Of a DNA stretch of 64,000 bases, positions 1-64,000 are shown piece by piece. Within the stretch, counting starts at the first letter, position 1. Each line of letters opens with the position of its first letter. The notes below the pieces were generated by a model. That model was not told where the DNA came from. It saw only the letters and a list, made by a program, of their open reading frames with translations, and did no database searches. The DNA is from an uncultured bacterium (GTDB taxonomy: Bacteria; Pseudomonadota; Alphaproteobacteria; Rhodospirillales; Rhodospirillaceae), in contig CAISTS010000009.1 of NCBI GenBank assembly GCA_903888485.1, positions 1 through 64,000 on the forward strand, in the 5' to 3' direction. Made by a program: the position numbers and the translations under genes.

Positions 1-140
<140 letters not shown>

Positions 141-151
141 AGGAAATAAAT

Positions 152-191
152 GCGGCATCCGCCACGGGGCGGGTGCCGCTTACTTTTAGGT
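152..191 (+). terminator. Hairpin between tuf and rpsJ (terminator or attenuator candidate)
   Basis: GCGGCATCCGCC (152-163) can pair with GGCGGGTGCCGC (168-179) around a four-base loop, with one G-U pair. A weak T-rich tail (TTACTTTT) follows. It may partly end tuf transcripts or attenuate entry into the S10 operon; the interrupted T-run argues against full termination. Confidence 0.5.
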
Positions 192-199
192 ATTAGGCC

Positions 200-511
200 A
201 TGATCGACAGTCAAAACATCCGCATCCGCCTGAAGGCGTTCGACCATCGTGTGCTGGATCAGTCCACGAAGGAGATCGTCAGCACCGCTAAGCGCACGGG
301 CGCTCAGGTGCGGGGGCCGATCCCTCTGCCGACACGGATCGAGAAATTCACCGTCAACCGTTCGCCGCACGTCGACAAGAAGTCGCGCGAACAGTTCGAG
401 ATCCGTACACACCGCCGTCTGCTCGACATCGTCGATCCGACGCCGCAGACCGTCGATGCGCTGATGAAGCTCGACTTGGCTGCCGGCGTTGACGTCGAGA
501 TCAAGCTCTAA
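200..511 (+). CDS. rpsJ: 30S ribosomal protein S10
   Basis: The 103-residue product is full length for S10 (uS10), a small-subunit head protein also used as NusE in transcription antitermination. Family stretches include [16 protein letters not shown] near the N-terminus, [21 protein letters not shown] in the middle and the [22 protein letters not shown] end. It is the first gene of the S10 operon here, 59 bases after tuf and 29 before rplC. Confidence 0.98.
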
Positions 512-540
512 GGCGCGCGAGAAAGAATAAGGTGGGACAC

Positions 541-1224
541 ATGCGTTCCGGTTTAGTTGCACAAAAAATGGGTATGACCCGCGTATTCACCGCGGAGGGC
601 AACCATGTACCCGTCACCGTGCTTAAGGTTGACGGCGTGCAGGTGGTGGCTCAGCGCACCCAGGAGAAGGACGGCTACACGGCTGTTCAGCTCGGCATCG
701 GCACTCGCAAGGCCAAGCGCGTCAATCGCGCGCTCAAGGGCCACTATGCGAAGTCGAAGGTCGAGCCCAAGCGTAAATTGGTCGAGTTCCGTGTCGGCGC
801 CGACAGCCTGATCGACGTGGGCGCCGAACTTGCGGCCTCCCACTTCCTCGCGGGCCAGTTCGTCGATGTCACCGGCACCACGGTCGGCAAGGGCTTCCAG
901 GGGCCGATGAAGCGTTGGAACTTCGCCGGCCTTGAAGCCTCGCACGGCGTGTCGGTCTCGCACCGCTCGCACGGCTCGACCGGTCAGCGCCAAGACCCCG
1001 GCCGTACGTTCAAGGGTAAGAAAATGGCCGGCCACCTCGGCGAGGAGCAGGTCACCATCCAGAATCTGCAAGTTGTTTCCGTCGATGACGCCAAGGGCTT
1101 CATCTTCGTGAAGGGCGCCGTACCTGGAAATCCGGGCGGCTACGTGCTCGTGCGCGACGCCGTGAAGCATGATGTGCCCAAGGACGCGCCGAAGCCGGCG
1201 GGTCTGAAGGCCAAGAAGGACTAA
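541..1224 (+). CDS. rplC: 50S ribosomal protein L3
   Basis: L3 (uL3) is an early-assembly large-subunit protein near the peptidyl-transferase centre. The 227-residue product starts [16 protein letters not shown] and holds the signature loop around [19 protein letters not shown] with a following [10 protein letters not shown]. An in-frame GTG at 532 would add three residues, but AAGGTGG at 529-535 is well placed as ribosome binding site for ATG 541, so 541 is preferred. Five bases separate it from rplD. Confidence 0.97.
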
Positions 1225-1229
1225 CGGCC

Positions 1230-1847
1230 ATGAAGCTCGACGTCATCAATCTCGACAAGAAGAGCGTTGGTTCGCTCGACGTGGCCGATACGGTGTTCGG
1301 CGCCGAAGTGCGCGGCGACATCCTGCAGCGCGTCGTGCGTTGGCAATTGGCGAAGCGCCAGGCCGGCACGCACAAGACCAAGGTCATCAGCGAAGTCTCC
1401 GGCACCACCAAGAAGCCGTTCAAGCAGAAGGGCACCGGCGGCGCTCGTCAGGGCTCCATGCGTTCCGCCCAGATGCGCGGCGGCGGCGTGATCTTCGGAC
1501 CGGTCGTGCGCAGCCACGCGCACAGCCTGCCCAAGAAGATCCGCGCCCTCGGCCTCAAGAGCGCGTTGTCGTCGAAGGCCAAGGACGGCAAGCTTTTCAT
1601 CCTCGACACCGTCGAGAGCAAGAAGGGCAAGACCAAGGACCTGGCCAAGAGCTTCGCCAAGCTCGGCTGGAGTTCGGCTCTGATCATCGACGCCGCCGGC
1701 GACGAGGGCTTTGCCCGCGCCGCGCGCAACATCAAGGGCATCGACGTCCTGCCGACGCAGGGCGCCAACGTGTACGACATCTTGCGCCGCGACACCTTGG
1801 TGCTCACCAAGGATGCGGTTGCCAAGCTCGAGGAGCGCCTGAAATGA
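1230..1847 (+). CDS. rplD: 50S ribosomal protein L4
   Basis: L4 (uL4) binds 23S rRNA and lines the exit tunnel; in some bacteria it represses its own operon. The 205-residue product is of family length. The long tunnel loop is visible as [26 protein letters not shown] at about residues 56-81. Its stop overlaps the rplW start by four bases (ATGA at 1844-1847), implying translational coupling. Confidence 0.98.
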
Positions 1848-2212
1848 GCCCCGCAGCGAAGAAATCCGCCGCGAAAGCGGCCCCGAAGGCAAAGAAAGCC
1901 AAGAAGGCCGCAGTTCCGACTGCGCCCGCGGCGCTCTATGACTTCGTGCTGTCGCCGATCATCACCGAAAAGGCCACCCTGGCTTCCGAGCACAATCAGG
2001 TGATGTTCCGCGTACCGCTCTCGGCCACCAAGCCGGAGATTAAGCAGGCCATCGAGACGCTGTTCAAAGTGCAGGTCACTGCCGTGAACACGCTGATCAG
2101 CAAAGGCAAACTCAAGCGCTTCCGCGGCCGCCCCGGCCGCCGGAGCGACGTCAAGAAAGCCATCGTGACTCTGGCCGAGGGCCAGGCGATCGATGTGACC
2201 ACGGGACTCTAA
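1844..2212 (+). CDS. rplW: 50S ribosomal protein L23 with Lys/Ala-rich N-terminal extension
   Basis: L23 (uL23) sits at the tunnel exit and docks SRP and trigger factor. The core begins around [17 protein letters not shown] and includes [23 protein letters not shown], giving the usual 95 or so residues. In front are about 27 residues made almost only of Ala, Lys and Pro. The start at the ATGA overlap with rplD fits coupling; the open frame continues further upstream inside rplD but that part is out-of-frame shadow. The extension is probably flexible and rRNA-binding. Confidence 0.96.
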
Positions 2213-2215
2213 GCC

Positions 2216-3052
2216 ATGGCACTTAAAACATTCAGCCCCGTTACCCCGTCGCTGCGCGGCACGGTCCTCGTCGACCGCTCCGATCTGCACAAGGGCAAGC
2301 CGGTCAAGGAATTGACCGAGGGCATGCATTCGACCGGCGGCCGCAATAACCAGGGCCGCATCACCAGCCGCTTCATGGGCGGCGGTCACAAGCGCCGCTA
2401 TCGCCTGATCGACTTCAAGCGCAAGAAGCGCGACATGGTCGCGACCGTCGAGCGCCTTGAGTACGACCCTTACCGCACCGCGTTCATCGCGCTGGTGAAG
2501 TACGAAGACGGCGAGCAGGCCTACATCCTCGCGCCGCAGCGTATGAAGGCCGGCGACAAGATCGTTGCTTCCGATACCGCCGACATCAAGCCCGGCAACA
2601 CGCTGCCGCTCAAGAACATGCCGGTCGGTACGATCGTGCATAACGTCGAAATCAAGGTCGGCCGCGGCGGTCAGATCGCCCGTTCCGCTGGTTGCTACGC
2701 TCAGCTTATCGGCAAGGACTCTGGTTATGCCCAGATCCGCCTGTCGTCCGGCGAAGTGCGCCTCGTGCGCGCCGAGTGTGTCGCCACGGTGGGCGCGGTG
2801 TCGAACCCAGACAATCAGAACATCAATTACGGCAAAGCTGGCCGTATGCGTTGGCTGGGTTTCAAGCCGCATAACCGCGGTGTCTCGATGAACCCCGTCG
2901 ACCACCCGCTTGGTGGTGGTGAAGGCAAGACCTCGGGCGGCCGTCATCCGGTCACTCCGTGGGGCAAGCCGACCAAGGGCAAACGTACGCGCACTAACAA
3001 GCGCACTAAACATTTGATCATGCGCAGCCGCCACCTGGCGAAGAAAGCCTAA
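2216..3052 (+). CDS. rplB: 50S ribosomal protein L2
   Basis: L2 (uL2) is needed for subunit joining and peptidyl-transferase function. The 278-residue product is full length. The conserved C-terminal segment with [20 protein letters not shown] and [11 protein letters not shown] is present, including the His of the PLGGGEGK region that the family keeps. Three bases separate it from rplW, so translation is probably coupled. Confidence 0.98.
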
Positions 3053-3091
3053 GCGCAGATTTGAGACGGAATTAGAAACGGAGATCGGAAC

Positions 3092-3397
3092 GTGACACGT
3101 TCAGTTTGGAAAGGTCCCTTTGTCGACGGCTACCTCCTCAAAAAGGCGGAAACCGTTCGTTCGTCGGGACGCAATGATGTGATCAAAACCTGGTCGCGTC
3201 GCTCCACTATCTTGCCGCAGTTCGTGGGCCTGACTTTCGGCGTCCACAACGGCCACAAGCATGTGCCGGTTCTCGTCACTGAGAACATGATCGGGCACAA
3301 ATTCGGCGAATTCGCTCCGACCCGCATGTTCCACGGTCACACCGGCGATAAGAAGGCCGCCACCGGCTCTTCGTCGATGCCTGCGAAGAAGGACTAG
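3092..3397 (+). CDS. rpsS: 30S ribosomal protein S19
   Basis: S19 (uS19) lies in the head of the small subunit next to S13. It begins at GTG 3092 (residues [20 protein letters not shown]), where the family normally has M(A/T)RSxWKGPF, and a GGAGATCGG ribosome binding site precedes it. FNGKKH-type core is seen as [20 protein letters not shown]. At 101 residues it carries a short C-terminal tail ([11 protein letters not shown]) beyond the usual 92 or so. Confidence 0.97.
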
Positions 3398-3400
3398 ACC

Positions 3401-3781
3401 ATGAGCAAGAAAAGCGCTCCGCGCCGCGTCGGCGAAACGGAAGCCCGGGCTTTCTCGCGCTCCATGCGCGTCTCGCCCCGCAAGCTGAACCTGATGGCGC
3501 AGCTGATCCGCGGCAAGACCGCCGAGAAGGCCCTCGCGGCACTCGCGTTCGAGAAGCGCCGCATCGCCGTCGAAGTTCGCACCGTGCTCGAGTCCGCCAT
3601 CGCAAACGCCGAGAACAATCACCAGCTCGACGTCGATCAGCTGATCGTCGCCGAAGCCTATGTCGGCAAGTCGCTGTTGATGAAGCGCTTCCATGCGCGC
3701 GCCCGCGGCCGCGCCGGCGCGATTGCCAAACCGTTCAGCAATCTCACGATCATTGTTCGTGAGAAGAAGGAGGCCGCCTAA
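3401..3781 (+). CDS. rplV: 50S ribosomal protein L22
   Basis: L22 (uL22) spans the large subunit and forms part of the tunnel constriction. The 126-residue product shows [26 protein letters not shown] and the hairpin tip region [21 protein letters not shown]. There is a modest N-terminal extension ([15 protein letters not shown]). The final A of its TAA is the first base of the rpsC ATG. Confidence 0.98.
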
Positions 3782-4479
3782 TGGGTCAGAAAGTAAATCC
3801 AGTCGGGCTGCGCCTCGGCATCAACCGCACGTGGGACTCGCGTTGGTACGCCAGCCGCGGCACCTACGCGCAGTTGCTGCACGAAGACATCAAGATCCGC
3901 GACTTCCTGAAGAAGCGCCTGCAGCAAGCTGGCGTGTCGCGCGTAATCATCGAGCGTCCGGCGAAGAAAGCCCGCGTGACCATTCACACCGCCCGTCCGG
4001 GCGTGGTGATCGGCAAGAAGGGCGCGGACATCGAAGTCATCCGCAAGGAATTGCAGAAAATGACCGGCAACGAGGTTCACCTGAATATCGTTGAAATCCG
4101 CAAGCCCGAGATCGACGCGTATCTCGTCGCCGAAAACATCGCCCAGCAGCTCGAGCGCCGTGTTGCGTTCCGCCGCGCCATGAAGCGCGCCGTGCAGGCC
4201 GCGATGCGTCTTGGCGCCGAAGGCATTCGTATCACCTGCGCGGGCCGTCTCGGCGGTGCCGAAATCGCGCGCGTCGAGTGGTATCGCGAAGGCCGCGTTC
4301 CCCTGCACACCCTTCGCGCCGATGTCGACTACGGCGAAGGCACCGCCTTCACCACGTACGGCACGTGCGGCGTGAAGGTGTGGATCTTCAAGGGCGAAAT
4401 TCTCGAGCACGATCCGATGGCGCAGGACAAGCGCGCCAGCGAAGGTGCGACACCCAGCACGCGCCCGGCTCAGGCGTAA
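3781..4479 (+). CDS. rpsC: 30S ribosomal protein S3
   Basis: S3 (uS3) guards the mRNA entry channel. The 232-residue product begins [24 protein letters not shown] as expected. A type-II KH RNA-binding domain is visible around residues 60-110 with the loop [12 protein letters not shown]. The C-terminal half holds [22 protein letters not shown]. Start and rplV stop overlap by one base (TAATG). Confidence 0.98.
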
Positions 4480-4497
4480 AGAAACGGACGAACCGTC

Positions 4498-4920
4498 ATG
4501 TCAATGCTGCAACCGAAACGTACGAAATTCCGCAAGGCCTTCAAGGGCCGCATCCATGGCAATGCCAAGGGCGGGTACTCCTTGAACTTCGGGTCTTATG
4601 GCCTGAAGGCGCTCGAGCCTGAGCGCGTAACCTCGCGCCAGATCGAAGCGGCGCGCCGCGCGCTGACCCGCTTCATGAAGCGTCAGGGCCGCGTGTGGAT
4701 CCGCATTTTCCCGGATGTGCCGGTGTCGAAGAAGCCCGCCGAAGTCCGCCAGGGTAAGGGTAAGGGCACGCCGGAGTTTTGGGTGTGCCGCATTAAGCCC
4801 GGGCGCATCATGTTCGAAGTGGACGGCATCACGCGCGCCATGGCCCAAGAGGGCTTTGCGCTGGCCGCCGCCAAGCTGCCTATCAAGACCAAACTCGTCG
4901 CCCGTATCGGCGCTGCCTAA
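4498..4920 (+). CDS. rplP: 50S ribosomal protein L16
   Basis: L16 (uL16) helps form the A-site and central protuberance. The product contains the family core [17 protein letters not shown] and later [22 protein letters not shown]. Two starts six bases apart are possible: ATG 4498 (MSMLQPKRT) and ATG 4504 (MLQPKRT, matching the usual N-terminus). The likely ribosome binding site at 4484-4490 suits 4498 better, so 4498 is given. Confidence 0.96.
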
Positions 4921-4932
4921 GGAATAGCCGTC

Positions 4933-5133
4933 ATGGCCAAGACACAAGATCTACGTGCGCAAAAGAACGAAGAGCTCGAGGGACGCCTCGGCGAGCTGAA
5001 GAAAGAGCAGTTCAACCTGCGCTTCCAGCGCGCCTCCGGCCAGCTCACCAATACCGCTCAGTTCGGCAAGGTGCGCACCGAGATCGCTCAAATCAAAACG
5101 ATCCTGCGGCAACGCCAAGATACGGCGCAGTAG
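4933..5133 (+). CDS. rpmC: 50S ribosomal protein L29
   Basis: L29 (uL29) is a small two-helix protein at the tunnel exit and part of the SRP/trigger factor docking site. The 66 residues show [26 protein letters not shown] followed by the [15 protein letters not shown] helix, the family pattern. AAGGAATAG precedes the ATG at a good distance. It is followed 20 bases later by rpsQ. Confidence 0.97.
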
Positions 5134-5153
5134 GGCAGGGGAAGGACAGGAAT

Positions 5154-5393
5154 ATGCCGAAGCGAATTCTCCAGGGCGTCGTCGTCAGCGACAAGGGTCA
5201 AAAGACCATCATCGTGAAGGTCGAACGCCGCATGATGCACCCGGTTTATAAGAAGTTCATCCGTCGCAGCAAAAAGTTCGCGGCGCATGACGAGAACAAC
5301 GTGAGCAAGATCGGCGACGTGGTGCGTATCCGCGAGTGTGCGCCGATCTCCAAGACCAAGAAGTGGGAGCTGGTTCAGGAAAAGGCCGAGTAA
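5154..5393 (+). CDS. rpsQ: 30S ribosomal protein S17
   Basis: S17 (uS17) is a primary 16S rRNA binder with an OB fold. The 79-residue product starts [26 protein letters not shown] and holds the [21 protein letters not shown] loop and the [18 protein letters not shown] end typical of the family. GGAAGGACAGGA supplies the ribosome binding site. Confidence 0.98.
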
Positions 5394-5434
5394 TCGGTTT
5401 CGGTTTATTCCCGAGCTCTTAAAGGACGACAGTC

Positions 5435-5803
5435 ATGATTCAGATGCAGAGTAATTTGGACGTTGCCGACAACTCAGGCGCCAAGCGCGTGATGTGCATC
5501 AAGGTCCTCGGCGGCTCCAAGCGCCGCTACGCCGCCATCGGCGACGTTATCGTCGTGTCGGTGAAGGACGCCATCCCGCGCGGCCGCGTGAAGAAAGGTG
5601 ATGTGCACCGCGCCGTCATCGTGCGCACCGCCAAGGAATTGCGCCGCGCCGACGGCACGGCCATCCGCTTCGACCACAACGCCGCCGTGCTGATCAACAA
5701 GCAGGGCGAGCCCATCGGCACCCGTATCTTCGGGCCGGTGACTCGCGAGCTGCGCGGCAAGAACTTCATGAAGATCGTTTCGCTGGCGCCGGAGGTGCTC
5801 TAA
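5435..5803 (+). CDS. rplN: 50S ribosomal protein L14
   Basis: L14 (uL14) sits at the subunit interface and binds elongation and silencing factors. The 122-residue product is full length: [27 protein letters not shown] at the N-terminus, then [17 protein letters not shown] and [24 protein letters not shown]. It opens the spc part of the cluster after a 41-base gap, in which I see no clear promoter. It overlaps rplX by one base (TAATG). Confidence 0.98.
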
Positions 5804-6120
5804 TGGCCATGTCCAAGATTAAAAAGGGCGACACCGTTATCGTTCGCACCGGCCGCGACAAGGGCAAGACCGGTTCGGTCCTGCGCGCGCTGCCGTCTGT
5901 AGACAAGGTGATCGTGCAGGGCGTCAACCTGGCCAAGCGCCATCAGCGTCAGTCTCCGACGGCCCAAGGCGGCATCGTCGAGAAGGAGCTGCCGATCCAC
6001 ATTTCGAACGTTTCTCACATCGATCCGAAGGACAACAAGCCGACACGCGTTGGCTTTAAGGTCGCCAAGGACGGGTCCCGCGTGCGCATCGCCAAGCGCT
6101 CCGGCACCGAGCTCGGCTAA
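5803..6120 (+). CDS. rplX: 50S ribosomal protein L24
   Basis: L24 (uL24) starts large-subunit assembly. The 105-residue product carries a KOW motif at the N-terminus ([22 protein letters not shown]) and the [11 protein letters not shown] and [15 protein letters not shown] stretches. GGAGG at 5791-5795, inside the end of rplN, is seven bases from ATG 5803 and favours it over the internal ATG at 5809. The overlap with rplN suggests coupling. Confidence 0.97.
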
Positions 6121-6134
6121 GAAGGAATACGGCA

Positions 6135-6674
6135 ATGGCCCGTTTGCGAAATCATTACAACGAAGTCGTGCGCAAGCAGCTCACCGAGAAGTTCAGCTAC
6201 AAGAACCATATGGCGGTTCCCAAGCTGACTAAGATCGTCATCAACATGGGCGTCGGTGAAGCCTCGCAGGACAAGAAGAAGATCGAAGGCGCTGTCGACA
6301 ACCTCACCGCCATCGCCGGCCAGAAGCCGGTAATCACGAAGTCGCGCAAAGCTATCGCGAACTTTAAGCTGCGTGAGAACCAGATCGTCGGCTGCTCGGT
6401 GACCTTGCGCTCGACGCGCATGTACGAATTCTTGGACCGCCTGATCAACATTGCCATGCCGCGCATCCGCGACTTCCGCGGCGTGAACGCCAAGAGCTTT
6501 GACGGCGCCGGCAACTACAACATGGGTCTCAAGGAGCAGATGGTGTTCCCCGAGATCAACTACGACAAGATCGACAAGGTCCGCGGCATGAACATCACCA
6601 TCTGCACCACGGCGAAGTCCGACGACGAAGCGCGCGCGCTTCTCGAGGCTTTCCAGATGCCGTTCCAGAAGTAA
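6135..6674 (+). CDS. rplE: 50S ribosomal protein L5
   Basis: L5 (uL5) binds 5S rRNA in the central protuberance and contacts P-site tRNA. The 179-residue product has [24 protein letters not shown]-type [23 protein letters not shown] and the C-terminal [19 protein letters not shown], all family landmarks. AAGGAATACGGCA sits before the ATG. Confidence 0.98.
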
Positions 6675-6686
6675 GGGCAGAACCAA

Positions 6687-6992
6687 ATGGCAAAAACCAG
6701 CACCGTCGAACGCAATAAGAAGCGCCGCCGCATGACCAAGTCGGCTGCGGGCAAGCGCGCCAAGCTCAAGGCCATCATCATGGACCGCGACACGAACGAT
6801 GAAGATCGCTTCGCTGCCGTCGTGAAACTGGCCCAGGTGCCGCGCAATTCGTCGAAGGTGCGTATCCGCAACCGCTGTGAACTGACGGGTCGCCCCCGCG
6901 CCACGTACCGCAAATTCAAGATGGCTCGCAACAAGCTGCGTGAATATGCCTCCAAGGGCATGATCCCCGGCATGGTCAAGTCGAGCTGGTAA
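6687..6992 (+). CDS. rpsN: 30S ribosomal protein S14 (zinc-free type)
   Basis: S14 (uS14) is in the small-subunit head. At 101 residues it is the long form; the zinc-binding CxxC pairs of the short form are absent ([26 protein letters not shown]), so it is the zinc-independent type. The ending [11 protein letters not shown] is canonical. It lies 12 bases after rplE and 12 before rpsH. Confidence 0.97.
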
Positions 6993-7004
6993 GGAGACAG
7001 ACCT

Positions 7005-7403
7005 GTGTCAATGACCGATCCCGTCGCCGATCTGCTCACCCGCATCCGTAACGGACAGCGGGCCGGCAAAGCCACCGTGAACACGCCGGCCTCGGGCCTG
7101 CGCGAGAACCTTTTGAAGGTGCTCGAGCGTGAAGGCTACATCCGTGGCTTCGAACGCGTCGCTGTGCGCGAAGGCATCGATGAAATCCGCATCGACCTCA
7201 AGTACAACGAGGGCTCGCCGGTCATCAACAAGATCGAGCGCATCTCCAAGCCCGGTCGCCGCGTATACGCGAAAATCAAAGATCTGCAGAAGGTCTACAA
7301 CGGCCTCGGGATTTCGATCCTGTCCACGCCGCGCGGCGTCATGTCCGATCAGGAAGCGCGCCAGGCGAACGTAGGCGGCGAAGTCCTCTGCCAGGTGTTC
7401 TAA
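7005..7403 (+). CDS. rpsH: 30S ribosomal protein S8
   Basis: S8 (uS8) binds the central domain of 16S rRNA and, in enteric bacteria, represses the spc operon. The 132 residues start at GTG 7005 ([20 protein letters not shown]); AAGGAGA at 6991-6997 is seven bases away, better than for the ATG at 7011. The C-terminal [23 protein letters not shown] motif is the usual rRNA-contacting region. Confidence 0.97.
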
Positions 7404-7426
7404 GGATTAAGTGAAGGAAGCGTACG

Positions 7427-7960
7427 ATGTCACGCGTGGGTAAATATCCGGTCGCCGTTCCGCAGGGCGTCACCGTTACGGTGACGGGCAAGAACGTCGC
7501 CGTCAAAGGCAAGCTCGGCGAGCTCAAGATCCAGACCACCGACGACGTTGAGGCTAGCGTCACCGACGGTAAGGTTTGGGTGAAGCCCAAGAATGAGACC
7601 AAGCGCGCCCGCTCGCAGTGGGGCACGACGCGCGCCACCATCAACAACATGGTGAAGGGTGTCAGCGTTGGCTACAAGAAGACCCTCGACATCACGGGCG
7701 TGGGCTTCAAGGCCCAGGCTCAGGGCAGGAAACTGAACCTGTCGCTCGGGTTCTCGCACGACGTCGTCTACAGCGTGCCTGAAGGCATCGAAGTGAAGAC
7801 GCCGGCGCCGATCCAAATCGAGATCTCCGGCGCCGACCGCCAGAAGGTCGGCCAGGTCGCTGCTGAAATCCGCGCTTACAAGGGTCCCGAACCTTACAAG
7901 GGCAAGGGCATCCGCTACTCCGACGAATTCATCCTGCGTAAGGAAGGCAAGAAGAAGTAA
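7427..7960 (+). CDS. rplF: 50S ribosomal protein L6
   Basis: L6 (uL6) lies near the factor-binding site. The 177-residue product begins [19 protein letters not shown] and ends with the signature [24 protein letters not shown]. Two repeated domains of similar fold are expected and the length fits. GAAGGAAG precedes the ATG. Confidence 0.98.
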
Positions 7961-7983
7961 GGCGCAGGCAAAGGAAACAAGTC

Positions 7984-8340
7984 ATGACCAAAAGCAACAG
8001 AGGCACCGCCCGCCGCAAGGGCCGCACACGTTTCGCCGTAAAGGCCGCCGCCCACGGGCGTCCGCGCCTGTCGGTGTTCCGTTCGGGCCGGCACATCTAC
8101 GCCCAGATCATCGAAGACGAGAACGGCAAGACTCTTGCCGCCGCCTCGAGCATCGATGCGGACGGCAAGGCGAAGAAGGGCAACACCAAGGAAGCTGCAG
8201 CGCAGGTCGGCAAGCTGTTGGCCGAGCGCGCCACCAAGGCCGGCGTGAAGGAAGTCGTGTTCGACCGCGGCGGCTATCTGTACCACGGGCGCATCAAAGC
8301 GCTGGCCGACGCCGCGCGCGAAGCCGGCCTGTCGTTCTAA
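7984..8340 (+). CDS. rplR: 50S ribosomal protein L18
   Basis: L18 (uL18) binds 5S rRNA together with L5. The 118-residue product has the conserved [31 protein letters not shown], then [44 protein letters not shown]. Length and ending match the family exactly. Confidence 0.98.
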
Positions 8341-8354
8341 GAGGGAAAGAGTTT

Positions 8355-9035
8355 ATGGCACGCACACCTACTGGCACCAATGAACGCGGCCCCGGCCGCG
8401 GCGGTCGCGGCGGCGAAGGCGGCGAGAACCGCGGTCGCGGTCGCGGACGCGAGCGCGAAGGCGGCGAGGGCGGTCGCGAACGCGGTCGTGGCGGCGAAGG
8501 CGGCGGGCGTGATCGCGACGACGAGTTCGTCGACAAGCTCGTGCACATCAATCGCGTCGCCAAGGTGGTCAAGGGCGGCCGGCGCTTCGCATTCGCGGCG
8601 TTGGTGCTCGTCGGCGATACCAAAGGCCGCGTCGGTTACGGCTCAGGCAAGGCGCGCGAAGTTCCTGAAGCGATCCGCAAGGCGACCGATGCCGCCAAGC
8701 GCAACATGATCCGCATTCCTCTGCGTGAAGGCCGCACGTTGCATCATGATTTGTACGGCCGCTTCGGCGCCGGCAAGGTCATCCTGCGCGCGGCTCCCGC
8801 CGGTACCGGCATCATCGCCGGTGGTCCGATGCGCGCCGTGTTCGAGACCATGGGCATCCAGGACATCGTTGCCAAAAGCGTCGGTTCCAACAACCCGCAC
8901 AACATGGTGAAGGCGACGTTCGCGGCGCTGCAGACCATGACCTCTCCGCGCGCCGTTGCGGCCAAGCGCGGCAAGAAGGTGGGCGACATCGTCGGCCGCC
9001 GCGGTGATGAAGCCGCTCCAGCGAAGGAAGCCTAA
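8355..9035 (+). CDS. rpsE: 30S ribosomal protein S5 with a long Gly/Arg/Glu-rich N-terminal extension
   Basis: S5 (uS5) is at the mRNA entry site and affects decoding accuracy. The core starts about residue 57 ([23 protein letters not shown]) and runs through [19 protein letters not shown] and [15 protein letters not shown]. At 226 residues it is about 50-60 longer than usual because of an N-terminal stretch built of short RG, GEGG and RGRE repeats. The extension is low-complexity, probably disordered. AGAGGGAAAGAG precedes the ATG. Confidence 0.97.
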
Positions 9036-9038
9036 ACT

Positions 9039-9233
9039 ATGGCTAACGCAAAGAAGGGCACCGTGAAGCTGACGCAAATTCACAGCGCAGCGGGCCGTCA
9101 AGGGTACCAACGCCAGACCCTGATCGGTCTCGGCCTCAACAAGATTCGCCGCACCAGCACGCTCGAAGACACTCCGGCCGTGCGGGGCATGATCAACAAG
9201 GTCAAACACCTGGTGAAGGTGGACGAGGGCTGA
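9039..9233 (+). CDS. rpmD: 50S ribosomal protein L30
   Basis: L30 (uL30) is a small peripheral large-subunit protein. The 64-residue product shows [53 protein letters not shown], matching the family throughout. It starts four bases after the rpsE stop. Confidence 0.97.
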
Positions 9234-9250
9234 TTCGCTCCCTATCTCAA

Positions 9251-9279
9251 GGCCGCCATCCTTTTGGGGGGGGGCGGCC
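9251..9279 (+). other. rpmD-rplO intergenic hairpin with a nine-G run
   Basis: GGCCGCC (9251-9257) pairs with GGCGGCC (9273-9279). The loop and 3' arm contain nine consecutive G residues (9266-9274). No T-run follows, so it is not an obvious terminator. It may be an mRNA processing, stability or attenuation element inside the spc block. Confidence 0.45.
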
Positions 9280-9320
9280 GAACAAGGTGCGGGCCTTTCG
9301 CCGCGACAAGGATTAAAGCA

Positions 9321-9872
9321 ATGAAACTCAACGAAATTCGCAATCGCCCCGGCTCGACCCATTCGCGCAAGGTCCTCGGCCGTGGTATCGGCTCGGGCCT
9401 CGGCAAGACTTCAGGCCGCGGCGTGAAGGGTCAGAAGGCGCGTACCGGCGTCGCTGTGAAGGGCTTCGAAGGCGGTCAGATGCCGCTGTTCCGCCGCCTG
9501 CCCAAGCGCGGCTTCGTGCCCTATGCCCGTGGCAAGTTCGTCCCCGTCAACATCGGCCGCCTGCAGGCCGCCGTCGACGCCGGCCGTATCGATGCCGGCA
9601 AGACGATCACCATCGAAACGCTGGTCGAAGCCGGCATTGTGCGCCAAGCTCACGACGGAATGCGTCTCCTCGGTGACGGCGAGCTGACGGCCAAGCTCAA
9701 GATCGAAGCGATCCACGCGTCGAAGTCGGCGCTCGCGGCGGTCGAAAAAGCCGGCGGCTCGGTAAAGGTCCTGAAGAAGGACACTCCCGAGCGCGTCACC
9801 AAGCAGCGGGAAAAGACGGCGGCCAAGAAGAACAAGGGCAAAGCCAAGCCCGCGGCACAGCCTGCCGCTTAA
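9321..9872 (+). CDS. rplO: 50S ribosomal protein L15
   Basis: L15 (uL15) is a late-assembly large-subunit protein. The true start is ATG 9321 ([26 protein letters not shown]), preceded by AAGGATT; the open frame continues upstream into the intergenic hairpin but that is not coding. [34 protein letters not shown] is the family signature. The 183-residue product ends in a Lys/Ala-rich tail of about 35 residues. Confidence 0.97.
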
Positions 9873-9897
9873 GCTTAATCGTTAGTCCGGAACCTAG

Positions 9898-11256
9898 ATG
9901 GCCTCAGCCTCTGACCAGATTGCCGCGAACCTGAACCTTGGAGTCTTCTCCAAGGCGACGGAGCTCAAGCGCCGTATCTGGTTCTCGTTGTTCGCGCTGA
10001 TCATTTACCGCATGGGCACGTTCATAACGTTGCCCGGCATCGACCCGGTCGCCATGGCCGAGGTCATCAATGCCCAGAGCCGCGGCGTGCTCGGCCTGTT
10101 CGACGTGTTCGCCGGCGGCGCATTGTCGCGCATGAGCATCTTCGCGCTCAACATCATGCCGTACATCTCGGCGGCCATCATCATCCAGCTCTTCGGCTCG
10201 GTGAGCCCGCAGCTGGAGGCGCTGAAGAAAGAGGGTGTGTCCGGTCGCATCAAGATGAACCAATACACCCGGTACCTGACAGTGCTGATCACGGCGCTGC
10301 AGGCCATCGGCATCGCTTCGGGCCTTGAGGGCGCCACCAGCGCCGCGGGCGCGCCGGTCGTGCTCAATCCGGGCATGTTCTTCAAGTTCACCACGGTCGT
10401 CACCCTTGTGGGCGGCACCATGTTCCTTGTCTGGCTGGGCGAGCAGATCAGCGAGCGCGGCATCGGGCAGGGCATCTCGCTGCTCATCTTCGCCGGCATC
10501 GTCGCCGGTCTCCCGGGCGCCATCGCCAACCTGCTCGAACTCGGCCGCACGGGCGCCATCTCGCCGATCATTATTGCGATGCTGTTCGTCGGTTCGGTCG
10601 CGGTCATCGCCGGCATCGTCTTTGTCGAACAGGCCCAGCGACGAATACTTGTCCAATATCCAAAGCGTCAGCAGGGCAACAAGGTGTTCGGCGGCGAAAG
10701 CTCGCACCTGCCGCTGAAGCTTAACACCTCGGGCGTCATCCCGCCGATCTTCGCGAGCTCGCTTTTGCTTCTGCCGCTGACCATTGCCGGCTTCCAGGGC
10801 CAGCCTGGCCAGGCGCTGACCACAGGCAGCAGCTTCCTCAACACGATGGGTGCGTTGCTCGGTCGCGGACAGCCCCTCTATCTGTTCCTCTATTCGGCGC
10901 TGATCATCTTCTTTGCGTTCTTCTACACGGCGGTGGTGTTCAACCCCACCGAGACCGCGGAGAACCTGCGCAAGTACGGCGGCTTCATCCCGGGCATCCG
11001 TCCGGGCAAGAACACGGCCGACTATTTGGATTACGTTCTGACGCGCCTGACGGTCCTGGGGTCGATCTATCTGATCGTGGTTTGCCTGATCCCGGAATTC
11101 CTGATCAGCCGGTTGTCGGTGCCCTTCTACTTCGGCGGCACAAGCCTGATGATCGTCGTCAACGTCACGCTCAATACCGTGCAGCAGGTCCAGGCCCACC
11201 TGCTGGCGCACCAGTATGAAGGGCTTTTGAAGAAGTCACGGCTGCGTGGAAAGTAA
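9898..11256 (+). CDS. secY: Preprotein translocase subunit SecY
   Basis: SecY is the channel of the inner-membrane Sec translocon. The 452-residue product has about ten hydrophobic segments, the first around residues 25-45 after a short cytoplasmic start, the plug-region GVLGLFDVFAGGALSRMSIFALNIMPYISA, and the C5 loop GIRPGKNTADYLDYVLTRL. It stands between rplO and adk as in many bacteria, so membrane insertion is tied to ribosome synthesis. Confidence 0.98.
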   Translation: MASASDQIAANLNLGVFSKATELKRRIWFSLFALIIYRMGTFITLPGIDPVAMAEVINAQSRGVLGLFDVFAGGALSRMSIFALNIMPYISAAIIIQLFGSVSPQLEALKKEGVSGRIKMNQYTRYLTVLITALQAIGIASGLEGATSAAGAPVVLNPGMFFKFTTVVTLVGGTMFLVWLGEQISERGIGQGISLLIFAGIVAGLPGAIANLLELGRTGAISPIIIAMLFVGSVAVIAGIVFVEQAQRRILVQYPKRQQGNKVFGGESSHLPLKLNTSGVIPPIFASSLLLLPLTIAGFQGQPGQALTTGSSFLNTMGALLGRGQPLYLFLYSALIIFFAFFYTAVVFNPTETAENLRKYGGFIPGIRPGKNTADYLDYVLTRLTVLGSIYLIVVCLIPEFLISRLSVPFYFGGTSLMIVVNVTLNTVQQVQAHLLAHQYEGLLKKSRLRGK

Positions 11257-11265
11257 GCGGCGCCT

Positions 11266-11919
11266 ATGGGGAAGCGTCTGATCCTGATGGGGCCGCCGGG
11301 GGGCGGCAAGGGTACGCAGGCTAAACGCCTGCAGGACCGCTACGGGATCGTGCAGCTCTCCACGGGCGACATGCTCCGGGCGGCGGTCAAAGCCGGCTCG
11401 CCGATCGGCAAGCAGGCTAAGGCGGTGATGGATGCGGGCAAGCTGGTCTCCGACGAGATCATGGTCGGATTGATCGCTGAACGCATTGAGGCACCGGATG
11501 CGGTGAAGGGTTTTATCCTGGACGGCTTCCCGCGTACGGTGCCGCAGGCGGAAGCTCTGGATAAGTTGCTGAGAGATAAAGGAATTAAGCTCGATAGCGT
11601 GATTGAAGTGGCGGTCCCGGACGCCAGGCTGATCGAGCGGATTACCGGGCGATTCACCTGCGCCAAGTGCGGCGAGGGGTACCACGACAAGTTCAAGCAG
11701 CCCCGTAAGGCCGGGGTCTGCGACGTGTGCGGCGGCACTGAATTTACCCGCCGCGCGGACGACAACGCCGCGACGGTCACGGCCAGGCTCAAGGCCTACC
11801 ATGACCAGACGGCGCCCCTGATGCCCCACTACCAGGCCCAGGGACTACTGAAGGTAATCGACGGCGACCGCGATATGGACGTCGTCACGAAAGAGCTGGA
11901 GAGCGTTTTGGGATCCTGA
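11266..11919 (+). CDS. adk: Adenylate kinase (zinc-lid form)
   Basis: Adenylate kinase balances ATP, ADP and AMP. The P-loop GPPGGGKGTQAKRLQ lies at residues 7-21, followed by STGDMLRAA. The lid carries two Cys pairs (CAKC and CDVC), the zinc-binding type seen in many Gram-positives and some proteobacteria. DGFPRTVPQAEAL is also present. The length of 217 residues fits the long-form family. It follows secY by nine bases. Confidence 0.98.
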   Translation: MGKRLILMGPPGGGKGTQAKRLQDRYGIVQLSTGDMLRAAVKAGSPIGKQAKAVMDAGKLVSDEIMVGLIAERIEAPDAVKGFILDGFPRTVPQAEALDKLLRDKGIKLDSVIEVAVPDARLIERITGRFTCAKCGEGYHDKFKQPRKAGVCDVCGGTEFTRRADDNAATVTARLKAYHDQTAPLMPHYQAQGLLKVIDGDRDMDVVTKELESVLGS

Positions 11920-11928
11920 GTGCCCGTG

Positions 11929-11956
11929 TTGACACCCGAGGCTAACTGCCTATAAT
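11929..11956 (+). promoter_or_regulatory. Consensus sigma-70-type promoter for rpsM-rpsK-rpoA-rplQ
   Basis: TTGACA (11929-11934) and TATAAT (11951-11956) are both perfect matches with a 16-base spacer. The initiation site would be near 11963, giving a leader of about 60 bases before rpsM. It lets the alpha operon be expressed apart from the S10-spc genes upstream. Confidence 0.85.
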
Positions 11957-12024
11957 AGCGCGCTTTTCGGGTTGCGCGCGGCGCTCTCAGACAACTTTTG
12001 GACATGTGAAGAGGAGTACGGGCT

Positions 12025-12402
12025 TTGGCACGTATTGCTGGCGTCAACCTACCGACTAACAAGCGCGTCGTTATTGCGCTGCGATATATTTACGGCATCG
12101 GTCCGACCAATGCGGTCGAGATTTGCGAACGCGTGGGCATCGCGGCCAACCGCCGCGTCAACCAGCTGACGGAAGACGAGATCATCCGTATCCGCGACAC
12201 CATCGACCGCGACTACACGGTCGAGGGCGATCTGCGCCGCGAAGTCGCCATGAACATCAAGCGCTTGATGGACCTCGGCTGCTACAAGGGCCTGCGTCAC
12301 CGCAAGGGCCTGCCGGTCCGCGGCCAACGCACGCACACCAACGCGCGCACCCGCAAGGGCCCGTCCAAGCCCATCGCCGGCAAGAAGAAAGTCACCAAGT
12401 AA
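12025..12402 (+). CDS. rpsM: 30S ribosomal protein S13
   Basis: S13 (uS13) bridges the head to the large subunit. The 125-residue product matches from the first residue, [26 protein letters not shown], to [23 protein letters not shown]. The start codon is TTG at 12025, with GAAGAGGAG (12008-12016) eight bases upstream; no ATG or GTG gives the conserved N-terminus. A weak start codon here could tune S13 output. Confidence 0.96.
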
Positions 12403-12452
12403 GAAACACCTTTGTGGGCCTCGCCCACGCCCTGGGATAAGAGAAGACCGCT

Positions 12453-12878
12453 ATGGCCAAGCCAGAAAACGCTGCCTCGAACGAAACCTCCGCCCCGTCC
12501 GGCGGCCGCTCCAAAAAGCGCGAACGCAAGAACATCAGCTCGGGCGTCGCGCACGTGAACGCGAGCTTCAACAACACCATGATCACGATCTCGGACGTGC
12601 AGGGTAACACCATTGCCTGGGCTTCGGCCGGGGCGCAGGGCTTCAAGGGTTCGCGCAAGTCGACTCCCTATGCCGCGCAGGTGGCTGCCGAAGTTGCCGG
12701 TCGCAAGGCCATGGAACACGGCATGAAGGTGCTCTCGGTTCTGGTGAAGGGCCCGGGCACGGGTCGTGAGTCCGCACTGCGCGCGCTGCAGGCCGTGGGC
12801 TTCACCGTCACGTCCATCCAGGATGTCACGCCGGTGCCGCACAACGGCTGCCGTCCGCGCAAGCGCCGTCGCGTCTAA
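12453..12878 (+). CDS. rpsK: 30S ribosomal protein S11
   Basis: S11 (uS11) lies on the platform near the Shine-Dalgarno helix. The core [44 protein letters not shown] and the ending [18 protein letters not shown] are canonical. The 141-residue product has about 12 extra residues at the N-terminus ([12 protein letters not shown]). AAGAGAAGACC precedes the ATG. Confidence 0.97.
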
Positions 12879-12888
12879 ATTCATTCCA

Positions 12889-12911
12889 CCGCCGGATTTT
12901 TATGCCGGCGG
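12889..12911 (+). other. rpsK-rpoA intercistronic hairpin
   Basis: CCGCCGG (12889-12895) pairs with CCGGCGG (12905-12911) around a T-rich loop. No T-tract follows, so full termination is unlikely. It could adjust the ratio between ribosomal proteins and RNA polymerase alpha. Confidence 0.4.
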
Positions 12912-12970
12912 CTTTACTTGGGCCGCGACCCCTCGGCTCAATCGGACTTAACACCTGATAGGTGGACCCC

Positions 12971-13987
12971 GTGATACAGAAAAACTGGCAGGAACTGATT
13001 AAACCGAACAAGCTCAACATCGAGACGGGCGACGATCAACGCCGCGTGGCGACCATCGTCGCCGAGCCGCTCGAGCGCGGCTTCGGTGTCACCTTGGGCA
13101 ATGCGCTGCGCCGTGTGCTCCTGTCCTCGCTCCAGGGCGCCGCGGTCACGTCGATCCGCATCGACGGCGTGCTGCACGAGTTCTCAAGCGTGCCGGGCGT
13201 GCGTGAAGACGTCACCGACCTCATCCTCAACATCAAGCAGCTCGCCCTCACCATGCATGGTGATGGGCCGAAGCGCATGACGCTGAAGGCCAAAGGCCCG
13301 GGCGAAGTCACCGCCGGCCAAATCCAGGCTCCGGCCGACATCGAGATCATGAACTCCGATCTCGTCATCTGCCACTTGGACGAAGGCGCCGATCTTCACA
13401 TCGAACTCGAAGTGAATACCGGCAAGGGCTACGTCGCCGCGCACTTGAACCGCAAGGAGGACGATCCGATCGGCCTGATCCCGATTGACTCGATCTTCTC
13501 GCCGGTCCGCCGCGTGTCCTACAAGGTCGAGAACACCCGCGTCGGCCAGCAAACCGACTACGACAAGCTCTCGATGACCGTCGAAACAAACGGCGCCGTG
13601 AAGCCGGAAGACAGCGTGGCGCTCGCCGCGCGCATTCTCCAGGACCAGCTCAAGCTGTTCATCAACTTCGAAGAGCCCCAGGCCTCGCTCGCCGAGCGCG
13701 TGGAAGAGGAGCTGCCGTTCAACAAGAACCTGCTCCGCAAGGTCGACGAGCTCGAGCTGTCGGTGCGCTCCGCCAACTGCCTCAAGAACGACAACATCAT
13801 CTACATCGGCGACCTGGTCCAAAAGACCGAAGCCGAGATGCTGCGTACGCCGAACTTCGGCCGCAAGTCGCTCAACGAGATCAAGGAAGTGCTCGCCCAA
13901 ATGGGTCTGCACCTCGGTATGGAAATCACCAACTGGCCGCCCGAGAACATCGAAGACTTGGCCAAGAAGCTCGAAGAGCCCTTCTAA
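12971..13987 (+). CDS. rpoA: DNA-directed RNA polymerase subunit alpha
   Basis: The alpha subunit nucleates RNA polymerase assembly and its C-terminal domain contacts UP elements and activators. The start is GTG 12971 ([15 protein letters not shown]), with AGGTGGA just upstream; the GTG at 12962 lacks a ribosome binding site. The N-terminal domain shows [25 protein letters not shown], and the C-terminal domain about residues 255-325 shows [17 protein letters not shown] and [15 protein letters not shown]. The length of 338 residues is typical. Confidence 0.97.
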
Positions 13988-13994
13988 GGCTTTA

Positions 13995-14008
13995 GGGTCA
14001 CGTGACCC
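13995..14008. repeat. 14-base perfect palindrome between rpoA and rplQ
   Basis: GGGTCACGTGACCC is a perfect palindrome seven bases after the rpoA stop, in a 102-base gap before rplQ. It could be a protein-binding site or a tight RNA stem. I do not recognise it as a known operator. Confidence 0.5.
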
Positions 14009-14089
14009 GCCCCTCAGGTACCTGGTACGGCCCGAGGTTCTAACTACAGGTTTTGCCCCGCAAAGCCAGGATGATGAAAGGAACTCGCC

Positions 14090-14509
14090 ATGCGTCACGG
14101 ATATAGCGGCCGTCAGTTCAGCCGGACCAAGGGCCACCGCCGCGCCCTGTTCGCCAACCTCGCCAACGCTCTGCTCAAGCACGAGCAGATCAAGACGACG
14201 TTGCCGAAGGCTAAGGATCTGCGCCCCTACGTCGAGAAGCTCATCACCCTGGGCAAGCGCGGCGACCTGCACGCCCGCCGTCAGGCCGCGGCGACCCTGC
14301 GCGACGACAAGATCGTCCAGAAGCTCTTCAGCGTCCTGGGCGAGCGTTACAAGTCGCGTTCGGGTGGCTACACCCGCATCATCAAGGCCGGCTTCCGTTA
14401 TGGTGACTCCGCCCCGATGGCGGTCATCGAGCTGGTCGACCGCGATGTGGCTGCCAAGGGCCTGGACTCCGGTCCGGTCGAAGTCGCCGAAGAAGCGCCG
14501 GCCGCCTAA
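14090..14509 (+). CDS. rplQ: 50S ribosomal protein L17
   Basis: L17 (bL17) is a bacterial-specific protein near the tunnel exit. The 139-residue product starts [53 protein letters not shown], the family N-terminus, and includes [27 protein letters not shown]. It is the last gene of the ribosomal block. AAAGGAA precedes the ATG. Confidence 0.98.
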
Positions 14510-14533
14510 CGGTCCCGAGCAAGATTGATGGGG

Positions 14534-14570
14534 AAGGGCAGCCCGCAGGGGCTGCCCTTTTTCTTTTTTT
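14534..14570 (+). terminator. Intrinsic terminator after rplQ
   Basis: GGGCAGCCC (14536-14544) pairs perfectly with GGGCTGCCC (14549-14557) around a four-base loop. TTTTTCTTTTTTT follows directly. It closes the ribosomal super-operon. Confidence 0.93.
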
Positions 14571-14580
14571 GCGGCGTCAC

Positions 14581-14595
14581 CTGTTGATCGAACAG
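14581..14595. promoter_or_regulatory. Operator-like near-palindrome upstream of the Deg protease gene
   Basis: CTGTTGATCGAACAG has perfect five-base arms (CTGTT/AACAG) around a GATCG centre. It lies 101 bases before the protease start, in the promoter-sized gap after the rplQ terminator. It could bind a dimeric regulator of the protease block. No regulator is identified. Confidence 0.3.
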
Positions 14596-14695
14596 TGAGT
14601 CGTATCTATCTGATTATGCAATATTCTTTACAGACTTTACGAAGTTCCCGCGCGGCGCTCTTGTGATCGTGGGGGACAAGTGGAATGAAAGAGCC

Positions 14696-16092
<1,397 letters not shown>

Positions 16093-16096
<4 letters not shown>

Positions 16097-17427
16097 GCGA
16101 CCTCTTCGAAAGCGCCGAACCCGAGCAATCCGGATCAAAGGCGGGACAACCGCTGGCGGACCGGCTGCGCCCCCAATCCATCGCCGAGGTGGTGGGGCAG
16201 GAGCACTTGCTGGGGCCCGAGGGTCCCATCGGGCGGATGCTGGCGAATAAGCGCCTCAGCTCCATGATTCTCTGGGGACCGCCCGGCTGCGGCAAAACCA
16301 CTATCGCGCGGCTGCTAGCCAAGGGCACCGACCTCTTTTTCCAGCCGATCTCGGCGGTGTTCTCGGGCGTGGCGGATCTGCGTAAGATATTCGACGCCGC
16401 CGCCAAGCGGCGCAGAACCGGCCAGGGCACGCTTCTCTTCGTCGACGAGATCCACCGCTTCAACCGCGCCCAACAGGACGGCTTTCTGCCCTACGTCGAG
16501 GACGGGACGGTGGTCCTGGTCGGGGCCACCACCGAGAACCCGTCCTTCGAGCTCAACGCCGCGCTGATGTCGCGCAGCCAGGTCATGGTGCTGCGCCGCC
16601 TGGACGATGTCGCCCTCGACAAGCTCCTCAGCCGGGCCGAAGCCGACGCTGGCCAGCCCCTGCCGCTGGCGCCCGATGCGCGCTCTGCCTTGCGCGCCAT
16701 GGCCGATGGCGACGGGCGCCATCTGTTGGCGATCACCGACGAAATCCTGGCTCTGAAGAATGTGACTCAACCACTTGATACGGCAGAGTTATCGAAGGTC
16801 GTGCAGCGCCGTGCGCCGGTCTACGACAAGGACCGCGAAGGGCACTACAATCTCATCAGCGCCGTGCACAAATCCCTGCGCGGATCGGACCCCGATGCGG
16901 CCATGTATTGGGTCAGCCGGATGATCGACGGCGGCGAGGACTTGGCCTTCCTGTTCCGCCGTCTGACGGTGTTCGCGGCGGAGGATATCGGCATGGCCGA
17001 TCCCCAGGCGCTGCAGATGGCCATCGCGGCCTGGGAGGCCTTCAACCGGATCGGTCCGCCCGAGGGCCACATCCCACTGGCCCAACTGGTGATCTACCTG
17101 GCCACCGCACCGAAATCCAATGCTGGCTATGTAGCACTCCACGAGGCGGGGGACGCGGCCCGCAGGACGGGCTCGCTGATGCCGCCCGCCCATATCCTCA
17201 ATGCTCCGACCAAAATGATGAAGGAGTTGGGGTACGGGAAGGGTTATGCCTACGACCACGACGACCCGGATGCCTTCTCGGGCAAGAACTATTTCCCCGA
17301 CGGCATGCCGAGGACCCAATTTTACCGCCCCAACGAACGCGGCTTCGAGCGCGAGGTCATCAAGCGGCTGGCCTATTGGCAGAAGCTGCGCGAGAAGAAG
17401 GCCGGAAACCCAGAGGACACCCCATGA
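16093..17427 (+). CDS. rarA: Replication-associated recombination protein A (MgsA/RarA AAA+ ATPase)
   Basis: RarA acts at stalled replication forks and is related to clamp loaders. The 444-residue product has the family start (PLADRLRPQSIAEVVGQEHLLG), Walker A GPPGCGKTTIARLL, Walker B LLFVDEIHRFNRAQQD, the sensor GATTENPSFELNAAL, and the C-terminal RMIDGGEDLAFLFRRLTVFAAEDIGMADPQAL. Start is GTG 16093 overlapping the protease stop; its own stop overlaps the next gene by ATGA. The overlaps imply one co-translated operon. Confidence 0.96.
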
Positions 17428-18428
17428 CCGGCGTTCAACAGATCACCGTCGAGCCGCAAGAAAGCGAGAGCCGCCTCGATCGCTGGTTCAAGCGCCGCTT
17501 CCCGGAGATCAACCACGGTCGTCTGGAGAAGCTGCTGCGGACCGGCCAGGTGCGTGTAGACGGCGGCCGGGCCAAGGCGAACCAGCGCCTGCTCACCGGC
17601 CAGATCGTGCGCGTGCCGCCCCTTGGGATCAAACCCGAGGAGGAGGGCGTGCCCTCGAAGAAGCGGGCGCTGCCCATCTTGACCGAGCAGGACGTAACCA
17701 CCGTCCAGCGCATGGTGCTCTACAAGGATGACGACCTGATCGCCCTCAACAAGCCGGCGGGGCTGGCGGTCCAGGGCGGGACCAATACCCACAAACACCT
17801 CGACGGCATGCTGGACGGTTTGCGTTTCGGCTTCGACGAGCGCCCGCGCCTGGTGCACCGCCTCGACCGCGATACCTCGGGCGTGATCGTCGTCGCCCGC
17901 ACCGCCAAATCCGCCGCCGTGCTCGCGAAATCCTTCCAGATGCGCGACATGAAGAAGATCTACTGGGCCCTGGTCATGGGCTACCCGGAGCATCCGGCGG
18001 GCACGATCTCAGCCGCCCTCGCCAAGCAAGGCGGTGCTGGCCGCGAGCGCATGGAATGGGACGACGACGAAGGCAAGTCGGCGGTCACAGACTACCGCGT
18101 CATCGACACCGCCGCCCGGCGCATCACCTGGTTGGAACTCTGGCCGCGCACCGGGCGCACCCACCAGCTCCGCGCCCACTGCCTGCTGATCCGCACGCCC
18201 ATCCTGGGTGACGCCAAATACGCCATTCACCACCATGACCCGGAGCAGGTCGTCGATCTGCACGACGGGCTCCTGGCCGGCGTCGCCGACAAGATGTGTC
18301 TGCATGCGCGCTCATTGGTGATCGAGCGCCCGGGGAAGAAGCCCCTGACCGTCACCGCGCCCTTGCCCAAACATATGAAGGACGCCTTCAAGGATCTCGG
18401 CTTTACCGAAGGTGATTCCAACGCATGA
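17424..18428 (+). CDS. rluC: Ribosomal large subunit pseudouridine synthase, RluC/RluD type
   Basis: This enzyme converts specific uridines of 23S rRNA to pseudouridine. The 334-residue product has an N-terminal S4 domain (ESRLDRWFKRRFPEINHGRLEKLLRTGQVRVDGGRAK) and the RluA-family catalytic motif LVHRLDRDTSGVIV, with catalytic Asp148. RTGRTHQLRAHC is the second family motif. The start ATG 17424 overlaps the rarA stop; the open frame continues upstream only as shadow. RluC is favoured over RluD by general pattern, not proven. Confidence 0.92.
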   Translation: MTGVQQITVEPQESESRLDRWFKRRFPEINHGRLEKLLRTGQVRVDGGRAKANQRLLTGQIVRVPPLGIKPEEEGVPSKKRALPILTEQDVTTVQRMVLYKDDDLIALNKPAGLAVQGGTNTHKHLDGMLDGLRFGFDERPRLVHRLDRDTSGVIVVARTAKSAAVLAKSFQMRDMKKIYWALVMGYPEHPAGTISAALAKQGGAGRERMEWDDDEGKSAVTDYRVIDTAARRITWLELWPRTGRTHQLRAHCLLIRTPILGDAKYAIHHHDPEQVVDLHDGLLAGVADKMCLHARSLVIERPGKKPLTVTAPLPKHMKDAFKDLGFTEGDSNA

Positions 18429-19120
18429 GCACGCCGCTCCGCCTGGCCATCTTCGACCTCGACGGCACCCTGGTAGACAGCAAGCACAACATTGTCGCCG
18501 CCGTGGGCGAGGTGGCCCAGATCCTGAACTTGACCCCGCCCGCGCCGGAGGTGGTGCCAAAGGTCATCGGCCTCAGCCTGACGGAGGCGCTGGCCGCCCT
18601 GTTCCCGGACGTCGATCCGGCCATGCACAAGACTCTCGATAAGGAGTACCGCGAGGTCTTCGTGCGTATGCGCCAACGCCCGGATCATGACGAACCCTTG
18701 TTCCCCGGAACCCATGAGGTTTTGGACCAGTTGGAGTCGGCAGGATTCCTGCTCGGGATCGCCACGGGCAAGGCCACCCGGGGCGTCAATTACGTCCTCA
18801 ACCGGCACGGTTTGGCGGGCCGGTTCGCGACCGTGCAGACGCCCGATATCGCCCCCGGAAAACCGCATCCTGGCATGGTATTACAGGCTCTCGCTGAGAC
18901 GGGAGTTGAAGGGCGAAATGCGCTTGTGATCGGCGACACCAGCTTTGATATCCACATGGCCTTGGCCGCCGACACGCACGCGGTTGGGGTGACTTGGGGA
19001 AACCACACTGTTACTGAATTGAAAGCCGCCGGCGCCCACCGCCTGATTGATCGTCTGGACCAACTGCTGCACGCTGCCGAAGACCTGACCGGCCAGACCC
19101 TTCAGGAGGTTTCGCGATGA
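18425..19120 (+). CDS. HAD-superfamily phosphatase, Gph/phosphoglycolate phosphatase-like
   Basis: The 231-residue product has HAD motif I FDLDGTLVDS (nucleophile Asp11, acid Asp13), a cap region, motif II GIATGK, the Lys in PGKPHPGMV and motif IV VIGDTSFDIHMALAA. It likely hydrolyses a small phosphorylated metabolite; phosphoglycolate is the usual guess. It overlaps the pseudouridine synthase by ATGA and the next gene likewise; this pairing is common in alphaproteobacteria. Confidence 0.9.
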   Translation: MSTPLRLAIFDLDGTLVDSKHNIVAAVGEVAQILNLTPPAPEVVPKVIGLSLTEALAALFPDVDPAMHKTLDKEYREVFVRMRQRPDHDEPLFPGTHEVLDQLESAGFLLGIATGKATRGVNYVLNRHGLAGRFATVQTPDIAPGKPHPGMVLQALAETGVEGRNALVIGDTSFDIHMALAADTHAVGVTWGNHTVTELKAAGAHRLIDRLDQLLHAAEDLTGQTLQEVSR

Positions 19121-21294
19121 AAATCGTTAAGATCGTCGGCGGTGTTGTCGTCGCCCTGATCGCCGTCATAGTCGTCGTCCTGCTGACCGCCGACGTCAGC
19201 CAGTACAAGGGCGTCATTCAGGACCAAGCCAAGGCCGCCACCGGCCGCGAGGTCACCATCGGGGACATCAAGCTGTCCCTGTCCCTGACTCCCGCCATTG
19301 TCCTGACCGACATCACGGTCGCCAACGCCCCCTGGGGCAGCCGGCCCAAAATGCTGACCCTCAAGAGCGCCGAGGCCAGCACCCAGCTCATCCCGCTCCT
19401 GTTCGGCACCGTCAACATCAGCGGCCTGAAACTGGTGGACCCGGATGTGATCCTGGAGACCAACCCTCAAGGTAGAGGCAACTGGGAGTTCGACACCACC
19501 CAGCCGGCCGCTGGTGGCCCGGGTTCGTCCACACCGCTTAATGTCAGCGGCGTGACTGTCGAAGGGTTGAAGCTCGCTTACCGCGACGGCAAGACCAAGA
19601 GCACCGCGAGCCTCGCCGCCACCTCGGCCGAAGTCGATATCGAGGGGGCCCTGGCTGACATGATCATCCCTTCCGTCACCGTGAAGGGCGTCACCGGCAG
19701 CTACGCCGCCGGCGCGACCGCCGCCCAGGGTTCGGCGGGGGAGTTGACGCTGACCGCCGTTGGCCCGATCACCGACGTCAATCTCACCAGCCTGAAACTC
19801 AGTGACGTCAAAGGCAGCTTCAAGGATGGCCCGTCCACCACTGAAGGAACCGTCGGCACCCTGACCATGACCGGTGCGGCGCGCGCCGTCGGCCGCCGTT
19901 CTGCGTCGATGGATCCCGTTGCGGCGCTGAAGGCGCTGAACGTCAGCTCCATCGTGGTCGAGAAGGCCACCGCCGCCATGAAAGGCGGAGACGGCGCGAC
20001 GACCGCCACCATCGGTAAGATCGAAGCCCAAAGCAAAGGCCCCATCGGCAACCTCGGCATCACCAACCTTGTCGTCTCCGACGGCAAGCTGGTGCGCACG
20101 GGCGGCGGCGCGCTGGACGCCGAGATCACCACCCTCAGCCTCGATGCCGGCGGTAAGCTCAACCTCGCCGCCAAGGTCAGCGGCGGCGACGTCAAAGCCT
20201 CGGGCACGCTGGCGCCCATTGCCACGCTGGCCGCCCTGGACAAGGGCTTCCCGGCGAAGCTCGCCTTTGAGGGCATGGGGCTCAAGGGCAGCACGGATCT
20301 GACTGTGAATGTCGCCGGCCAGCGCTTGAGCGCACGCGGCGCCATCACCATCCCCGAACTCGACCTCTCGAAGTTCATCAAGCCGGCGCCGGCGAGCGAC
20401 AGGCTCTTCACCGACGAGCCGCTCCCCTGGGACAGTCTTTCATCGACGGCCGCCAACGTGAAGCTGTCCATTGGCAAGCTCACGCTGCCGAGCGGCCTCG
20501 TGCTGACGAACGTCGAGCTCCCCATCGACCTGAACGGCGGTCACCTCGTGGCCAATCCCGCGACATTCGCTGTCGCGGGCGGCACGGTCACCTCGAACCT
20601 GCAGATGAACGCCCGCGACAAGACCTTCGGACTGTCAACGCAGGCCAAGGGCCTGACGGCTGAGACCATCGCGCGCGAGATGAAAAAGGGCGACATGATC
20701 ACCCAGGGTCCGGTGGACCTCGCCATCAACGTCCGCGGCAGCGGCAATTCGACGCACGATATTGCCGCCAGCTTGAACGGCTCGGTCATCGCCGGCATGG
20801 GCGAGAGCCGCATCCGCAGCAACGCCCTTAACTTCATGGGTGGCGACATCCTCATGCAGGTGCTGGGTGCGGTAAATCCGGTCGGCAATAAGGACCCGTA
20901 CACCGTCGCGCGCTGCGGCGTGATCAACCTGCAGATCGCGAACGGGGTAGGGACCACCAACAACGGCATCGCCCTGGTCACCGACAAGATGCAGATGACC
21001 TCCAGCGGCACCGTCAACTTCGGCACCGAGCGGGTCGATCTTAACGTGCGCCCGCAAGCTACCGGGGGCATAGGTGTGGGTTTGGGTATGCTTGCCTCTG
21101 CGGTGCGCGTGCAGGGGCCTTTGGCGGCGCCCAGCATCGGCGTCGACAAGGCCGGAGCGGTCAAAACCCTCGGCACCTTGGGTGCGGCGCTGGCAACCGG
21201 CGGTCTCTCGGCCCTGGCGCAGGGCGCCAAAAGCCGGGTCGATGCGGGCGGTGATCCTTGCCAAACGGCACGCACCTGGCATTTGAAGAAGTAA
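19117..21294 (+). CDS. AsmA-family outer-membrane-biogenesis protein
   Basis: The 725-residue product has one N-terminal membrane anchor (VKIVGGVVVALIAVIVVVLL) and a long beta-rich periplasmic body. The AsmA N-terminal pattern is seen in GREVTIGDIKLSLSLTPAIVLTDITVANAPWGSRPKMLTL, and an AsmA C-terminal region runs from about residue 480 (ARDKTFGLSTQAKGLTAETIA) onward. AsmA proteins are thought to bridge the periplasm in lipid transport. The start overlaps the HAD stop by four bases. Confidence 0.9.
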   Translation: MKIVKIVGGVVVALIAVIVVVLLTADVSQYKGVIQDQAKAATGREVTIGDIKLSLSLTPAIVLTDITVANAPWGSRPKMLTLKSAEASTQLIPLLFGTVNISGLKLVDPDVILETNPQGRGNWEFDTTQPAAGGPGSSTPLNVSGVTVEGLKLAYRDGKTKSTASLAATSAEVDIEGALADMIIPSVTVKGVTGSYAAGATAAQGSAGELTLTAVGPITDVNLTSLKLSDVKGSFKDGPSTTEGTVGTLTMTGAARAVGRRSASMDPVAALKALNVSSIVVEKATAAMKGGDGATTATIGKIEAQSKGPIGNLGITNLVVSDGKLVRTGGGALDAEITTLSLDAGGKLNLAAKVSGGDVKASGTLAPIATLAALDKGFPAKLAFEGMGLKGSTDLTVNVAGQRLSARGAITIPELDLSKFIKPAPASDRLFTDEPLPWDSLSSTAANVKLSIGKLTLPSGLVLTNVELPIDLNGGHLVANPATFAVAGGTVTSNLQMNARDKTFGLSTQAKGLTAETIAREMKKGDMITQGPVDLAINVRGSGNSTHDIAASLNGSVIAGMGESRIRSNALNFMGGDILMQVLGAVNPVGNKDPYTVARCGVINLQIANGVGTTNNGIALVTDKMQMTSSGTVNFGTERVDLNVRPQATGGIGVGLGMLASAVRVQGPLAAPSIGVDKAGAVKTLGTLGAALATGGLSALAQGAKSRVDAGGDPCQTARTWHLKK

Positions 21295-21295
21295 C

Positions 21296-22045
21296 GTGGT
21301 CACCGATCCCAACGTCCTTGCGCGCGGCGGCCCGCCGCGGCCAAAAACCAAACGTGTCTATAAGACCGTGACCGTGGGCGAACAGGGCGGCGTCTTCCGC
21401 ATCCTGCTCGACGGCAAGCCGGTGATGACGCCGCTGCGTACGCCCGTAGCCACGCCGTTGCGCGCGCTGGCCGAGGCGGTCGCCGTCGAATGGGACGCGC
21501 AGAACCCCGACATCGACCCGGAGGCCATGCCCCTGACGCGCCTGGTCTCGACGCAGCTCGACCGCGTGACACCCCAACGTGAGCCGCTGATCGATGAGCT
21601 GATGAAGTACGCGCACGCCGATTTACTGTGTTACCGCGCCGCCCATCCGGCGGACCTGAAGGCACTCCACGATGCCATGTGGCAGCCGGTACTCGATTGG
21701 CTTGCAGGCAGCCACGGGGTTTCCCTGACGTGTGTGCACGGACTGATGCCCCACAGCCAGCCGCCGGCGAGTGTTTCGGCTTTGCGCGCGGTGATCTCGG
21801 CGCTGCCCGACGCACCCCTCACGGCGCTGCAGGCGACCGCCGCCATCACCAACTCGCTCGCGCTCGCGCTCGCGCTGACGCACGGACGCCTATCCGCCGC
21901 CGAAGTCTTCGCGGCGGCCTCGCTCGATGAGACTTATCAGATCGAACAGTGGGGCGAGGACACGCTCGCGACCGATCGCAGGCGCGCTATCGCTACCGAC
22001 CTCAATGCCATCGGCGAATATCTCAGACTGCTAAGACTGAATTAG
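21296..22045 (+). CDS. ATP12-family F1-ATPase assembly chaperone
   Basis: ATP12 proteins bind the alpha subunit of F1-ATPase before assembly; they occur in mitochondria and alphaproteobacteria. The 249-residue product has the KTVTVGEQGGVFRILLDGKPVMTPLRTP N-terminus, the MPLTRLVSTQLDRV segment and the C-terminal EVFAAASLDETYQIEQWGEDTLATDRR motif typical of the family. It starts at GTG 21296, one base after the AsmA stop. It ends the forward block. Confidence 0.94.
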   Translation: MVTDPNVLARGGPPRPKTKRVYKTVTVGEQGGVFRILLDGKPVMTPLRTPVATPLRALAEAVAVEWDAQNPDIDPEAMPLTRLVSTQLDRVTPQREPLIDELMKYAHADLLCYRAAHPADLKALHDAMWQPVLDWLAGSHGVSLTCVHGLMPHSQPPASVSALRAVISALPDAPLTALQATAAITNSLALALALTHGRLSAAEVFAAASLDETYQIEQWGEDTLATDRRRAIATDLNAIGEYLRLLRLN

Positions 22046-22182
22046 CGGGCGCCGCTGCGCGCCTGCATGCCCGACGGACGCACGGCGCGCACCGTGGGTT
22101 TAGCCGCCTGCGGGGCGGACTTGGTTCTCGTCGTTTTCGCCAATTTGGCGGCGAGCGATTTGGTTTTGGTTTTGACGGCCAT
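22042..22182 (-). CDS. Small Lys/Ala/Thr-rich basic protein (hypothetical)
   Basis: This 46-residue frame begins MAVKTKTKSLAAKLAKTT and ends RPSGMQARSGAR. It has no acidic residues, so it would be very basic, somewhat like histone H1-type or small nucleic-acid-binding peptides. An AGGGGGC lies four bases before the ATG. It overlaps the ATP12 end by four bases in a convergent arrangement and lies downstream of yciB. It could be spurious, since low-complexity frames arise by chance at this GC. Confidence 0.4.
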   Translation of the reverse strand: MAVKTKTKSLAAKLAKTTRTKSAPQAAKPTVRAVRPSGMQARSGAR

Positions 22183-22246
22183 TGTAGCCCCCTGGGTAAT
22201 TGCTGTTGTTTCCGGTTCCGTCCCGCCGGATCGCACGATTACACCT

Positions 22247-22849
22247 TTAATCCCTGAGTGTGTCTATATCGCTTTTCTTTTCGCCATCGTCCACGGGTTG
22301 GATCGAATGACGCAGGATGATCGGGAACAGCATGAACGTGAAAAGCAACGTCATCGGCATCACGCCGAAGACCTTGAAGTTCACCCAGATGTCCGTGGGG
22401 TAGTTGCGCCAGACGAATTCGTTGACCGCGGCGAGCAACAGGAAGAACCCGATCCAGGCTCGCGTCAGCAGGAGCCATCCGCGGTCCGTAAGTTGAAACG
22501 CCGATTCCAGCAGGAGCTTGATGAAAAGTCGTCCAGTGACAAGGCCGATGAACAGGATCGTCGCGAACAACAGGTTGACGATGGTCGGCTTGAGCTTGAT
22601 GAAAAGATCGTCGGCCAAGTACAGGGTCAGGCCGCCGAAGATCAGCACGAACACGGCGGTGACCAGCGGCATGATAGGAATAGTGCGCGCGATACCATAG
22701 GAAACGAGCAACGCCACGACCGTCGCGCCCATGAAGGCCGCCGTGCCGGCGAAGATGCCGAAGGCGGTGTTGACGCCAAAAAACACTCCGAGCGGCCCCA
22801 TCTCGAGGAGGAGCTTCAGAAGCGGGTGCAGTTTACGGGTTTCGGCCAT
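22247..22849 (-). CDS. yciB: Septation protein A / YciB-family inner-membrane protein
   Basis: YciB is a small polytopic membrane protein linked to cell-envelope synthesis and division. The 200-residue product begins MAETRKLHPLLKLLLEMGPLGVFFGVN, has five hydrophobic segments, and holds the typical GLVTGRLFIKLLLESAFQLTDRGWLLLTRAWIGFF and NEFVWRNYPTDIWVNFKVFG. No clear ribosome binding site precedes the ATG. The frame extends far upstream as a shadow of the CoA-transferase gene. Confidence 0.93.
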   Translation of the reverse strand: MAETRKLHPLLKLLLEMGPLGVFFGVNTAFGIFAGTAAFMGATVVALLVSYGIARTIPIMPLVTAVFVLIFGGLTLYLADDLFIKLKPTIVNLLFATILFIGLVTGRLFIKLLLESAFQLTDRGWLLLTRAWIGFFLLLAAVNEFVWRNYPTDIWVNFKVFGVMPMTLLFTFMLFPIILRHSIQPVDDGEKKSDIDTLRD

Positions 22850-22951
22850 GGACTTTGGTATAGCCGCGCTTCCCGGCGGCGTCGATGCACGTTTTCTGAC
22901 ACCGGTGCCAAGTCCTGTAATAGTCTGTAAAACTCGAGCTTTGGGGAGGGG

Positions 22952-24163
22952 ATCATCTCCGAGAACAGATCGCTGCCGCTGGAAGGCATCCGTGTGCTCG
23001 ACCTCAGTCGGGCGCTGTCCGGGCCCTTTTGCACCATGATCCTCGGTGACCTCGGCGCCGACATCATCAAGATCGAACCGACGCCCGACGGCGATCTCAT
23101 CCGCGCCTGGGGACCTTTCGACCGCGGCGAAAGCGTCTACTACCTTTCGACCAACCACAATAAACGAAGTCTGGGCGTCGACTTCCGCAACCCCAAGGGC
23201 CTCGCGCTCTTGCGGGACCTTGCGCTGAAGTCGGACGTGGTCGTCGAGAACTTCCGACCCGGCGCCATGGCGTCCATGGGCATGGACCCGCAACAGCTCT
23301 TCAAGGAAAACGCGCGCCTGGTCATCGGCAGCATCAGCGGCTTCGGCAGCGCGGGGCCGCTCTCGCAGCAGCCGGGCTTCGATCAGATCGCCCAAGGTTA
23401 TTCTGGCCTGATGAGCTTTACCGGCGAAAAGCCCGAAGGCACGCGTGTAGGTATCGCCATAGGCGACCTCACCGCCGGTATGTGGCTCGCCATTGCGATA
23501 CTCTCGGCGCTGGTCGCACGTGGCCGCGATGGCAGGGGCCAGATCGTCGAGACATCGTTGCTGGCCGGGCTCATGGGCATCCTCAGCGTACAAGGCCAGC
23601 GCTATTTGAGCCTCGGCGAGATCGCCAAGCCCACCGGCAATGTGCATCCGGTCATCTCTCCTTACGGCATCTTCCGCACCAAGGACGGCAACCTCAACAT
23701 TGGCGCGGCGACGCAGAAGATGTTCCTGCAGCTGTGCGATGTCGTCGGTCTGCCGGAACTGAAGACTGATCCGCGCTTCCTCGACAACGCGCGGCGCGTG
23801 CAGGTGCGCGAGGTGCTGCGCGATCTCCTCGAAGAGAAACTGATCACGCGCACGCGCGCCGAATGGACCAAGGACCTGGTGGCCGTCGGCATTCCGGCCG
23901 GACCGATCAACAACGTCGGCGAGGCTTTCGCCGAGGAACAGGCTCAGTTCCTGAAAATCATCGAAGAGATCCGTCATCCTTTGCTGCAGACCATGAAGCA
24001 GGTGACGGTGCCCATCGCGACCAACGACTTCACCGGTGCGCGCATCACGCGCCCGCCGCCGCTGTTCGCCGAACACAGCCGCGAGGTGCTCGCGAGCTAT
24101 GGTTATGGCGCTAGCGCTATCGATGAACTCGTCGCCGCCGGAGCGGTGACGCAGCGGTCTTAG
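22952..24163 (+). CDS. CaiB/BaiF (family III) CoA-transferase; start codon uncertain
   Basis: Family III CoA-transferases move CoA between acyl groups. Homology begins at SLPLEGIRVLDLSRALSGPFCTMILGDLGADIIKIEP, upstream of the first normal start (GTG 22994). In frame between the stop at 22928 and 22994 there is no ATG, GTG or TTG; a strong GGGGAGGGG (22943-22950) is followed by ATC ATC. I place the start at ATC 22952 tentatively; CTG 22973 or 22979 or GTG 22994 are alternatives. The usual catalytic Asp of the VDxS motif is Glu here (VETSLLAG). It is followed by the carboxylase genes after 183 bases. Confidence 0.8.
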   Translation: MISENRSLPLEGIRVLDLSRALSGPFCTMILGDLGADIIKIEPTPDGDLIRAWGPFDRGESVYYLSTNHNKRSLGVDFRNPKGLALLRDLALKSDVVVENFRPGAMASMGMDPQQLFKENARLVIGSISGFGSAGPLSQQPGFDQIAQGYSGLMSFTGEKPEGTRVGIAIGDLTAGMWLAIAILSALVARGRDGRGQIVETSLLAGLMGILSVQGQRYLSLGEIAKPTGNVHPVISPYGIFRTKDGNLNIGAATQKMFLQLCDVVGLPELKTDPRFLDNARRVQVREVLRDLLEEKLITRTRAEWTKDLVAVGIPAGPINNVGEAFAEEQAQFLKIIEEIRHPLLQTMKQVTVPIATNDFTGARITRPPPLFAEHSREVLASYGYGASAIDELVAAGAVTQRS

Positions 24164-24346
24164 TACTTCGTCCGTAATATGGAACTTTGGCGCGGGCGCA
24201 TTGCGTAATCGGCGCTTTTTACGGTTGCGGCGCACTGGAATACCGCCGTAAATCCATATACATACTGCTCGCGCGCGCGGCATCGTCGCTAAGTCCGCGC
24301 GGTTTGCTATGTTAGACAAAAGTTCCTTAAGGGGAGCCGGCACGGC
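24164..24346 (+). promoter_or_regulatory. Non-coding gap upstream of pccB
   Basis: This 183-base gap contains an inverted repeat TTTACGG (24218-24224) and CCGTAAA (24246-24252), 21 bases apart, and an alternating GC stretch near 24270-24280. No clear -35/-10 pair was found. AAGGGGAGCC before 24347 is the pccB ribosome binding site. It probably holds the promoter of the carboxylase operon. Confidence 0.4.
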
Positions 24347-25879
24347 ATGAGAGAGATCATCCAAAGGCTCGACGAAAAGCGGGCGGCCGCCCGCCTCGGC
24401 GGCGGTCAAAAGCGCATCGACACCCAGCACAGCAAAGGCAAGCTGTCGGCCCGTGAGCGCGTCGAACTCTTGTTCGACGAAGGCTCCTTCGAAGAATGGG
24501 ACATGTTCGTCGAGCACCGTTGTGTCGATTTCGGCATGAACGAGCAGACAGTGCCTGGCGACGGCGTCGTTACTGGCTACGGCACCGTCAATGGCCGGCC
24601 CATGTTCGTCTTCAGCCAGGACTTCACCGTGTTCGGCGGCTCGCTCTCCGAGTCCCACGCCAAGAAAATTCTGAAGGTGATGGAAAAGGCCGTACAGGTC
24701 GGCGCGCCGGTCATCGGCCTTAATGACTCCGGCGGCGCACGCATTCAGGAAGGTGTGAACTCACTCGCCGGTTACGCCGACGTATTCCTGCAGAACGTGC
24801 TGGCTTCGGGCGTCGTCCCGCAGATCTCCATGGTCATGGGCCCCTGTGCCGGCGGCGCGGTGTACTCGCCCGCCATGACCGACTTCATCTTCATGGTGAA
24901 GGACACCAGCTACATGTTCGTCACCGGTCCCGACGTGGTGAAGACCGTGACCCATGAATCGGTGACCCAAGAGCAGCTCGGCGGCGCCATGACGCATGCG
25001 GGCCGTTCGGGCGTGGCCGACGGCGCTTTCGAGAACGACGTCGAGGCGCTGATCCAGCTGCGCCGCTTCATCGACTTCCTGCCTCTCAATAACAAAGAGA
25101 AGCCGCCGGTGGTTGCCTCCAGCGATCCGCCGGACCGCGAGGACTTCTCGCTTGATACCCTTATACCCGACAATCCCAACAAGCCTTACGACATGAAGGA
25201 GCTGCTCCTCAAAGTCTTGGACGAGGGGGATTTCTTCGAGGTGGGCGAGCACTTCGCCAAGAACATGATCGTCGGCTTCGGCCGCATGGAAGGCTCGACC
25301 GTCGGCATCGTCGCCAACCAGCCGATGGTGCTGGCCGGGTGCCTAGACATCGACTCAAGCCGCAAGGCCGCGCGCTTTGTGCGCTTCTGCGACTGCTTCA
25401 ATATTCCGATCATCACGTTCGTCGACGTGCCGGGCTTCCTGCCGGGCACGAACCAGGAATACAACGCCATCATCAAGCATGGTGCCAAGCTCCTGTTCGC
25501 CTTCGCCGAAGCCACCGTGCCGAAGGTCACCGTCATCACCCGCAAGGCTTACGGCGGCGCTTATGACGTGATGAGCTCCAAGCACATTCGCGGCGATGTG
25601 AATTTCGCCTGGCCCACGGCCGAGATCGCGGTCATGGGCCCCAAGGGCGCAGTGGAGATTATCTTCCGCCAGGACATCGGCGATGCCAAGAAGATCGCCG
25701 AGCGCACCAAGGAGTACCAGGAGCGCTTCGCCAACCCCTTCAAGGCGGCCAGCTTCGGCTTCATTGATGACGTCATCATGCCGCACGCCACACGCGGGCG
25801 CATCTGCCGCTCGCTGCAACTGCTGAAAACCAAGGACATTAAAAATCCTTGGAAGAAGCACGACAACATTCCGCTTTAA
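24347..25879 (+). CDS. pccB: Propionyl-CoA carboxylase, beta (carboxyltransferase) subunit
   Basis: The beta subunit moves the carboxyl group from biotin to propionyl-CoA, giving methylmalonyl-CoA. The 510-residue product is full length, starting with the [38 protein letters not shown] helix pair and containing the oxyanion-forming glycine stretches [18 protein letters not shown] and [19 protein letters not shown]. It lies 12 bases before the biotin-carrying subunit, so the two are co-expressed. Acetyl-CoA specificity is less likely given the closeness to PccB. Confidence 0.95.
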
Positions 25880-25891
25880 GGCCGGCGACCC

Positions 25892-27910
<2,019 letters not shown>

Positions 27911-27928
27911 CAATGCGCCGCAGGTTTT

Positions 27929-27962
27929 TATAATCGGACCCTTCTAGAAAGAAGGGTTCCCG
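27929..27962 (+). promoter_or_regulatory. TATAAT box and hairpin covering the ribosome binding site of the aldehyde dehydrogenase
   Basis: A perfect TATAAT (27929-27934) is followed by ACCCTTCT (27938-27945) and AGAAGGGT (27950-27957), an 8-bp stem with a four-base loop. The 3' arm contains AGAAGG, the ribosome binding site for ATG 27963. The stem could block translation until opened. A matching -35 was not evident. Confidence 0.45.
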
Positions 27963-29393
27963 ATGACCACTTACCAGCCGGCGCTCTATATCAACGGCAC
28001 GTTCCGCACCGAGGCCAAGACCTCAGGCGCTGTACTCAATCCCGCCACGGGCGAGACGATCGGCAAGGTACCCTTCGCCGATGCCGGCGCGCTGGATGAA
28101 GCCATCGCCGCCGCAGAGAAGGCGTTCCCGGCCTGGGCTGCCATGCCGGCCTATGACCGCGGCGCGATCCTGAGGAAGGCCGCCGGTCTGGTGCGCGAGC
28201 GCGTCAAGGACCTCGCGCGTATCCTGACCCTGGAGCAAGGCAAGGTCTTTGCCGAAGCGCGCGGCGAGCTCTTGGCCTCCGCTGAGATATTCGAGTGGTA
28301 CGCCGAGGAAGCGCGGCGCAACTACGGCCGTCTGGTGCCGCCGCGCCAGGCCGGTATGCGCCAGATGGTGATCGGTGAACCCGTCGGCCCGGCGGCGGCT
28401 TTCACGCCCTGGAATTTCCCCGCGCTCACGCCGACCCGCAAGATCGCCGGTGCCCTCGCAGCCGGCTGCACGCTGATCCTGAAGGCCGCCGAGGAAACGC
28501 CGGGCACCGCCTTTGAACTTGTGCGCGCTTGCGCTGATGCCGGCCTTCCGGCGGGCGTGCTCAATCTTGTGTTCGGCGATCCGGCACAGGTGTCCAAACA
28601 CCTCATCGGCTCGCCGGCGATCCGCAAGATCTCATTCACAGGCTCGGTCGCAGTGGGCAAGGAGCTGACCCGCCTTTCAGCCCAGCATCTCCAGCGCACC
28701 ACCATGGAACTCGGCGGCCACGCGCCGGTAATCGTCTGCGCCGACTTCGATCCCGATCTTGCGGGGAAGGTGGCGGCGGCGGGCAAGTATAGGAATGCCG
28801 GTCAGGTCTGCGTCTCGCCCAGCCGCTTCTTTGTGCACGAGAGCATCTTCGAGAAATTCACCGACCGCTTTGTCGCTTACGCCAAAGGCCTCAAGGTGGG
28901 CGATGGCCTCGCCGAAGGCACGACCATGGGTCCGCTGGCCAATGACCGTCGCTTGCAAGCCATGGACAAGTTCGTCGCCGACGCCAAGGCGCGCGGCGGC
29001 CAAGTGCGAACGGGCGGCGCGCGCATCGGCAATCGCGGCTTCTTCTTCGAGCCTACGGTCGTGACCGGCATCGCCGACGATGCCATGCTGATGACCACCG
29101 AGCCCTTTGGTCCCATCGCGCCCATCGTGCCCTTCAAAGAAGTGGACGAGGTGATCGCGCGCGCCAACAACATCTCGGTGGGCTTGGCCGGCTACGCCTT
29201 CACCAAGAATACGACGGTCGCGGAGAAGCTCGCCTCCGGCGTACGCGTGGGCATGCTCGGCATCAATACCCTCAACATCGCCAGCACCGAGACGCCTTTC
29301 GGCGGAGTCAAGGAAAGCGGCAGCGGCTCCGAAGGCGGCATCGAGGGTCTTGAAGCCTATCTCGAAATCAAGCTGGTCTCGATCCTGGGCTAG
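27963..29393 (+). CDS. NAD(P)-dependent aldehyde dehydrogenase, succinate-semialdehyde type
   Basis: This enzyme oxidises an aldehyde to the acid. The 476-residue product shows the family order: LYINGTF start, PWNFPALTPTRKIAGALAAGC nucleotide-binding region, FTGSVAVGKEL, general base Glu249 (MELGGHAP) and nucleophile Cys283 (NAGQVCVSPSRF). The R-x-S spacing after Cys resembles GabD/SSADH. The substrate is inferred: succinate semialdehyde is likeliest, with glutarate semialdehyde or other aldehydes possible. It lies 52 bases after pccA. Confidence 0.9.
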   Translation: MTTYQPALYINGTFRTEAKTSGAVLNPATGETIGKVPFADAGALDEAIAAAEKAFPAWAAMPAYDRGAILRKAAGLVRERVKDLARILTLEQGKVFAEARGELLASAEIFEWYAEEARRNYGRLVPPRQAGMRQMVIGEPVGPAAAFTPWNFPALTPTRKIAGALAAGCTLILKAAEETPGTAFELVRACADAGLPAGVLNLVFGDPAQVSKHLIGSPAIRKISFTGSVAVGKELTRLSAQHLQRTTMELGGHAPVIVCADFDPDLAGKVAAAGKYRNAGQVCVSPSRFFVHESIFEKFTDRFVAYAKGLKVGDGLAEGTTMGPLANDRRLQAMDKFVADAKARGGQVRTGGARIGNRGFFFEPTVVTGIADDAMLMTTEPFGPIAPIVPFKEVDEVIARANNISVGLAGYAFTKNTTVAEKLASGVRVGMLGINTLNIASTETPFGGVKESGSGSEGGIEGLEAYLEIKLVSILG

Positions 29394-29394
29394 C

Positions 29395-30453
29395 CTATTC
29401 GAGGTACTTTGCCCGCAGCTTGACGATGTCGGCGCGGTCGACGCCAACTTCCTTGGCGAGATAGACCTCGACGCTGCCCCACTTCTCGTCGATTTCCGCC
29501 AGCGCCTGTTCCAGGAACGCGTGACCTTGCGCGTCCTTCAGGACCGTTGGCTTCGCTAAGGCGGGATCGCGTTGGAAGCTCGCGATGTACTTCATTGCCG
29601 GGGTCGACATGGCGTCCGGGTCCATCTTCACGGTCTCGAACTGCGGGCGGCGATAGGTCGTCGAGAGGTGATAGTCGGCAAAGATCACGTCGCGCGGCAC
29701 GCCGAGGGCGCTGAGGATGAGCGCGGTTGCAAAACCCGTGCGGTCCTGGCCGGCGGAGCAGTTGTAGACCACCGTCGTGCCGTCCTCGGCTAGCTTGGCG
29801 AACAGCGCGCGTAACTGCGGGGCGAGCAGCGTCGGCATGTTGCGGTAGGTGCGCCCGAGATTTGACGTGTCGATCTTCATCTGGGGGCCCATCAGGCGCG
29901 TCATCGAATAGCCGATGGCGGTGTAGGTGACGTCTTCGATCTTTGACGGGGCCAGCACACGCTCTTCGCTGGAACGCAGGTCAACCATATCGGTGAGTGC
30001 GAGGCGCTTGATGCGCGCGAGGTCGGCGTCCGTCAGCACCGGCGTGCCGCCAGAGCGGAACATCATGCCCCAGCGCACGTGTTTTCCGCCGGCCGCTGGA
30101 TAACCGCCGAGGTCACGAAAGTTCGAACCTTGCTCCAGCGGCAAAACGCGTTCGGCGACTTCGGTGACGGCGCCGTCACGCGAGTCGACGAGGTAGAAGT
30201 AGGGGCGGGCAGTGGGGTCGACGCTGATCTCAACGCGGCCCTTCTTGTTGTCGTCGGCGATCAATTTCCCCCCGGTGACGCCGGCATCGGCTTTATCGGC
30301 CATATAGACATCGACGGCGGTGGTGCCTGTCCACGCGATGGCAACTTTGTCGGCCGCCACGCGTTCGACTTTTTCGTCAGCCACACGGCACCAAGCACTG
30401 CTGCTGATGCTGAGGACGGCGACGGACGTAACCAACGCAACTTTGAGCTTCAT
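29395..30453 (-). CDS. Secreted tyrosine-type phosphatase (Y_phosphatase3 / MptpB-like)
   Basis: The 352-residue product has an N-terminal signal (VALVTSVAVLSISSSAWC) and a late region with the Cys-x5-Arg phosphatase loop, NCSAGQDRTG, Cys232 and Arg238. SNFRDLGGYPAAGG and FRSGGTPVLTDADLARI upstream are the family hallmarks. It probably acts in the periplasm or outside, perhaps on phosphotyrosine or phosphoinositide. AGGAGA sits before ATG 30453. The gene follows the receptor at 30476-32779 by 22 bases on the same strand, so the two are probably an operon. Confidence 0.9.
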   Translation of the reverse strand: MKLKVALVTSVAVLSISSSAWCRVADEKVERVAADKVAIAWTGTTAVDVYMADKADAGVTGGKLIADDNKKGRVEISVDPTARPYFYLVDSRDGAVTEVAERVLPLEQGSNFRDLGGYPAAGGKHVRWGMMFRSGGTPVLTDADLARIKRLALTDMVDLRSSEERVLAPSKIEDVTYTAIGYSMTRLMGPQMKIDTSNLGRTYRNMPTLLAPQLRALFAKLAEDGTTVVYNCSAGQDRTGFATALILSALGVPRDVIFADYHLSTTYRRPQFETVKMDPDAMSTPAMKYIASFQRDPALAKPTVLKDAQGHAFLEQALAEIDEKWGSVEVYLAKEVGVDRADIVKLRAKYLE

Positions 30454-30475
30454 GATGAGTCTCCTGCTGTCGAGG

Positions 30476-32779
30476 TTAAAACTTGAACGTGGCGTCGAGG
30501 CCGAACGTGCGCGGCTCGTTGTAGATGCCGGTGAGACCGCCGATGCCGGCGTTGTTGGTGACAACGAAGGTGTGCTGTTCGTTGAACAGATTTCGCGACC
30601 ACAGTGCGAGCTGAAGCGTGGCCCCGCCGGCGTTGAGATCGATATCAGTCACCGAAAGGCGGCCGTTGAAAATCAGCGACTTCTGAGTCTGATTCACTTC
30701 GGAGGAGAGCGCGTGATAGCCCGAGGCGGCGTTGCCATCGAGGTGCGCGCGCACAATGCCCCATTCAACCGGGATGTCGTAATCGATCCCCACCGAGCCT
30801 GCATGACGCGGCGTGTAAACCAGGAACACGCGCTGCAGCGCATTGGCCGCGAAAGGATTGGGCGCAAGCGGCATGTGGATCTCGGTATAGGCGTAGCCGC
30901 CGGTGAGGGTGAGGCCCTCGACTGGTGAGGTGGTGGCGTCGAGTTCGAGGCCGCGGATGCGGCCATTGCCGGCGGTGTTGACGGTCTCAAGCGTACCGAT
31001 GTTGCGCCCCGCGACGAAGTTGACCGCTGAGAAATCGATCTGCACGTCCTTGTAGCGGGTATTGAAGATCGCGCCGTTGAGGCGCAGCGTGCGGTCGAAC
31101 AGTTCCGACTTGGCTCCGAGTTCGGTCGATTCGACTTTCTCGGGACCGAAGGAGCGGTAAATCAGCGAGCGCGCGTTGGCGCCGCCGGCGCGGTAGGCGG
31201 TCCCCCATTTGGCATAGACGTTAAGGCTGTCGGTCACCTCGTAGGCGACCGTAAGGGCCGGATCCACGCGGTTCGAGGAAAACTGGAACGTGTAGGGCGT
31301 CGCAACGCCCTGCGACTGCAGAAGTGCGCCGTGCTTCTTGTCCCGCGTGTAGCGCACGCCCGCGGTGAAGTGCAGCGCCTCATTGAGGATGGCCGGCGTG
31401 TAGGTACCTTGACCGAACAGTGCGAAGGACGTCGCGAAGGCATCGCTGAAGCGGTCTGGATACGGTGTCTGCTGACCTTCGATCAACGTGGTAAGGCGCG
31501 TATAGGCGGTGCCGGTGGCGTTCCAGCGCAGCGTATTCGGCGTCCAGGCAAAGTCGTCGCCTTCTTCATGATAGTAGTAAAGACCCGCGACATAGGTCAG
31601 TTGGGACATCGACCCTACCGCCTGCAGTTCTTCACTGTATTGATGCTGGTGCAGGCCGGCGAGGCTGTAGCGGCCGAAGTTTGCGTTCGGCGTGAATCGT
31701 GCGGAGTGCCCGCCGCCGTTGTCGAACTGGGTCTGCTTCAAATAACGGAACGAACTGATGGAGCGGATCTCGATGTCGTCCATCGGGCTGTAGGTCAGGT
31801 GGAGCATATGGCCGGTGGTGTGGCCTTCGCTGATCTGCTCCGGCACGCCGATATCGGCGGCAGCGGCGCGGTTGGCCTGAACTTGCACCAAGGGCGCGAG
31901 CGGCGCGGCGCCGGCGTTGAGTGTGAGTAGCTGGAGATAATAAGGCGTGGTGCCATCGTAGGAAACGTCGAAGGCATAGTCGGCTTCGAATACGTCGCTG
32001 GCTTGCCACAGGAAGCGAGTATGTAGGCCGCGGCGGTCGTAACTGTTGAAGTCAGGCTCACCGTTCATTGGGTTCTCGACGGTGCCGTCGCGCTTGCTGA
32101 CGATGGCGTCAATCTTGGTGCTGATGTTGCCGAAGGCCGGCAAATCGACATGCGTTTCCGATGAGTAACCGTCGAAGTTGCGGATGCCGATGGTCTGCGT
32201 CAGGCGGAATTCGCCTGAAGGCTTTTTCGTCACGATGCTGACGGCGCCGCCCGTGGAGTTGCGGCCGAACAGCGTGCCTTGCGGTCCTTTGAGAACCTCG
32301 ATGCGTTCAATGTCGTACAGCGCGGCGCCGAGGCCCTGCGAGCGACCGAGGTAAACCCCGTCGATGTAGACGCCGACGCCGGCATCGCGGCTGGGCTGGT
32401 TGGCATCGAAGGGCACGATGCCGCGAATACCAACGGTGATGGCCGAGGAGCGCGAGAAGAACGGCGCGACGCGCAGCGACGGGATCGCGCCGTCGGCAAG
32501 GTCGGCGATGCTCTGGACGCCGCGGTTGTCGAGATCGTTCGGGCTCATGACCGAGATCGATATCGGTGTCTTCTGCAGGTTGCTCTCGAACTTCTGCGCG
32601 GTGACGGTGACTTCTTCGAGGCCACCCACTTCGCGTACCAGCTGCGATTCATTGCTGGCGGCGAGTTGGCCGCTTTCCTTTTGGGCAGCGGCGATGTCTT
32701 GCGCCCAGGCAGGGTTGCAGAGCGCGATGGAAGCGGTGGTGAGCAGTATGGCGCGGCGCGTGGTCGTGCGGCCAAACAT
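30476..32779 (-). CDS. TonB-dependent outer-membrane receptor
   Basis: The 767-residue product has a signal peptide ending ALCNPAWAQ, a TonB-box-like EEVTVTAQ at about residue 54, a plug with GVGVYIDGVYLGRSQG, RIEVLKGPQGTLFGRNSTGGAVSIVTKKP, and a beta-barrel ending in FGLDATFKF (terminal Phe). This is the receptor class widely used for siderophores, vitamin B12, carbohydrates or phospho-compounds. The substrate is unknown. It lies upstream of a secreted phosphatase. Confidence 0.93.
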   Translation of the reverse strand: MFGRTTTRRAILLTTASIALCNPAWAQDIAAAQKESGQLAASNESQLVREVGGLEEVTVTAQKFESNLQKTPISISVMSPNDLDNRGVQSIADLADGAIPSLRVAPFFSRSSAITVGIRGIVPFDANQPSRDAGVGVYIDGVYLGRSQGLGAALYDIERIEVLKGPQGTLFGRNSTGGAVSIVTKKPSGEFRLTQTIGIRNFDGYSSETHVDLPAFGNISTKIDAIVSKRDGTVENPMNGEPDFNSYDRRGLHTRFLWQASDVFEADYAFDVSYDGTTPYYLQLLTLNAGAAPLAPLVQVQANRAAAADIGVPEQISEGHTTGHMLHLTYSPMDDIEIRSISSFRYLKQTQFDNGGGHSARFTPNANFGRYSLAGLHQHQYSEELQAVGSMSQLTYVAGLYYYHEEGDDFAWTPNTLRWNATGTAYTRLTTLIEGQQTPYPDRFSDAFATSFALFGQGTYTPAILNEALHFTAGVRYTRDKKHGALLQSQGVATPYTFQFSSNRVDPALTVAYEVTDSLNVYAKWGTAYRAGGANARSLIYRSFGPEKVESTELGAKSELFDRTLRLNGAIFNTRYKDVQIDFSAVNFVAGRNIGTLETVNTAGNGRIRGLELDATTSPVEGLTLTGGYAYTEIHMPLAPNPFAANALQRVFLVYTPRHAGSVGIDYDIPVEWGIVRAHLDGNAASGYHALSSEVNQTQKSLIFNGRLSVTDIDLNAGGATLQLALWSRNLFNEQHTFVVTNNAGIGGLTGIYNEPRTFGLDATFKF

Positions 32780-32935
32780 TGTGTATGTGTCCCCAAGGTG
32801 AGGGGGCCAATGTCTTCACGAACCGCGTCAGTGCGGTGACTCGCGCGTGAACAATTGTTGAAGGCGGAAGTGCGCATACCCGCGCGCACGCCGGGGCTTT
32901 GCGCTAAAGTGTCATGCGTTCGTAAGAAAGGTGAC
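32780..32935. promoter_or_regulatory. Divergent intergenic region between the TonB receptor and acylphosphatase
   Basis: These 156 bases must hold promoters for both directions. A perfect palindrome AACAATTGTT (32850-32859) sits near the middle and could be an operator. AAAGGTG (32927-32932) is the acylphosphatase ribosome binding site. No clear -35/-10 pair was found. Confidence 0.35.
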
Positions 32936-33232
32936 ATGCCGATGAACGGCCACATCACGATGCACATTACAATTAGGGGGCGCGTCCAAGGAGTCGGCTA
33001 CCGCGCCTGGACGACGCAGGCAGCGCGCAGGCTTGGCCTTGCGGGCTGGGTGCGCAATCGGGAAAACGGCGACGTCGAAGCGATGGCCCATGGCCCGGCG
33101 GCTTCGGTGGAAAGTCTAGTCGCCGCCTGCAAGAAGGGCCCGACCTTCGCGCGCGTCGACGATGTGCAAAGCGAGAGCGTGCCCACACCCGCCAATATCG
33201 CTGAAGACTTCCAGCAACTCCCCACAATTTAG
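32936..33232 (+). CDS. acyP: Acylphosphatase
   Basis: Acylphosphatase hydrolyses acyl phosphates. The 98-residue product from ATG 32936 holds the active-site loop RGRVQGVGYR (Arg23) and GWVRNRENGDVEA (Asn41), with the family's usual length. The upstream frame part is noncoding; the ribosome binding site fits 32936. Its TAG stop shares bases with the TAA of the convergent radical-SAM gene (TTAG at 33229-33232). Confidence 0.96.
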   Translation: MPMNGHITMHITIRGRVQGVGYRAWTTQAARRLGLAGWVRNRENGDVEAMAHGPAASVESLVAACKKGPTFARVDDVQSESVPTPANIAEDFQQLPTI

Positions 33233-34989
33233 TGGAGGACGTCCTTGGAAAGGATGATGCAGCCGTCCTTGAGGCGACTCATCATCAGCTTGAACACCGG
33301 CCCAAAGCCTTCGCCCGAGTCCTTGGCGTCGAGATGCGGCGCGTAGCAGTGCCGGAAGTGCTGCTCGAGCCCTGCGCGCAGGTTGGTTAGTTTCTCGGGC
33401 CGGGTTTGGTAGTAGCTGCAATTGAAGGCGAAGAACAACACGCGCGCCGCCGCGAGAGTCTTCTCGGCGCCGCCGAGCACGGCAAGGTCGCCGGGGCCGG
33501 CCGTCGCTACGACCAGCGCTTGGGCGCTGGGGAAATAGTCGTCGATGCGCACGCAGGCGACGTGGTCCGCGGATTCCGCGCCGCTATCCTCGATATCCAC
33601 CAACCCGTCGGCAACATCGGCGGCGGAGGCGAACTCGACGACCGCGTTATGATCGTAAGCCGCGACGCGCTCGATGCGGACATTGGTGCAAGTGTTGAGG
33701 CGGGCTGAGAGGGTCTGGTTCTCGACCGCGGCGTTGTTGGGCTCCAGAGCCACCAGCTCGCGTGCCTTGCGCGCGATGTCGATCACATCGGGGGATAAGC
33801 CCGGACCGACATAGAGCACGCTCTCCTCCGGCCGGATCAATCCGACGACGTAGCTTGGTAGAGCCCGCGCTTCGAGGCGCGCCAATGCCGCCCCGGGATC
33901 GTCGCTCACAGGCAAACAATAGTAGCGTCCTGCCTTTGAAAAGAGCTGCGCCACCACGCCTTCGCCGCGTACGGCGCCATGGGCGGTCAGATCGTGATGG
34001 TCATTGTAGTTGGTGGCGGCGTTGTTGAGCTTCTCGGCCTCGGCCACGGACTTCACCTCGATCAGCTTGCGCTTCTTGCGCAGTGAATTCTCGGCGATCT
34101 TGGCGTTGGAGCGGCTGTAGGTGTCGGTCTGGGCGATATCGAGATGGCCTTTGAGCCGCGCCGGCACGCCGCAGCCCGGGCAGAAGTGTTTCACCTGCGC
34201 GGAAAAGTCGGTGATCAGGCGGTTCCACCAGCCCTCGGTGACGGGCTGGCCGTGATCCTCGCCGCGCGCGAGGTCGAAGGACGCAGCGACCTCGCAGAAG
34301 TAAGCCCGCAGTTCGCCCTTGTTCTGGACGATGGTCGCCGACCACTGCTGATTGATGTCGCAGGTCGGGATGATGTCCCACATCTGCGCGGGATCGGGAT
34401 AAAGGTCGCGCATCGCTGTCAGCAGTGGAGCATGGTGCGAGTGACCGACGAAGGCTCTCGCGCCCGGCACCAGCGCGCGCAATTTCTCGAGCGACTTGCG
34501 GCCACGGTCGTCGTTGTGCGGATTGAGGTTGAAGAAGCCGAATGTCTCTGCCACCAGATCCTGGTATTCGAAGACGTTGTTCGACCACAGACCGCGTTGG
34601 CGTTTGTTGGGAATTTCTTCCACGAAGATACGGCACAGCTCGGGGAAGTGTTTGCTGATGCACGGGTTGCCGCCGATCATGGCGATCACACCCGGAAAGT
34701 CCTTCAGGCTGCGCAGCGCCGTGCGGAAGTTGTCCGGAGTCATGTCCCAGAGGGCCGTCTGGTTCTTGAGCAGGCGCGTGCAGTTGGAGCAGTGCAGGTC
34801 GCACTTGTTGGTCACATCGACGCAGATGATGTGCATGTCCTTGGGCGAGCGCATCCGGGCAATGGCCCGGTCGGCGGCGTTGTCCCAGGTCATATCTTTT
34901 AGTGCGTCATCCACGGCCGTCTTGTCCGTCCCAGCTTCGTACCCCGGCGGGACCATATCATTTCCCGCCGATTTTGCATGCCCAGCCAT
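33229..34989 (-). CDS. Radical SAM protein with C-terminal FkbM-like methyltransferase domain
   Basis: The 586-residue product has an N-terminal radical-SAM cluster motif, Cys63-x3-Cys67-x2-Cys70 (TNKCDLHCSNCTRLL). Further Cys at 210, 232, 270 and 273 (FCPGCGVP) may hold a second iron-sulfur cluster. From about residue 385 a Rossmann-like region follows: SVLYVGPGLSPDVIDIA, ELVALEPNNAAVENQTL, TNVRIERVAAY, then VRIDDYF, as in FkbM methyltransferases. The substrate is unknown. The start could be ATG 34989 or an internal ATG at 34956; neither has a strong ribosome binding site. The FkbM call is weaker than the radical-SAM call. Confidence 0.85.
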   Translation of the reverse strand: MAGHAKSAGNDMVPPGYEAGTDKTAVDDALKDMTWDNAADRAIARMRSPKDMHIICVDVTNKCDLHCSNCTRLLKNQTALWDMTPDNFRTALRSLKDFPGVIAMIGGNPCISKHFPELCRIFVEEIPNKRQRGLWSNNVFEYQDLVAETFGFFNLNPHNDDRGRKSLEKLRALVPGARAFVGHSHHAPLLTAMRDLYPDPAQMWDIIPTCDINQQWSATIVQNKGELRAYFCEVAASFDLARGEDHGQPVTEGWWNRLITDFSAQVKHFCPGCGVPARLKGHLDIAQTDTYSRSNAKIAENSLRKKRKLIEVKSVAEAEKLNNAATNYNDHHDLTAHGAVRGEGVVAQLFSKAGRYYCLPVSDDPGAALARLEARALPSYVVGLIRPEESVLYVGPGLSPDVIDIARKARELVALEPNNAAVENQTLSARLNTCTNVRIERVAAYDHNAVVEFASAADVADGLVDIEDSGAESADHVACVRIDDYFPSAQALVVATAGPGDLAVLGGAEKTLAAARVLFFAFNCSYYQTRPEKLTNLRAGLEQHFRHCYAPHLDAKDSGEGFGPVFKLMMSRLKDGCIILSKDVLH

Positions 34990-35013
34990 GCATTCTACGG
35001 CGGGAAAGCGTGC

Positions 35014-35019
35014 TATAGT
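35014..35019 (+). promoter_or_regulatory. -10-like box upstream of the cupin gene
   Basis: TATAGT lies 30 bases before the cupin start, in the 59-base divergent gap from the radical-SAM gene. No matching -35 was evident. GGGGAGAGGGGAC just before ATG 35049 is a strong ribosome binding site. Confidence 0.3.
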
Positions 35020-35048
35020 TCCCCTTCATTTCGCCGGGGAGAGGGGAC

Positions 35049-35543
35049 ATGACCAAGCTTTTTGCGTTGTTTTGCGTCGTTGCGGGGCTTCATACCGCGG
35101 CCATTGCGGGCGAGGCGCCGCCCATGAAGCTGTTCACCCAAGCGGCGGACATTCCAAAGCTCATCGCACAGGCCAAGAGCATGAGGAAGGGCGAGCAGCC
35201 GCTGGTGATCGTGCCGATCCTCAGCCTCGCGCCCTACAACGCCAATCTCGAATACCGTCCCGGCAATCAGCCGCCCTCGGTGCACGAGAAGGACGCCGAG
35301 ATGTTTACCGTCATCGAAGGTACGGGCACGCTCATCACCGGCGGCAAGCTGGTGGATGAAAAACGCAACAATGCAGCGAACCTGGGCGGATCGGCCATCG
35401 CCGGCGGCCAGTCGCAGGCCATAGCGAAGGGCGACTTCTTCATCGTGCCGGAGAACACGCCGCACCAAATCATGCCGACCGGCGGCGCGCCGATCGTGCT
35501 GATGAGCGTTCATATGCCGCGGCCGGCGAGCAACTGGCCGTAA
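35049..35543 (+). CDS. Secreted cupin-domain protein
   Basis: The 164-residue product has a signal peptide (LFALFCVVAGLHTAAIAG, cleavage about residue 21) and one cupin barrel. Metal-binding-type residues are seen in PPSVHEKDAEMFTVIEGTGTLITGG and VPENTPHQIMP. It may be an enzyme or a sugar-binding or metal-binding protein. It is 77 bases upstream of the lactate permease gene on the same strand. Function is not known. Confidence 0.82.
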   Translation: MTKLFALFCVVAGLHTAAIAGEAPPMKLFTQAADIPKLIAQAKSMRKGEQPLVIVPILSLAPYNANLEYRPGNQPPSVHEKDAEMFTVIEGTGTLITGGKLVDEKRNNAANLGGSAIAGGQSQAIAKGDFFIVPENTPHQIMPTGGAPIVLMSVHMPRPASNWP

Positions 35544-35554
35544 CCAAACGCGAC

Positions 35555-35581
35555 GCGCGTCCCGGGGGAGGGACCACGCGC
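35555..35581 (+). other. Cupin-lldP intercistronic hairpin
   Basis: GCGCGT (35555-35560) and ACGCGC (35576-35581) can pair, with CCC/GGG extending the stem inside. No T-run follows. It may be a processing site between the two genes. Confidence 0.3.
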
Positions 35582-35620
35582 TTGGTGTAAAGAGTCACGC
35601 GGGATTTGGGGAGAGTTCAC

Positions 35621-37222
35621 GTGTTTAATCAGCCTGTCACGCCTGTGGGCGATAGTCTTGCGCTGTCGTTCATCATCGCTGCCATTCCAATCATTGTTGT
35701 GCTCTTCCTGCTGGGCATCGCGCGGCGTCCCGCCTGGCAAGCTTCGCTCGCGGGATTGGTCTCGGGGCTGCTGATCTCCATCCTGGTCTGGCAGATGCCG
35801 GCCAAGCTCGCTTTCGCGAGTACCGCGAACGGCATCGCCTTCGCCCTCTGGCCGGTGATGTGGATCGTCTTCAACGCGCTGCTCATCTACAACTTGGCCG
35901 TCGCCTCGGGCCGGTTCGAGGCCTTCCGGGTCTGGGTGCTCGCGCACTTGCCCAACGACAAACGCATTGTCCTCGTGGTCATCGGCTTTTCCTTCGGCGC
36001 GCTGCTGGAAGGCGTTACCGGCTTCGGCACGCCGGTGGCCATTACCGCCGCACTCTTGATCACACTTGGCTTCCCGCCGCTGGAGGCTTTGGTGTTCGTG
36101 CTGATCTTCAATACCGCGCCCGTTGCCTTTGGTGCGCTCGGCACGCCGGTGACGACCTTGGGTGCGGTGACGCAGCTGTCCGACGTTGCCCTTGGCAAGA
36201 TGATCGGAAGGCAGCTCCCGTTCCTCGCCCTCCTTCTGCCGTTCTACGTCGTCGGCCTCTACGCCGGCGTGCGCTCCGTGCGCCAGCTTTGGCCGGTGCT
36301 GCTGGTGGCCGGCGGTTCTTTTGCGCTAGGTCAGTTCGTCACCTCGAACTATCTCAGCTACACGCTCACCGACGTGCTTTCGGCGCTGGTGTCGCTCATC
36401 ACGACGACGCTGTTTCTGAAGGTCTGGAAAAGGCCGGTCGAGCCGGAATACGCGCTGACCGTGCCGGCGGGCATCGCGCCCAGCAGCAGCGGCATCTCGC
36501 CCTGGCAGGGCTGGCTGCCGTGGCTCCTGGTGACGGGCGTGGTGATTGCCTGGATCCACTTCGGTGTTCAGCTTATCGGCCAGCAGCGCATCGAGTGGCC
36601 GGGGCTTCACAACCAGATCTTCATCACGGTCTACGAGCAAGCCTATGCCGCGATCTATGCCTTCCAGCCCCTGGCCAGCGGGACCGCCATCTGGGTGTCG
36701 GGGCTGATCCTTGCGGTGCTGGTCCGTATCGGCGTCAAGGGATACGTGCGCGCCGCGCGCGCCACCTTCATGCAGATCCGCATCGCCAGCATCACCGTGG
36801 CGTTCATCATCGGCCTCGCCTACCTCATGAACTATGCCGGCCTCACCTACACACTGGGCATCGGCGTCGCCTCCGCCGGCATCTTCTTTCCGCTGCTGTC
36901 GGCCTTCCTGGGATGGATGGCGGTGTTCCTGTCGGGCAGCGACACCTCGGGCAATGCGCTGTTCGGCAACCTCCAGGTCGTCGCCGCCCGCCAGCTCGAC
37001 CTCAGCCCCATCCTCATGGCGGCGACCAATTCCACCGGCGGCGTCATGGGCAAGATGATCTCGCCCCAGAACATCGCCACCGGCACGGCGGTCACGGACC
37101 TCAAGGGCCGGGAGGGCGAGGTGCTGGCGCGCACCTTCGTTCACAGCATCATCCTCACACTTTTCCTGGGGCTGATCGTGCTGCTGCAGCAGTACGTTTT
37201 CCCCTGGATGATTCCCGAGTAA
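35621..37222 (+). CDS. lldP: L-lactate permease (LctP family)
   Basis: LctP proteins import lactate, and sometimes glycolate, with protons across the inner membrane. The 533-residue product from GTG 35621 has about 12-14 membrane helices and family motifs GALLEGVTGFGTPVAIT, FNTAPVAFGALGTPVTTLG and the late FLSGSDTSGNALFGNLQVVAARQ plus ATNSTGGVMGKMISPQNIA. GGGGAG (35607-35613) suits GTG 35621 better than the TTG at 35606. Confidence 0.94.
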   Translation: MFNQPVTPVGDSLALSFIIAAIPIIVVLFLLGIARRPAWQASLAGLVSGLLISILVWQMPAKLAFASTANGIAFALWPVMWIVFNALLIYNLAVASGRFEAFRVWVLAHLPNDKRIVLVVIGFSFGALLEGVTGFGTPVAITAALLITLGFPPLEALVFVLIFNTAPVAFGALGTPVTTLGAVTQLSDVALGKMIGRQLPFLALLLPFYVVGLYAGVRSVRQLWPVLLVAGGSFALGQFVTSNYLSYTLTDVLSALVSLITTTLFLKVWKRPVEPEYALTVPAGIAPSSSGISPWQGWLPWLLVTGVVIAWIHFGVQLIGQQRIEWPGLHNQIFITVYEQAYAAIYAFQPLASGTAIWVSGLILAVLVRIGVKGYVRAARATFMQIRIASITVAFIIGLAYLMNYAGLTYTLGIGVASAGIFFPLLSAFLGWMAVFLSGSDTSGNALFGNLQVVAARQLDLSPILMAATNSTGGVMGKMISPQNIATGTAVTDLKGREGEVLARTFVHSIILTLFLGLIVLLQQYVFPWMIPE

Positions 37223-37425
37223 GGTCCGCGGTATTGAAGCGGTGGCCCCTGCCGGTCTAAAAAGTCCCCTGGGCGAGGCCCGGCAGGGAACAATATCGCC
37301 CTGAAACGATTGTGGCAGTACCGCCCAACCGTTCCCCATTTTGCCGCGCCCGCCGCGAGCCCTGGACGATTTTTCATGACGCCCGCCGCCGCGCCCATTT
37401 CCCGATTCCCGTGTGCATCAGCCCG
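37223..37425 (+). other. Intergenic region lldP-tamA with a long inverted repeat
   Basis: CCCTGCCGG (37247-37255) and CCGGCAGGG (37279-37287) are nine-base perfect arms around a 23-base loop. It could end lldP transcripts, though there is no T-run. I saw no clear promoter in the remaining 140 bases before tamA. Confidence 0.4.
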
Positions 37426-39231
37426 ATGCTGCGCTTAGGACGTACTTTCCTGATCTGCGCGGCTTTCGCCTCCGTCCCGGCCTTTGGCGTCGAAGAGGGG
37501 CCGGGCCCGTATACCGTCGAGATCACCGGCGAGCCTTCCGGGACGGTCACGGACCTGATCAAACGCAGCTCGCAGCTGCTGGCCTTGCGTGATCGGCCGC
37601 CGCCGTCGCCGGCCGCGCTGGGTCGGCGCATGAGCGACGACGAGACGCGCATCCGCGCCATCTTGGAATCGGAGGGCTACTACGCCGCCGAGATCGAATC
37701 CCGCACCGAGGACAATGGCAACTCCACGGCCGTCACTATCGCCATCACGCCCGGCCCGCGTTACGTCCTGCGTTCGCTGGTCCTCGACGCCGGGCCGCGC
37801 GGCACGCGGCTCGAACTGCCGGTGCTGAAGGATCAGGCCTACCTCGCGCCCACAAAATCCCTGATCGGAGCGCCCGCGCGCGCCGGGGAGATCATCGCTG
37901 CCGAGGATAGCGCACTCGCCGCGCTGCGCGCCGGCGGATTCGCCTTTGCGCGGCGCGGTGATCGCGATGTGAAGGTCGATGACGCCAACGCCGCCATCGA
38001 TGTGATCCTGCCGGTGACGCTCGGGCCCCATGCGGTCTTTGGCCATGTGCGGGTGAAGGGTGAAACCGAAGTCGCACCCTCGTTCGTCGATAGTTTGGTG
38101 TCGTGGCACCCGGGCATGCGCTATGACGCGCGGCGGCTCGAGCGGCTGCGCCTCGACCTCATCACCGCCGGAATTTATTCCTCGGTGACCGTGGAGCCGG
38201 CGCCTACGGAAGATATCGCGGACGGCGCACCACTGGATATCGATGTGACGGTGCGCGATGCGCTCCACAAGACCTTCGGCGCGGGTGCCAGCTACGCGCG
38301 CGACAAGGGCGCGGGCGCATCGACCTTCTGGGAGCACCGCAATATCCTGGGCGGCGGGGAGAGACTGCGCCTGTCCATCGCCGGCACGCAACTCGATCAG
38401 ACCGCGAGTGCGGCCTTCACCAAGCCCGGATTCCTGTCGCGCAAGCAGATCCTGAAACTCTCCACCGAGGCGCGTCACACAGACAGCGAAGCCTACCGGG
38501 AGTGGGGTTCGACCACGACTGCCGCACTTGAGCGCGAACTGAGCGACACCTGGACAGTGGGCGGCGGCGTCAGCCTCGACCTCGGCGACATCGAAGAGAA
38601 CGGCCTTTCGCGCCGCTCCTACCTCGCGGGCTTGCCGCTGACCGCGACATGGTCGACGACCGATCGGCTGCGGCCGCTCGATCCCATCAAAGGCTGGCGC
38701 GTGGCCCTGGCGACCACGCCTTACGGTGGCGACTTCGACGGGACCGTGAAATTTCTGAAGAATGAAGCGCAGGTCAGTACTTATCTGCCTCTCGATGACA
38801 ACGCGCGGATGGTTCTGGCCGCGCGCGTAAAGGCCGGCAGCATCATCGGCGAGAGCACCAATAACATCCCGGCCAACCGGCGCTTTTATGCCGGCGGCGG
38901 CGGTTCTGTCCGCGGCTATGCCTATCAGTTTGTTAGCCCGCTCGACGCCGATCTCAAGCCTACCGGTGGGCGCAGCATCCTCGAGGGCAGCATCGAAGCC
39001 CGCTATCGCTTTAGCAATACGTTCGGGATCGTGCCGTTCCTCGATGCCGGTATGACATCGCTGTCGAGCATACCGGGACAAAACGACACGCTGCGCTATG
39101 CCGCCGGCATTGGCGGGCGCTACTACACACCGGTCGGCCCCCTGCGGGTGGACGTCGCGCTACCGCTCAACCGCCGCGCCGGTGTGGACAAGAGCCTTCA
39201 ATTCTATATCAGCTTCGGGCAGGCGTTCTGA
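37426..39231 (+). CDS. tamA: TamA outer-membrane assembly factor
   Basis: TamA, an Omp85 protein, works with TamB in inserting or maturing outer-membrane components. The product from ATG 37426 is 601 residues. It has a signal sequence (MLRLGRTFLICAAFASVPAFG), three POTRA-like regions in about residues 30-280 (ILESEGYYAAEI, HVRVKGETEV), and a C-terminal barrel with NRRFYAGGGGSVRGYAYQ and a final Phe. The start is uncertain: no ribosome binding site is clear, and GTG 37411 is an alternative. It overlaps tamB by one base. Confidence 0.9.
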   Translation: MLRLGRTFLICAAFASVPAFGVEEGPGPYTVEITGEPSGTVTDLIKRSSQLLALRDRPPPSPAALGRRMSDDETRIRAILESEGYYAAEIESRTEDNGNSTAVTIAITPGPRYVLRSLVLDAGPRGTRLELPVLKDQAYLAPTKSLIGAPARAGEIIAAEDSALAALRAGGFAFARRGDRDVKVDDANAAIDVILPVTLGPHAVFGHVRVKGETEVAPSFVDSLVSWHPGMRYDARRLERLRLDLITAGIYSSVTVEPAPTEDIADGAPLDIDVTVRDALHKTFGAGASYARDKGAGASTFWEHRNILGGGERLRLSIAGTQLDQTASAAFTKPGFLSRKQILKLSTEARHTDSEAYREWGSTTTAALERELSDTWTVGGGVSLDLGDIEENGLSRRSYLAGLPLTATWSTTDRLRPLDPIKGWRVALATTPYGGDFDGTVKFLKNEAQVSTYLPLDDNARMVLAARVKAGSIIGESTNNIPANRRFYAGGGGSVRGYAYQFVSPLDADLKPTGGRSILEGSIEARYRFSNTFGIVPFLDAGMTSLSSIPGQNDTLRYAAGIGGRYYTPVGPLRVDVALPLNRRAGVDKSLQFYISFGQAF

Positions 39232-42200
39232 TGGCGCGCCGGCCCCTCATAGGCATTCTCGCGGCGGCCGCCGGCGTTCTCGTCGGCGTGTTCGTGCTGC
39301 TGTCGCTCCCGGTCGTGCAGCGCGCCATCACACTGCGGGCGCTCAATTCGATTGTTGCTCCGGGGCAGGAGATCACCGTTGCCGGTGTCGGTGGCAACTG
39401 GCCGAGCGAGATCAGCCTTACTGGCGTCGCCGGGCGCGATGGGACCGGCGTCTGGCTGACTATCGACCAGGCGACGCTGCGCTGGCGGCCGTTCGCGCTG
39501 CTGCGCGGCGCTATTGTTGTCGATAGCTTCACGGCGGGCAAAGTGGACTTGCCGCGCTTGCCGACCGGTGCGGATCGTGGGGAGCCGCCGCTTCCGCCGA
39601 ACTTCGCGGGCATCTTCACCGCTCTCGGCAAGATCAATATCGGGCAGGCGACAGTAGATGCGCTTTCACTTGGCGAACCCATTGTCGGCCAGGCGCTGGT
39701 GCTTCGGTTGACGGGATCGTCGCAGAGGGCGCGAACCCACCTGGAGGTGCAGCGCACGGACGCCGCGGGGCGAGCCGTGTTCGACCTCGACACCACGCCC
39801 GACCGGGCGAGTTTGCGTATCAGCGGCGCGCTTGCCGGACTCACCGCGACCGGTGAGGTGGCCATGACCACAGCTGAACAACTCTCCGGAGCGATTCGCG
39901 TCGCACGCGAAGAAGCGCCGGAAGTGGCGCAAGTAAATGCGCGGATCTCCGGGCCGCGCCGCACCCCGACGGTGGATATCGACTTTGTCTGGAGCGACTT
40001 CGCGGTGGAGGGCCGACCCATCGCGCGCGTCGTCGGCACGCTCCGCGCCGCGCCGACGACGCCGGGCGGGCCTTACACGTTGGCCGGGTCCGGCAGCATC
40101 GCCGACCTGAAGCAGATGCTGCCGGAGGCTGCAGCAGTCGTCACGGCCGAAGGCAAATGGTCCTTGAATGTAACGCAAGCGACGCCGCGCGCGGGTCGGC
40201 TGGACTCACTGCGTCTCGATGCGGGCGACGCCATCCTCGAGATGGGCGGCGCCTTTACCGACAGCCAGGTGACCGACGGCCGCATCGCGCTGACGGTGCG
40301 GGGGCTCGGACGCAGCTTCGGCATCGCGAACGATCTATCTTCGACGCAGCTCACGCTTGGTATCGACCGCCTGACAGTCGGCGGCGAGGGTGCGGGCAAC
40401 GCGGCATTGGCGGTGAACAGCCTCCAGAACGCTCCGCCTGTTCGCATCGGCGCGCGCTGGGCCGCGGACACTCAGAGCCTGCGCGTAACGCAGCTTAGCG
40501 GCGGCACTACCGACGCCACACTCAGCGGCCAGAGCACCTGGACACGCAACGATAACCTCCTCGATCATCGCGCGACGTCCATCGATCTTACACTTGGCCC
40601 AAAAGCGCTCGGTTTCGGTGCCGGTGAGCCTCTAAAGGTTGCTGCCAAGCTGGAGGGCGCGCTTGCAGCGCTACACGGCACCGTCACTGCGCAATCGGCG
40701 CAGCTGGGCGCGCCCTTGGTCGGGCCCGGCGATGTCAGCGCCACTTTGACCGCACGCCGCAACGGCGCGGCGGTGGATGCGGATTTGCAAGGCAGTGCCA
40801 CCTGGCGCGGCGCGCCGGTGACGTTGACGGTTCAGGCGCGCAAGGACGAGGGTCCACTGCTGCGCATCGAGAACCTGCGCGGTGAGGGCATTGCCGGGCA
40901 GTTCGAAGGCGCGGGTGCGATCGACACAGTCACGGGCCTTACCGATGGCGCGCTCAGCGCAAAGCTCGCCGACATCAGTGTGCTGGCCAAGGCCTTCGGT
41001 ATCGACGCCAAAGGTGCGCTCGATGGCAAGCTGACGCTGTCCAAAGCCGAAGGTCGGCAGCATGCCAGGGCGGACATCCAACTGGCGCGGCTTGTCAGCG
41101 GCCCCTTGCGCGCCGGCGGCGTCACCATCACCGGCGATGCAAGCGACGCCTGGCGGTCGCGCAAATTCGATGTGCGGCTGACGAGTACGCCAGGGATTTT
41201 CCTAGGTGGTCCCGTAAAGGCCGTGACCGCGACCGTCGCGGGCTCGGCCGACATGTTCACGGCGGCGTTGAAGACCGAGCCTGCGGGACGCGCGCGTTTT
41301 GGATTTGATGTGGCCGCGGATGTGACGACGGGCGAGCCCACGGTCGTGAATGTCACGCGCCTCAATCTTCAAGATGATGGCTTTACCGTCGCGTTGGCTG
41401 GTCCTGCCGCGGTCGAGATCGGACGCGAAAGTATCACCGCCAAACGGATCGCGCTCGCAGTCGCAGATGGGATGGTGATCTCGAACATCGACATCGACCG
41501 CATCAAGAACACGGTCGCCGCCACTATCGATGCCAAGGACATCGCCATGGCGGCGCTGGCGCCGCCGGGATATGCGATTCCGCTGGGCAAGGGCGCGGGC
41601 CACATCGTGATCGGCGGCGCCATCGGTGATGCGACCGTGAACGCCGACCTCACCGCGCAATTCCCGGCCGACCGGCAGAGCGCGACGCCGGCTTTCAGCA
41701 TCGCCGCCCGCATTGCGGCCACCGGCGGCCGGCTGGATCTGGACGCGCGCGTCGAAGGGCTCTCGGCGCAGCCGGCCACACTCGCGCTTGACATCCCATT
41801 CCGCCTCGACCTGAACGGTCCGCGTATCATCGTCGAGGACAGCGCGCCGATCACGGCTGCAGCCTCCTGGCGCGGCAGCATCGCACCGCTATGGAGCCTG
41901 CTGCCTACCGACCGCCATCTGCTGTCGGGCGATGTGGAGCTTGATGCGAAAGTCTCTGGAACACTGGCTGCGCCTCAGATCGGCGGTGCGTTGCATCTCG
42001 CCAAAGGCTCTTACGAAAACATCCCGGGTGGCACAGTGCTGCGCAATCTCGACCTGCGTGTCTCGACGGACCGCGGCAACGACCTTGTGGTCACGGGTTC
42101 GACGACGGATGCCGGCAGCGGCAACGCGCGGTTCTCGGGCCATCTCGTGCGCGACGCGGGGGGCAACTGGACCGTGGATGTTACCGCCGATCTCGATCGG

Positions 42201-43112
42201 CTTGCGCTCGTAGCGCGCGACGATGTGGTGGGCGCGGCCAGCGGCAAGATGAGCTATACGGGTCCAGCCTTGGGCGGCGTGCTCAAAGGCAATCTCGCCG
42301 TCGTGCGCGGTTCGATCAACCTCGACGCGACCGGGGTTCCGGAAGTGCCGCTGCTGCGCAGTTGGGAATTCTCGAAGGACGATGCTCCGGCGTCATCGCA
42401 GGTTCGGCCGGCGCCGATCACCTTCGACGTTTCGCTCAGCATGGCCGATCCCTTGCGCGTCGAGGGCAGAGGGCTGGAGTCCGCCTGGCGCGGCGAGCTC
42501 TACATCGGCGGCACGTTGACCAAGCCCGACGTTTCCGGGGCCGTTACCCTCGACCGCGGCATCTTCACCTTCTTAGGACAATCCTTCGAGCTGGAATCTG
42601 GAACGGTTACCTTCACGGGCGGCGGGCGGATCGATCCGCAGCTCAATGTGGTCGCGGTGCGTGAAGTGGCGGACATCACCGCCACCGTGAATATCACCGG
42701 ACCCACCACAGCTCCGACGATCACGCTGTCGTCGCGCCCGTCGTTGCCGCAGGACGAAGTGCTCGCGCGCCTTTTGTTCAACCGCGCGGCCGGCGAATTG
42801 GGTCCGCTGGAGTCGCTCCAGCTCGCTAGCGCCGCCGCGGACATGTCCGGCCTTGCGCGCGGCGGCATCAACGGCATCATGCGGCGCACCTTCGGCCTCG
42901 ACACGTTCTCTTTCGGCGGCCAGTCCGGCAGCGCAGTGGTGGTCGGGCGTCAGGTCAGCCGCAACATCTTCGTCAGCGTCGAGCAGAGCGTGAACAGCAC
43001 CAACCGTCTGTTCATTATCACCTGGCGGCTGACACGCCACTTCTCGCTGCGCTCGTCGGCCAACGATCAGACCGGCGCCGATATCGGCGTGTTCTGGCGC
43101 AAAGATTATTAG
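39231..43112 (+). CDS. tamB: TamB translocation and assembly module protein
   Basis: TamB is a huge inner-membrane-anchored protein whose beta-groove spans the periplasm and meets TamA, probably moving lipid. The 1293-residue product has one N-terminal anchor (LIGILAAAAGVLVGVFVLLSL), a long beta-rich body, and a C-terminal DUF490 domain (LYIGGTLTKPDVSGAVTLDRGIFTFLGQSFELESGTVTF). Its final region DQTGADIGVFWRKDY fits TamB. It starts on the tamA stop (TGATG). Its stop overlaps the convergent receptor. Confidence 0.93.
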   Translation: MARRPLIGILAAAAGVLVGVFVLLSLPVVQRAITLRALNSIVAPGQEITVAGVGGNWPSEISLTGVAGRDGTGVWLTIDQATLRWRPFALLRGAIVVDSFTAGKVDLPRLPTGADRGEPPLPPNFAGIFTALGKINIGQATVDALSLGEPIVGQALVLRLTGSSQRARTHLEVQRTDAAGRAVFDLDTTPDRASLRISGALAGLTATGEVAMTTAEQLSGAIRVAREEAPEVAQVNARISGPRRTPTVDIDFVWSDFAVEGRPIARVVGTLRAAPTTPGGPYTLAGSGSIADLKQMLPEAAAVVTAEGKWSLNVTQATPRAGRLDSLRLDAGDAILEMGGAFTDSQVTDGRIALTVRGLGRSFGIANDLSSTQLTLGIDRLTVGGEGAGNAALAVNSLQNAPPVRIGARWAADTQSLRVTQLSGGTTDATLSGQSTWTRNDNLLDHRATSIDLTLGPKALGFGAGEPLKVAAKLEGALAALHGTVTAQSAQLGAPLVGPGDVSATLTARRNGAAVDADLQGSATWRGAPVTLTVQARKDEGPLLRIENLRGEGIAGQFEGAGAIDTVTGLTDGALSAKLADISVLAKAFGIDAKGALDGKLTLSKAEGRQHARADIQLARLVSGPLRAGGVTITGDASDAWRSRKFDVRLTSTPGIFLGGPVKAVTATVAGSADMFTAALKTEPAGRARFGFDVAADVTTGEPTVVNVTRLNLQDDGFTVALAGPAAVEIGRESITAKRIALAVADGMVISNIDIDRIKNTVAATIDAKDIAMAALAPPGYAIPLGKGAGHIVIGGAIGDATVNADLTAQFPADRQSATPAFSIAARIAATGGRLDLDARVEGLSAQPATLALDIPFRLDLNGPRIIVEDSAPITAAASWRGSIAPLWSLLPTDRHLLSGDVELDAKVSGTLAAPQIGGALHLAKGSYENIPGGTVLRNLDLRVSTDRGNDLVVTGSTTDAGSGNARFSGHLVRDAGGNWTVDVTADLDRLALVARDDVVGAASGKMSYTGPALGGVLKGNLAVVRGSINLDATGVPEVPLLRSWEFSKDDAPASSQVRPAPITFDVSLSMADPLRVEGRGLESAWRGELYIGGTLTKPDVSGAVTLDRGIFTFLGQSFELESGTVTFTGGGRIDPQLNVVAVREVADITATVNITGPTTAPTITLSSRPSLPQDEVLARLLFNRAAGELGPLESLQLASAAADMSGLARGGINGIMRRTFGLDTFSFGGQSGSAVVVGRQVSRNIFVSVEQSVNSTNRLFIITWRLTRHFSLRSSANDQTGADIGVFWRKDY

Positions 43113-45259
43113 AACGTCCCACGCAGGCTGACGACGAAGGCGCGATCCGCATCGTCCTGAAAGCGCTCGAGACGCGATACGGTGCCCCTGATCACGTCAT
43201 CGGCGTAGAGAACGCGGCGCATGTACTCCTCGGACCGGTGAGGTATCAACCCATAACCTTCAAGCCTCAGGACCAGGCTGCCGACAAGCTTTTTCTCGAT
43301 GAAGGCCTCGACGCGCGGACTCTGGCTCTCGCGTGAGAACACGCGGATATCGCTGTCGATCAGGTCGCCATGGCGGTCGTCGTATGTGGCGCCGTAGGAG
43401 AGTCCCCACATGGTTATGTCGTGCCGGAAGCCGACGTCCATCTGGTACTTCCAGTGCTCGCCGCCAAATTCACTGCGTCCAATGGGACGGCGCGTACCGG
43501 TGAACGGATCGGTGATGCGCGAGAAGTTGCGTTTGAATGTCGCATCGATCACGAAGTCCGGTAAGCCCAAAGCGGTCAGGCGCACGCTCGCGACCCCTTC
43601 GAAACCATAGTGATAACCGTTCCCAACGTTGCCGAGCGCCGAAACGCGCGTGCCAGTGGGCTCCGTGCGCAAGATGAATTTGCTGATATGACCTTGAACG
43701 GCTTTGTAGAACAACGATCCCTCAAGCAAGCCCTGATCGCGCGGAAGCTGTCTTTGATAGACAAACTTGAACTCCCACTCGCGTTCGGGCTTCAGGTTCG
43801 GATTGCCGGCGTCGATTTCGGAATCGACGATATCAAAACTCGGCACGAAGTTGGCGAAATCGAGCTGGCTGACGAAGCGCTCGACCTTGAAGCGCAATTG
43901 ATCCGCCGCTGTCAGGTCATAACGCAGATCGGCGCGCGGCTTGGGATAGATGTAGGTGTGCCCCGGACTGAAGGGGTAATTGTTGGTGATGCGCGAGACC
44001 TCGACGTTGAGTGAACTGGATAAAGACAAATCCGTCGCCAGCTGCCAGGTATGATTGGCGAACGCTTCGCCGCGCAGCTCCTGCACGCGGGGGCGGGCGG
44101 TGGGGATCGTGATCTCCTCCACGCGGCCGTCGCCGTTAAGATCAAAGAACGGCCGCAGGAACTGCTTTGAAACATTGCGCGCGCCCTCGGCGCCCACTTC
44201 CAGCGTCTGGCTCGCCGTCAGCGGCCAAGCCAGCGATCCGCGCAGGATGGACTCGACATCGGTCGTCGTGTTGATGCTGCGGCTGAGTTCCGTGATCATC
44301 GTGCCTTGCACGAAATTGCGGAACGAATTCAGCGGTTCTTTTTCGTAACTATGGATGAACAGAACATTGAGCCGCGTGGCGTTTCCCAGCAGCGCCTCGT
44401 AATCGCCGCCGATCTCGCCTTGCGTTTCCCAGCCGCCGCCCTCGTGGCGGAACTCGGTGCCCTGCGTCACCACCGCGCCGCTCAGGTCATAGCGCGTGAG
44501 CGCGATATCGATGTCTTGGTTCTGCCGGCGCGGATTGATGAGGGCGTTCAGGCGGAGCCGGTCGCCGCTTTGGAAGTTGTAGGTGAGATTCGCTGTGCCG
44601 ATGTACTGCTGGATCCGGGTGTCGAATTCCTGCGGGCGCAGCTCGCGCACGGAGCCGTTTGGAAAATAGTAGGTTTCGAGGCGCGTTTTCTGCAGCGGGT
44701 TGGTGCGCGCCGGGTCCCTGCGCACCTTGCGTTCGAGGCCGATGTTGTAGTCGAGCGCGCCCAGGCTGTCGCTGTAGGAGACTTGTCCGTCGCCGCCCAC
44801 GCGGCCCTTGTCGCTGAAGCGCGCATTGGCTTGCCACGAGCCGGCGCCGGTGCTGGCGCCTTCCACCAGTACGACGTTGACGATCAGCCCTTCGCTTAGC
44901 ACGTTGGCATCGCCGACGTTGCCGCGGATCAGCTCGATGCGCTCCACTTTGGTGCTCTGAATGCGCCGCAGCGCGCTCAGCACCTGACCCTTGCCGGCAA
45001 ACCGCTTGCCGTTCAGCAGGACCTGGTCGCCGCCCGAACCGAAGCCGCGGTCCTGGCCCCCGCCCAGGGATGAGAGCACGGATTGCGCACCAGGTATGCG
45101 CAGCAGCATGTCCTCGGCGCTGACGAGGTCGTATTTCTCGAAATAGCTGCGGTCAAAGATTTGTTTGTCGGCGGCCTCCTGAGCCCGCGCCCCAGCACAC
45201 AACGACAGGGCCGCCAGACACGCCGTCAGGCGCAATACAAACCGAAGCGTCAAGTGCAT
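43109..45259 (-). CDS. TonB-dependent receptor-like outer-membrane protein
   Basis: The 716-residue product has a signal peptide (LTACLAALSLCAGARAQ), a plug domain (AEDMLLRIPGAQSVL, GGDQVLLNGKRFAGK, VERIELIRGNVGDAN), and a barrel ending in SLRGTF. A DLNGDGRVEEI stretch near the middle resembles an EF-hand calcium loop. The plug and barrel place it among TonB-dependent transporters, though no clear TonB box is seen. The substrate is unknown. It converges on tamB with a four-base overlap. Confidence 0.86.
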   Translation of the reverse strand: MHLTLRFVLRLTACLAALSLCAGARAQEAADKQIFDRSYFEKYDLVSAEDMLLRIPGAQSVLSSLGGGQDRGFGSGGDQVLLNGKRFAGKGQVLSALRRIQSTKVERIELIRGNVGDANVLSEGLIVNVVLVEGASTGAGSWQANARFSDKGRVGGDGQVSYSDSLGALDYNIGLERKVRRDPARTNPLQKTRLETYYFPNGSVRELRPQEFDTRIQQYIGTANLTYNFQSGDRLRLNALINPRRQNQDIDIALTRYDLSGAVVTQGTEFRHEGGGWETQGEIGGDYEALLGNATRLNVLFIHSYEKEPLNSFRNFVQGTMITELSRSINTTTDVESILRGSLAWPLTASQTLEVGAEGARNVSKQFLRPFFDLNGDGRVEEITIPTARPRVQELRGEAFANHTWQLATDLSLSSSLNVEVSRITNNYPFSPGHTYIYPKPRADLRYDLTAADQLRFKVERFVSQLDFANFVPSFDIVDSEIDAGNPNLKPEREWEFKFVYQRQLPRDQGLLEGSLFYKAVQGHISKFILRTEPTGTRVSALGNVGNGYHYGFEGVASVRLTALGLPDFVIDATFKRNFSRITDPFTGTRRPIGRSEFGGEHWKYQMDVGFRHDITMWGLSYGATYDDRHGDLIDSDIRVFSRESQSPRVEAFIEKKLVGSLVLRLEGYGLIPHRSEEYMRRVLYADDVIRGTVSRLERFQDDADRAFVVSLRGTF

Positions 45260-45311
45260 CCCCCGAGAAACATCCCCGTCCCCGCGAGTGAACGCTGCCC
45301 CGCCGTGCGCA

Positions 45312-45992
45312 TCAAGTCTCGTCGTGTAACGAGGGCATTAACAAAACGAGGCCGAACACGTCCTCGAAGGCCGCCCGTAAGGCATCGTCCATGGCGCGCA
45401 TGTCCGCGCGAACGCCCAGGTCCTTGAGAGAGGTGACGCCGTGGGCAGTCACGCCGCAGGGCACGATCCCGGTGAAATGGCCGAGATCAGGCGCGACGTT
45501 CACGGCAAGGCCGTGGAAAGTGACCCAGTGGCGCACACGCACGCCGATGGCGCCGATCTTGTCCTCGCGCGCGAGGACACCTTCTCCCCGCGCCACCCAG
45601 ATGCCGATGCGGCCCGCCCGCCGCTCGCCCGTCACGCCAAAGGTGGCGAGGGCGCGGATCACGCATTCCTCAAGGTCGCGCACGAAGCAGCGTACGTCCT
45701 TGCCGCGCTGCTTGAGGTCGAGCATCACATAGGCCACGCGCTGACCAGGCCCGTGGTAGGCGTATTGGCCGCCGCGGCCCGCCTGGAAGACCGGGAAACG
45801 GTCGGGCGCCAGCAGGTCGGCCGGCTGGGCGCTGGTGCCGGCGGTGTATAGCGGCGGGTGTTCCAGGAACCAGACCAACTCCGGCGCGGTGCCGGCGTGA
45901 ATCTCCGCCACCCGCGCTTCCATGGCCGCCATGGCCTCGGGGTAGGGGACGAGGCCCTCGGAAATGCGCAGTTCTGTGGGAATTTGGCTCAT
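45312..45992 (-). CDS. lipB: Octanoyl-(ACP) transferase LipB
   Basis: LipB moves octanoyl from acyl carrier protein to lipoate-dependent enzymes, the first step of lipoate synthesis. From ATG 45992 the product is 226 residues. It shows [40 protein letters not shown] (Lys145) and the catalytic [15 protein letters not shown] (Cys179). A farther ATG at 46028 would add 12 residues; neither start has a strong ribosome binding site. LipA is not in the window. Confidence 0.93.
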
Positions 45993-46093
45993 GTCGGGGG
46001 CGGCACGGAGGTTGGGTTGCCAACCCATACCCGATTTGCTATTTCACCGCACGCTCGGCGTCCTTCCAAAGGTGCCGGGCTTTCTACCAGTGT

Positions 46094-46178
46094 GCGGTCG
46101 TGGCGGAATTGGTAGACGCGCAGCGTTGAGGTCGCTGTGGGGCAACCCGTGAAAGTTCGAGTCTTTTCGACCGCACCA
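46094..46178 (+). tRNA. tRNA-Leu (anticodon GAG)
   Basis: GCGGTCG (46094-46100) pairs with CGACCGC (46168-46174) to form the acceptor stem. The anticodon arm is CAGCG-TTGAGGT-CGCTG, with GAG at 46128-46130, reading CUC and CUU leucine codons. A variable arm and a T-arm (GAAAG/CTTTT around TTCGAGT) follow. The discriminator is A 46175 and CCA is encoded at 46176-46178. A terminator follows 43 bases later. Confidence 0.96.
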
Positions 46179-46220
46179 TTCGCCACCTAACCGGTGGCCC
46201 TATTTGAGTTAGGGCAATAG

Positions 46221-46255
46221 CGACCGTCACCATCTGGTGCGGTCGTTTTGTTTTT
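46221..46255 (+). terminator. Intrinsic terminator after tRNA-Leu
   Basis: CGACCGTCACC (46221-46231) pairs with GGTGCGGTCG (46236-46245) around ATCT, with a mismatch, followed by TTTTGTTTTT. It separates the tRNA transcript from the mgtE leader. Confidence 0.87.
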
Positions 46256-46274
46256 CCGGGTCGTCCATTCCTCA

Positions 46275-46410
46275 TCAGACCGTGCCTCTGAGGCGTTATG
46301 CCCCGTAGGCACAGCTGCCGCCCGGTTCTTCCCTTGATCTGCTGACGGCTGTCAGGCACAAGGGTTGAAGCGGCGTGGAAATGCAGCTTTGGGGGCATTA
46401 AAGCGCCTTT
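46275..46410 (+). promoter_or_regulatory. Structured mgtE leader, candidate M-box-like Mg2+ riboswitch
   Basis: The leader before mgtE can fold: GTGCCT (46282-46287) with AGGCAC (46307-46312), and AGCTGC (46313-46318) with GCAGCT (46383-46388), a long-range pair. By eye it shares patches with the ykoK/M-box: AGCTGCCGCCC, ACAAGGGTTGAAG, ATGCAGCT then GGGGGCAT and TTAAAGC. M-boxes control Mg2+ transporter genes such as mgtE. The match is from memory of the consensus, not a covariance search. Confidence 0.4.
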
Positions 46411-46463
46411 TCCCGCCCGACACCCGATCCAGCGCTACTCACTCCGACCAACAGGGGCCTGCG

Positions 46464-47897
46464 ATGGACAGCGCAGAACCGACGTCATCGTCGATGCAAA
46501 CAGCGCCGCGCGCGGCCCGCCGCGCCGTCGGCGAGGCGCTCGACGAGTATTTCGAACTCGACCCCGCCTTCGTCGAGGATGTCGCTGCCGCCTTGCGCAC
46601 CGGCGACAGGGACCGCGTGCGCGGCATGGTCGGCGAGCTGCATTACGCCGACATGGCCGACTTGCTCGAGCGGTTGGACCAGGAAGACCGCCGGCTTTTG
46701 GTGGATGCCATCCGCGAAAGCTTCAATCCCGACGTTTTGCCCGAGCTGGCTACTGAAGTGCGCGACGAGGTCATGGATGCTCTCGGCTTCGAAGACCTCG
46801 CCTACGCCCTGCGTGAGCTGGACTCGGACGACGCGGTCTACGTCGCGGGCAAGCTGGACCCGGCCGAGCGCGAACAGCTTCTTGCGCGCATGCCGCCCGA
46901 TTCACGCAAGCTCATCGAGCAGGGCCTCGCCTACGGCGAGTCCAGCGCCGGGCGCCTGGCGCAGCGCGAACTCGTGGCCGTGCCGGCCTACTGGACGGTC
47001 GGCGAGACCATCGATTTCCTACGTTCGGGCCGCAAGACGCCCGAGAAGTTTTATGCCGTTTTCGTGGTCGATCCGCGCCACCGACCCATCGGCGTGGTCG
47101 AACTGCACCGTGTGCTGAAGGCCAAGCGCCCCGAGTTTATGCGCGATCTGATCGACCCCGAGATTGATCTCATTCCGACCGATATGGACCGCGAGGAAGT
47201 GGCCTATCTGTTCCGCCAGCGCGACTTGGCCGCAGCGCCCGTGGTCGACAAGTCGGGGCGGCTCATCGGTCAGATCACCATCGACGACGTGGTCGACATC
47301 ATCGAAGAGGAAGCCGGCGCCGACATCCTGAAGATGGCCGGCGTGCGCGCGGAGGAGGATGCCAGCCTCTACCGCAACATCATGTCGACCGCCCAGTCGC
47401 GCTTCATCTGGCTGGTGATCAATCTTGCCACCGCTTTCTTGGCCGCCTCGGTTATCGGCGTTTTCGAGGATTCCATCGCCAAGCTCTCCGCGCTGGCCGT
47501 GCTGATGCCGATCTGCGCCTCCATGGGCGGCAACGCCGGCACGCAGACCCTCGCCACGGTGATCCGATCCTTAGCCACGCGTGAGCTCAACGCCGGCAAC
47601 GTCTTCCGCGTGGCATGGAAAGAGTTCTTCATAGGTACGATCAATGGCTTCTTGTTCGCCTTCATCACCGGCATTTTCGCTTTCGTCTGGTTCAAGGACA
47701 TCCTCCTCGGCGTCGTCATTGGTCTGGCCATGATCACCAACATGGTCGCCGCAAGCCTGTCCGGCATGGCGATTCCCGTGGTCCTCGAGAAGATGGGCGC
47801 CGATCCCGCAGATTCGGCGGTGGTATTCCTGACCACAGTCACGGATTGCGTGGGTTTCTTCACGTTCCTGGGGCTGGCCACATGGATTTTGCTGTAG
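46464..47897 (+). CDS. mgtE: Magnesium transporter MgtE
   Basis: MgtE is a Mg2+ channel gated by its cytoplasmic domains. The 477-residue product from ATG 46464 has the N domain helices (DMADLLERLDQEDRRLLVDAI), two CBS domains (VPAYWTVGETIDFL and IDLIPTDMDREEVAYLFRQRDLAAAPVVDKSG), a plug helix and five membrane helices. LMPICASMGGNAGTQTLATVIRSLA is the pore-family motif. The frame extends upstream of 46464 but that is noncoding leader. AGGGG precedes the ATG. Confidence 0.95.
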   Translation: MDSAEPTSSSMQTAPRAARRAVGEALDEYFELDPAFVEDVAAALRTGDRDRVRGMVGELHYADMADLLERLDQEDRRLLVDAIRESFNPDVLPELATEVRDEVMDALGFEDLAYALRELDSDDAVYVAGKLDPAEREQLLARMPPDSRKLIEQGLAYGESSAGRLAQRELVAVPAYWTVGETIDFLRSGRKTPEKFYAVFVVDPRHRPIGVVELHRVLKAKRPEFMRDLIDPEIDLIPTDMDREEVAYLFRQRDLAAAPVVDKSGRLIGQITIDDVVDIIEEEAGADILKMAGVRAEEDASLYRNIMSTAQSRFIWLVINLATAFLAASVIGVFEDSIAKLSALAVLMPICASMGGNAGTQTLATVIRSLATRELNAGNVFRVAWKEFFIGTINGFLFAFITGIFAFVWFKDILLGVVIGLAMITNMVAASLSGMAIPVVLEKMGADPADSAVVFLTTVTDCVGFFTFLGLATWILL

Positions 47898-47965
47898 AAG
47901 CCAGCCCGCTGTAGTCAACGACCGGTTGGGCAGGTACACTGCGACTTCCCCCTGCAAGGTGCCCG

Positions 47966-48460
47966 ATGGCCGAAAAAGACGTCCAATACATCACGCCGCC
48001 GAACGATCTGCGCAAGAAGCAGAAGATGGCCGGGGTGAACATGAATTTGGACCCGGCTTGGGTCGATGCCGCAGAGCGTTCGATTATCGCCGCCAAGTTC
48101 GACTATCTGGAAGCGGCCCACGAGGACATGGCTAGGCTGGCCACGGCTTACGACAAGGCCATGAAGGATTCGGCCAACCGGGTGGTCCACATCCAGGAAC
48201 TGTATGGAATCGTGCAGTCCATCAAAGGGCAGGGCACCAGCTTCGGTTATCCGCTGATGACCGCCGTCGGCACTCAGCTCGCGCGCTTCATCGAAGACTG
48301 CGGCGAGAACCTGACCGACGCCCAGATGGAAGCGGTGAAGGTGCACCAGGAGGCGTTGCGCCTGGTCATGCAGCAAAAGATGGAAGGCGACGGCGGACCG
48401 ATTGGTCAGAAGCTCGTCGCCGGCCTCGCGCTGGTCATCAAGAAAATCAAAGGCGAGTAG
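47966..48460 (+). CDS. HPt-domain-like protein lacking the phosphoacceptor histidine
   Basis: The 164-residue product resembles the alphaproteobacterial HPt family: IQELYGIVQSIKGQGTSFGYPLMTAVGTQLARFIE. In active HPt proteins a His precedes IKG by two residues (AHxIKG); here that position is Gln84 (VQSIKG; codon CAG, one base from His). It may bind a partner without carrying phosphate, or His52 or His75 may matter. It is 68 bases after mgtE on the same strand. The role is unknown. Confidence 0.82.
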   Translation: MAEKDVQYITPPNDLRKKQKMAGVNMNLDPAWVDAAERSIIAAKFDYLEAAHEDMARLATAYDKAMKDSANRVVHIQELYGIVQSIKGQGTSFGYPLMTAVGTQLARFIEDCGENLTDAQMEAVKVHQEALRLVMQQKMEGDGGPIGQKLVAGLALVIKKIKGE

Positions 48461-48463
48461 GGC

Positions 48464-49771
48464 CTAGTTGTCCGCGGGCGCTGCCGCAGCGGTGGCGGCC
48501 GGTTTGGCGCGCTGCGCCTGGGTCGGGTCAAGCGGCGTGCGGAATTCCCAGCGGCGATAAGCTTCCACGCCGTCGAGCACGACGCCGTCAAATCCCAAAT
48601 CCATGATGCCGGCGAAGTAGCGGCCGATGATGGCCTTCCACGCCGGGTTCCAATACTCGACCACGTATTGTCCGGGGCCGTCCGGCGCGAACGCCTGGAT
48701 CCAGGACGGCTCGCCAATGCGCCACTCACGGTTCCAGTAGAACCGCTCGTCCTCGGCATAGCCGATGTTGACGCGCGCGAGCACGAGGCGGCGCGCGCCG
48801 ACCTCTTTGAACTTCAGCGAATGCACTTCGTCCTTGGTCAGGCTCTGGTTGCCTTTGAAGAAGGCGTCCGTGACAAGGACGTCGTAGTTGGTGCGTTGCA
48901 GGGCCGCGAGCCATTCCTGACGCGAGGGGTAGGCCAGGCTGTCGACCATCACCAGCATGTTGCGCGCATTGCCGAGCACTTCGACATTGCGCGGGTTTTC
49001 GGGCGAAGGGCGGGTCTTGGGCAGCGTATTGAACAGATCGCCCTGGTCCGCATCGGTATGGGCGACGACACCGGATTTGATGGCCGTTTGCAGCGCTTGC
49101 GCCGCCTGCGTCTGATCCTTGCAGTGCTCGATGGAAAGCAGCTTGAGGCCGAGCTTGCTCATGGTGTCGAGTTCATCGCGCGGCACGCGCAAGGGCGCGC
49201 AGAACTGGCCGTTGAGGATGATGCCGTTCAGCTGCTGCAAATACAGCCGCTGCGGCCGGCCCACGGGCAGGATGGTGTCGCTGGCGATCTTGGCGAGGGG
49301 GTCGCGCTTGATCTCGGCCAGGTCGAATTCGCGCCGGCTCCAGGCCAGCAGGTCGAAGCCGCCGCGCGTGGTGAGGACGAAATTCGGATCGCGTTTGCGC
49401 GCATAGATCGCCAAATCGGTGACGATGTCGCGCATGTAGTCGCGGTAGTTCGGGATCTGCGCGAGGGGAATATCAAGGATCTCGATCTCGCCGAGCAGCA
49501 TGTTGGTGCGATCGGGCATGCCCGGGGTGGCGCTGGTGGCGGGCTTGGCCTGCGGCGGCGCGACCGGGACCAGCGGCTTTTCCTGGGGTGGCGGGGGCGG
49601 AAGCGGATCGCCGCCGCCCTCAAGCAGGTCCCCCACACCCGGCGGCGGGCCCAAGGGGCGCTGCGCGGGTGCGGCGGGCGCAGCAGGTGCGGCCCCTTGC
49701 TCGGCGGCCAGGAGGGGCGCGCTGAGGCAGAGGGCGGTGCAAGCGGCGAGGAGCGTCTTCAAACGGATCAC
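48464..49771 (-). CDS. Secreted GH114/TM1410-like hydrolase with Pro-rich linker
   Basis: The 435-residue product has a signal peptide (LLAACTALCLSAPLLAAEQ), a Pro/Ala-rich linker to about residue 90, and a TIM-barrel-like body ending in YVVEYWNPAWKAIIGRYFAGIMDLGFDGVVLDGVEAY, the feature of the TM1410/GH114 (endo alpha-1,4-polygalactosaminidase-like) group. It probably acts on an exported polysaccharide, but the substrate is inferred. It shares a four-base overlap with the FAD oxidoreductase gene upstream of it. Confidence 0.8.
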   Translation of the reverse strand: MIRLKTLLAACTALCLSAPLLAAEQGAAPAAPAAPAQRPLGPPPGVGDLLEGGGDPLPPPPPQEKPLVPVAPPQAKPATSATPGMPDRTNMLLGEIEILDIPLAQIPNYRDYMRDIVTDLAIYARKRDPNFVLTTRGGFDLLAWSRREFDLAEIKRDPLAKIASDTILPVGRPQRLYLQQLNGIILNGQFCAPLRVPRDELDTMSKLGLKLLSIEHCKDQTQAAQALQTAIKSGVVAHTDADQGDLFNTLPKTRPSPENPRNVEVLGNARNMLVMVDSLAYPSRQEWLAALQRTNYDVLVTDAFFKGNQSLTKDEVHSLKFKEVGARRLVLARVNIGYAEDERFYWNREWRIGEPSWIQAFAPDGPGQYVVEYWNPAWKAIIGRYFAGIMDLGFDGVVLDGVEAYRRWEFRTPLDPTQAQRAKPAATAAAAPADN

Positions 49772-50865
49772 GGCACCCGATCAGCCACGGCGTCGGCAAT
49801 GGCGATGCTGGAGGTCAATCCGGGGGATTCTATGCCGTAAAGGGCAATGAATCCGTTAACGCCGGTTTCCGCCGGGCCCTGGATGACAAAGTCCTTGGAC
49901 TTATCCCCAGGTCCTTGAATTTTCGGCCGAATTCCGCTGTAGCCGGGACGGAGCGCGCCGTCGGGCAGGTCCGGCCAGTATTTACGGATGGCATCGTAGA
50001 ACGAAGCCTCGCGGCTCTCATCGACGTGGTAGTCGATCTTGTCGGTCCATTCGAGGTCGGGGCCGAAGCGGCCTTGGCCCGCGAGGTCGAGAGTGTAGTG
50101 CAGGCCCAAGCTGGCATGGCCGGGCAGGGGATAGATCAGCCGCGTGAACGGCGGCTTGCCGGAGAGGTAGAAGTAGTTGCCCTTGGCATAGTGCTGCGGC
50201 GGCACCGAGCCCGGCTTGATGCCGGTGATGGTGCGGCTCAAGGGTTGCGCGCCGAGGCCGGCGCAGTTCACCACCGTGCGCGCCTTCAGGCTCATGCCCG
50301 CGTCACCGCCGACGTCGAGCACCACGCCGTCGTCCTCGCCGCGCCCGCCGGTGACCGGGCTGTTGTAGGCGATGGCCGCGCCGTTGGCCTCGGCGTCGCC
50401 CAACAGGGCGAGCATATAGGCGTGGCTATCAACGATACCCGTGAGCGGCGAATGCAGCGCCGCGGCGCATTCGAGGTTAGGCTCGATACGCTTCACGTCG
50501 GCGCGGCTCATCCAGGTCATGTAGACGCCGCTGTTGTTGGCGTGGGCCTGGAGGTTCTTAAGCCCCTCAAGCTGGCTGTCGTCGGTGGCGTAGACCAGCT
50601 TGGTCGTGCGCTTGTAGGTGACACCATAGGCGTCGCAGAAGGCGTAAAGCTTGTCGCGCCCTTCGATGCACAGGCGCTCTTTCAGGCTGCCATGGGTGTA
50701 GAAGATGCCGGCGTGGATGACCTCGCTGTTGCGCGAGCTGGTGGCCGTGCCGAAGGCGTCTTCGGATTCCAGGATCAGGACTTCGCGCCCCTTACGTGCA
50801 AGGGCTCTGGCTGTGGCGAGCCCGACGACCCCGGCGCCGATCACGACACAATCCGCAGTCTCCAT
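49768..50865 (-). CDS. FAD-dependent oxidoreductase, L-2-hydroxyglutarate oxidase (LhgO)-like
   Basis: The 365-residue product from ATG 50865 begins METADCVVIGAGVVGLATARALARKG, an FAD-binding GxGxxG. SRNSEVIHAGIFYTHGSLKERLCIEG is typical of the LhgO/L2HGDH group, and the C-terminus has GYSGIRPKIQGP and GIESPGLTSS. It likely oxidises L-2-hydroxyglutarate or a similar 2-hydroxy acid. GGGGGA five bases before the ATG supports this start; the frame extends upstream only as shadow. The stop overlaps the GH114-like gene by ATGA. Confidence 0.9.
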   Translation of the reverse strand: METADCVVIGAGVVGLATARALARKGREVLILESEDAFGTATSSRNSEVIHAGIFYTHGSLKERLCIEGRDKLYAFCDAYGVTYKRTTKLVYATDDSQLEGLKNLQAHANNSGVYMTWMSRADVKRIEPNLECAAALHSPLTGIVDSHAYMLALLGDAEANGAAIAYNSPVTGGRGEDDGVVLDVGGDAGMSLKARTVVNCAGLGAQPLSRTITGIKPGSVPPQHYAKGNYFYLSGKPPFTRLIYPLPGHASLGLHYTLDLAGQGRFGPDLEWTDKIDYHVDESREASFYDAIRKYWPDLPDGALRPGYSGIRPKIQGPGDKSKDFVIQGPAETGVNGFIALYGIESPGLTSSIAIADAVADRVP

Positions 50866-50936
50866 AAGTCCCCCAAGGCTTTGATCCACCAAGAGTGTGC
50901 GGGCGCCCGATGGTCTGGTCAAGCAGCGGCCCCACA

Positions 50937-50942
50937 TATAAT
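50937..50942 (+). promoter_or_regulatory. -10 box immediately before mipZ
   Basis: TATAAT (50937-50942) ends nine bases before ATG 50952. A transcript from here would begin at about 50949, so mipZ could be leaderless. No good -35 was seen 17 bases upstream. Confidence 0.4.
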
Positions 50943-50951
50943 GTCGCGGCC

Positions 50952-51788
50952 ATGACGTCCTTAGGTCCGCAAAAGTCGCCGCGTGTCGTTGTCTTCGGCA
51001 ATGAGAAGGGCGGGACGGGTAAATCCACGCTCGCCATGCACCTGGCTGTGGCCTTGCTTAACCGCGGGCTGAAGGTCGCGACGATCGACCTCGATGCGCG
51101 CCAGGGCACGATCTCGCGCTACGTGGGCAACCGCCGCCTCTACGCCGAGCGCACGGGCCAGCCGGTGCCGATGCCCGAGCACATTGCTCTGGATATGTCG
51201 CCGCATCAAATCATCGAAGCCGATCTTGAGAACGCGCTCCGGCATGTCGCCCACTGTTCAGCGGTGATCATCGACACGCCCGGACACGATAGCGCGCTGT
51301 CGCAAGTGGGGCACACCTATGCCGACGTATTGGTCACGCCCATCAACGACAGCCTCATCGATCTCGACGTTCTCGCCCATGTCGATCCCATCAAGCAAAC
51401 CATTCATAGGCCCAGTCACTATTCCGAGCGCGTCTGGAAGGCCAAGCAGGCGCGCGCCAAACGTGACGGCGGTTCCATGGATTGGGTGGTGGTGCGCAAC
51501 CGCTTGGGCCAGCTGGACGCGCGCAACAAGAAGCTGATGGCGCGGCTGGTGGGCGAGCTTTCGAAGCGCATCGGGTTTCGCGTTGCCGAAGGCATCCACG
51601 AGCGCGTGATCTACCGCGAACTGTTCCTGGATGGATTGACGGCCGAGGACCTGGCGATGCTTGCGGATCGGCGCGAAGTCGCTATGTCACACGTAGCGGC
51701 GCGCCAAGAGATCCGCAACCTGATGCGCGCGCTTGGACTACCGGACCAATTGGAAACGGGATTCATCAGCTCGGCCCATGGCGGATAA
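50952..51788 (+). CDS. mipZ: MipZ-type division-plane positioning ATPase (ParA/MinD family)
   Basis: MipZ forms a gradient from the cell poles and blocks FtsZ assembly, placing the division site at mid-cell in many alphaproteobacteria. The 278-residue product from ATG 50952 has a deviant Walker A (NEKGGTGKST, Lys19 and Lys24), IDLDARQGTISRYVGNR and IIDTPGHDSALSQ. It has no clear ribosome binding site. Its last 11 bases overlap the next gene. Confidence 0.93.
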   Translation: MTSLGPQKSPRVVVFGNEKGGTGKSTLAMHLAVALLNRGLKVATIDLDARQGTISRYVGNRRLYAERTGQPVPMPEHIALDMSPHQIIEADLENALRHVAHCSAVIIDTPGHDSALSQVGHTYADVLVTPINDSLIDLDVLAHVDPIKQTIHRPSHYSERVWKAKQARAKRDGGSMDWVVVRNRLGQLDARNKKLMARLVGELSKRIGFRVAEGIHERVIYRELFLDGLTAEDLAMLADRREVAMSHVAARQEIRNLMRALGLPDQLETGFISSAHGG

Positions 51789-52485
51789 GACGCCGACCAC
51801 ACGACCCACGAGTTCCAACGTCGCAGAATTTCTGAAAAAGGCGGCGCAGGTTCAGGTGCGCGCGCCGGACGGCAAGAACGGCCGGCTGATTTTCGCCATG
51901 GACGCCACCGCCAGCCGCGGCCCGACCTGGGCGCAGGCGATGGGCATTCAGACCGAGATGTTCCAGGAAGCAGCCTCCGTCGGCGGGCTCGACGTGCAGC
52001 TGGCCTACTATCGCGGCATGATGGATTTCGGCGCGAGCCCGTGGCTCGGCAACGCGGAGCGCATGATTACGTTAATGCGCGGCGTGTCCGTCATGGCGGG
52101 CAACACGCAGATCGAACGGCTGCTCCGTCACGCCGCTGAGGAAGCCAAGCGCGGCAAAGTGAACGCCATGGTGTTCATCGGCGACGCCGTTGAAGAGTCG
52201 GCGGATCAGATTGCCGCCGCTGCTGGCCAGCTCGCCCTGCGCGGTGTGCCGGTTTTCATTTTTCACGAAGGCGGCATGGAGCCGGCGGGCGCGGTGTTCC
52301 GTCAGATCGCCCAGATCACCAAGGGTGCATATTGCAGCTTCGATGCCAGCAGCGCCCAGCAGCTACGCGATTTGCTGAAGGCCGTGGCGATCTTCGCTGC
52401 CGGAGGGCGCAAGGCGCTCGAAAACTACAGTAAAAAAGCCGGCGGCGTTGTACTCAAGCTCACGCAGCAGGTGAGCAAACCATGA
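51778..52485 (+). CDS. VWA (von Willebrand factor A)-domain protein
   Basis: The 235-residue product has an A-domain from about residue 35: LIFAMDATASRGPTWAQA supplies the MIDAS-like DxTxS, and NAMVFIGDAVEES supplies a second acidic site. There is no signal peptide, so it is cytoplasmic. It overlaps mipZ by 11 bases and the DnaJ-like gene by four, so all three are translated together. Its job with MipZ is not known. Confidence 0.85.
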   Translation: MADKTPTTRPTSSNVAEFLKKAAQVQVRAPDGKNGRLIFAMDATASRGPTWAQAMGIQTEMFQEAASVGGLDVQLAYYRGMMDFGASPWLGNAERMITLMRGVSVMAGNTQIERLLRHAAEEAKRGKVNAMVFIGDAVEESADQIAAAAGQLALRGVPVFIFHEGGMEPAGAVFRQIAQITKGAYCSFDASSAQQLRDLLKAVAIFAAGGRKALENYSKKAGGVVLKLTQQVSKP

Positions 52486-53222
52486 CAGCGCTGCTCGCGG
52501 GACTCTTGCTGCTGATCGCCGCAGTCTCGGTGCTGCGCTGGTTCGCCCATGCCGATGTGAAAAGCGCGCGCAAGGCCATCAACTGGGGCGGCCTTGGCCT
52601 CATCGCGCTGGTCATCCTGGTCCTTGCCGCCACCGGGCGGATTGGCGCGGCCATCGCCGGCCTTGTCGCCATGTCGGCGTGGATCATGCGCATCCTCAGC
52701 ATGGTGCATATGGGCCGGCAATTTCACGGCATGTTCCGCTCATTCCGGTTCGGGCAAGGCAACAACAATGCCTGGGCAGGGCAGACTTCGGCGGTCGATA
52801 GCGCTTTTCTTCAGATGAGCCTCGATCTTGCCAGCGGCGACATGGACGGCGAGGTCAAGCAGGGCACCTATCGCGGCCGACGGCTCAAAGGCATGGACAA
52901 GGCCGCGTTGCTTTCGTTGCTCCAGGAAGTGCAGTCCGATCCGGATTCCGTCGGCTTGCTCGAAGCCTATCTTGACCGCGCGCACCCCGACTGGCGTGAC
53001 GGCGAGGCTTCATCCGGCGCCGCGCCGCCGCCACAGCAATCGGCTATGACTGTCGAGGAGGCGCACCGCGTCCTCGGTGTGAAGGAGGGCGCGGACGAGG
53101 CGGACATCAAAGCCGCCTACCGGCGCCTCATGGGCCAGCTCCACCCCGACAAGGGCGGCAGCGACTACCTCGCCGCCAAGGTCAACCAGGCCAAGGATTT
53201 GTTGCTCAAAAAGCGCGTCTGA
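52482..53222 (+). CDS. Membrane-anchored DnaJ-domain protein
   Basis: The 246-residue product has two N-terminal membrane segments (ALLAGLLLLIAAVSVLRWF and WGGLGLIALVILVLAATG, with a third stretch near residue 55) and a C-terminal J-domain with the HPD motif (KAAYRRLMGQLHPDKGG). It probably recruits DnaK to the membrane. It is the last gene of the mipZ-VWA-DnaJ operon. Confidence 0.9.
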   Translation: MTALLAGLLLLIAAVSVLRWFAHADVKSARKAINWGGLGLIALVILVLAATGRIGAAIAGLVAMSAWIMRILSMVHMGRQFHGMFRSFRFGQGNNNAWAGQTSAVDSAFLQMSLDLASGDMDGEVKQGTYRGRRLKGMDKAALLSLLQEVQSDPDSVGLLEAYLDRAHPDWRDGEASSGAAPPPQQSAMTVEEAHRVLGVKEGADEADIKAAYRRLMGQLHPDKGGSDYLAAKVNQAKDLLLKKRV

Positions 53223-53320
53223 GCCCGGTTGCAAGGCCGGTCGCGGCGTGGCACAACAGCGGGCCCGCGCCCGGTGGGTGCGATAACACACTGAATTATA
53301 TAGATTTCTGAGGGACACCC

Positions 53321-54193
53321 ATGGTTCAACGCGTGCGTAAGGCGGTGCTGCCGGTCGCTGGCCTTGGCACCCGTTTCCTGCCCGCGACCAAGGTGATCCC
53401 CAAGGAGATGATCCCGGTCATCGACAAGCCTGTGGTCCAGTACGCCATCGAAGAGGCGCGCGCCGCCGGCATCGAGGAGTTCATCTTCGTCTCCGCCTAC
53501 GGCAAAGAGTCCATCACTCAGCATTTCTCGCCAGCCCCGGGCCTTGAGCGCCAGCTCGAGGAGAAGGGCAAGACCGCTGAACTGGCCCTCGTGCGCGGTG
53601 CGACCCTGTCCACCATTCACACCGTCATCCAGGAGAACCCGCTCGGTCTCGGCCATGCGGTGTGGTGCGCCTGGCCGCTGGTCGGCGACGAGCCCTTCGC
53701 GGTGATCCTGCCGGACGACATGGTGCTCTCGCAGACCCCATGCCTCAAGCAGCTCATCGAAGCCCATGCGAAAGTCGGCGGCCACGTGGTCGCCGTCGAA
53801 GATGTTCCCCGCGAGCAGACAAACCGCTACGGCATCCTCGATGTGCTCAGCGACGACGGTAAGCTTGCCAAAGCCAAAGGCCTCGTCGAGAAACCAGCGC
53901 CGGAAACCGCGCCTTCGACGCTCGCGATTATCGGCCGCTACGTGCTCGATCCCATCGTCTTCGGCGAACTCGACAAGAAGACCAAAGGGGCGGGCGGTGA
54001 GATTCAGCTCACCGACGGCCTTAACCGGACGATCGACAGGGTGCCTTTCCATGGGCTGCGCTTCGAAGGCCGGCGGTACGATTGCGGCACCCATGTCGGT
54101 TTTGTCGAAGCGAACCTTGCTTTCGGTCTGGCGCGTCCCGAGATGGCTGCGAAACTGCGCCCCCTTGTCAAAAACCTGCTTGAGATGAAGTAA
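53321..54193 (+). CDS. galU: UTP-glucose-1-phosphate uridylyltransferase
   Basis: GalU makes UDP-glucose. The 290-residue product has the nucleotide-binding LPVAGLGTRFLPATKVIPKEMIPVIDKPVVQY, GLGHAVWCAWPLVGDEPFAVILPDDM, EKPAPETAPSTLAIIGRYVL and the late DCGTHVGFVEANLAFGL. Length and order are canonical. GAGGG precedes the ATG. One base after its stop, ugd begins, so UDP-glucose flows to UDP-glucuronate. Confidence 0.97.
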   Translation: MVQRVRKAVLPVAGLGTRFLPATKVIPKEMIPVIDKPVVQYAIEEARAAGIEEFIFVSAYGKESITQHFSPAPGLERQLEEKGKTAELALVRGATLSTIHTVIQENPLGLGHAVWCAWPLVGDEPFAVILPDDMVLSQTPCLKQLIEAHAKVGGHVVAVEDVPREQTNRYGILDVLSDDGKLAKAKGLVEKPAPETAPSTLAIIGRYVLDPIVFGELDKKTKGAGGEIQLTDGLNRTIDRVPFHGLRFEGRRYDCGTHVGFVEANLAFGLARPEMAAKLRPLVKNLLEMK

Positions 54194-54194
54194 C

Positions 54195-55502
54195 ATGCGT
54201 ATCGGAGTGATGGGCAGCGGCTACGTCGGACTGGTGTCCGGAGCCTGCTTTTCGGAATTCGGCATCGATGTGGTCGTCTACGACCCTGATGCGAGCAAGA
54301 TCGAGCGCTTGCAGAAAGGCAAAATTCCAATCTTCGAGCCGGGCCTCGAAGACCTGGTGAAGAACAATATGGAAGCCGGTCGGCTCACCTTCACCACCAA
54401 TCCCAAGCAGGCCATCGAAGGCGCCGAAGCGGTGTTCATTGCCGTCGGCACGCCCAGCCGGCGCGGCGACGGCCACGCCGATCTCTCCTATGTCTATGGC
54501 GCGGCCATGGACATCGCCGGGCACCTGAAAAACTACGCCGTCGTCGTCACCAAATCGACGGTACCTGTCGGAACAGGCCGCGAGGTCGAGCGCATCATTC
54601 GCGCCGCGCGCACGGACCTCGAGTTCGACGTTGCTTCGAACCCGGAGTTCCTGCGCGAAGGCTCGGCCATCAACGATTTCATGCGCCCCGACCGCGTCGT
54701 CATCGGCACCGAGAGCGAACGCGCGCAAAAGGTCATGCGCCAGCTCTACCGCGTGCTGTACCTGATCGAGACGCCGATCCTGTTCACCTCGCTCGAAACC
54801 TCCGAGCTCATCAAATATGCGGCCAATACGTTCCTCGCCGCTAAGATCACCTTCATCAACGAGATCGCCGATCTGTGCGAAAAAGTCGGCGCCGACGTGC
54901 ACGATGTGGCGCGCGGCATCGGCCTCGACGGACGTATCGGAAAGAAGTTCTTGCATCCGGGTCCGGGTTACGGCGGCTCGTGCTTCCCCAAGGACACGCT
55001 GGCGCTGGTCAAGACCGCGCAGGATTTCGGCGCGCCCTTGCGCATCATCGAGACCGTGGTCGACGTCAACAACAAGCGCAAACGCGCCATGGCCGACAAG
55101 ATCGCGGCCGCTTGCGGCGGCGACTTGAAGGGCAAGACGCTCGCGGTGCTCGGTCTGACGTTCAAACCCAACACCGACGACATGCGCGACGCGCCGAGCC
55201 TGGTCATCGTGCCGGCCCTGCAGCAGGCGGGCGCGACCATCCGCGCCTTCGACCCCGAGGGCGCACATGAAGCGCGGAACCTATTGCCCGGCGTGACGTT
55301 CTGTTCCGACGCCTACGACGCCATGGCAGGCGCCGATGCGGTCGTCCTCCTCACCGAGTGGAATCAGTTCCGGAACCTGGATCTCAAGCGCATGAAATCG
55401 CAGCTGAAAGCCCCGGTGATGATCGATCTGCGCAACGTCTATGCGCCCGCCGACATGAAGGCCGCCGGCTTCCGCTATACCTGCGTCGGACGTCCGTCCT
55501 AA
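54195..55502 (+). CDS. ugd: UDP-glucose 6-dehydrogenase
   Basis: This enzyme oxidises UDP-glucose to UDP-glucuronate with NAD+. The 435-residue product starts with MRIGVMGSGYVGLVSGACFSEFG, has SNPEFLREGSAINDFM, and the catalytic GPGYGGSCFPKD with Cys263. The NAD-binding second domain has LGLTFKPNTDDMRDAPS. It is typical in length. It sits between galU and the phosphohexomutase, which implies a polysaccharide precursor operon. Confidence 0.97.
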   Translation: MRIGVMGSGYVGLVSGACFSEFGIDVVVYDPDASKIERLQKGKIPIFEPGLEDLVKNNMEAGRLTFTTNPKQAIEGAEAVFIAVGTPSRRGDGHADLSYVYGAAMDIAGHLKNYAVVVTKSTVPVGTGREVERIIRAARTDLEFDVASNPEFLREGSAINDFMRPDRVVIGTESERAQKVMRQLYRVLYLIETPILFTSLETSELIKYAANTFLAAKITFINEIADLCEKVGADVHDVARGIGLDGRIGKKFLHPGPGYGGSCFPKDTLALVKTAQDFGAPLRIIETVVDVNNKRKRAMADKIAAACGGDLKGKTLAVLGLTFKPNTDDMRDAPSLVIVPALQQAGATIRAFDPEGAHEARNLLPGVTFCSDAYDAMAGADAVVLLTEWNQFRNLDLKRMKSQLKAPVMIDLRNVYAPADMKAAGFRYTCVGRPS

Positions 55503-55528
55503 ACGCGCCCGCTTCCCTTAGGATACCC

Positions 55529-56917
55529 ATGCACAAATTCCATGCTTCCATCCTGCGCGAATACGACATCCGCGGCATCGTTGGCGAGACGCTGTTTCCG
55601 GCGGATGCAAAAGCGGTGGGCCGTACTTTCGGTACCGCTATCCGCCGTAGCGGCGGGTGCCGCGTTTGTGTCGGTTACGACGGACGCCTGAGCTCACCCG
55701 AGATGGAAGCAGCCCTGATCGAGGGCCTTGTATCCGCCGGTATTGGTGTTGTCCGCGTCGGACGCGGGCCGACGCCGATGCTGTATTTCGCCACCTTCGA
55801 CGACAAGGCCGACGGCGGCATCATGGTGACGGGCTCGCACAATCCGCCCACGCACAACGGCTTCAAGATGATGATCGGCAAGAAGCCCTTCTTCGGCGCC
55901 GACATCAAGAAGCTGGGCGTCATGGCCGAAGGCGGCGACGTCGATACGGGCAAGGGGGCGGTCAGCGATGATCCCGCGCTCGGGCGCTATCTCGACCGTG
56001 TCATGGCCGACTTCCAAGGCACGCGCGCGCTGACGGCCGTGTGGGATCCGGGCAACGGGGCAGGGGCCGAAGTGGTCACGCAACTCGTCAAGTGTCTGCC
56101 GGGCAAGCACATCGTGCTCAACGGCGAGATCGACGGCACGTTCCCGGCCCATCATCCCGACCCGACGGTGCCCGCGAACCTCGTACAGCTCATCGATGAG
56201 GTCAAAAAGCAGAAGGCCGATGTTGGTTTTGCTTTTGATGGTGATGCCGACCGTATTGGCGTGGTTGACGGCAAGGGCCGCATCCTCTGGGGCGATCAGA
56301 TCATGCAGATCCTGGCCGAGGACGTGCTGAAGCACATGCCCGGCGCTCCGATCATCGCCGACGTCAAAGCCAGCCAAGCGCTGTTCGACGAAGTCGCGCG
56401 CATGGGCGGTCAGCCCATCGTCTGGAAAACCGGCCATTCATTGATCAAGAACAAGATGGCCGAGACCAAAGCGCCGCTCGCCGGCGAGATGAGCGGACAT
56501 ATCTTCTTCGCCGACCGCTACTACGGTTTCGACGACGCCATCTATACCGCCGTGCGCTTCCTTTCGATCATGGCGTTGGATGCGAACTTCGATCTCGTGC
56601 GCCGCTACGACAAGATGCCGGTGCTGATCAATACTCCGGAGCTGCGCTTCCCGTGCGCCGACGAACGCAAGTTCGCCGTGATCGACGAGGTCAAGGTCCG
56701 CCTGGCGAAGTCGGGCGCCAAGGTCTCGGACATCGACGGCGTGCGGGTCACGAGCAAGGGCGGCTGGTGGCTGCTGCGCGCCTCCAACACACAAGCTGTG
56801 CTTGTGGCGCGGGCCGAAGCCGATACTGAAGCCAATCTCGAAGGCCTCAAGACCGAGCTGGCGGCGCAATTGCGCGCGAGCGGCCTGGATTTGCCGACCG
56901 AGAGCGCCCCCCACTAA
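55529..56917 (+). CDS. Phosphomannomutase/phosphoglucomutase
   Basis: The enzyme interconverts hexose 6- and 1-phosphates, feeding GalU. The 462-residue product from ATG 55529 has the phosphoserine loop VTGSHNPPTHNGFKM, the metal site FAFDGDADRIGVVD, and the sugar loop GEMSGHIFF. The C-terminal SNTQAVLVARAEA is the phosphate-binding end. AGGA sits five bases before the ATG. The frame runs upstream into ugd as shadow. Confidence 0.95.
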   Translation: MHKFHASILREYDIRGIVGETLFPADAKAVGRTFGTAIRRSGGCRVCVGYDGRLSSPEMEAALIEGLVSAGIGVVRVGRGPTPMLYFATFDDKADGGIMVTGSHNPPTHNGFKMMIGKKPFFGADIKKLGVMAEGGDVDTGKGAVSDDPALGRYLDRVMADFQGTRALTAVWDPGNGAGAEVVTQLVKCLPGKHIVLNGEIDGTFPAHHPDPTVPANLVQLIDEVKKQKADVGFAFDGDADRIGVVDGKGRILWGDQIMQILAEDVLKHMPGAPIIADVKASQALFDEVARMGGQPIVWKTGHSLIKNKMAETKAPLAGEMSGHIFFADRYYGFDDAIYTAVRFLSIMALDANFDLVRRYDKMPVLINTPELRFPCADERKFAVIDEVKVRLAKSGAKVSDIDGVRVTSKGGWWLLRASNTQAVLVARAEADTEANLEGLKTELAAQLRASGLDLPTESAPH

Positions 56918-56959
56918 ATCTTCGCGAAGTTCACGATCCGGAACACATAAACGACCCAT

Positions 56960-57018
56960 TGCTTCAGAGGCGGCGCGTTCCTCTGTAGGATCGCGCCGAT
57001 TTCGCGTTGGGGGTTGTT
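56960..57018 (+). promoter_or_regulatory. Promoter-like leader, copy 1 (before the truncated receptor)
   Basis: TGCTTCA (56960-56966), then 19 bases, then TAGGAT (56986-56991), matching the spacing of copies 2 and 3. An inverted repeat CAGAGG/CCTCTG (56965-56970, 56980-56985) lies between the boxes. TTGGGGG is the ribosome binding site five bases before GTG 57019. Confidence 0.5.
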
Positions 57019-57192
57019 GTGCGTTTCACGAAGTTTGTTCTGAGTACCGTTGCTGGCGTGGCGCTGTGCGCGCCGGCCTGGGCGCAGCGCGCCGACGAGA
57101 ACGTCGTTACGGCGGCGGAAGATGCTTTCGGCACGCGCGTCGGCAACGACAACATCGGCCTTTATGAATCGCGCAGCGCACGCGGTTTCTAG
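57019..57192 (+). pseudogene. Truncated N-terminus of a TonB-dependent receptor paralog
   Basis: The 57-codon frame has a signal peptide (VLSTVAGVALCAPAWAQ) and then QRADENVVTAAEDAFGTRVG and GLYESRSARGF, matching the start of the two receptors that follow. A TAG stops it at 57190, where those continue DPQQAGN. The sequence after the stop is not recognisably receptor-like. It is most simply the remnant of a deleted third copy; a small secreted peptide is an alternative. The start is GTG 57019. Confidence 0.8.
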
Positions 57193-57244
57193 TCCGGACA
57201 TCCTCAAGCGCTCGAATTTGTCGATGGCAGACCCCAGAAACGGG

Positions 57245-57304
57245 GGCTTTTACCCGCGTCCCGGAGCCACTAGTATCCGCCCCCTTCGGGATGTGGGGTT
57301 TGTA
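57245..57304 (+). promoter_or_regulatory. Promoter-like leader, copy 2
   Basis: GGCTTTT (57245-57251), 19 bases, TAGTAT (57271-57276), then CTTCGGGAT (57284-57292) and GGGG before the TTG start. The same elements recur before the next receptor at the same spacings. GGCT (57245-57248) and AGCC (57265-57268) form an inverted repeat. Confidence 0.6.
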
Positions 57305-59242
57305 TTGACCTGGAAGCAGTACGTTTTGGGCACCGCCGCCTGCGCGGTGGTCTTCACAGTCAGTGGTGTTGCGCGGGCCCAGCGGGCAGACGAGAACGCG
57401 GTCACCGCGGCCGAAGACGCCTTCGGTACCCGCGTCGGGACTGAGGGCGTCGGTCTCTACGACATGCGGAGCGCCCGCGGGTTCGATCCGCAGCAAGCCG
57501 GCAACATTCGCGTCGAAGGCCTGTACATGGACGTGCAGGGGCTCTTCGGCAATCGCCTGACCCGGGCCACCACCATGCGCATCGGCCTGACCGCGCAGTC
57601 CTATCCGTTCCCGGCGCCTACCGGCATCGCCGACATCACCATGCATCAGCCCGCCGATCACACCGTGACCAGCGCGCAGGTGCAGTACTCCAAGCCGCGC
57701 GGCATGAGCTCGCTGATCCTCGACGTCTCGACGCCGCTGATCGGCGACAAGCTCGGTATGGTCGTCGGCGCCAACTGCTTCCACAGCGGCGGCGAACAGG
57801 CGACCGGTGGCGGCATCCTGACCATCGCGGGGCTCTTGCGTTGGCGTCCGAACGACGTCACGGAAGTTATCCCGTTTGTCTTCCACAATCAGACGTTCAC
57901 GTCCGAAGCGGCACCCGCCATATTCACGGCCGGCAACTTCCTGCCACCCGAAGTCGACCGCAATGTATTCTATGGCCAGAAATGGGCCGTGCGCCGCAAC
58001 GACGAGCGCAACCTGGGTGTGATCACGCGCTCCAGCCCGTGGCCCAACTGGCGTATTCAGGTCGGCTTGTTCCATTCGCAGCAGGAGCGCTCGAAAAACC
58101 ACGCGGTGTTCCTGCGCAACACCACGCCGGGCGGGCTCGCGACCCTCGACATCCTCAAGTACCCGCCGCACTACTCGGGTTCCTATTCGGGCGAGGCGCG
58201 GGTTTCGGGTGTGTTCACCGACGGCAGTTTCCGTCACACGGTGCATATCGCCACGCGCGGGCGCAGCACGCGCCGCCTGTTCGGCGGCGGCCAGACCCTG
58301 AGTTACGGTCCAGTGCAGGTGGGCGTCTACCAGCCGATGGCTGAGCGTGCCTATACCCTTGGCGTGCGGGACAAAGACTTGGTGCGGCAGGTAACGCCTG
58401 GCATCACCTATGTCGGGCAGTGGGCAAATGTCGGCGAGTTCAGCCTCGGCCTGCAGAAGAGTTTCTACCGCCGCAAATTCGGCAAGGAGAATGCCGGCCC
58501 GCAGACGACGGAGAGCCAGCCTTGGCTCTACAACGGCACACTGGCTTACTACGTCACGCCTGCACTGGCGCTCTATGGCGGCTATACCCGCGGCATTGAA
58601 GAGTTCGGCACGGCGCCCGACAACGCCCTAAACGGCGGCCAGCCCTTGCCGGCGGCGCTCACCGAGCAGATCGACGCGGGCGTCCGCTATCGCATCATTC
58701 CCGGCGTCAATTTTATCGCCGGTGTATTCGAAGTGAGCAAACCCTATTTCGACCGCAACACGGCTAACCTGTTCACCGACGTCGGCAGCTTGCGTCACCG
58801 TGGCATCGAAGTGTCGCTGTCGGGGAAGGTGGTGCAGAACGTCACCGTCATCGCCGGCGCGGTTTTCCTGCAGGCGCGGGTTTCGGGCCTTACAGTCGAT
58901 CAAGGGATCATCGGCCGTGTGCCTCCGGGCACGCCGCCGCGGCTGATGCGCGTCAACGTCCAGTACGACGTGCCGGCGCTCAAGGGGTTCTCATTGGACG
59001 GGCAGGTGGAAGTCGTGGGCGGCCATGTTGCCAATCGCCTGAATACTTTGCGCGTGGGCTCGGCGGCGACGCTGTCGCTGGGAACGCGCTATTCCTTCAA
59101 CATCGGCCAGACGCGGGCCAACATTCGCCTGCAGATGCAGAACGTTACCAACGCCTATGATTGGGTGGTGGATGGAGCCTCGGGACGCCTGTCGCCCAGC
59201 GCGCCGCGCAACTACCTCGCGCGCCTCAGCGCTGATTTCTGA
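57305..59242 (+). CDS. TonB-dependent receptor, tandem copy 2
   Basis: The 645-residue product starts at TTG 57305 (MTWKQYVLG), with a signal peptide ending near VARAQ. The plug starts QRADENAVTAAEDAFGTRVG, then DPQQAGNIRVEGLYMDVQ. Barrel segments include SQPWLYNGTLAYY, YRIIPGVNFIAGVFEVSKPYF and the C-terminal YLARLSADF (terminal Phe). No clear TonB box was seen. A normal start codon for the same frame is absent nearby: the frame runs upstream through the stub copy, but only TTG fits the ribosome binding site. The ligand is unknown. Confidence 0.88.
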   Translation: MTWKQYVLGTAACAVVFTVSGVARAQRADENAVTAAEDAFGTRVGTEGVGLYDMRSARGFDPQQAGNIRVEGLYMDVQGLFGNRLTRATTMRIGLTAQSYPFPAPTGIADITMHQPADHTVTSAQVQYSKPRGMSSLILDVSTPLIGDKLGMVVGANCFHSGGEQATGGGILTIAGLLRWRPNDVTEVIPFVFHNQTFTSEAAPAIFTAGNFLPPEVDRNVFYGQKWAVRRNDERNLGVITRSSPWPNWRIQVGLFHSQQERSKNHAVFLRNTTPGGLATLDILKYPPHYSGSYSGEARVSGVFTDGSFRHTVHIATRGRSTRRLFGGGQTLSYGPVQVGVYQPMAERAYTLGVRDKDLVRQVTPGITYVGQWANVGEFSLGLQKSFYRRKFGKENAGPQTTESQPWLYNGTLAYYVTPALALYGGYTRGIEEFGTAPDNALNGGQPLPAALTEQIDAGVRYRIIPGVNFIAGVFEVSKPYFDRNTANLFTDVGSLRHRGIEVSLSGKVVQNVTVIAGAVFLQARVSGLTVDQGIIGRVPPGTPPRLMRVNVQYDVPALKGFSLDGQVEVVGGHVANRLNTLRVGSAATLSLGTRYSFNIGQTRANIRLQMQNVTNAYDWVVDGASGRLSPSAPRNYLARLSADF

Positions 59243-59284
59243 GCCGCTGAAAGTCAGTTCAAATGCCCGATAGCGGCAAAGCAA

Positions 59285-59343
59285 GGCTTTTGAAGCCAAG
59301 TCGAAGCCATTAGTATGCCCGGCTTCGGGATTAGGGGATCAAT
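59285..59343 (+). promoter_or_regulatory. Promoter-like leader, copy 3
   Basis: GGCTTTT (59285-59291), 19 bases, TAGTAT (59311-59316), CTTCGGGAT (59323-59331), then AGGGG before TTG 59344. The spacing matches copy 2 to within one base. GGCT/AGCC inverted repeat at 59285-59288 and 59305-59308. Confidence 0.6.
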
Positions 59344-61278
59344 TTGACCTGGAAGCAGTATGTTTTGGGCGCCGCCTGCGCGGTTGCCCTCACGCAGGGT
59401 GACCTTGCGTACGCGCAGCGCGCCGACGAGAACGCTGTGACTTCGGCGGAAGATGCCTTCGGCACCCGCGTCGGCAACGAAGGCGTCGGCCTTTACGACA
59501 TGCGCAGCGCGCGCGGCTTCGATCCACAGCAGGCGGGCAATATGCGCGTCGAGGGGCTGTATATCGACATCCAGGGCATGTTCGGCATGCGCCTGACCAA
59601 GAGCTCAACGATCCGCATCGGCCTGTCGGCGCAATCCTATCCGTTCCCGGCGCCCACGGGCATCGTCGATTTTGCCATCCAGCTTCCGGCAGATCGGACC
59701 GTGATCAGCCCGCAAGTGACCCTCAACGCACCCATCGGCATGAACTCGGTGGTCGTGGATGTGTCGACGCCGCTGATTGGCGACAAGCTCGGCATGGTCG
59801 GAGGGTTCAATGCCTTCAAGAGCACCAACGAGGCCGGTACCAAGAGCAAGATGCTGACCACGGCCGCGCTGTTCCGCTTTCGCCCGTCGGACAACATCGA
59901 GATCATCCCCTTCATCTTCGACAATCGCGCTTTTAACAACCAGATCGCGCCGTCGGTCTTCCTCGCGGGCGCGGCGCTCCCGCTCAAGTACGACCGCGAC
60001 CTTTTCTATGGGCAGGAGTGGGCAACACGCAAATTGCGCGAGCAAAACCTCGGCCTGATCGTGCGCAGTGCGCTGGGGGTGAACTGGCGGCTGCAGACCG
60101 GACTGTTCCACACCGAGCAATCGCGCGCGCGCAATCACGTCGTTTTCTTCCGCAATACCCAAGTCGACGGCAGCGCGAATCTCGACATTCTGCGCTACCC
60201 GCGCCACTACCACGGGTCCTATTCAGGTGAGATCCGGGCCTCGCGCGTTTTCACCGACGGCAAGTTCCGCCACACAGTGCACTTCGGCGTGCGCGGCCGC
60301 GACGTGGTGCACCGCTTTGGTGGCGGGCAGACCCTCAGCTTTGGTCTGGCCAGGGTGGCTGTCTACCGCGCCATCGCCGAGCCGACGTACACGTTCGGCG
60401 TACGCGATGAAGATCTTGTGAAGCAAGTGATGCCGGGCGCGACTTACGTCGGTCAGTGGGCCGGCGTGGGTGAGCTCAGTTTCGGCTTGCAAAAAAGCTT
60501 CTACCACCGCGACTTCGGGAAAGAGGGCGGCGCCAGAGCCACGACCAAGAGCCAGCCCTGGCTCTACAACGGCACGCTCGCGCTCTATGCCACCGCCGAT
60601 CTCGCGTTTTATGCCGGCTATACGCGCGGCCTCGAGGAATTCGGCACCGCGCCGGACAACGTCGTCAACGCCGGCGAGCCGTTGCCCGCCAAGGTGACCA
60701 AGCAGATCGACGGCGGTCTGCGTTATCGCATCATCCCAGGCGTCAATTTCGTGGCGGGCGTGTTCGAGGTGAGCAAGCCTTATTTCGACCGCAGCCCGGC
60801 CAATATCTTCACCGACGCTGGCAGCTTGCGCCACCGCGGCATCGAAATTTCGCTAGCCGGTAAAGTCGTACCGCACGTGACGGTGGTCGCGGGTGCGGTG
60901 CTATTGCAAGCGCGCGTCTCCGGCCCGTCTGTTGACCAGAGGCTGATCGGGCGCATCCCGCCCGGCACGCCGCCGACGCTCTACCGCGCCAGCGTTCAGT
61001 ACGATTTCGCATCGGTCCGGGGACTGTCGGTGGACGTCACCGGGGAGATCAACGGCTCCCACTATGCCAACCGGCTCAATACCCTGCGCGTGCCGTCCAC
61101 CGCGCAATTTGGTCTGGGGTCGCGTTATTCGTTCAATGTCGGCGCGACCCGGGCCACGCTTCGGGCGCAGGTCCAGAACATCACCAACAGCTATGACTGG
61201 CAGGTGGACGGTGCTTCGGGACGCATCTACCCGACGCAACCACGCCGCTACACGCTGCGGCTCAGTGCCGATTTCTAA
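59344..61278 (+). CDS. TonB-dependent receptor, tandem copy 3
   Basis: The 644-residue product starts at TTG 59344 (MTWKQYVLG). It matches copy 2 along its length: QRADENAVTSAEDAFGTRVG, DPQQAGNMRVEGLYID, LFYGQEWATR, SQPWLYNGTLALY, GTAPDNVVNAGEPLP and the TLRLSADF end. The signal peptide ends about GDLAYAQ. The tight resemblance and shared leader show a tandem duplication. The barrel loops differ, so the ligands could differ. Confidence 0.88.
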   Translation: MTWKQYVLGAACAVALTQGDLAYAQRADENAVTSAEDAFGTRVGNEGVGLYDMRSARGFDPQQAGNMRVEGLYIDIQGMFGMRLTKSSTIRIGLSAQSYPFPAPTGIVDFAIQLPADRTVISPQVTLNAPIGMNSVVVDVSTPLIGDKLGMVGGFNAFKSTNEAGTKSKMLTTAALFRFRPSDNIEIIPFIFDNRAFNNQIAPSVFLAGAALPLKYDRDLFYGQEWATRKLREQNLGLIVRSALGVNWRLQTGLFHTEQSRARNHVVFFRNTQVDGSANLDILRYPRHYHGSYSGEIRASRVFTDGKFRHTVHFGVRGRDVVHRFGGGQTLSFGLARVAVYRAIAEPTYTFGVRDEDLVKQVMPGATYVGQWAGVGELSFGLQKSFYHRDFGKEGGARATTKSQPWLYNGTLALYATADLAFYAGYTRGLEEFGTAPDNVVNAGEPLPAKVTKQIDGGLRYRIIPGVNFVAGVFEVSKPYFDRSPANIFTDAGSLRHRGIEISLAGKVVPHVTVVAGAVLLQARVSGPSVDQRLIGRIPPGTPPTLYRASVQYDFASVRGLSVDVTGEINGSHYANRLNTLRVPSTAQFGLGSRYSFNVGATRATLRAQVQNITNSYDWQVDGASGRIYPTQPRRYTLRLSADF

Positions 61279-61284
61279 GCAGGA

Positions 61285-62796
61285 TTAGTTGGAGGCGACC
61301 TGAGCGCTATCGGGCCGTATGGCCTGGCAGGCGCCGGCTTTGGTGGCTTTGGGCACCAGACTGCAGGCGCGCACGAGGTCGGCGTCGTCGCCGAGGCCCA
61401 TGACACGGGCGCGGTACACCCAACGGCCCTTGATCTTCACCGGCATGACGACGGCGGTGGCGCCGGCGAACGTCGATTTCAAGCTCTTCGTGGCGGTGCC
61501 GGCCTGGGTTTCGGCGCGCTCGCGCGTGGAGTAAGCGCCGATCTGGATGCCGGTGGCGTCTTCAAAGGCTTCCATCGCGCTCGCGTTAACGGCGGGCTTG
61601 GGTGCGCTCGCCTTCGGCGGGGCGGGGAGCGCGGCCACGCGCGGCTGCGAGATCGCGGGCAGGGCAGTAGTGGTGACGCCCGAACGTGTCACGGGGGTGA
61701 AGGGCGCATCGCGGTCGCCCTGTTCGGTCACGTCGGGTGTTCCTTGGGCGAGAGCAATCTGCTGGCCGATATTGTCGGCGAAACGGTCGCTTTGCGTCGG
61801 CGTGCGGCCGGCAATGGCCATGTCGGGCTGGCCGGAGAGGACCGCGAAACCCTGGTCCATGAGTTCGGCGAGTTTACGGTCACGCGCGTTGCCCGTGGCG
61901 CCGCCGAAAAGCACGCCGATGACGCGGTAGCCGTTTCGCGTGGCCGAGCCGGCGAGATTGTACCCCGACGCAGCGGTGAAGCCGGTCTTGATGCCGTCGG
62001 CGCCTTCATAGAACTCGAGCAGGCGGTTATGGGTGCGGATCGTCTGCCCCTGATACATGAACTCCATCTTGCTGAAGTTCGCGTAGTGTTGCGGGTAGTC
62101 CTTGATCAACCGGCTAGCCAAGATGGACATATCGCGCACCGACGAAAGCTGGCCCGGATTCGGCAACCCGGAGGCGTTGGCGAAGGTGGTGTTGGCCATG
62201 CCGAGGGCGCGGGCACGGGCCGTCATCTTGGCGGCAAACTCACTTTCCGAGCCGCCCAGGAACTCGGCTGTGGCAACGGCAACGTCGTTGGCGGATTTGG
62301 TGATGAGCGCACCGATGGCCTGCTCGACCGTCAGTTTCGACTTGCGCGTCACACCTAGCTTCGACGGCGCAGCGCCCATGGCGCGGGGCGAGACCGGGAT
62401 GCGGCTGTCCATCTGGATCTCACCGCGCTCCAAGGCTTCGAACAGCATGTAGAGCGTCATCATCTTGGTGAGGGACGCCGGATAAGCCCGCGTGTCGGCG
62501 TTCACTTCCGAAAGCACCTGACCCGTGGCGGCGTCGACGACGATGGCGGCGTAAACCGGCGCGTTGTAGCGCGCACGCGGGGCTTTCTTGGCGGCGACCT
62601 TTTTCTTGGCCGGCGCCTTTTTGGCGGCGGTCTTCTTAACGGGAGCTTTGGCTTTCGCCGGAGCGGCGGCTGGCGGGGTTGCGGAGGCAGCGGCAGCGCT
62701 GGAGGCGGGTGCTGTGGCTTCAGGCGCCGCGCTCACCAGAGCGGGCATCGCGCACAGCAGAGAAATTGCGAACAACCGCACTAGTCCGAAGCGCAT
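61285..62796 (-). CDS. dacA: D-alanyl-D-alanine carboxypeptidase (PBP5/6 family) with SPOR domain
   Basis: The enzyme trims the terminal D-Ala of peptidoglycan stem peptides. The 503-residue product has a signal peptide (FAISLLCAMPALVSA), a Lys/Ala-rich linker (about residues 46-76), the Ser108-x-x-Lys111 motif (SLTKM), Ser168-Ala-Asn170 and Lys270-Thr-Gly. The last 80 residues (GIQIGAYSTRERAETQAGT) are a SPOR domain that binds denuded glycan at septa. The SPOR tail replaces the usual membrane-anchoring helix. Confidence 0.93.
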   Translation of the reverse strand: MRFGLVRLFAISLLCAMPALVSAAPEATAPASSAAAASATPPAAAPAKAKAPVKKTAAKKAPAKKKVAAKKAPRARYNAPVYAAIVVDAATGQVLSEVNADTRAYPASLTKMMTLYMLFEALERGEIQMDSRIPVSPRAMGAAPSKLGVTRKSKLTVEQAIGALITKSANDVAVATAEFLGGSESEFAAKMTARARALGMANTTFANASGLPNPGQLSSVRDMSILASRLIKDYPQHYANFSKMEFMYQGQTIRTHNRLLEFYEGADGIKTGFTAASGYNLAGSATRNGYRVIGVLFGGATGNARDRKLAELMDQGFAVLSGQPDMAIAGRTPTQSDRFADNIGQQIALAQGTPDVTEQGDRDAPFTPVTRSGVTTTALPAISQPRVAALPAPPKASAPKPAVNASAMEAFEDATGIQIGAYSTRERAETQAGTATKSLKSTFAGATAVVMPVKIKGRWVYRARVMGLGDDADLVRACSLVPKATKAGACQAIRPDSAQVASN

Positions 62797-63237
62797 CCCC
62801 GTTCCTACTCTCTCGCACTCAGTTTCTATGCGCCCCGAAACACTCGGGCTGTGGATAACTCGGTCTCAACCCCAAATTCACCGCAAGCTGTACTGTAGGA
62901 CTGGCCGGTTAACCCGGCGTTATGCTCAGAGGATACGTGTCGATCCTCAGGGTGTCTACAATTTCCTTTTCATCCCCTTGAATCACATGGGGAATCGTAA
63001 ATTTTTTCGACACGCGCGCAACAGTTTTGCCAGGCTTTGGCGGTTCCTCCGACTAAAATCCCGTTCAGGTGTTTCCGCGGGGACCGCAACGTGACCACCT
63101 AAGCGGCGTTTTCGCTAACAACAAAACCCGGAAGACTTGCTGCATAGATGAAACAGCCGTCATTAAATTTCGTTCCACCCCTGGCGCGCCAGGATTTTTG
63201 ACACATACTTAAGGCCAGCTTTGGTATTCTAACTCAC
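62797..63237. other. Non-coding gap between dacA and clpS region
   Basis: This 441-base gap lies between two divergent genes. It holds CCTGGCGCGCCAGG (63180-63193), a 14-base palindrome; a GAGGAT/ATCCTC hairpin at about 62930-62960; a TCCCC/GGGGA stem at about 62973-62996 followed by a T-run; and TTGACA (63198-63203) with TATTCT (63225-63230) at a spacing too long for a standard promoter. No gene was recognised. Confidence 0.5.
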
Positions 63238-63354
63238 GTGACACCGCTATCTACAGATATGAGCTTGGCCAGACCCTTATCCCCTTGGATCATGAGCGCT
63301 GTTCCGACCACCCACGAGGCTAGCCGCCCGCCAGCTGGCATGACGCCGGCCCGC

Positions 63355-63687
63355 ATGAATGACGAGCGCAAGGGCAATGGCGACGACGGCCGGACGACCA
63401 CGGGCGTGGTGGTCAAGCCGCGGGCCAAGGTCAAGAAACCCTCGATGTACAAGGTGCTGATGCTCAACGACGACTACACGCCGATGGAATTCGTCGTGCA
63501 CGTCCTAGAGCGCTATTTCCAGAAGAACACCGAGGAGGCCACGCGCATCATGTTGCACGTCCACCAGAAGGGCGTCGGTGTCTGCGGCGTGTTCACCTTC
63601 GAGGTGGCGGAGACCAAGGTCAATCAGACCATGGAGCTGGCGCGCAAGAATCAGCACCCGCTCCAGTGTACGCTTGAGAAGGAATGA
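63355..63687 (+). CDS. clpS: ATP-dependent Clp protease adaptor ClpS
   Basis: ClpS delivers N-end-rule substrates to ClpAP. The core is [66 protein letters not shown], with the family's [13 protein letters not shown] 63355 gives a 110-residue product of normal length. ATGs at 63259, 63292 and 63340 and a GTG at 63238 are in frame, none with a strong ribosome binding site, so the start is uncertain. clpA follows. Confidence 0.93.
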
Positions 63688-63757
63688 GGAAGGAGTTTGG
63701 GGAGAAAGTGGGAGAAGACACTAAAACGGCTCTCTGGTTGAAAAGGATATAACCGCT

Positions 63758-64000
63758 TTGTCAATGTTGTCCCAAAACCTCGAGAAAACTCTCCATCTCG
63801 CCCTGGCCACTGCGGCCGAGCGCCGGCACGAATACGCCACCCTTGAACACCTTTTGATCGCGCTCTGCGATGACAGCGACGCCATCGCCGTCATGCGCGC
63901 ATGCAACGTCGATATCGAGCAGCTGCGCGGTATTGTTCGCCAATTCATCAACGAAGACCTGCGCGACCTGGTGTCGATCGCGAGCGACGATCCAAAGCCC
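63758..64000 (+). CDS. clpA: ATP-dependent Clp protease ATP-binding subunit ClpA, N-terminal part
   Basis: ClpA unfolds substrates for ClpP. The visible residues (SMLSQNLEKTLHLALATAAERRHEYATLEHLLIALCDDSDAIAVM) are the Clp N-domain. The TTG at 63758 aligns with the usual MPSFSQ start; ATG 63764 is the alternative. AAGGA at 63742-63746 lies upstream. The gene runs off the right edge. Confidence 0.93.
   Translation, partial: MSMLSQNLEKTLHLALATAAERRHEYATLEHLLIALCDDSDAIAVMRACNVDIEQLRGIVRQFINEDLRDLVSIASDDPKP

Follow-up and report, generated by a model that had tools for sequence, protein, structure and literature searches.

Do the tandem TonB-receptor-like genes of this locus carry leaders that serve as sites for one shared regulator, or ordinary leaders of the kind that paralogues with local promoters would keep? 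The locus lies within the window, the whole stretch of 64,000 nucleotides that was analysed, on contig C9 of a source genome of 3.49 Mb in 89 contigs (G000, here called the own genome). The gene order is MipZ ATPase, nucleotidyl transferase, UDP-glucose dehydrogenase, phosphomannomutase, receptors, D-Ala-D-Ala carboxypeptidase, and ClpS, and the coordinates of the array are given in Table 1. The presence of MipZ would point to an alphaproteobacterium. A syntenic locus is found in five relatives. In G010, G009, G016, and G014 it consists of UDP-glucose dehydrogenase, phosphomannomutase, and a pair of receptors, and in G008 of phosphomannomutase and a single receptor. Behind the receptors comes the carboxypeptidase in G010, G009, G016, and G008, and the G014 stretch ends in the second receptor.

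Table 1 Features of the receptor array and its neighbours (positions in the window)
Feature	Position	Strand	Details
Phosphoglucomutase/phosphomannomutase (pmm)	55529..56917	+	Left neighbour; likewise left of the array in five relatives
Leader 1	56918..57018	+	TGCTT 56960-56964, TAGGAT 56986-56991, TTCGCG 57001-57006, GGGGG 57009-57013
Copy 1, probable receptor-gene 5' remnant	57019..57192	+	57 codons, GTG start, TAG stop 57190-57192
Leader 2	57193..57304	+	GGCTTTT 57245-57251, TAGTAT 57271-57276, TTCGGG 57285-57290, GGGG 57295-57298
Copy 2, TonB-receptor-like protein	57305..59242	+	645 aa, TTG start set by copy-3 homology
Leader 3	59243..59343	+	GGCTTTT 59285-59291, TAGTAT 59311-59316, TTCGGG 59324-59329, GGGG 59334-59337
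Copy 3, TonB-receptor-like protein	59344..61278	+	644 aa, TTG start
D-Ala-D-Ala carboxypeptidase (Peptidase_S11)	61285..62796	-	Right neighbour; likewise right of the array in four relatives

The earlier note had described three tandem receptor copies. Copies 2 and 3, which are 67% identical, are full genes, but copy 1 is only a stump, consisting of a signal peptide and about 35 more residues before the stop. The best score for the N-terminus of this stump, 170, is with the first of the receptors behind pmm in G009 (a small margin over the runner-up at 166), so copy 1 probably represents the remains of a third receptor gene. Upstream of the start assigned to copy 2 the frame stays open and contains an ATG at 57224; if translation starts there, the boxes of copy 2 lie inside the coding frame. 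The stretch from the upstream stop to the signal peptide of copy 3 contains no in-frame ATG. Elsewhere in the own genome, further members of the family are broken or fragmentary, on contigs C61 (L013/L015), C32 (L008), and C5 (L017), which points to a birth-and-death turnover of the family.

The own genome has 17 matches to these proteins, 14 of them at E <= 1e-60. When 41 genomes were searched, 20 of them gave 148 matches in all, with 0-17 copies in each genome of the genus and 0 or 1 in six other genera of the bacterial family (one genome each). A profile search found matches in 22 of 59 genomes and 7 of 23 genera, among them one other genus with 8, and broken copies with internal stops occur. 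A 26-row tree joins copy 3 to a G014 gene (supports 96/94) and copy 2 to a pair from G010 (86/89), so the duplication that produced copies 2 and 3 is older than these species. Three lines of evidence agree on a TonB-receptor beta-barrel: PF00593 matches, the comparison of a profile with the PDB, and the predicted fold. PF00593 is found in copy 2 (5e-13), is missing from copy 3, and matches seven of the 13 family members examined. The 13-member profile matches FemA (5.6e-37), BauA (1.5e-27), and FhuA (~1e-9), in all cases over C-terminal barrel parts, and a model predicted from 13 sequences (mean pLDDT 65) resembles the same three proteins with Foldseek E values of 5e-25 to 2e-20. The NCBIfam TonB-siderophor model matches copy 2 at 5.5e-21 and copy 3 at 1.3e-26, with scores (75 and 93 bits) that are below its curated cut-off of 223.5. 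The N-terminal region of the family (window 57305-61278, alignment A1) is poorly modelled, residues 1-111 having a pLDDT below 50. None of the 13 members matched Pfam Plug (PF07715) at E <= 0.01; plug-like motifs are visible by eye, and this region may hold a divergent plug. Elsewhere in the own genome, an inverted repeat, AGCTGCGTTACA...TGTAACGCAGCT, was seen by eye in L012, at most 120 bases before the receptor match G000:C45:88820, and this receptor stands behind another TonB receptor (Plug match C45:86848).

All four element types that had been noted, namely the GCTT, TAG(T/G)AT, and TTCG boxes and the G-run, could be located in each of the three leaders. The distance between the first two is as constant as claimed, at 21 bases after (G/T)GCTT in all three, or 19 if the box is read as GGCTTTT. 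The interval from the TAG to the TTCG box, given before as 6-7 bases, is in fact 9, 8, and 7 in copies 1, 2, and 3. Inverted repeats had been reported in every copy, and this applies above chance to copies 1 and 3, where the longest arms are 7 bp (arms as long occur in 7 and 12 of 500 base shuffles, respectively), but not to copy 2, where they are 5 bp and 265 of 500 base shuffles do as well. Two other roles for the leaders were rejected. A riboswitch or another known structured RNA finds no basis, since leaders 1-3 fold no better than shuffles and Rfam has no match at E <= 1 in 50000-64000 (at gathering scores, it finds only a tRNA in the whole window). The GGCTTTT of copy 2 sits after a CCCC...GGGG stem (by eye) and might be part of a weak terminator of the stump. 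A scan for terminators placed GGCTTTT only in a minus-strand stem of 5 bp, at 59285-59297 in leader 3, and the region contains 2 terminator-like sites against 2.2 expected.

The local alignment of leaders 2 and 3 is equalled by none of 1000 dinucleotide shuffles, that of leaders 1 and 2 by 1 of 1000, and that of leaders 1 and 3 by 61 of 1000. By this measure, homology is clear for the first pair, probable for the second, and weakly indicated for the third. Because paralogues share descent, such similarity alone says little, and a comparison with fourfold sites is the better test. Copies 2 and 3 agree at 48% of these sites (120/250). Their leaders match at 36 of 54 positions, with identical runs of 9, 7, and 6, and the two boxes are identical at 13 of 13 bases while the spacer between them is identical at 8 of 19. 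In simulations, three such runs arose with a probability of 0.00045 at a per-site identity of 50%, 0.004 at 55%, 0.015 at 60%, and 0.05 at 65%, values that are too small because the runs were picked after seeing the data and one hand-placed gap gave the alignment a freedom missing from the simulation. As the boxes are better kept than the fourfold sites, they are probably functional in copies 2 and 3, although old gene conversion could also have kept them alike. The suggestion that each leader works therefore survives for these two copies; it does not extend to copy 1, whose leader serves a truncated frame only.

The reading that we favour, and consider moderately probable, is that these are local core promoters with a translation start, ordinary leaders of tandem paralogues kept after an old duplication. 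The locus would belong to a lineage-specific expansion of siderophore-type TonB-receptor-like proteins and form a small array in it, made up of two intact genes and a 5' stump. The GCTT box would be the -35-like and the TAG(T/G)AT box the -10-like element of a core promoter, with transcription starting near the TTCG box and a short 5' UTR following. The G-run would be a Shine-Dalgarno sequence, kept for translation, ahead of the TTG or GTG start, and purifying selection would have kept these elements in copies 2 and 3 since the duplication. A scan for E. coli-type sigma-70 promoters (TTGACA/16-18/TATAAT, at least 9 of 12) found none in 56900-59400, so it is position and constraint that suggest a promoter, and the box spacing of 19-21 bases, which exceeds 16-18, counts against one.

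The G-run can be followed much further than the boxes. We compared 84 family leaders (the window's three and 81 others), which cover part of the 148 matches, the remainder being not fetched or without an N-terminus. A run of at least four Gs at -16..-4 is present in 65 of the 84 (13/15 in the own genome), and in 3-11 of 84 when any of seven other 13-base windows back to -107 is taken. It persists after clustering, in 39/54 leaders at 70% identity, 24/31 at 60%, and 10/15 at 50%. Control genes of the own genome, which are open frames of at least 250 codons and include some wrong frames and a few TonB receptors, have such a run in 36 of 217 cases, and the signal-peptide-like subset in 13 of 44. 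For GGGGG at the position of the ribosome site, the counts are 48/84 in the family versus 11/217 in the controls. The own genome's other TonB receptors were represented by 26 Plug matches, of which 25 had a start found (L114-L138); 15 of these 25 have the G-run and 8 have GGGGG. Thirty of the 45 Plug matches were fetched from G020, a genome of another genus (L140-L169), where GGGG is found in 21/30 receptors and GGGGG in 17/30, compared with 27/206 and 3/206 in controls and 8/42 and 2/42 in signal-peptide-like controls. Start codons distribute differently. The family uses TTG in 36, GTG in 27, and ATG in 21 of its 84 leaders, with no in-frame ATG within the stretch examined in 42; ATG starts 36/44 signal-peptide-like controls, 22/25 other receptors of the own genome, and 27/30 receptors of G020. 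These starts are predictions, and the scripts behind them favour G-runs and GGAGG equally in every set, with side terms that differ a little from set to set. On this basis, the G-run is concentrated in TonB-receptor genes of two genera, and a non-ATG start marks the window's family. Two close relatives, L022 and L023, have 6 and 10 Gs, respectively, before the start, and this difference in length could make expression prone to slippage.

A G-run can act as a Shine-Dalgarno sequence through G-C and G-U pairs. An unusual 16S tail may also play a part; the pattern used for the 16S 3' end had no match in 14 genomes. It is also conceivable that the G-run is both a ribosome site and the pairing site of a small RNA with a C-rich loop that sets TonB-receptor synthesis class-wide, by analogy with sX13 and its 4G motif. 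We regard this as possible but doubtful. The enrichment of GGGGG in the family and in the other TonB receptors of both genomes speaks for it, as do several precedents. The C-rich loops of sX13 target G-rich motifs, which are also possible translational enhancers (PMC3771888). The sX13/4G mRNAs of Xanthomonas resemble the present ones in having G-runs near the translation start, a subset of them at the ribosome site (PMC3771888), and a G-run at or near the translation start is what we found in the family and in other TonB receptors. However, in Xanthomonas 5% of all genes have a 4G motif 8-15 bases before the start, with no link to TonB receptors (PMC3771888), whereas in the present genomes it is the TonB-receptor genes in which G-runs are concentrated, and a cognate RNA was not found. 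In Caulobacter, SisA-D/CrfA (PMC12559287), RusT (PMC11005374), and ChvR (PMC6237742) are described as acting on TonB-receptor mRNAs, and the likeness is one of alphaproteobacterial small RNAs acting on TonB-receptor 5' UTRs (PMC12559287, PMC11005374, PMC6237742). The SisA core given there, UUUCCUCCCU, is C/U-rich. RepG of H. pylori is likewise reported to target a G-repeat (PMC8295292). Among the papers listed in a search of the open-access literature for a link between TonB receptors and a G-run or such a ribosome site, the sX13 paper alone looked relevant, which is no proof of novelty. Against the small RNA, a strong Shine-Dalgarno sequence alone accounts for the G-run, an A directly after the run is about as common in control runs (26/43) as in family leaders (41/65), and Rfam at gathering scores returned only a tRNA from the window.

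In a non-exhaustive genome search for a cognate RNA, one candidate, an alphaR8-like RNA, was examined. The best RF00519 match scored 28-37 bits in each of 12 genomes, always under the gathering score of 41, and 13 of 14 control genomes also matched at E <= 1. Of 20 such alphaR8-like loci fetched, ten, from three genera, have in common an 18-base stretch that does not vary and, behind it, a terminator stem, and most of them show a 5' hairpin by eye; their consensus fold retains only the terminator stem and a stem of three pairs. Three of the remaining ten are cut by contig ends and seven look different. The element in L196 (1501-1576; G000:C29:40229-40304) has the invariant GGTGCGTCCCTGAAACTT, then the terminator, and the same is seen in L191-L195, L197, L199, L202, and L208. 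It resembles Rfam suhB/alphaR8 below the gathering score and is placed directly behind a phoH-like gene in G000 and G020 (by eye). As a reader of the G-run, this RNA is not supported, for its single strand fits TonB-receptor leaders no better than versions with a shuffled core do. With G000 controls as the reference for all three sets, its AUC was 0.42 for the other G000 TonB receptors, 0.55 for the family, and 0.52 for the G020 TonB receptors, and 30, 63, and 80 of 150 shuffled cores, respectively, equalled or beat it. A C5 loop separated receptors with an AUC of 0.79-0.85, a hybrid with the published alphaR8 core with 0.71-0.75, and the 16S tail with 0.58-0.71, and a C-run separates G-run receptors trivially. 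We can only speculate further that GGGGG(A) at the ribosome site is a common post-transcriptional handle of the TonB-receptor mRNAs in this bacterial family, through which a C-rich small RNA or some other trans factor turns down dozens of unrelated receptors together, with the weak TTG/GTG starts making the window's family especially sensitive; this we hold to be unlikely.

If the boxes were instead the site of one shared regulator, as had been suggested, they should recur. In the own genome, exact matches to the two-box motif are confined to two window leaders, with one further place at one mismatch, and at up to two mismatches there are 17 places versus 36 for a reversed control pattern. Across 12 genomes of the genus, GGCTTTT-N17-21-TAGTAT was found only before the two window genes and at one place in G005 (contig C190, L092), which lies on a contig with none of the 11 family matches of that genome and whose nearest downstream frame looks unlike a receptor by eye. 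A looser pattern, (G/T)GCTT-N20-22-TAGNAT, picks out only the window's three among the 84 family leaders. In the other 81, the best two-box match deviates at 3 of 13 bases in 5 leaders, at 4 in 18, at 5 in 40, and at 6 in 18, a shuffle-like distribution. The motif is also absent from all nine leaders of the syntenic locus in the five relatives (best 3-6 mismatches of 13), which is one of the outcomes that the earlier note had named as refuting its proposal. With the palindromes not common to all copies, the operator for one regulator was rejected. Because syntenic orthologues do without the boxes, their constraint is local at best, and as the copies split before these species did, the boxes were either lost in the relatives or gained here. 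A narrower form, in which a single transcription factor has the boxes as its dedicated operator and controls only these two receptors, is quite improbable in our judgement: it would fit the constraint between copies 2 and 3 and the 7-bp inverted repeats of leaders 1 and 3, but the boxes are missing from the 81 other family leaders, the nine syntenic ones included, and the inverted repeat of leader 2 is unremarkable.

Taken singly, GGCTTTT occurs in 3, TAGTAT in 2, and TTCGGG in 8 of the 81 other leaders, counts that 12-23 of 100 shuffles also reach. By contrast with these, TTAGTATG, which is the -10-like string in copy 3, occurs in 2 of the 81 (shuffle mean 0.02, equalled by 0/100), namely L028 and L041, at other distances from the start, a recurrence that would fit a -10-type element used by a few family members. 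The same strings were found in 1, 0, 3, and 0 of 217 control genes, respectively, and since the family counts are above these, the family may have a tendency to such box-like strings. A motif search of the 84 leaders gave a GCCGCTTT-like pattern as the best of 8 bases, with a score of 51; 15 shuffled sets scored 28-43, but leaders of control genes, taken in two sets of 84, reached 62 and 46, so we take this pattern for general composition and rejected it as a family motif.

That the likeness of the leaders is mere common descent or gene conversion with no retained function seems very improbable to us: the copies are tandem paralogues whose first nine codons are identical at 26 of 27 bases in copies 2 and 3, and the run statistic was post hoc, yet the boxes are fully identical where fourfold sites and spacer are less than half identical.

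From a biological perspective, the leader finding is an ordinary one, that of tandem paralogues with local promoters. The more useful by-product is a simple, testable mark, the G-run ribosome site, which is enriched in TonB-receptor genes of two genera of one bacterial family. If it is true that a trans factor reads this G-run, it would help to explain how dozens of receptors are adjusted jointly.
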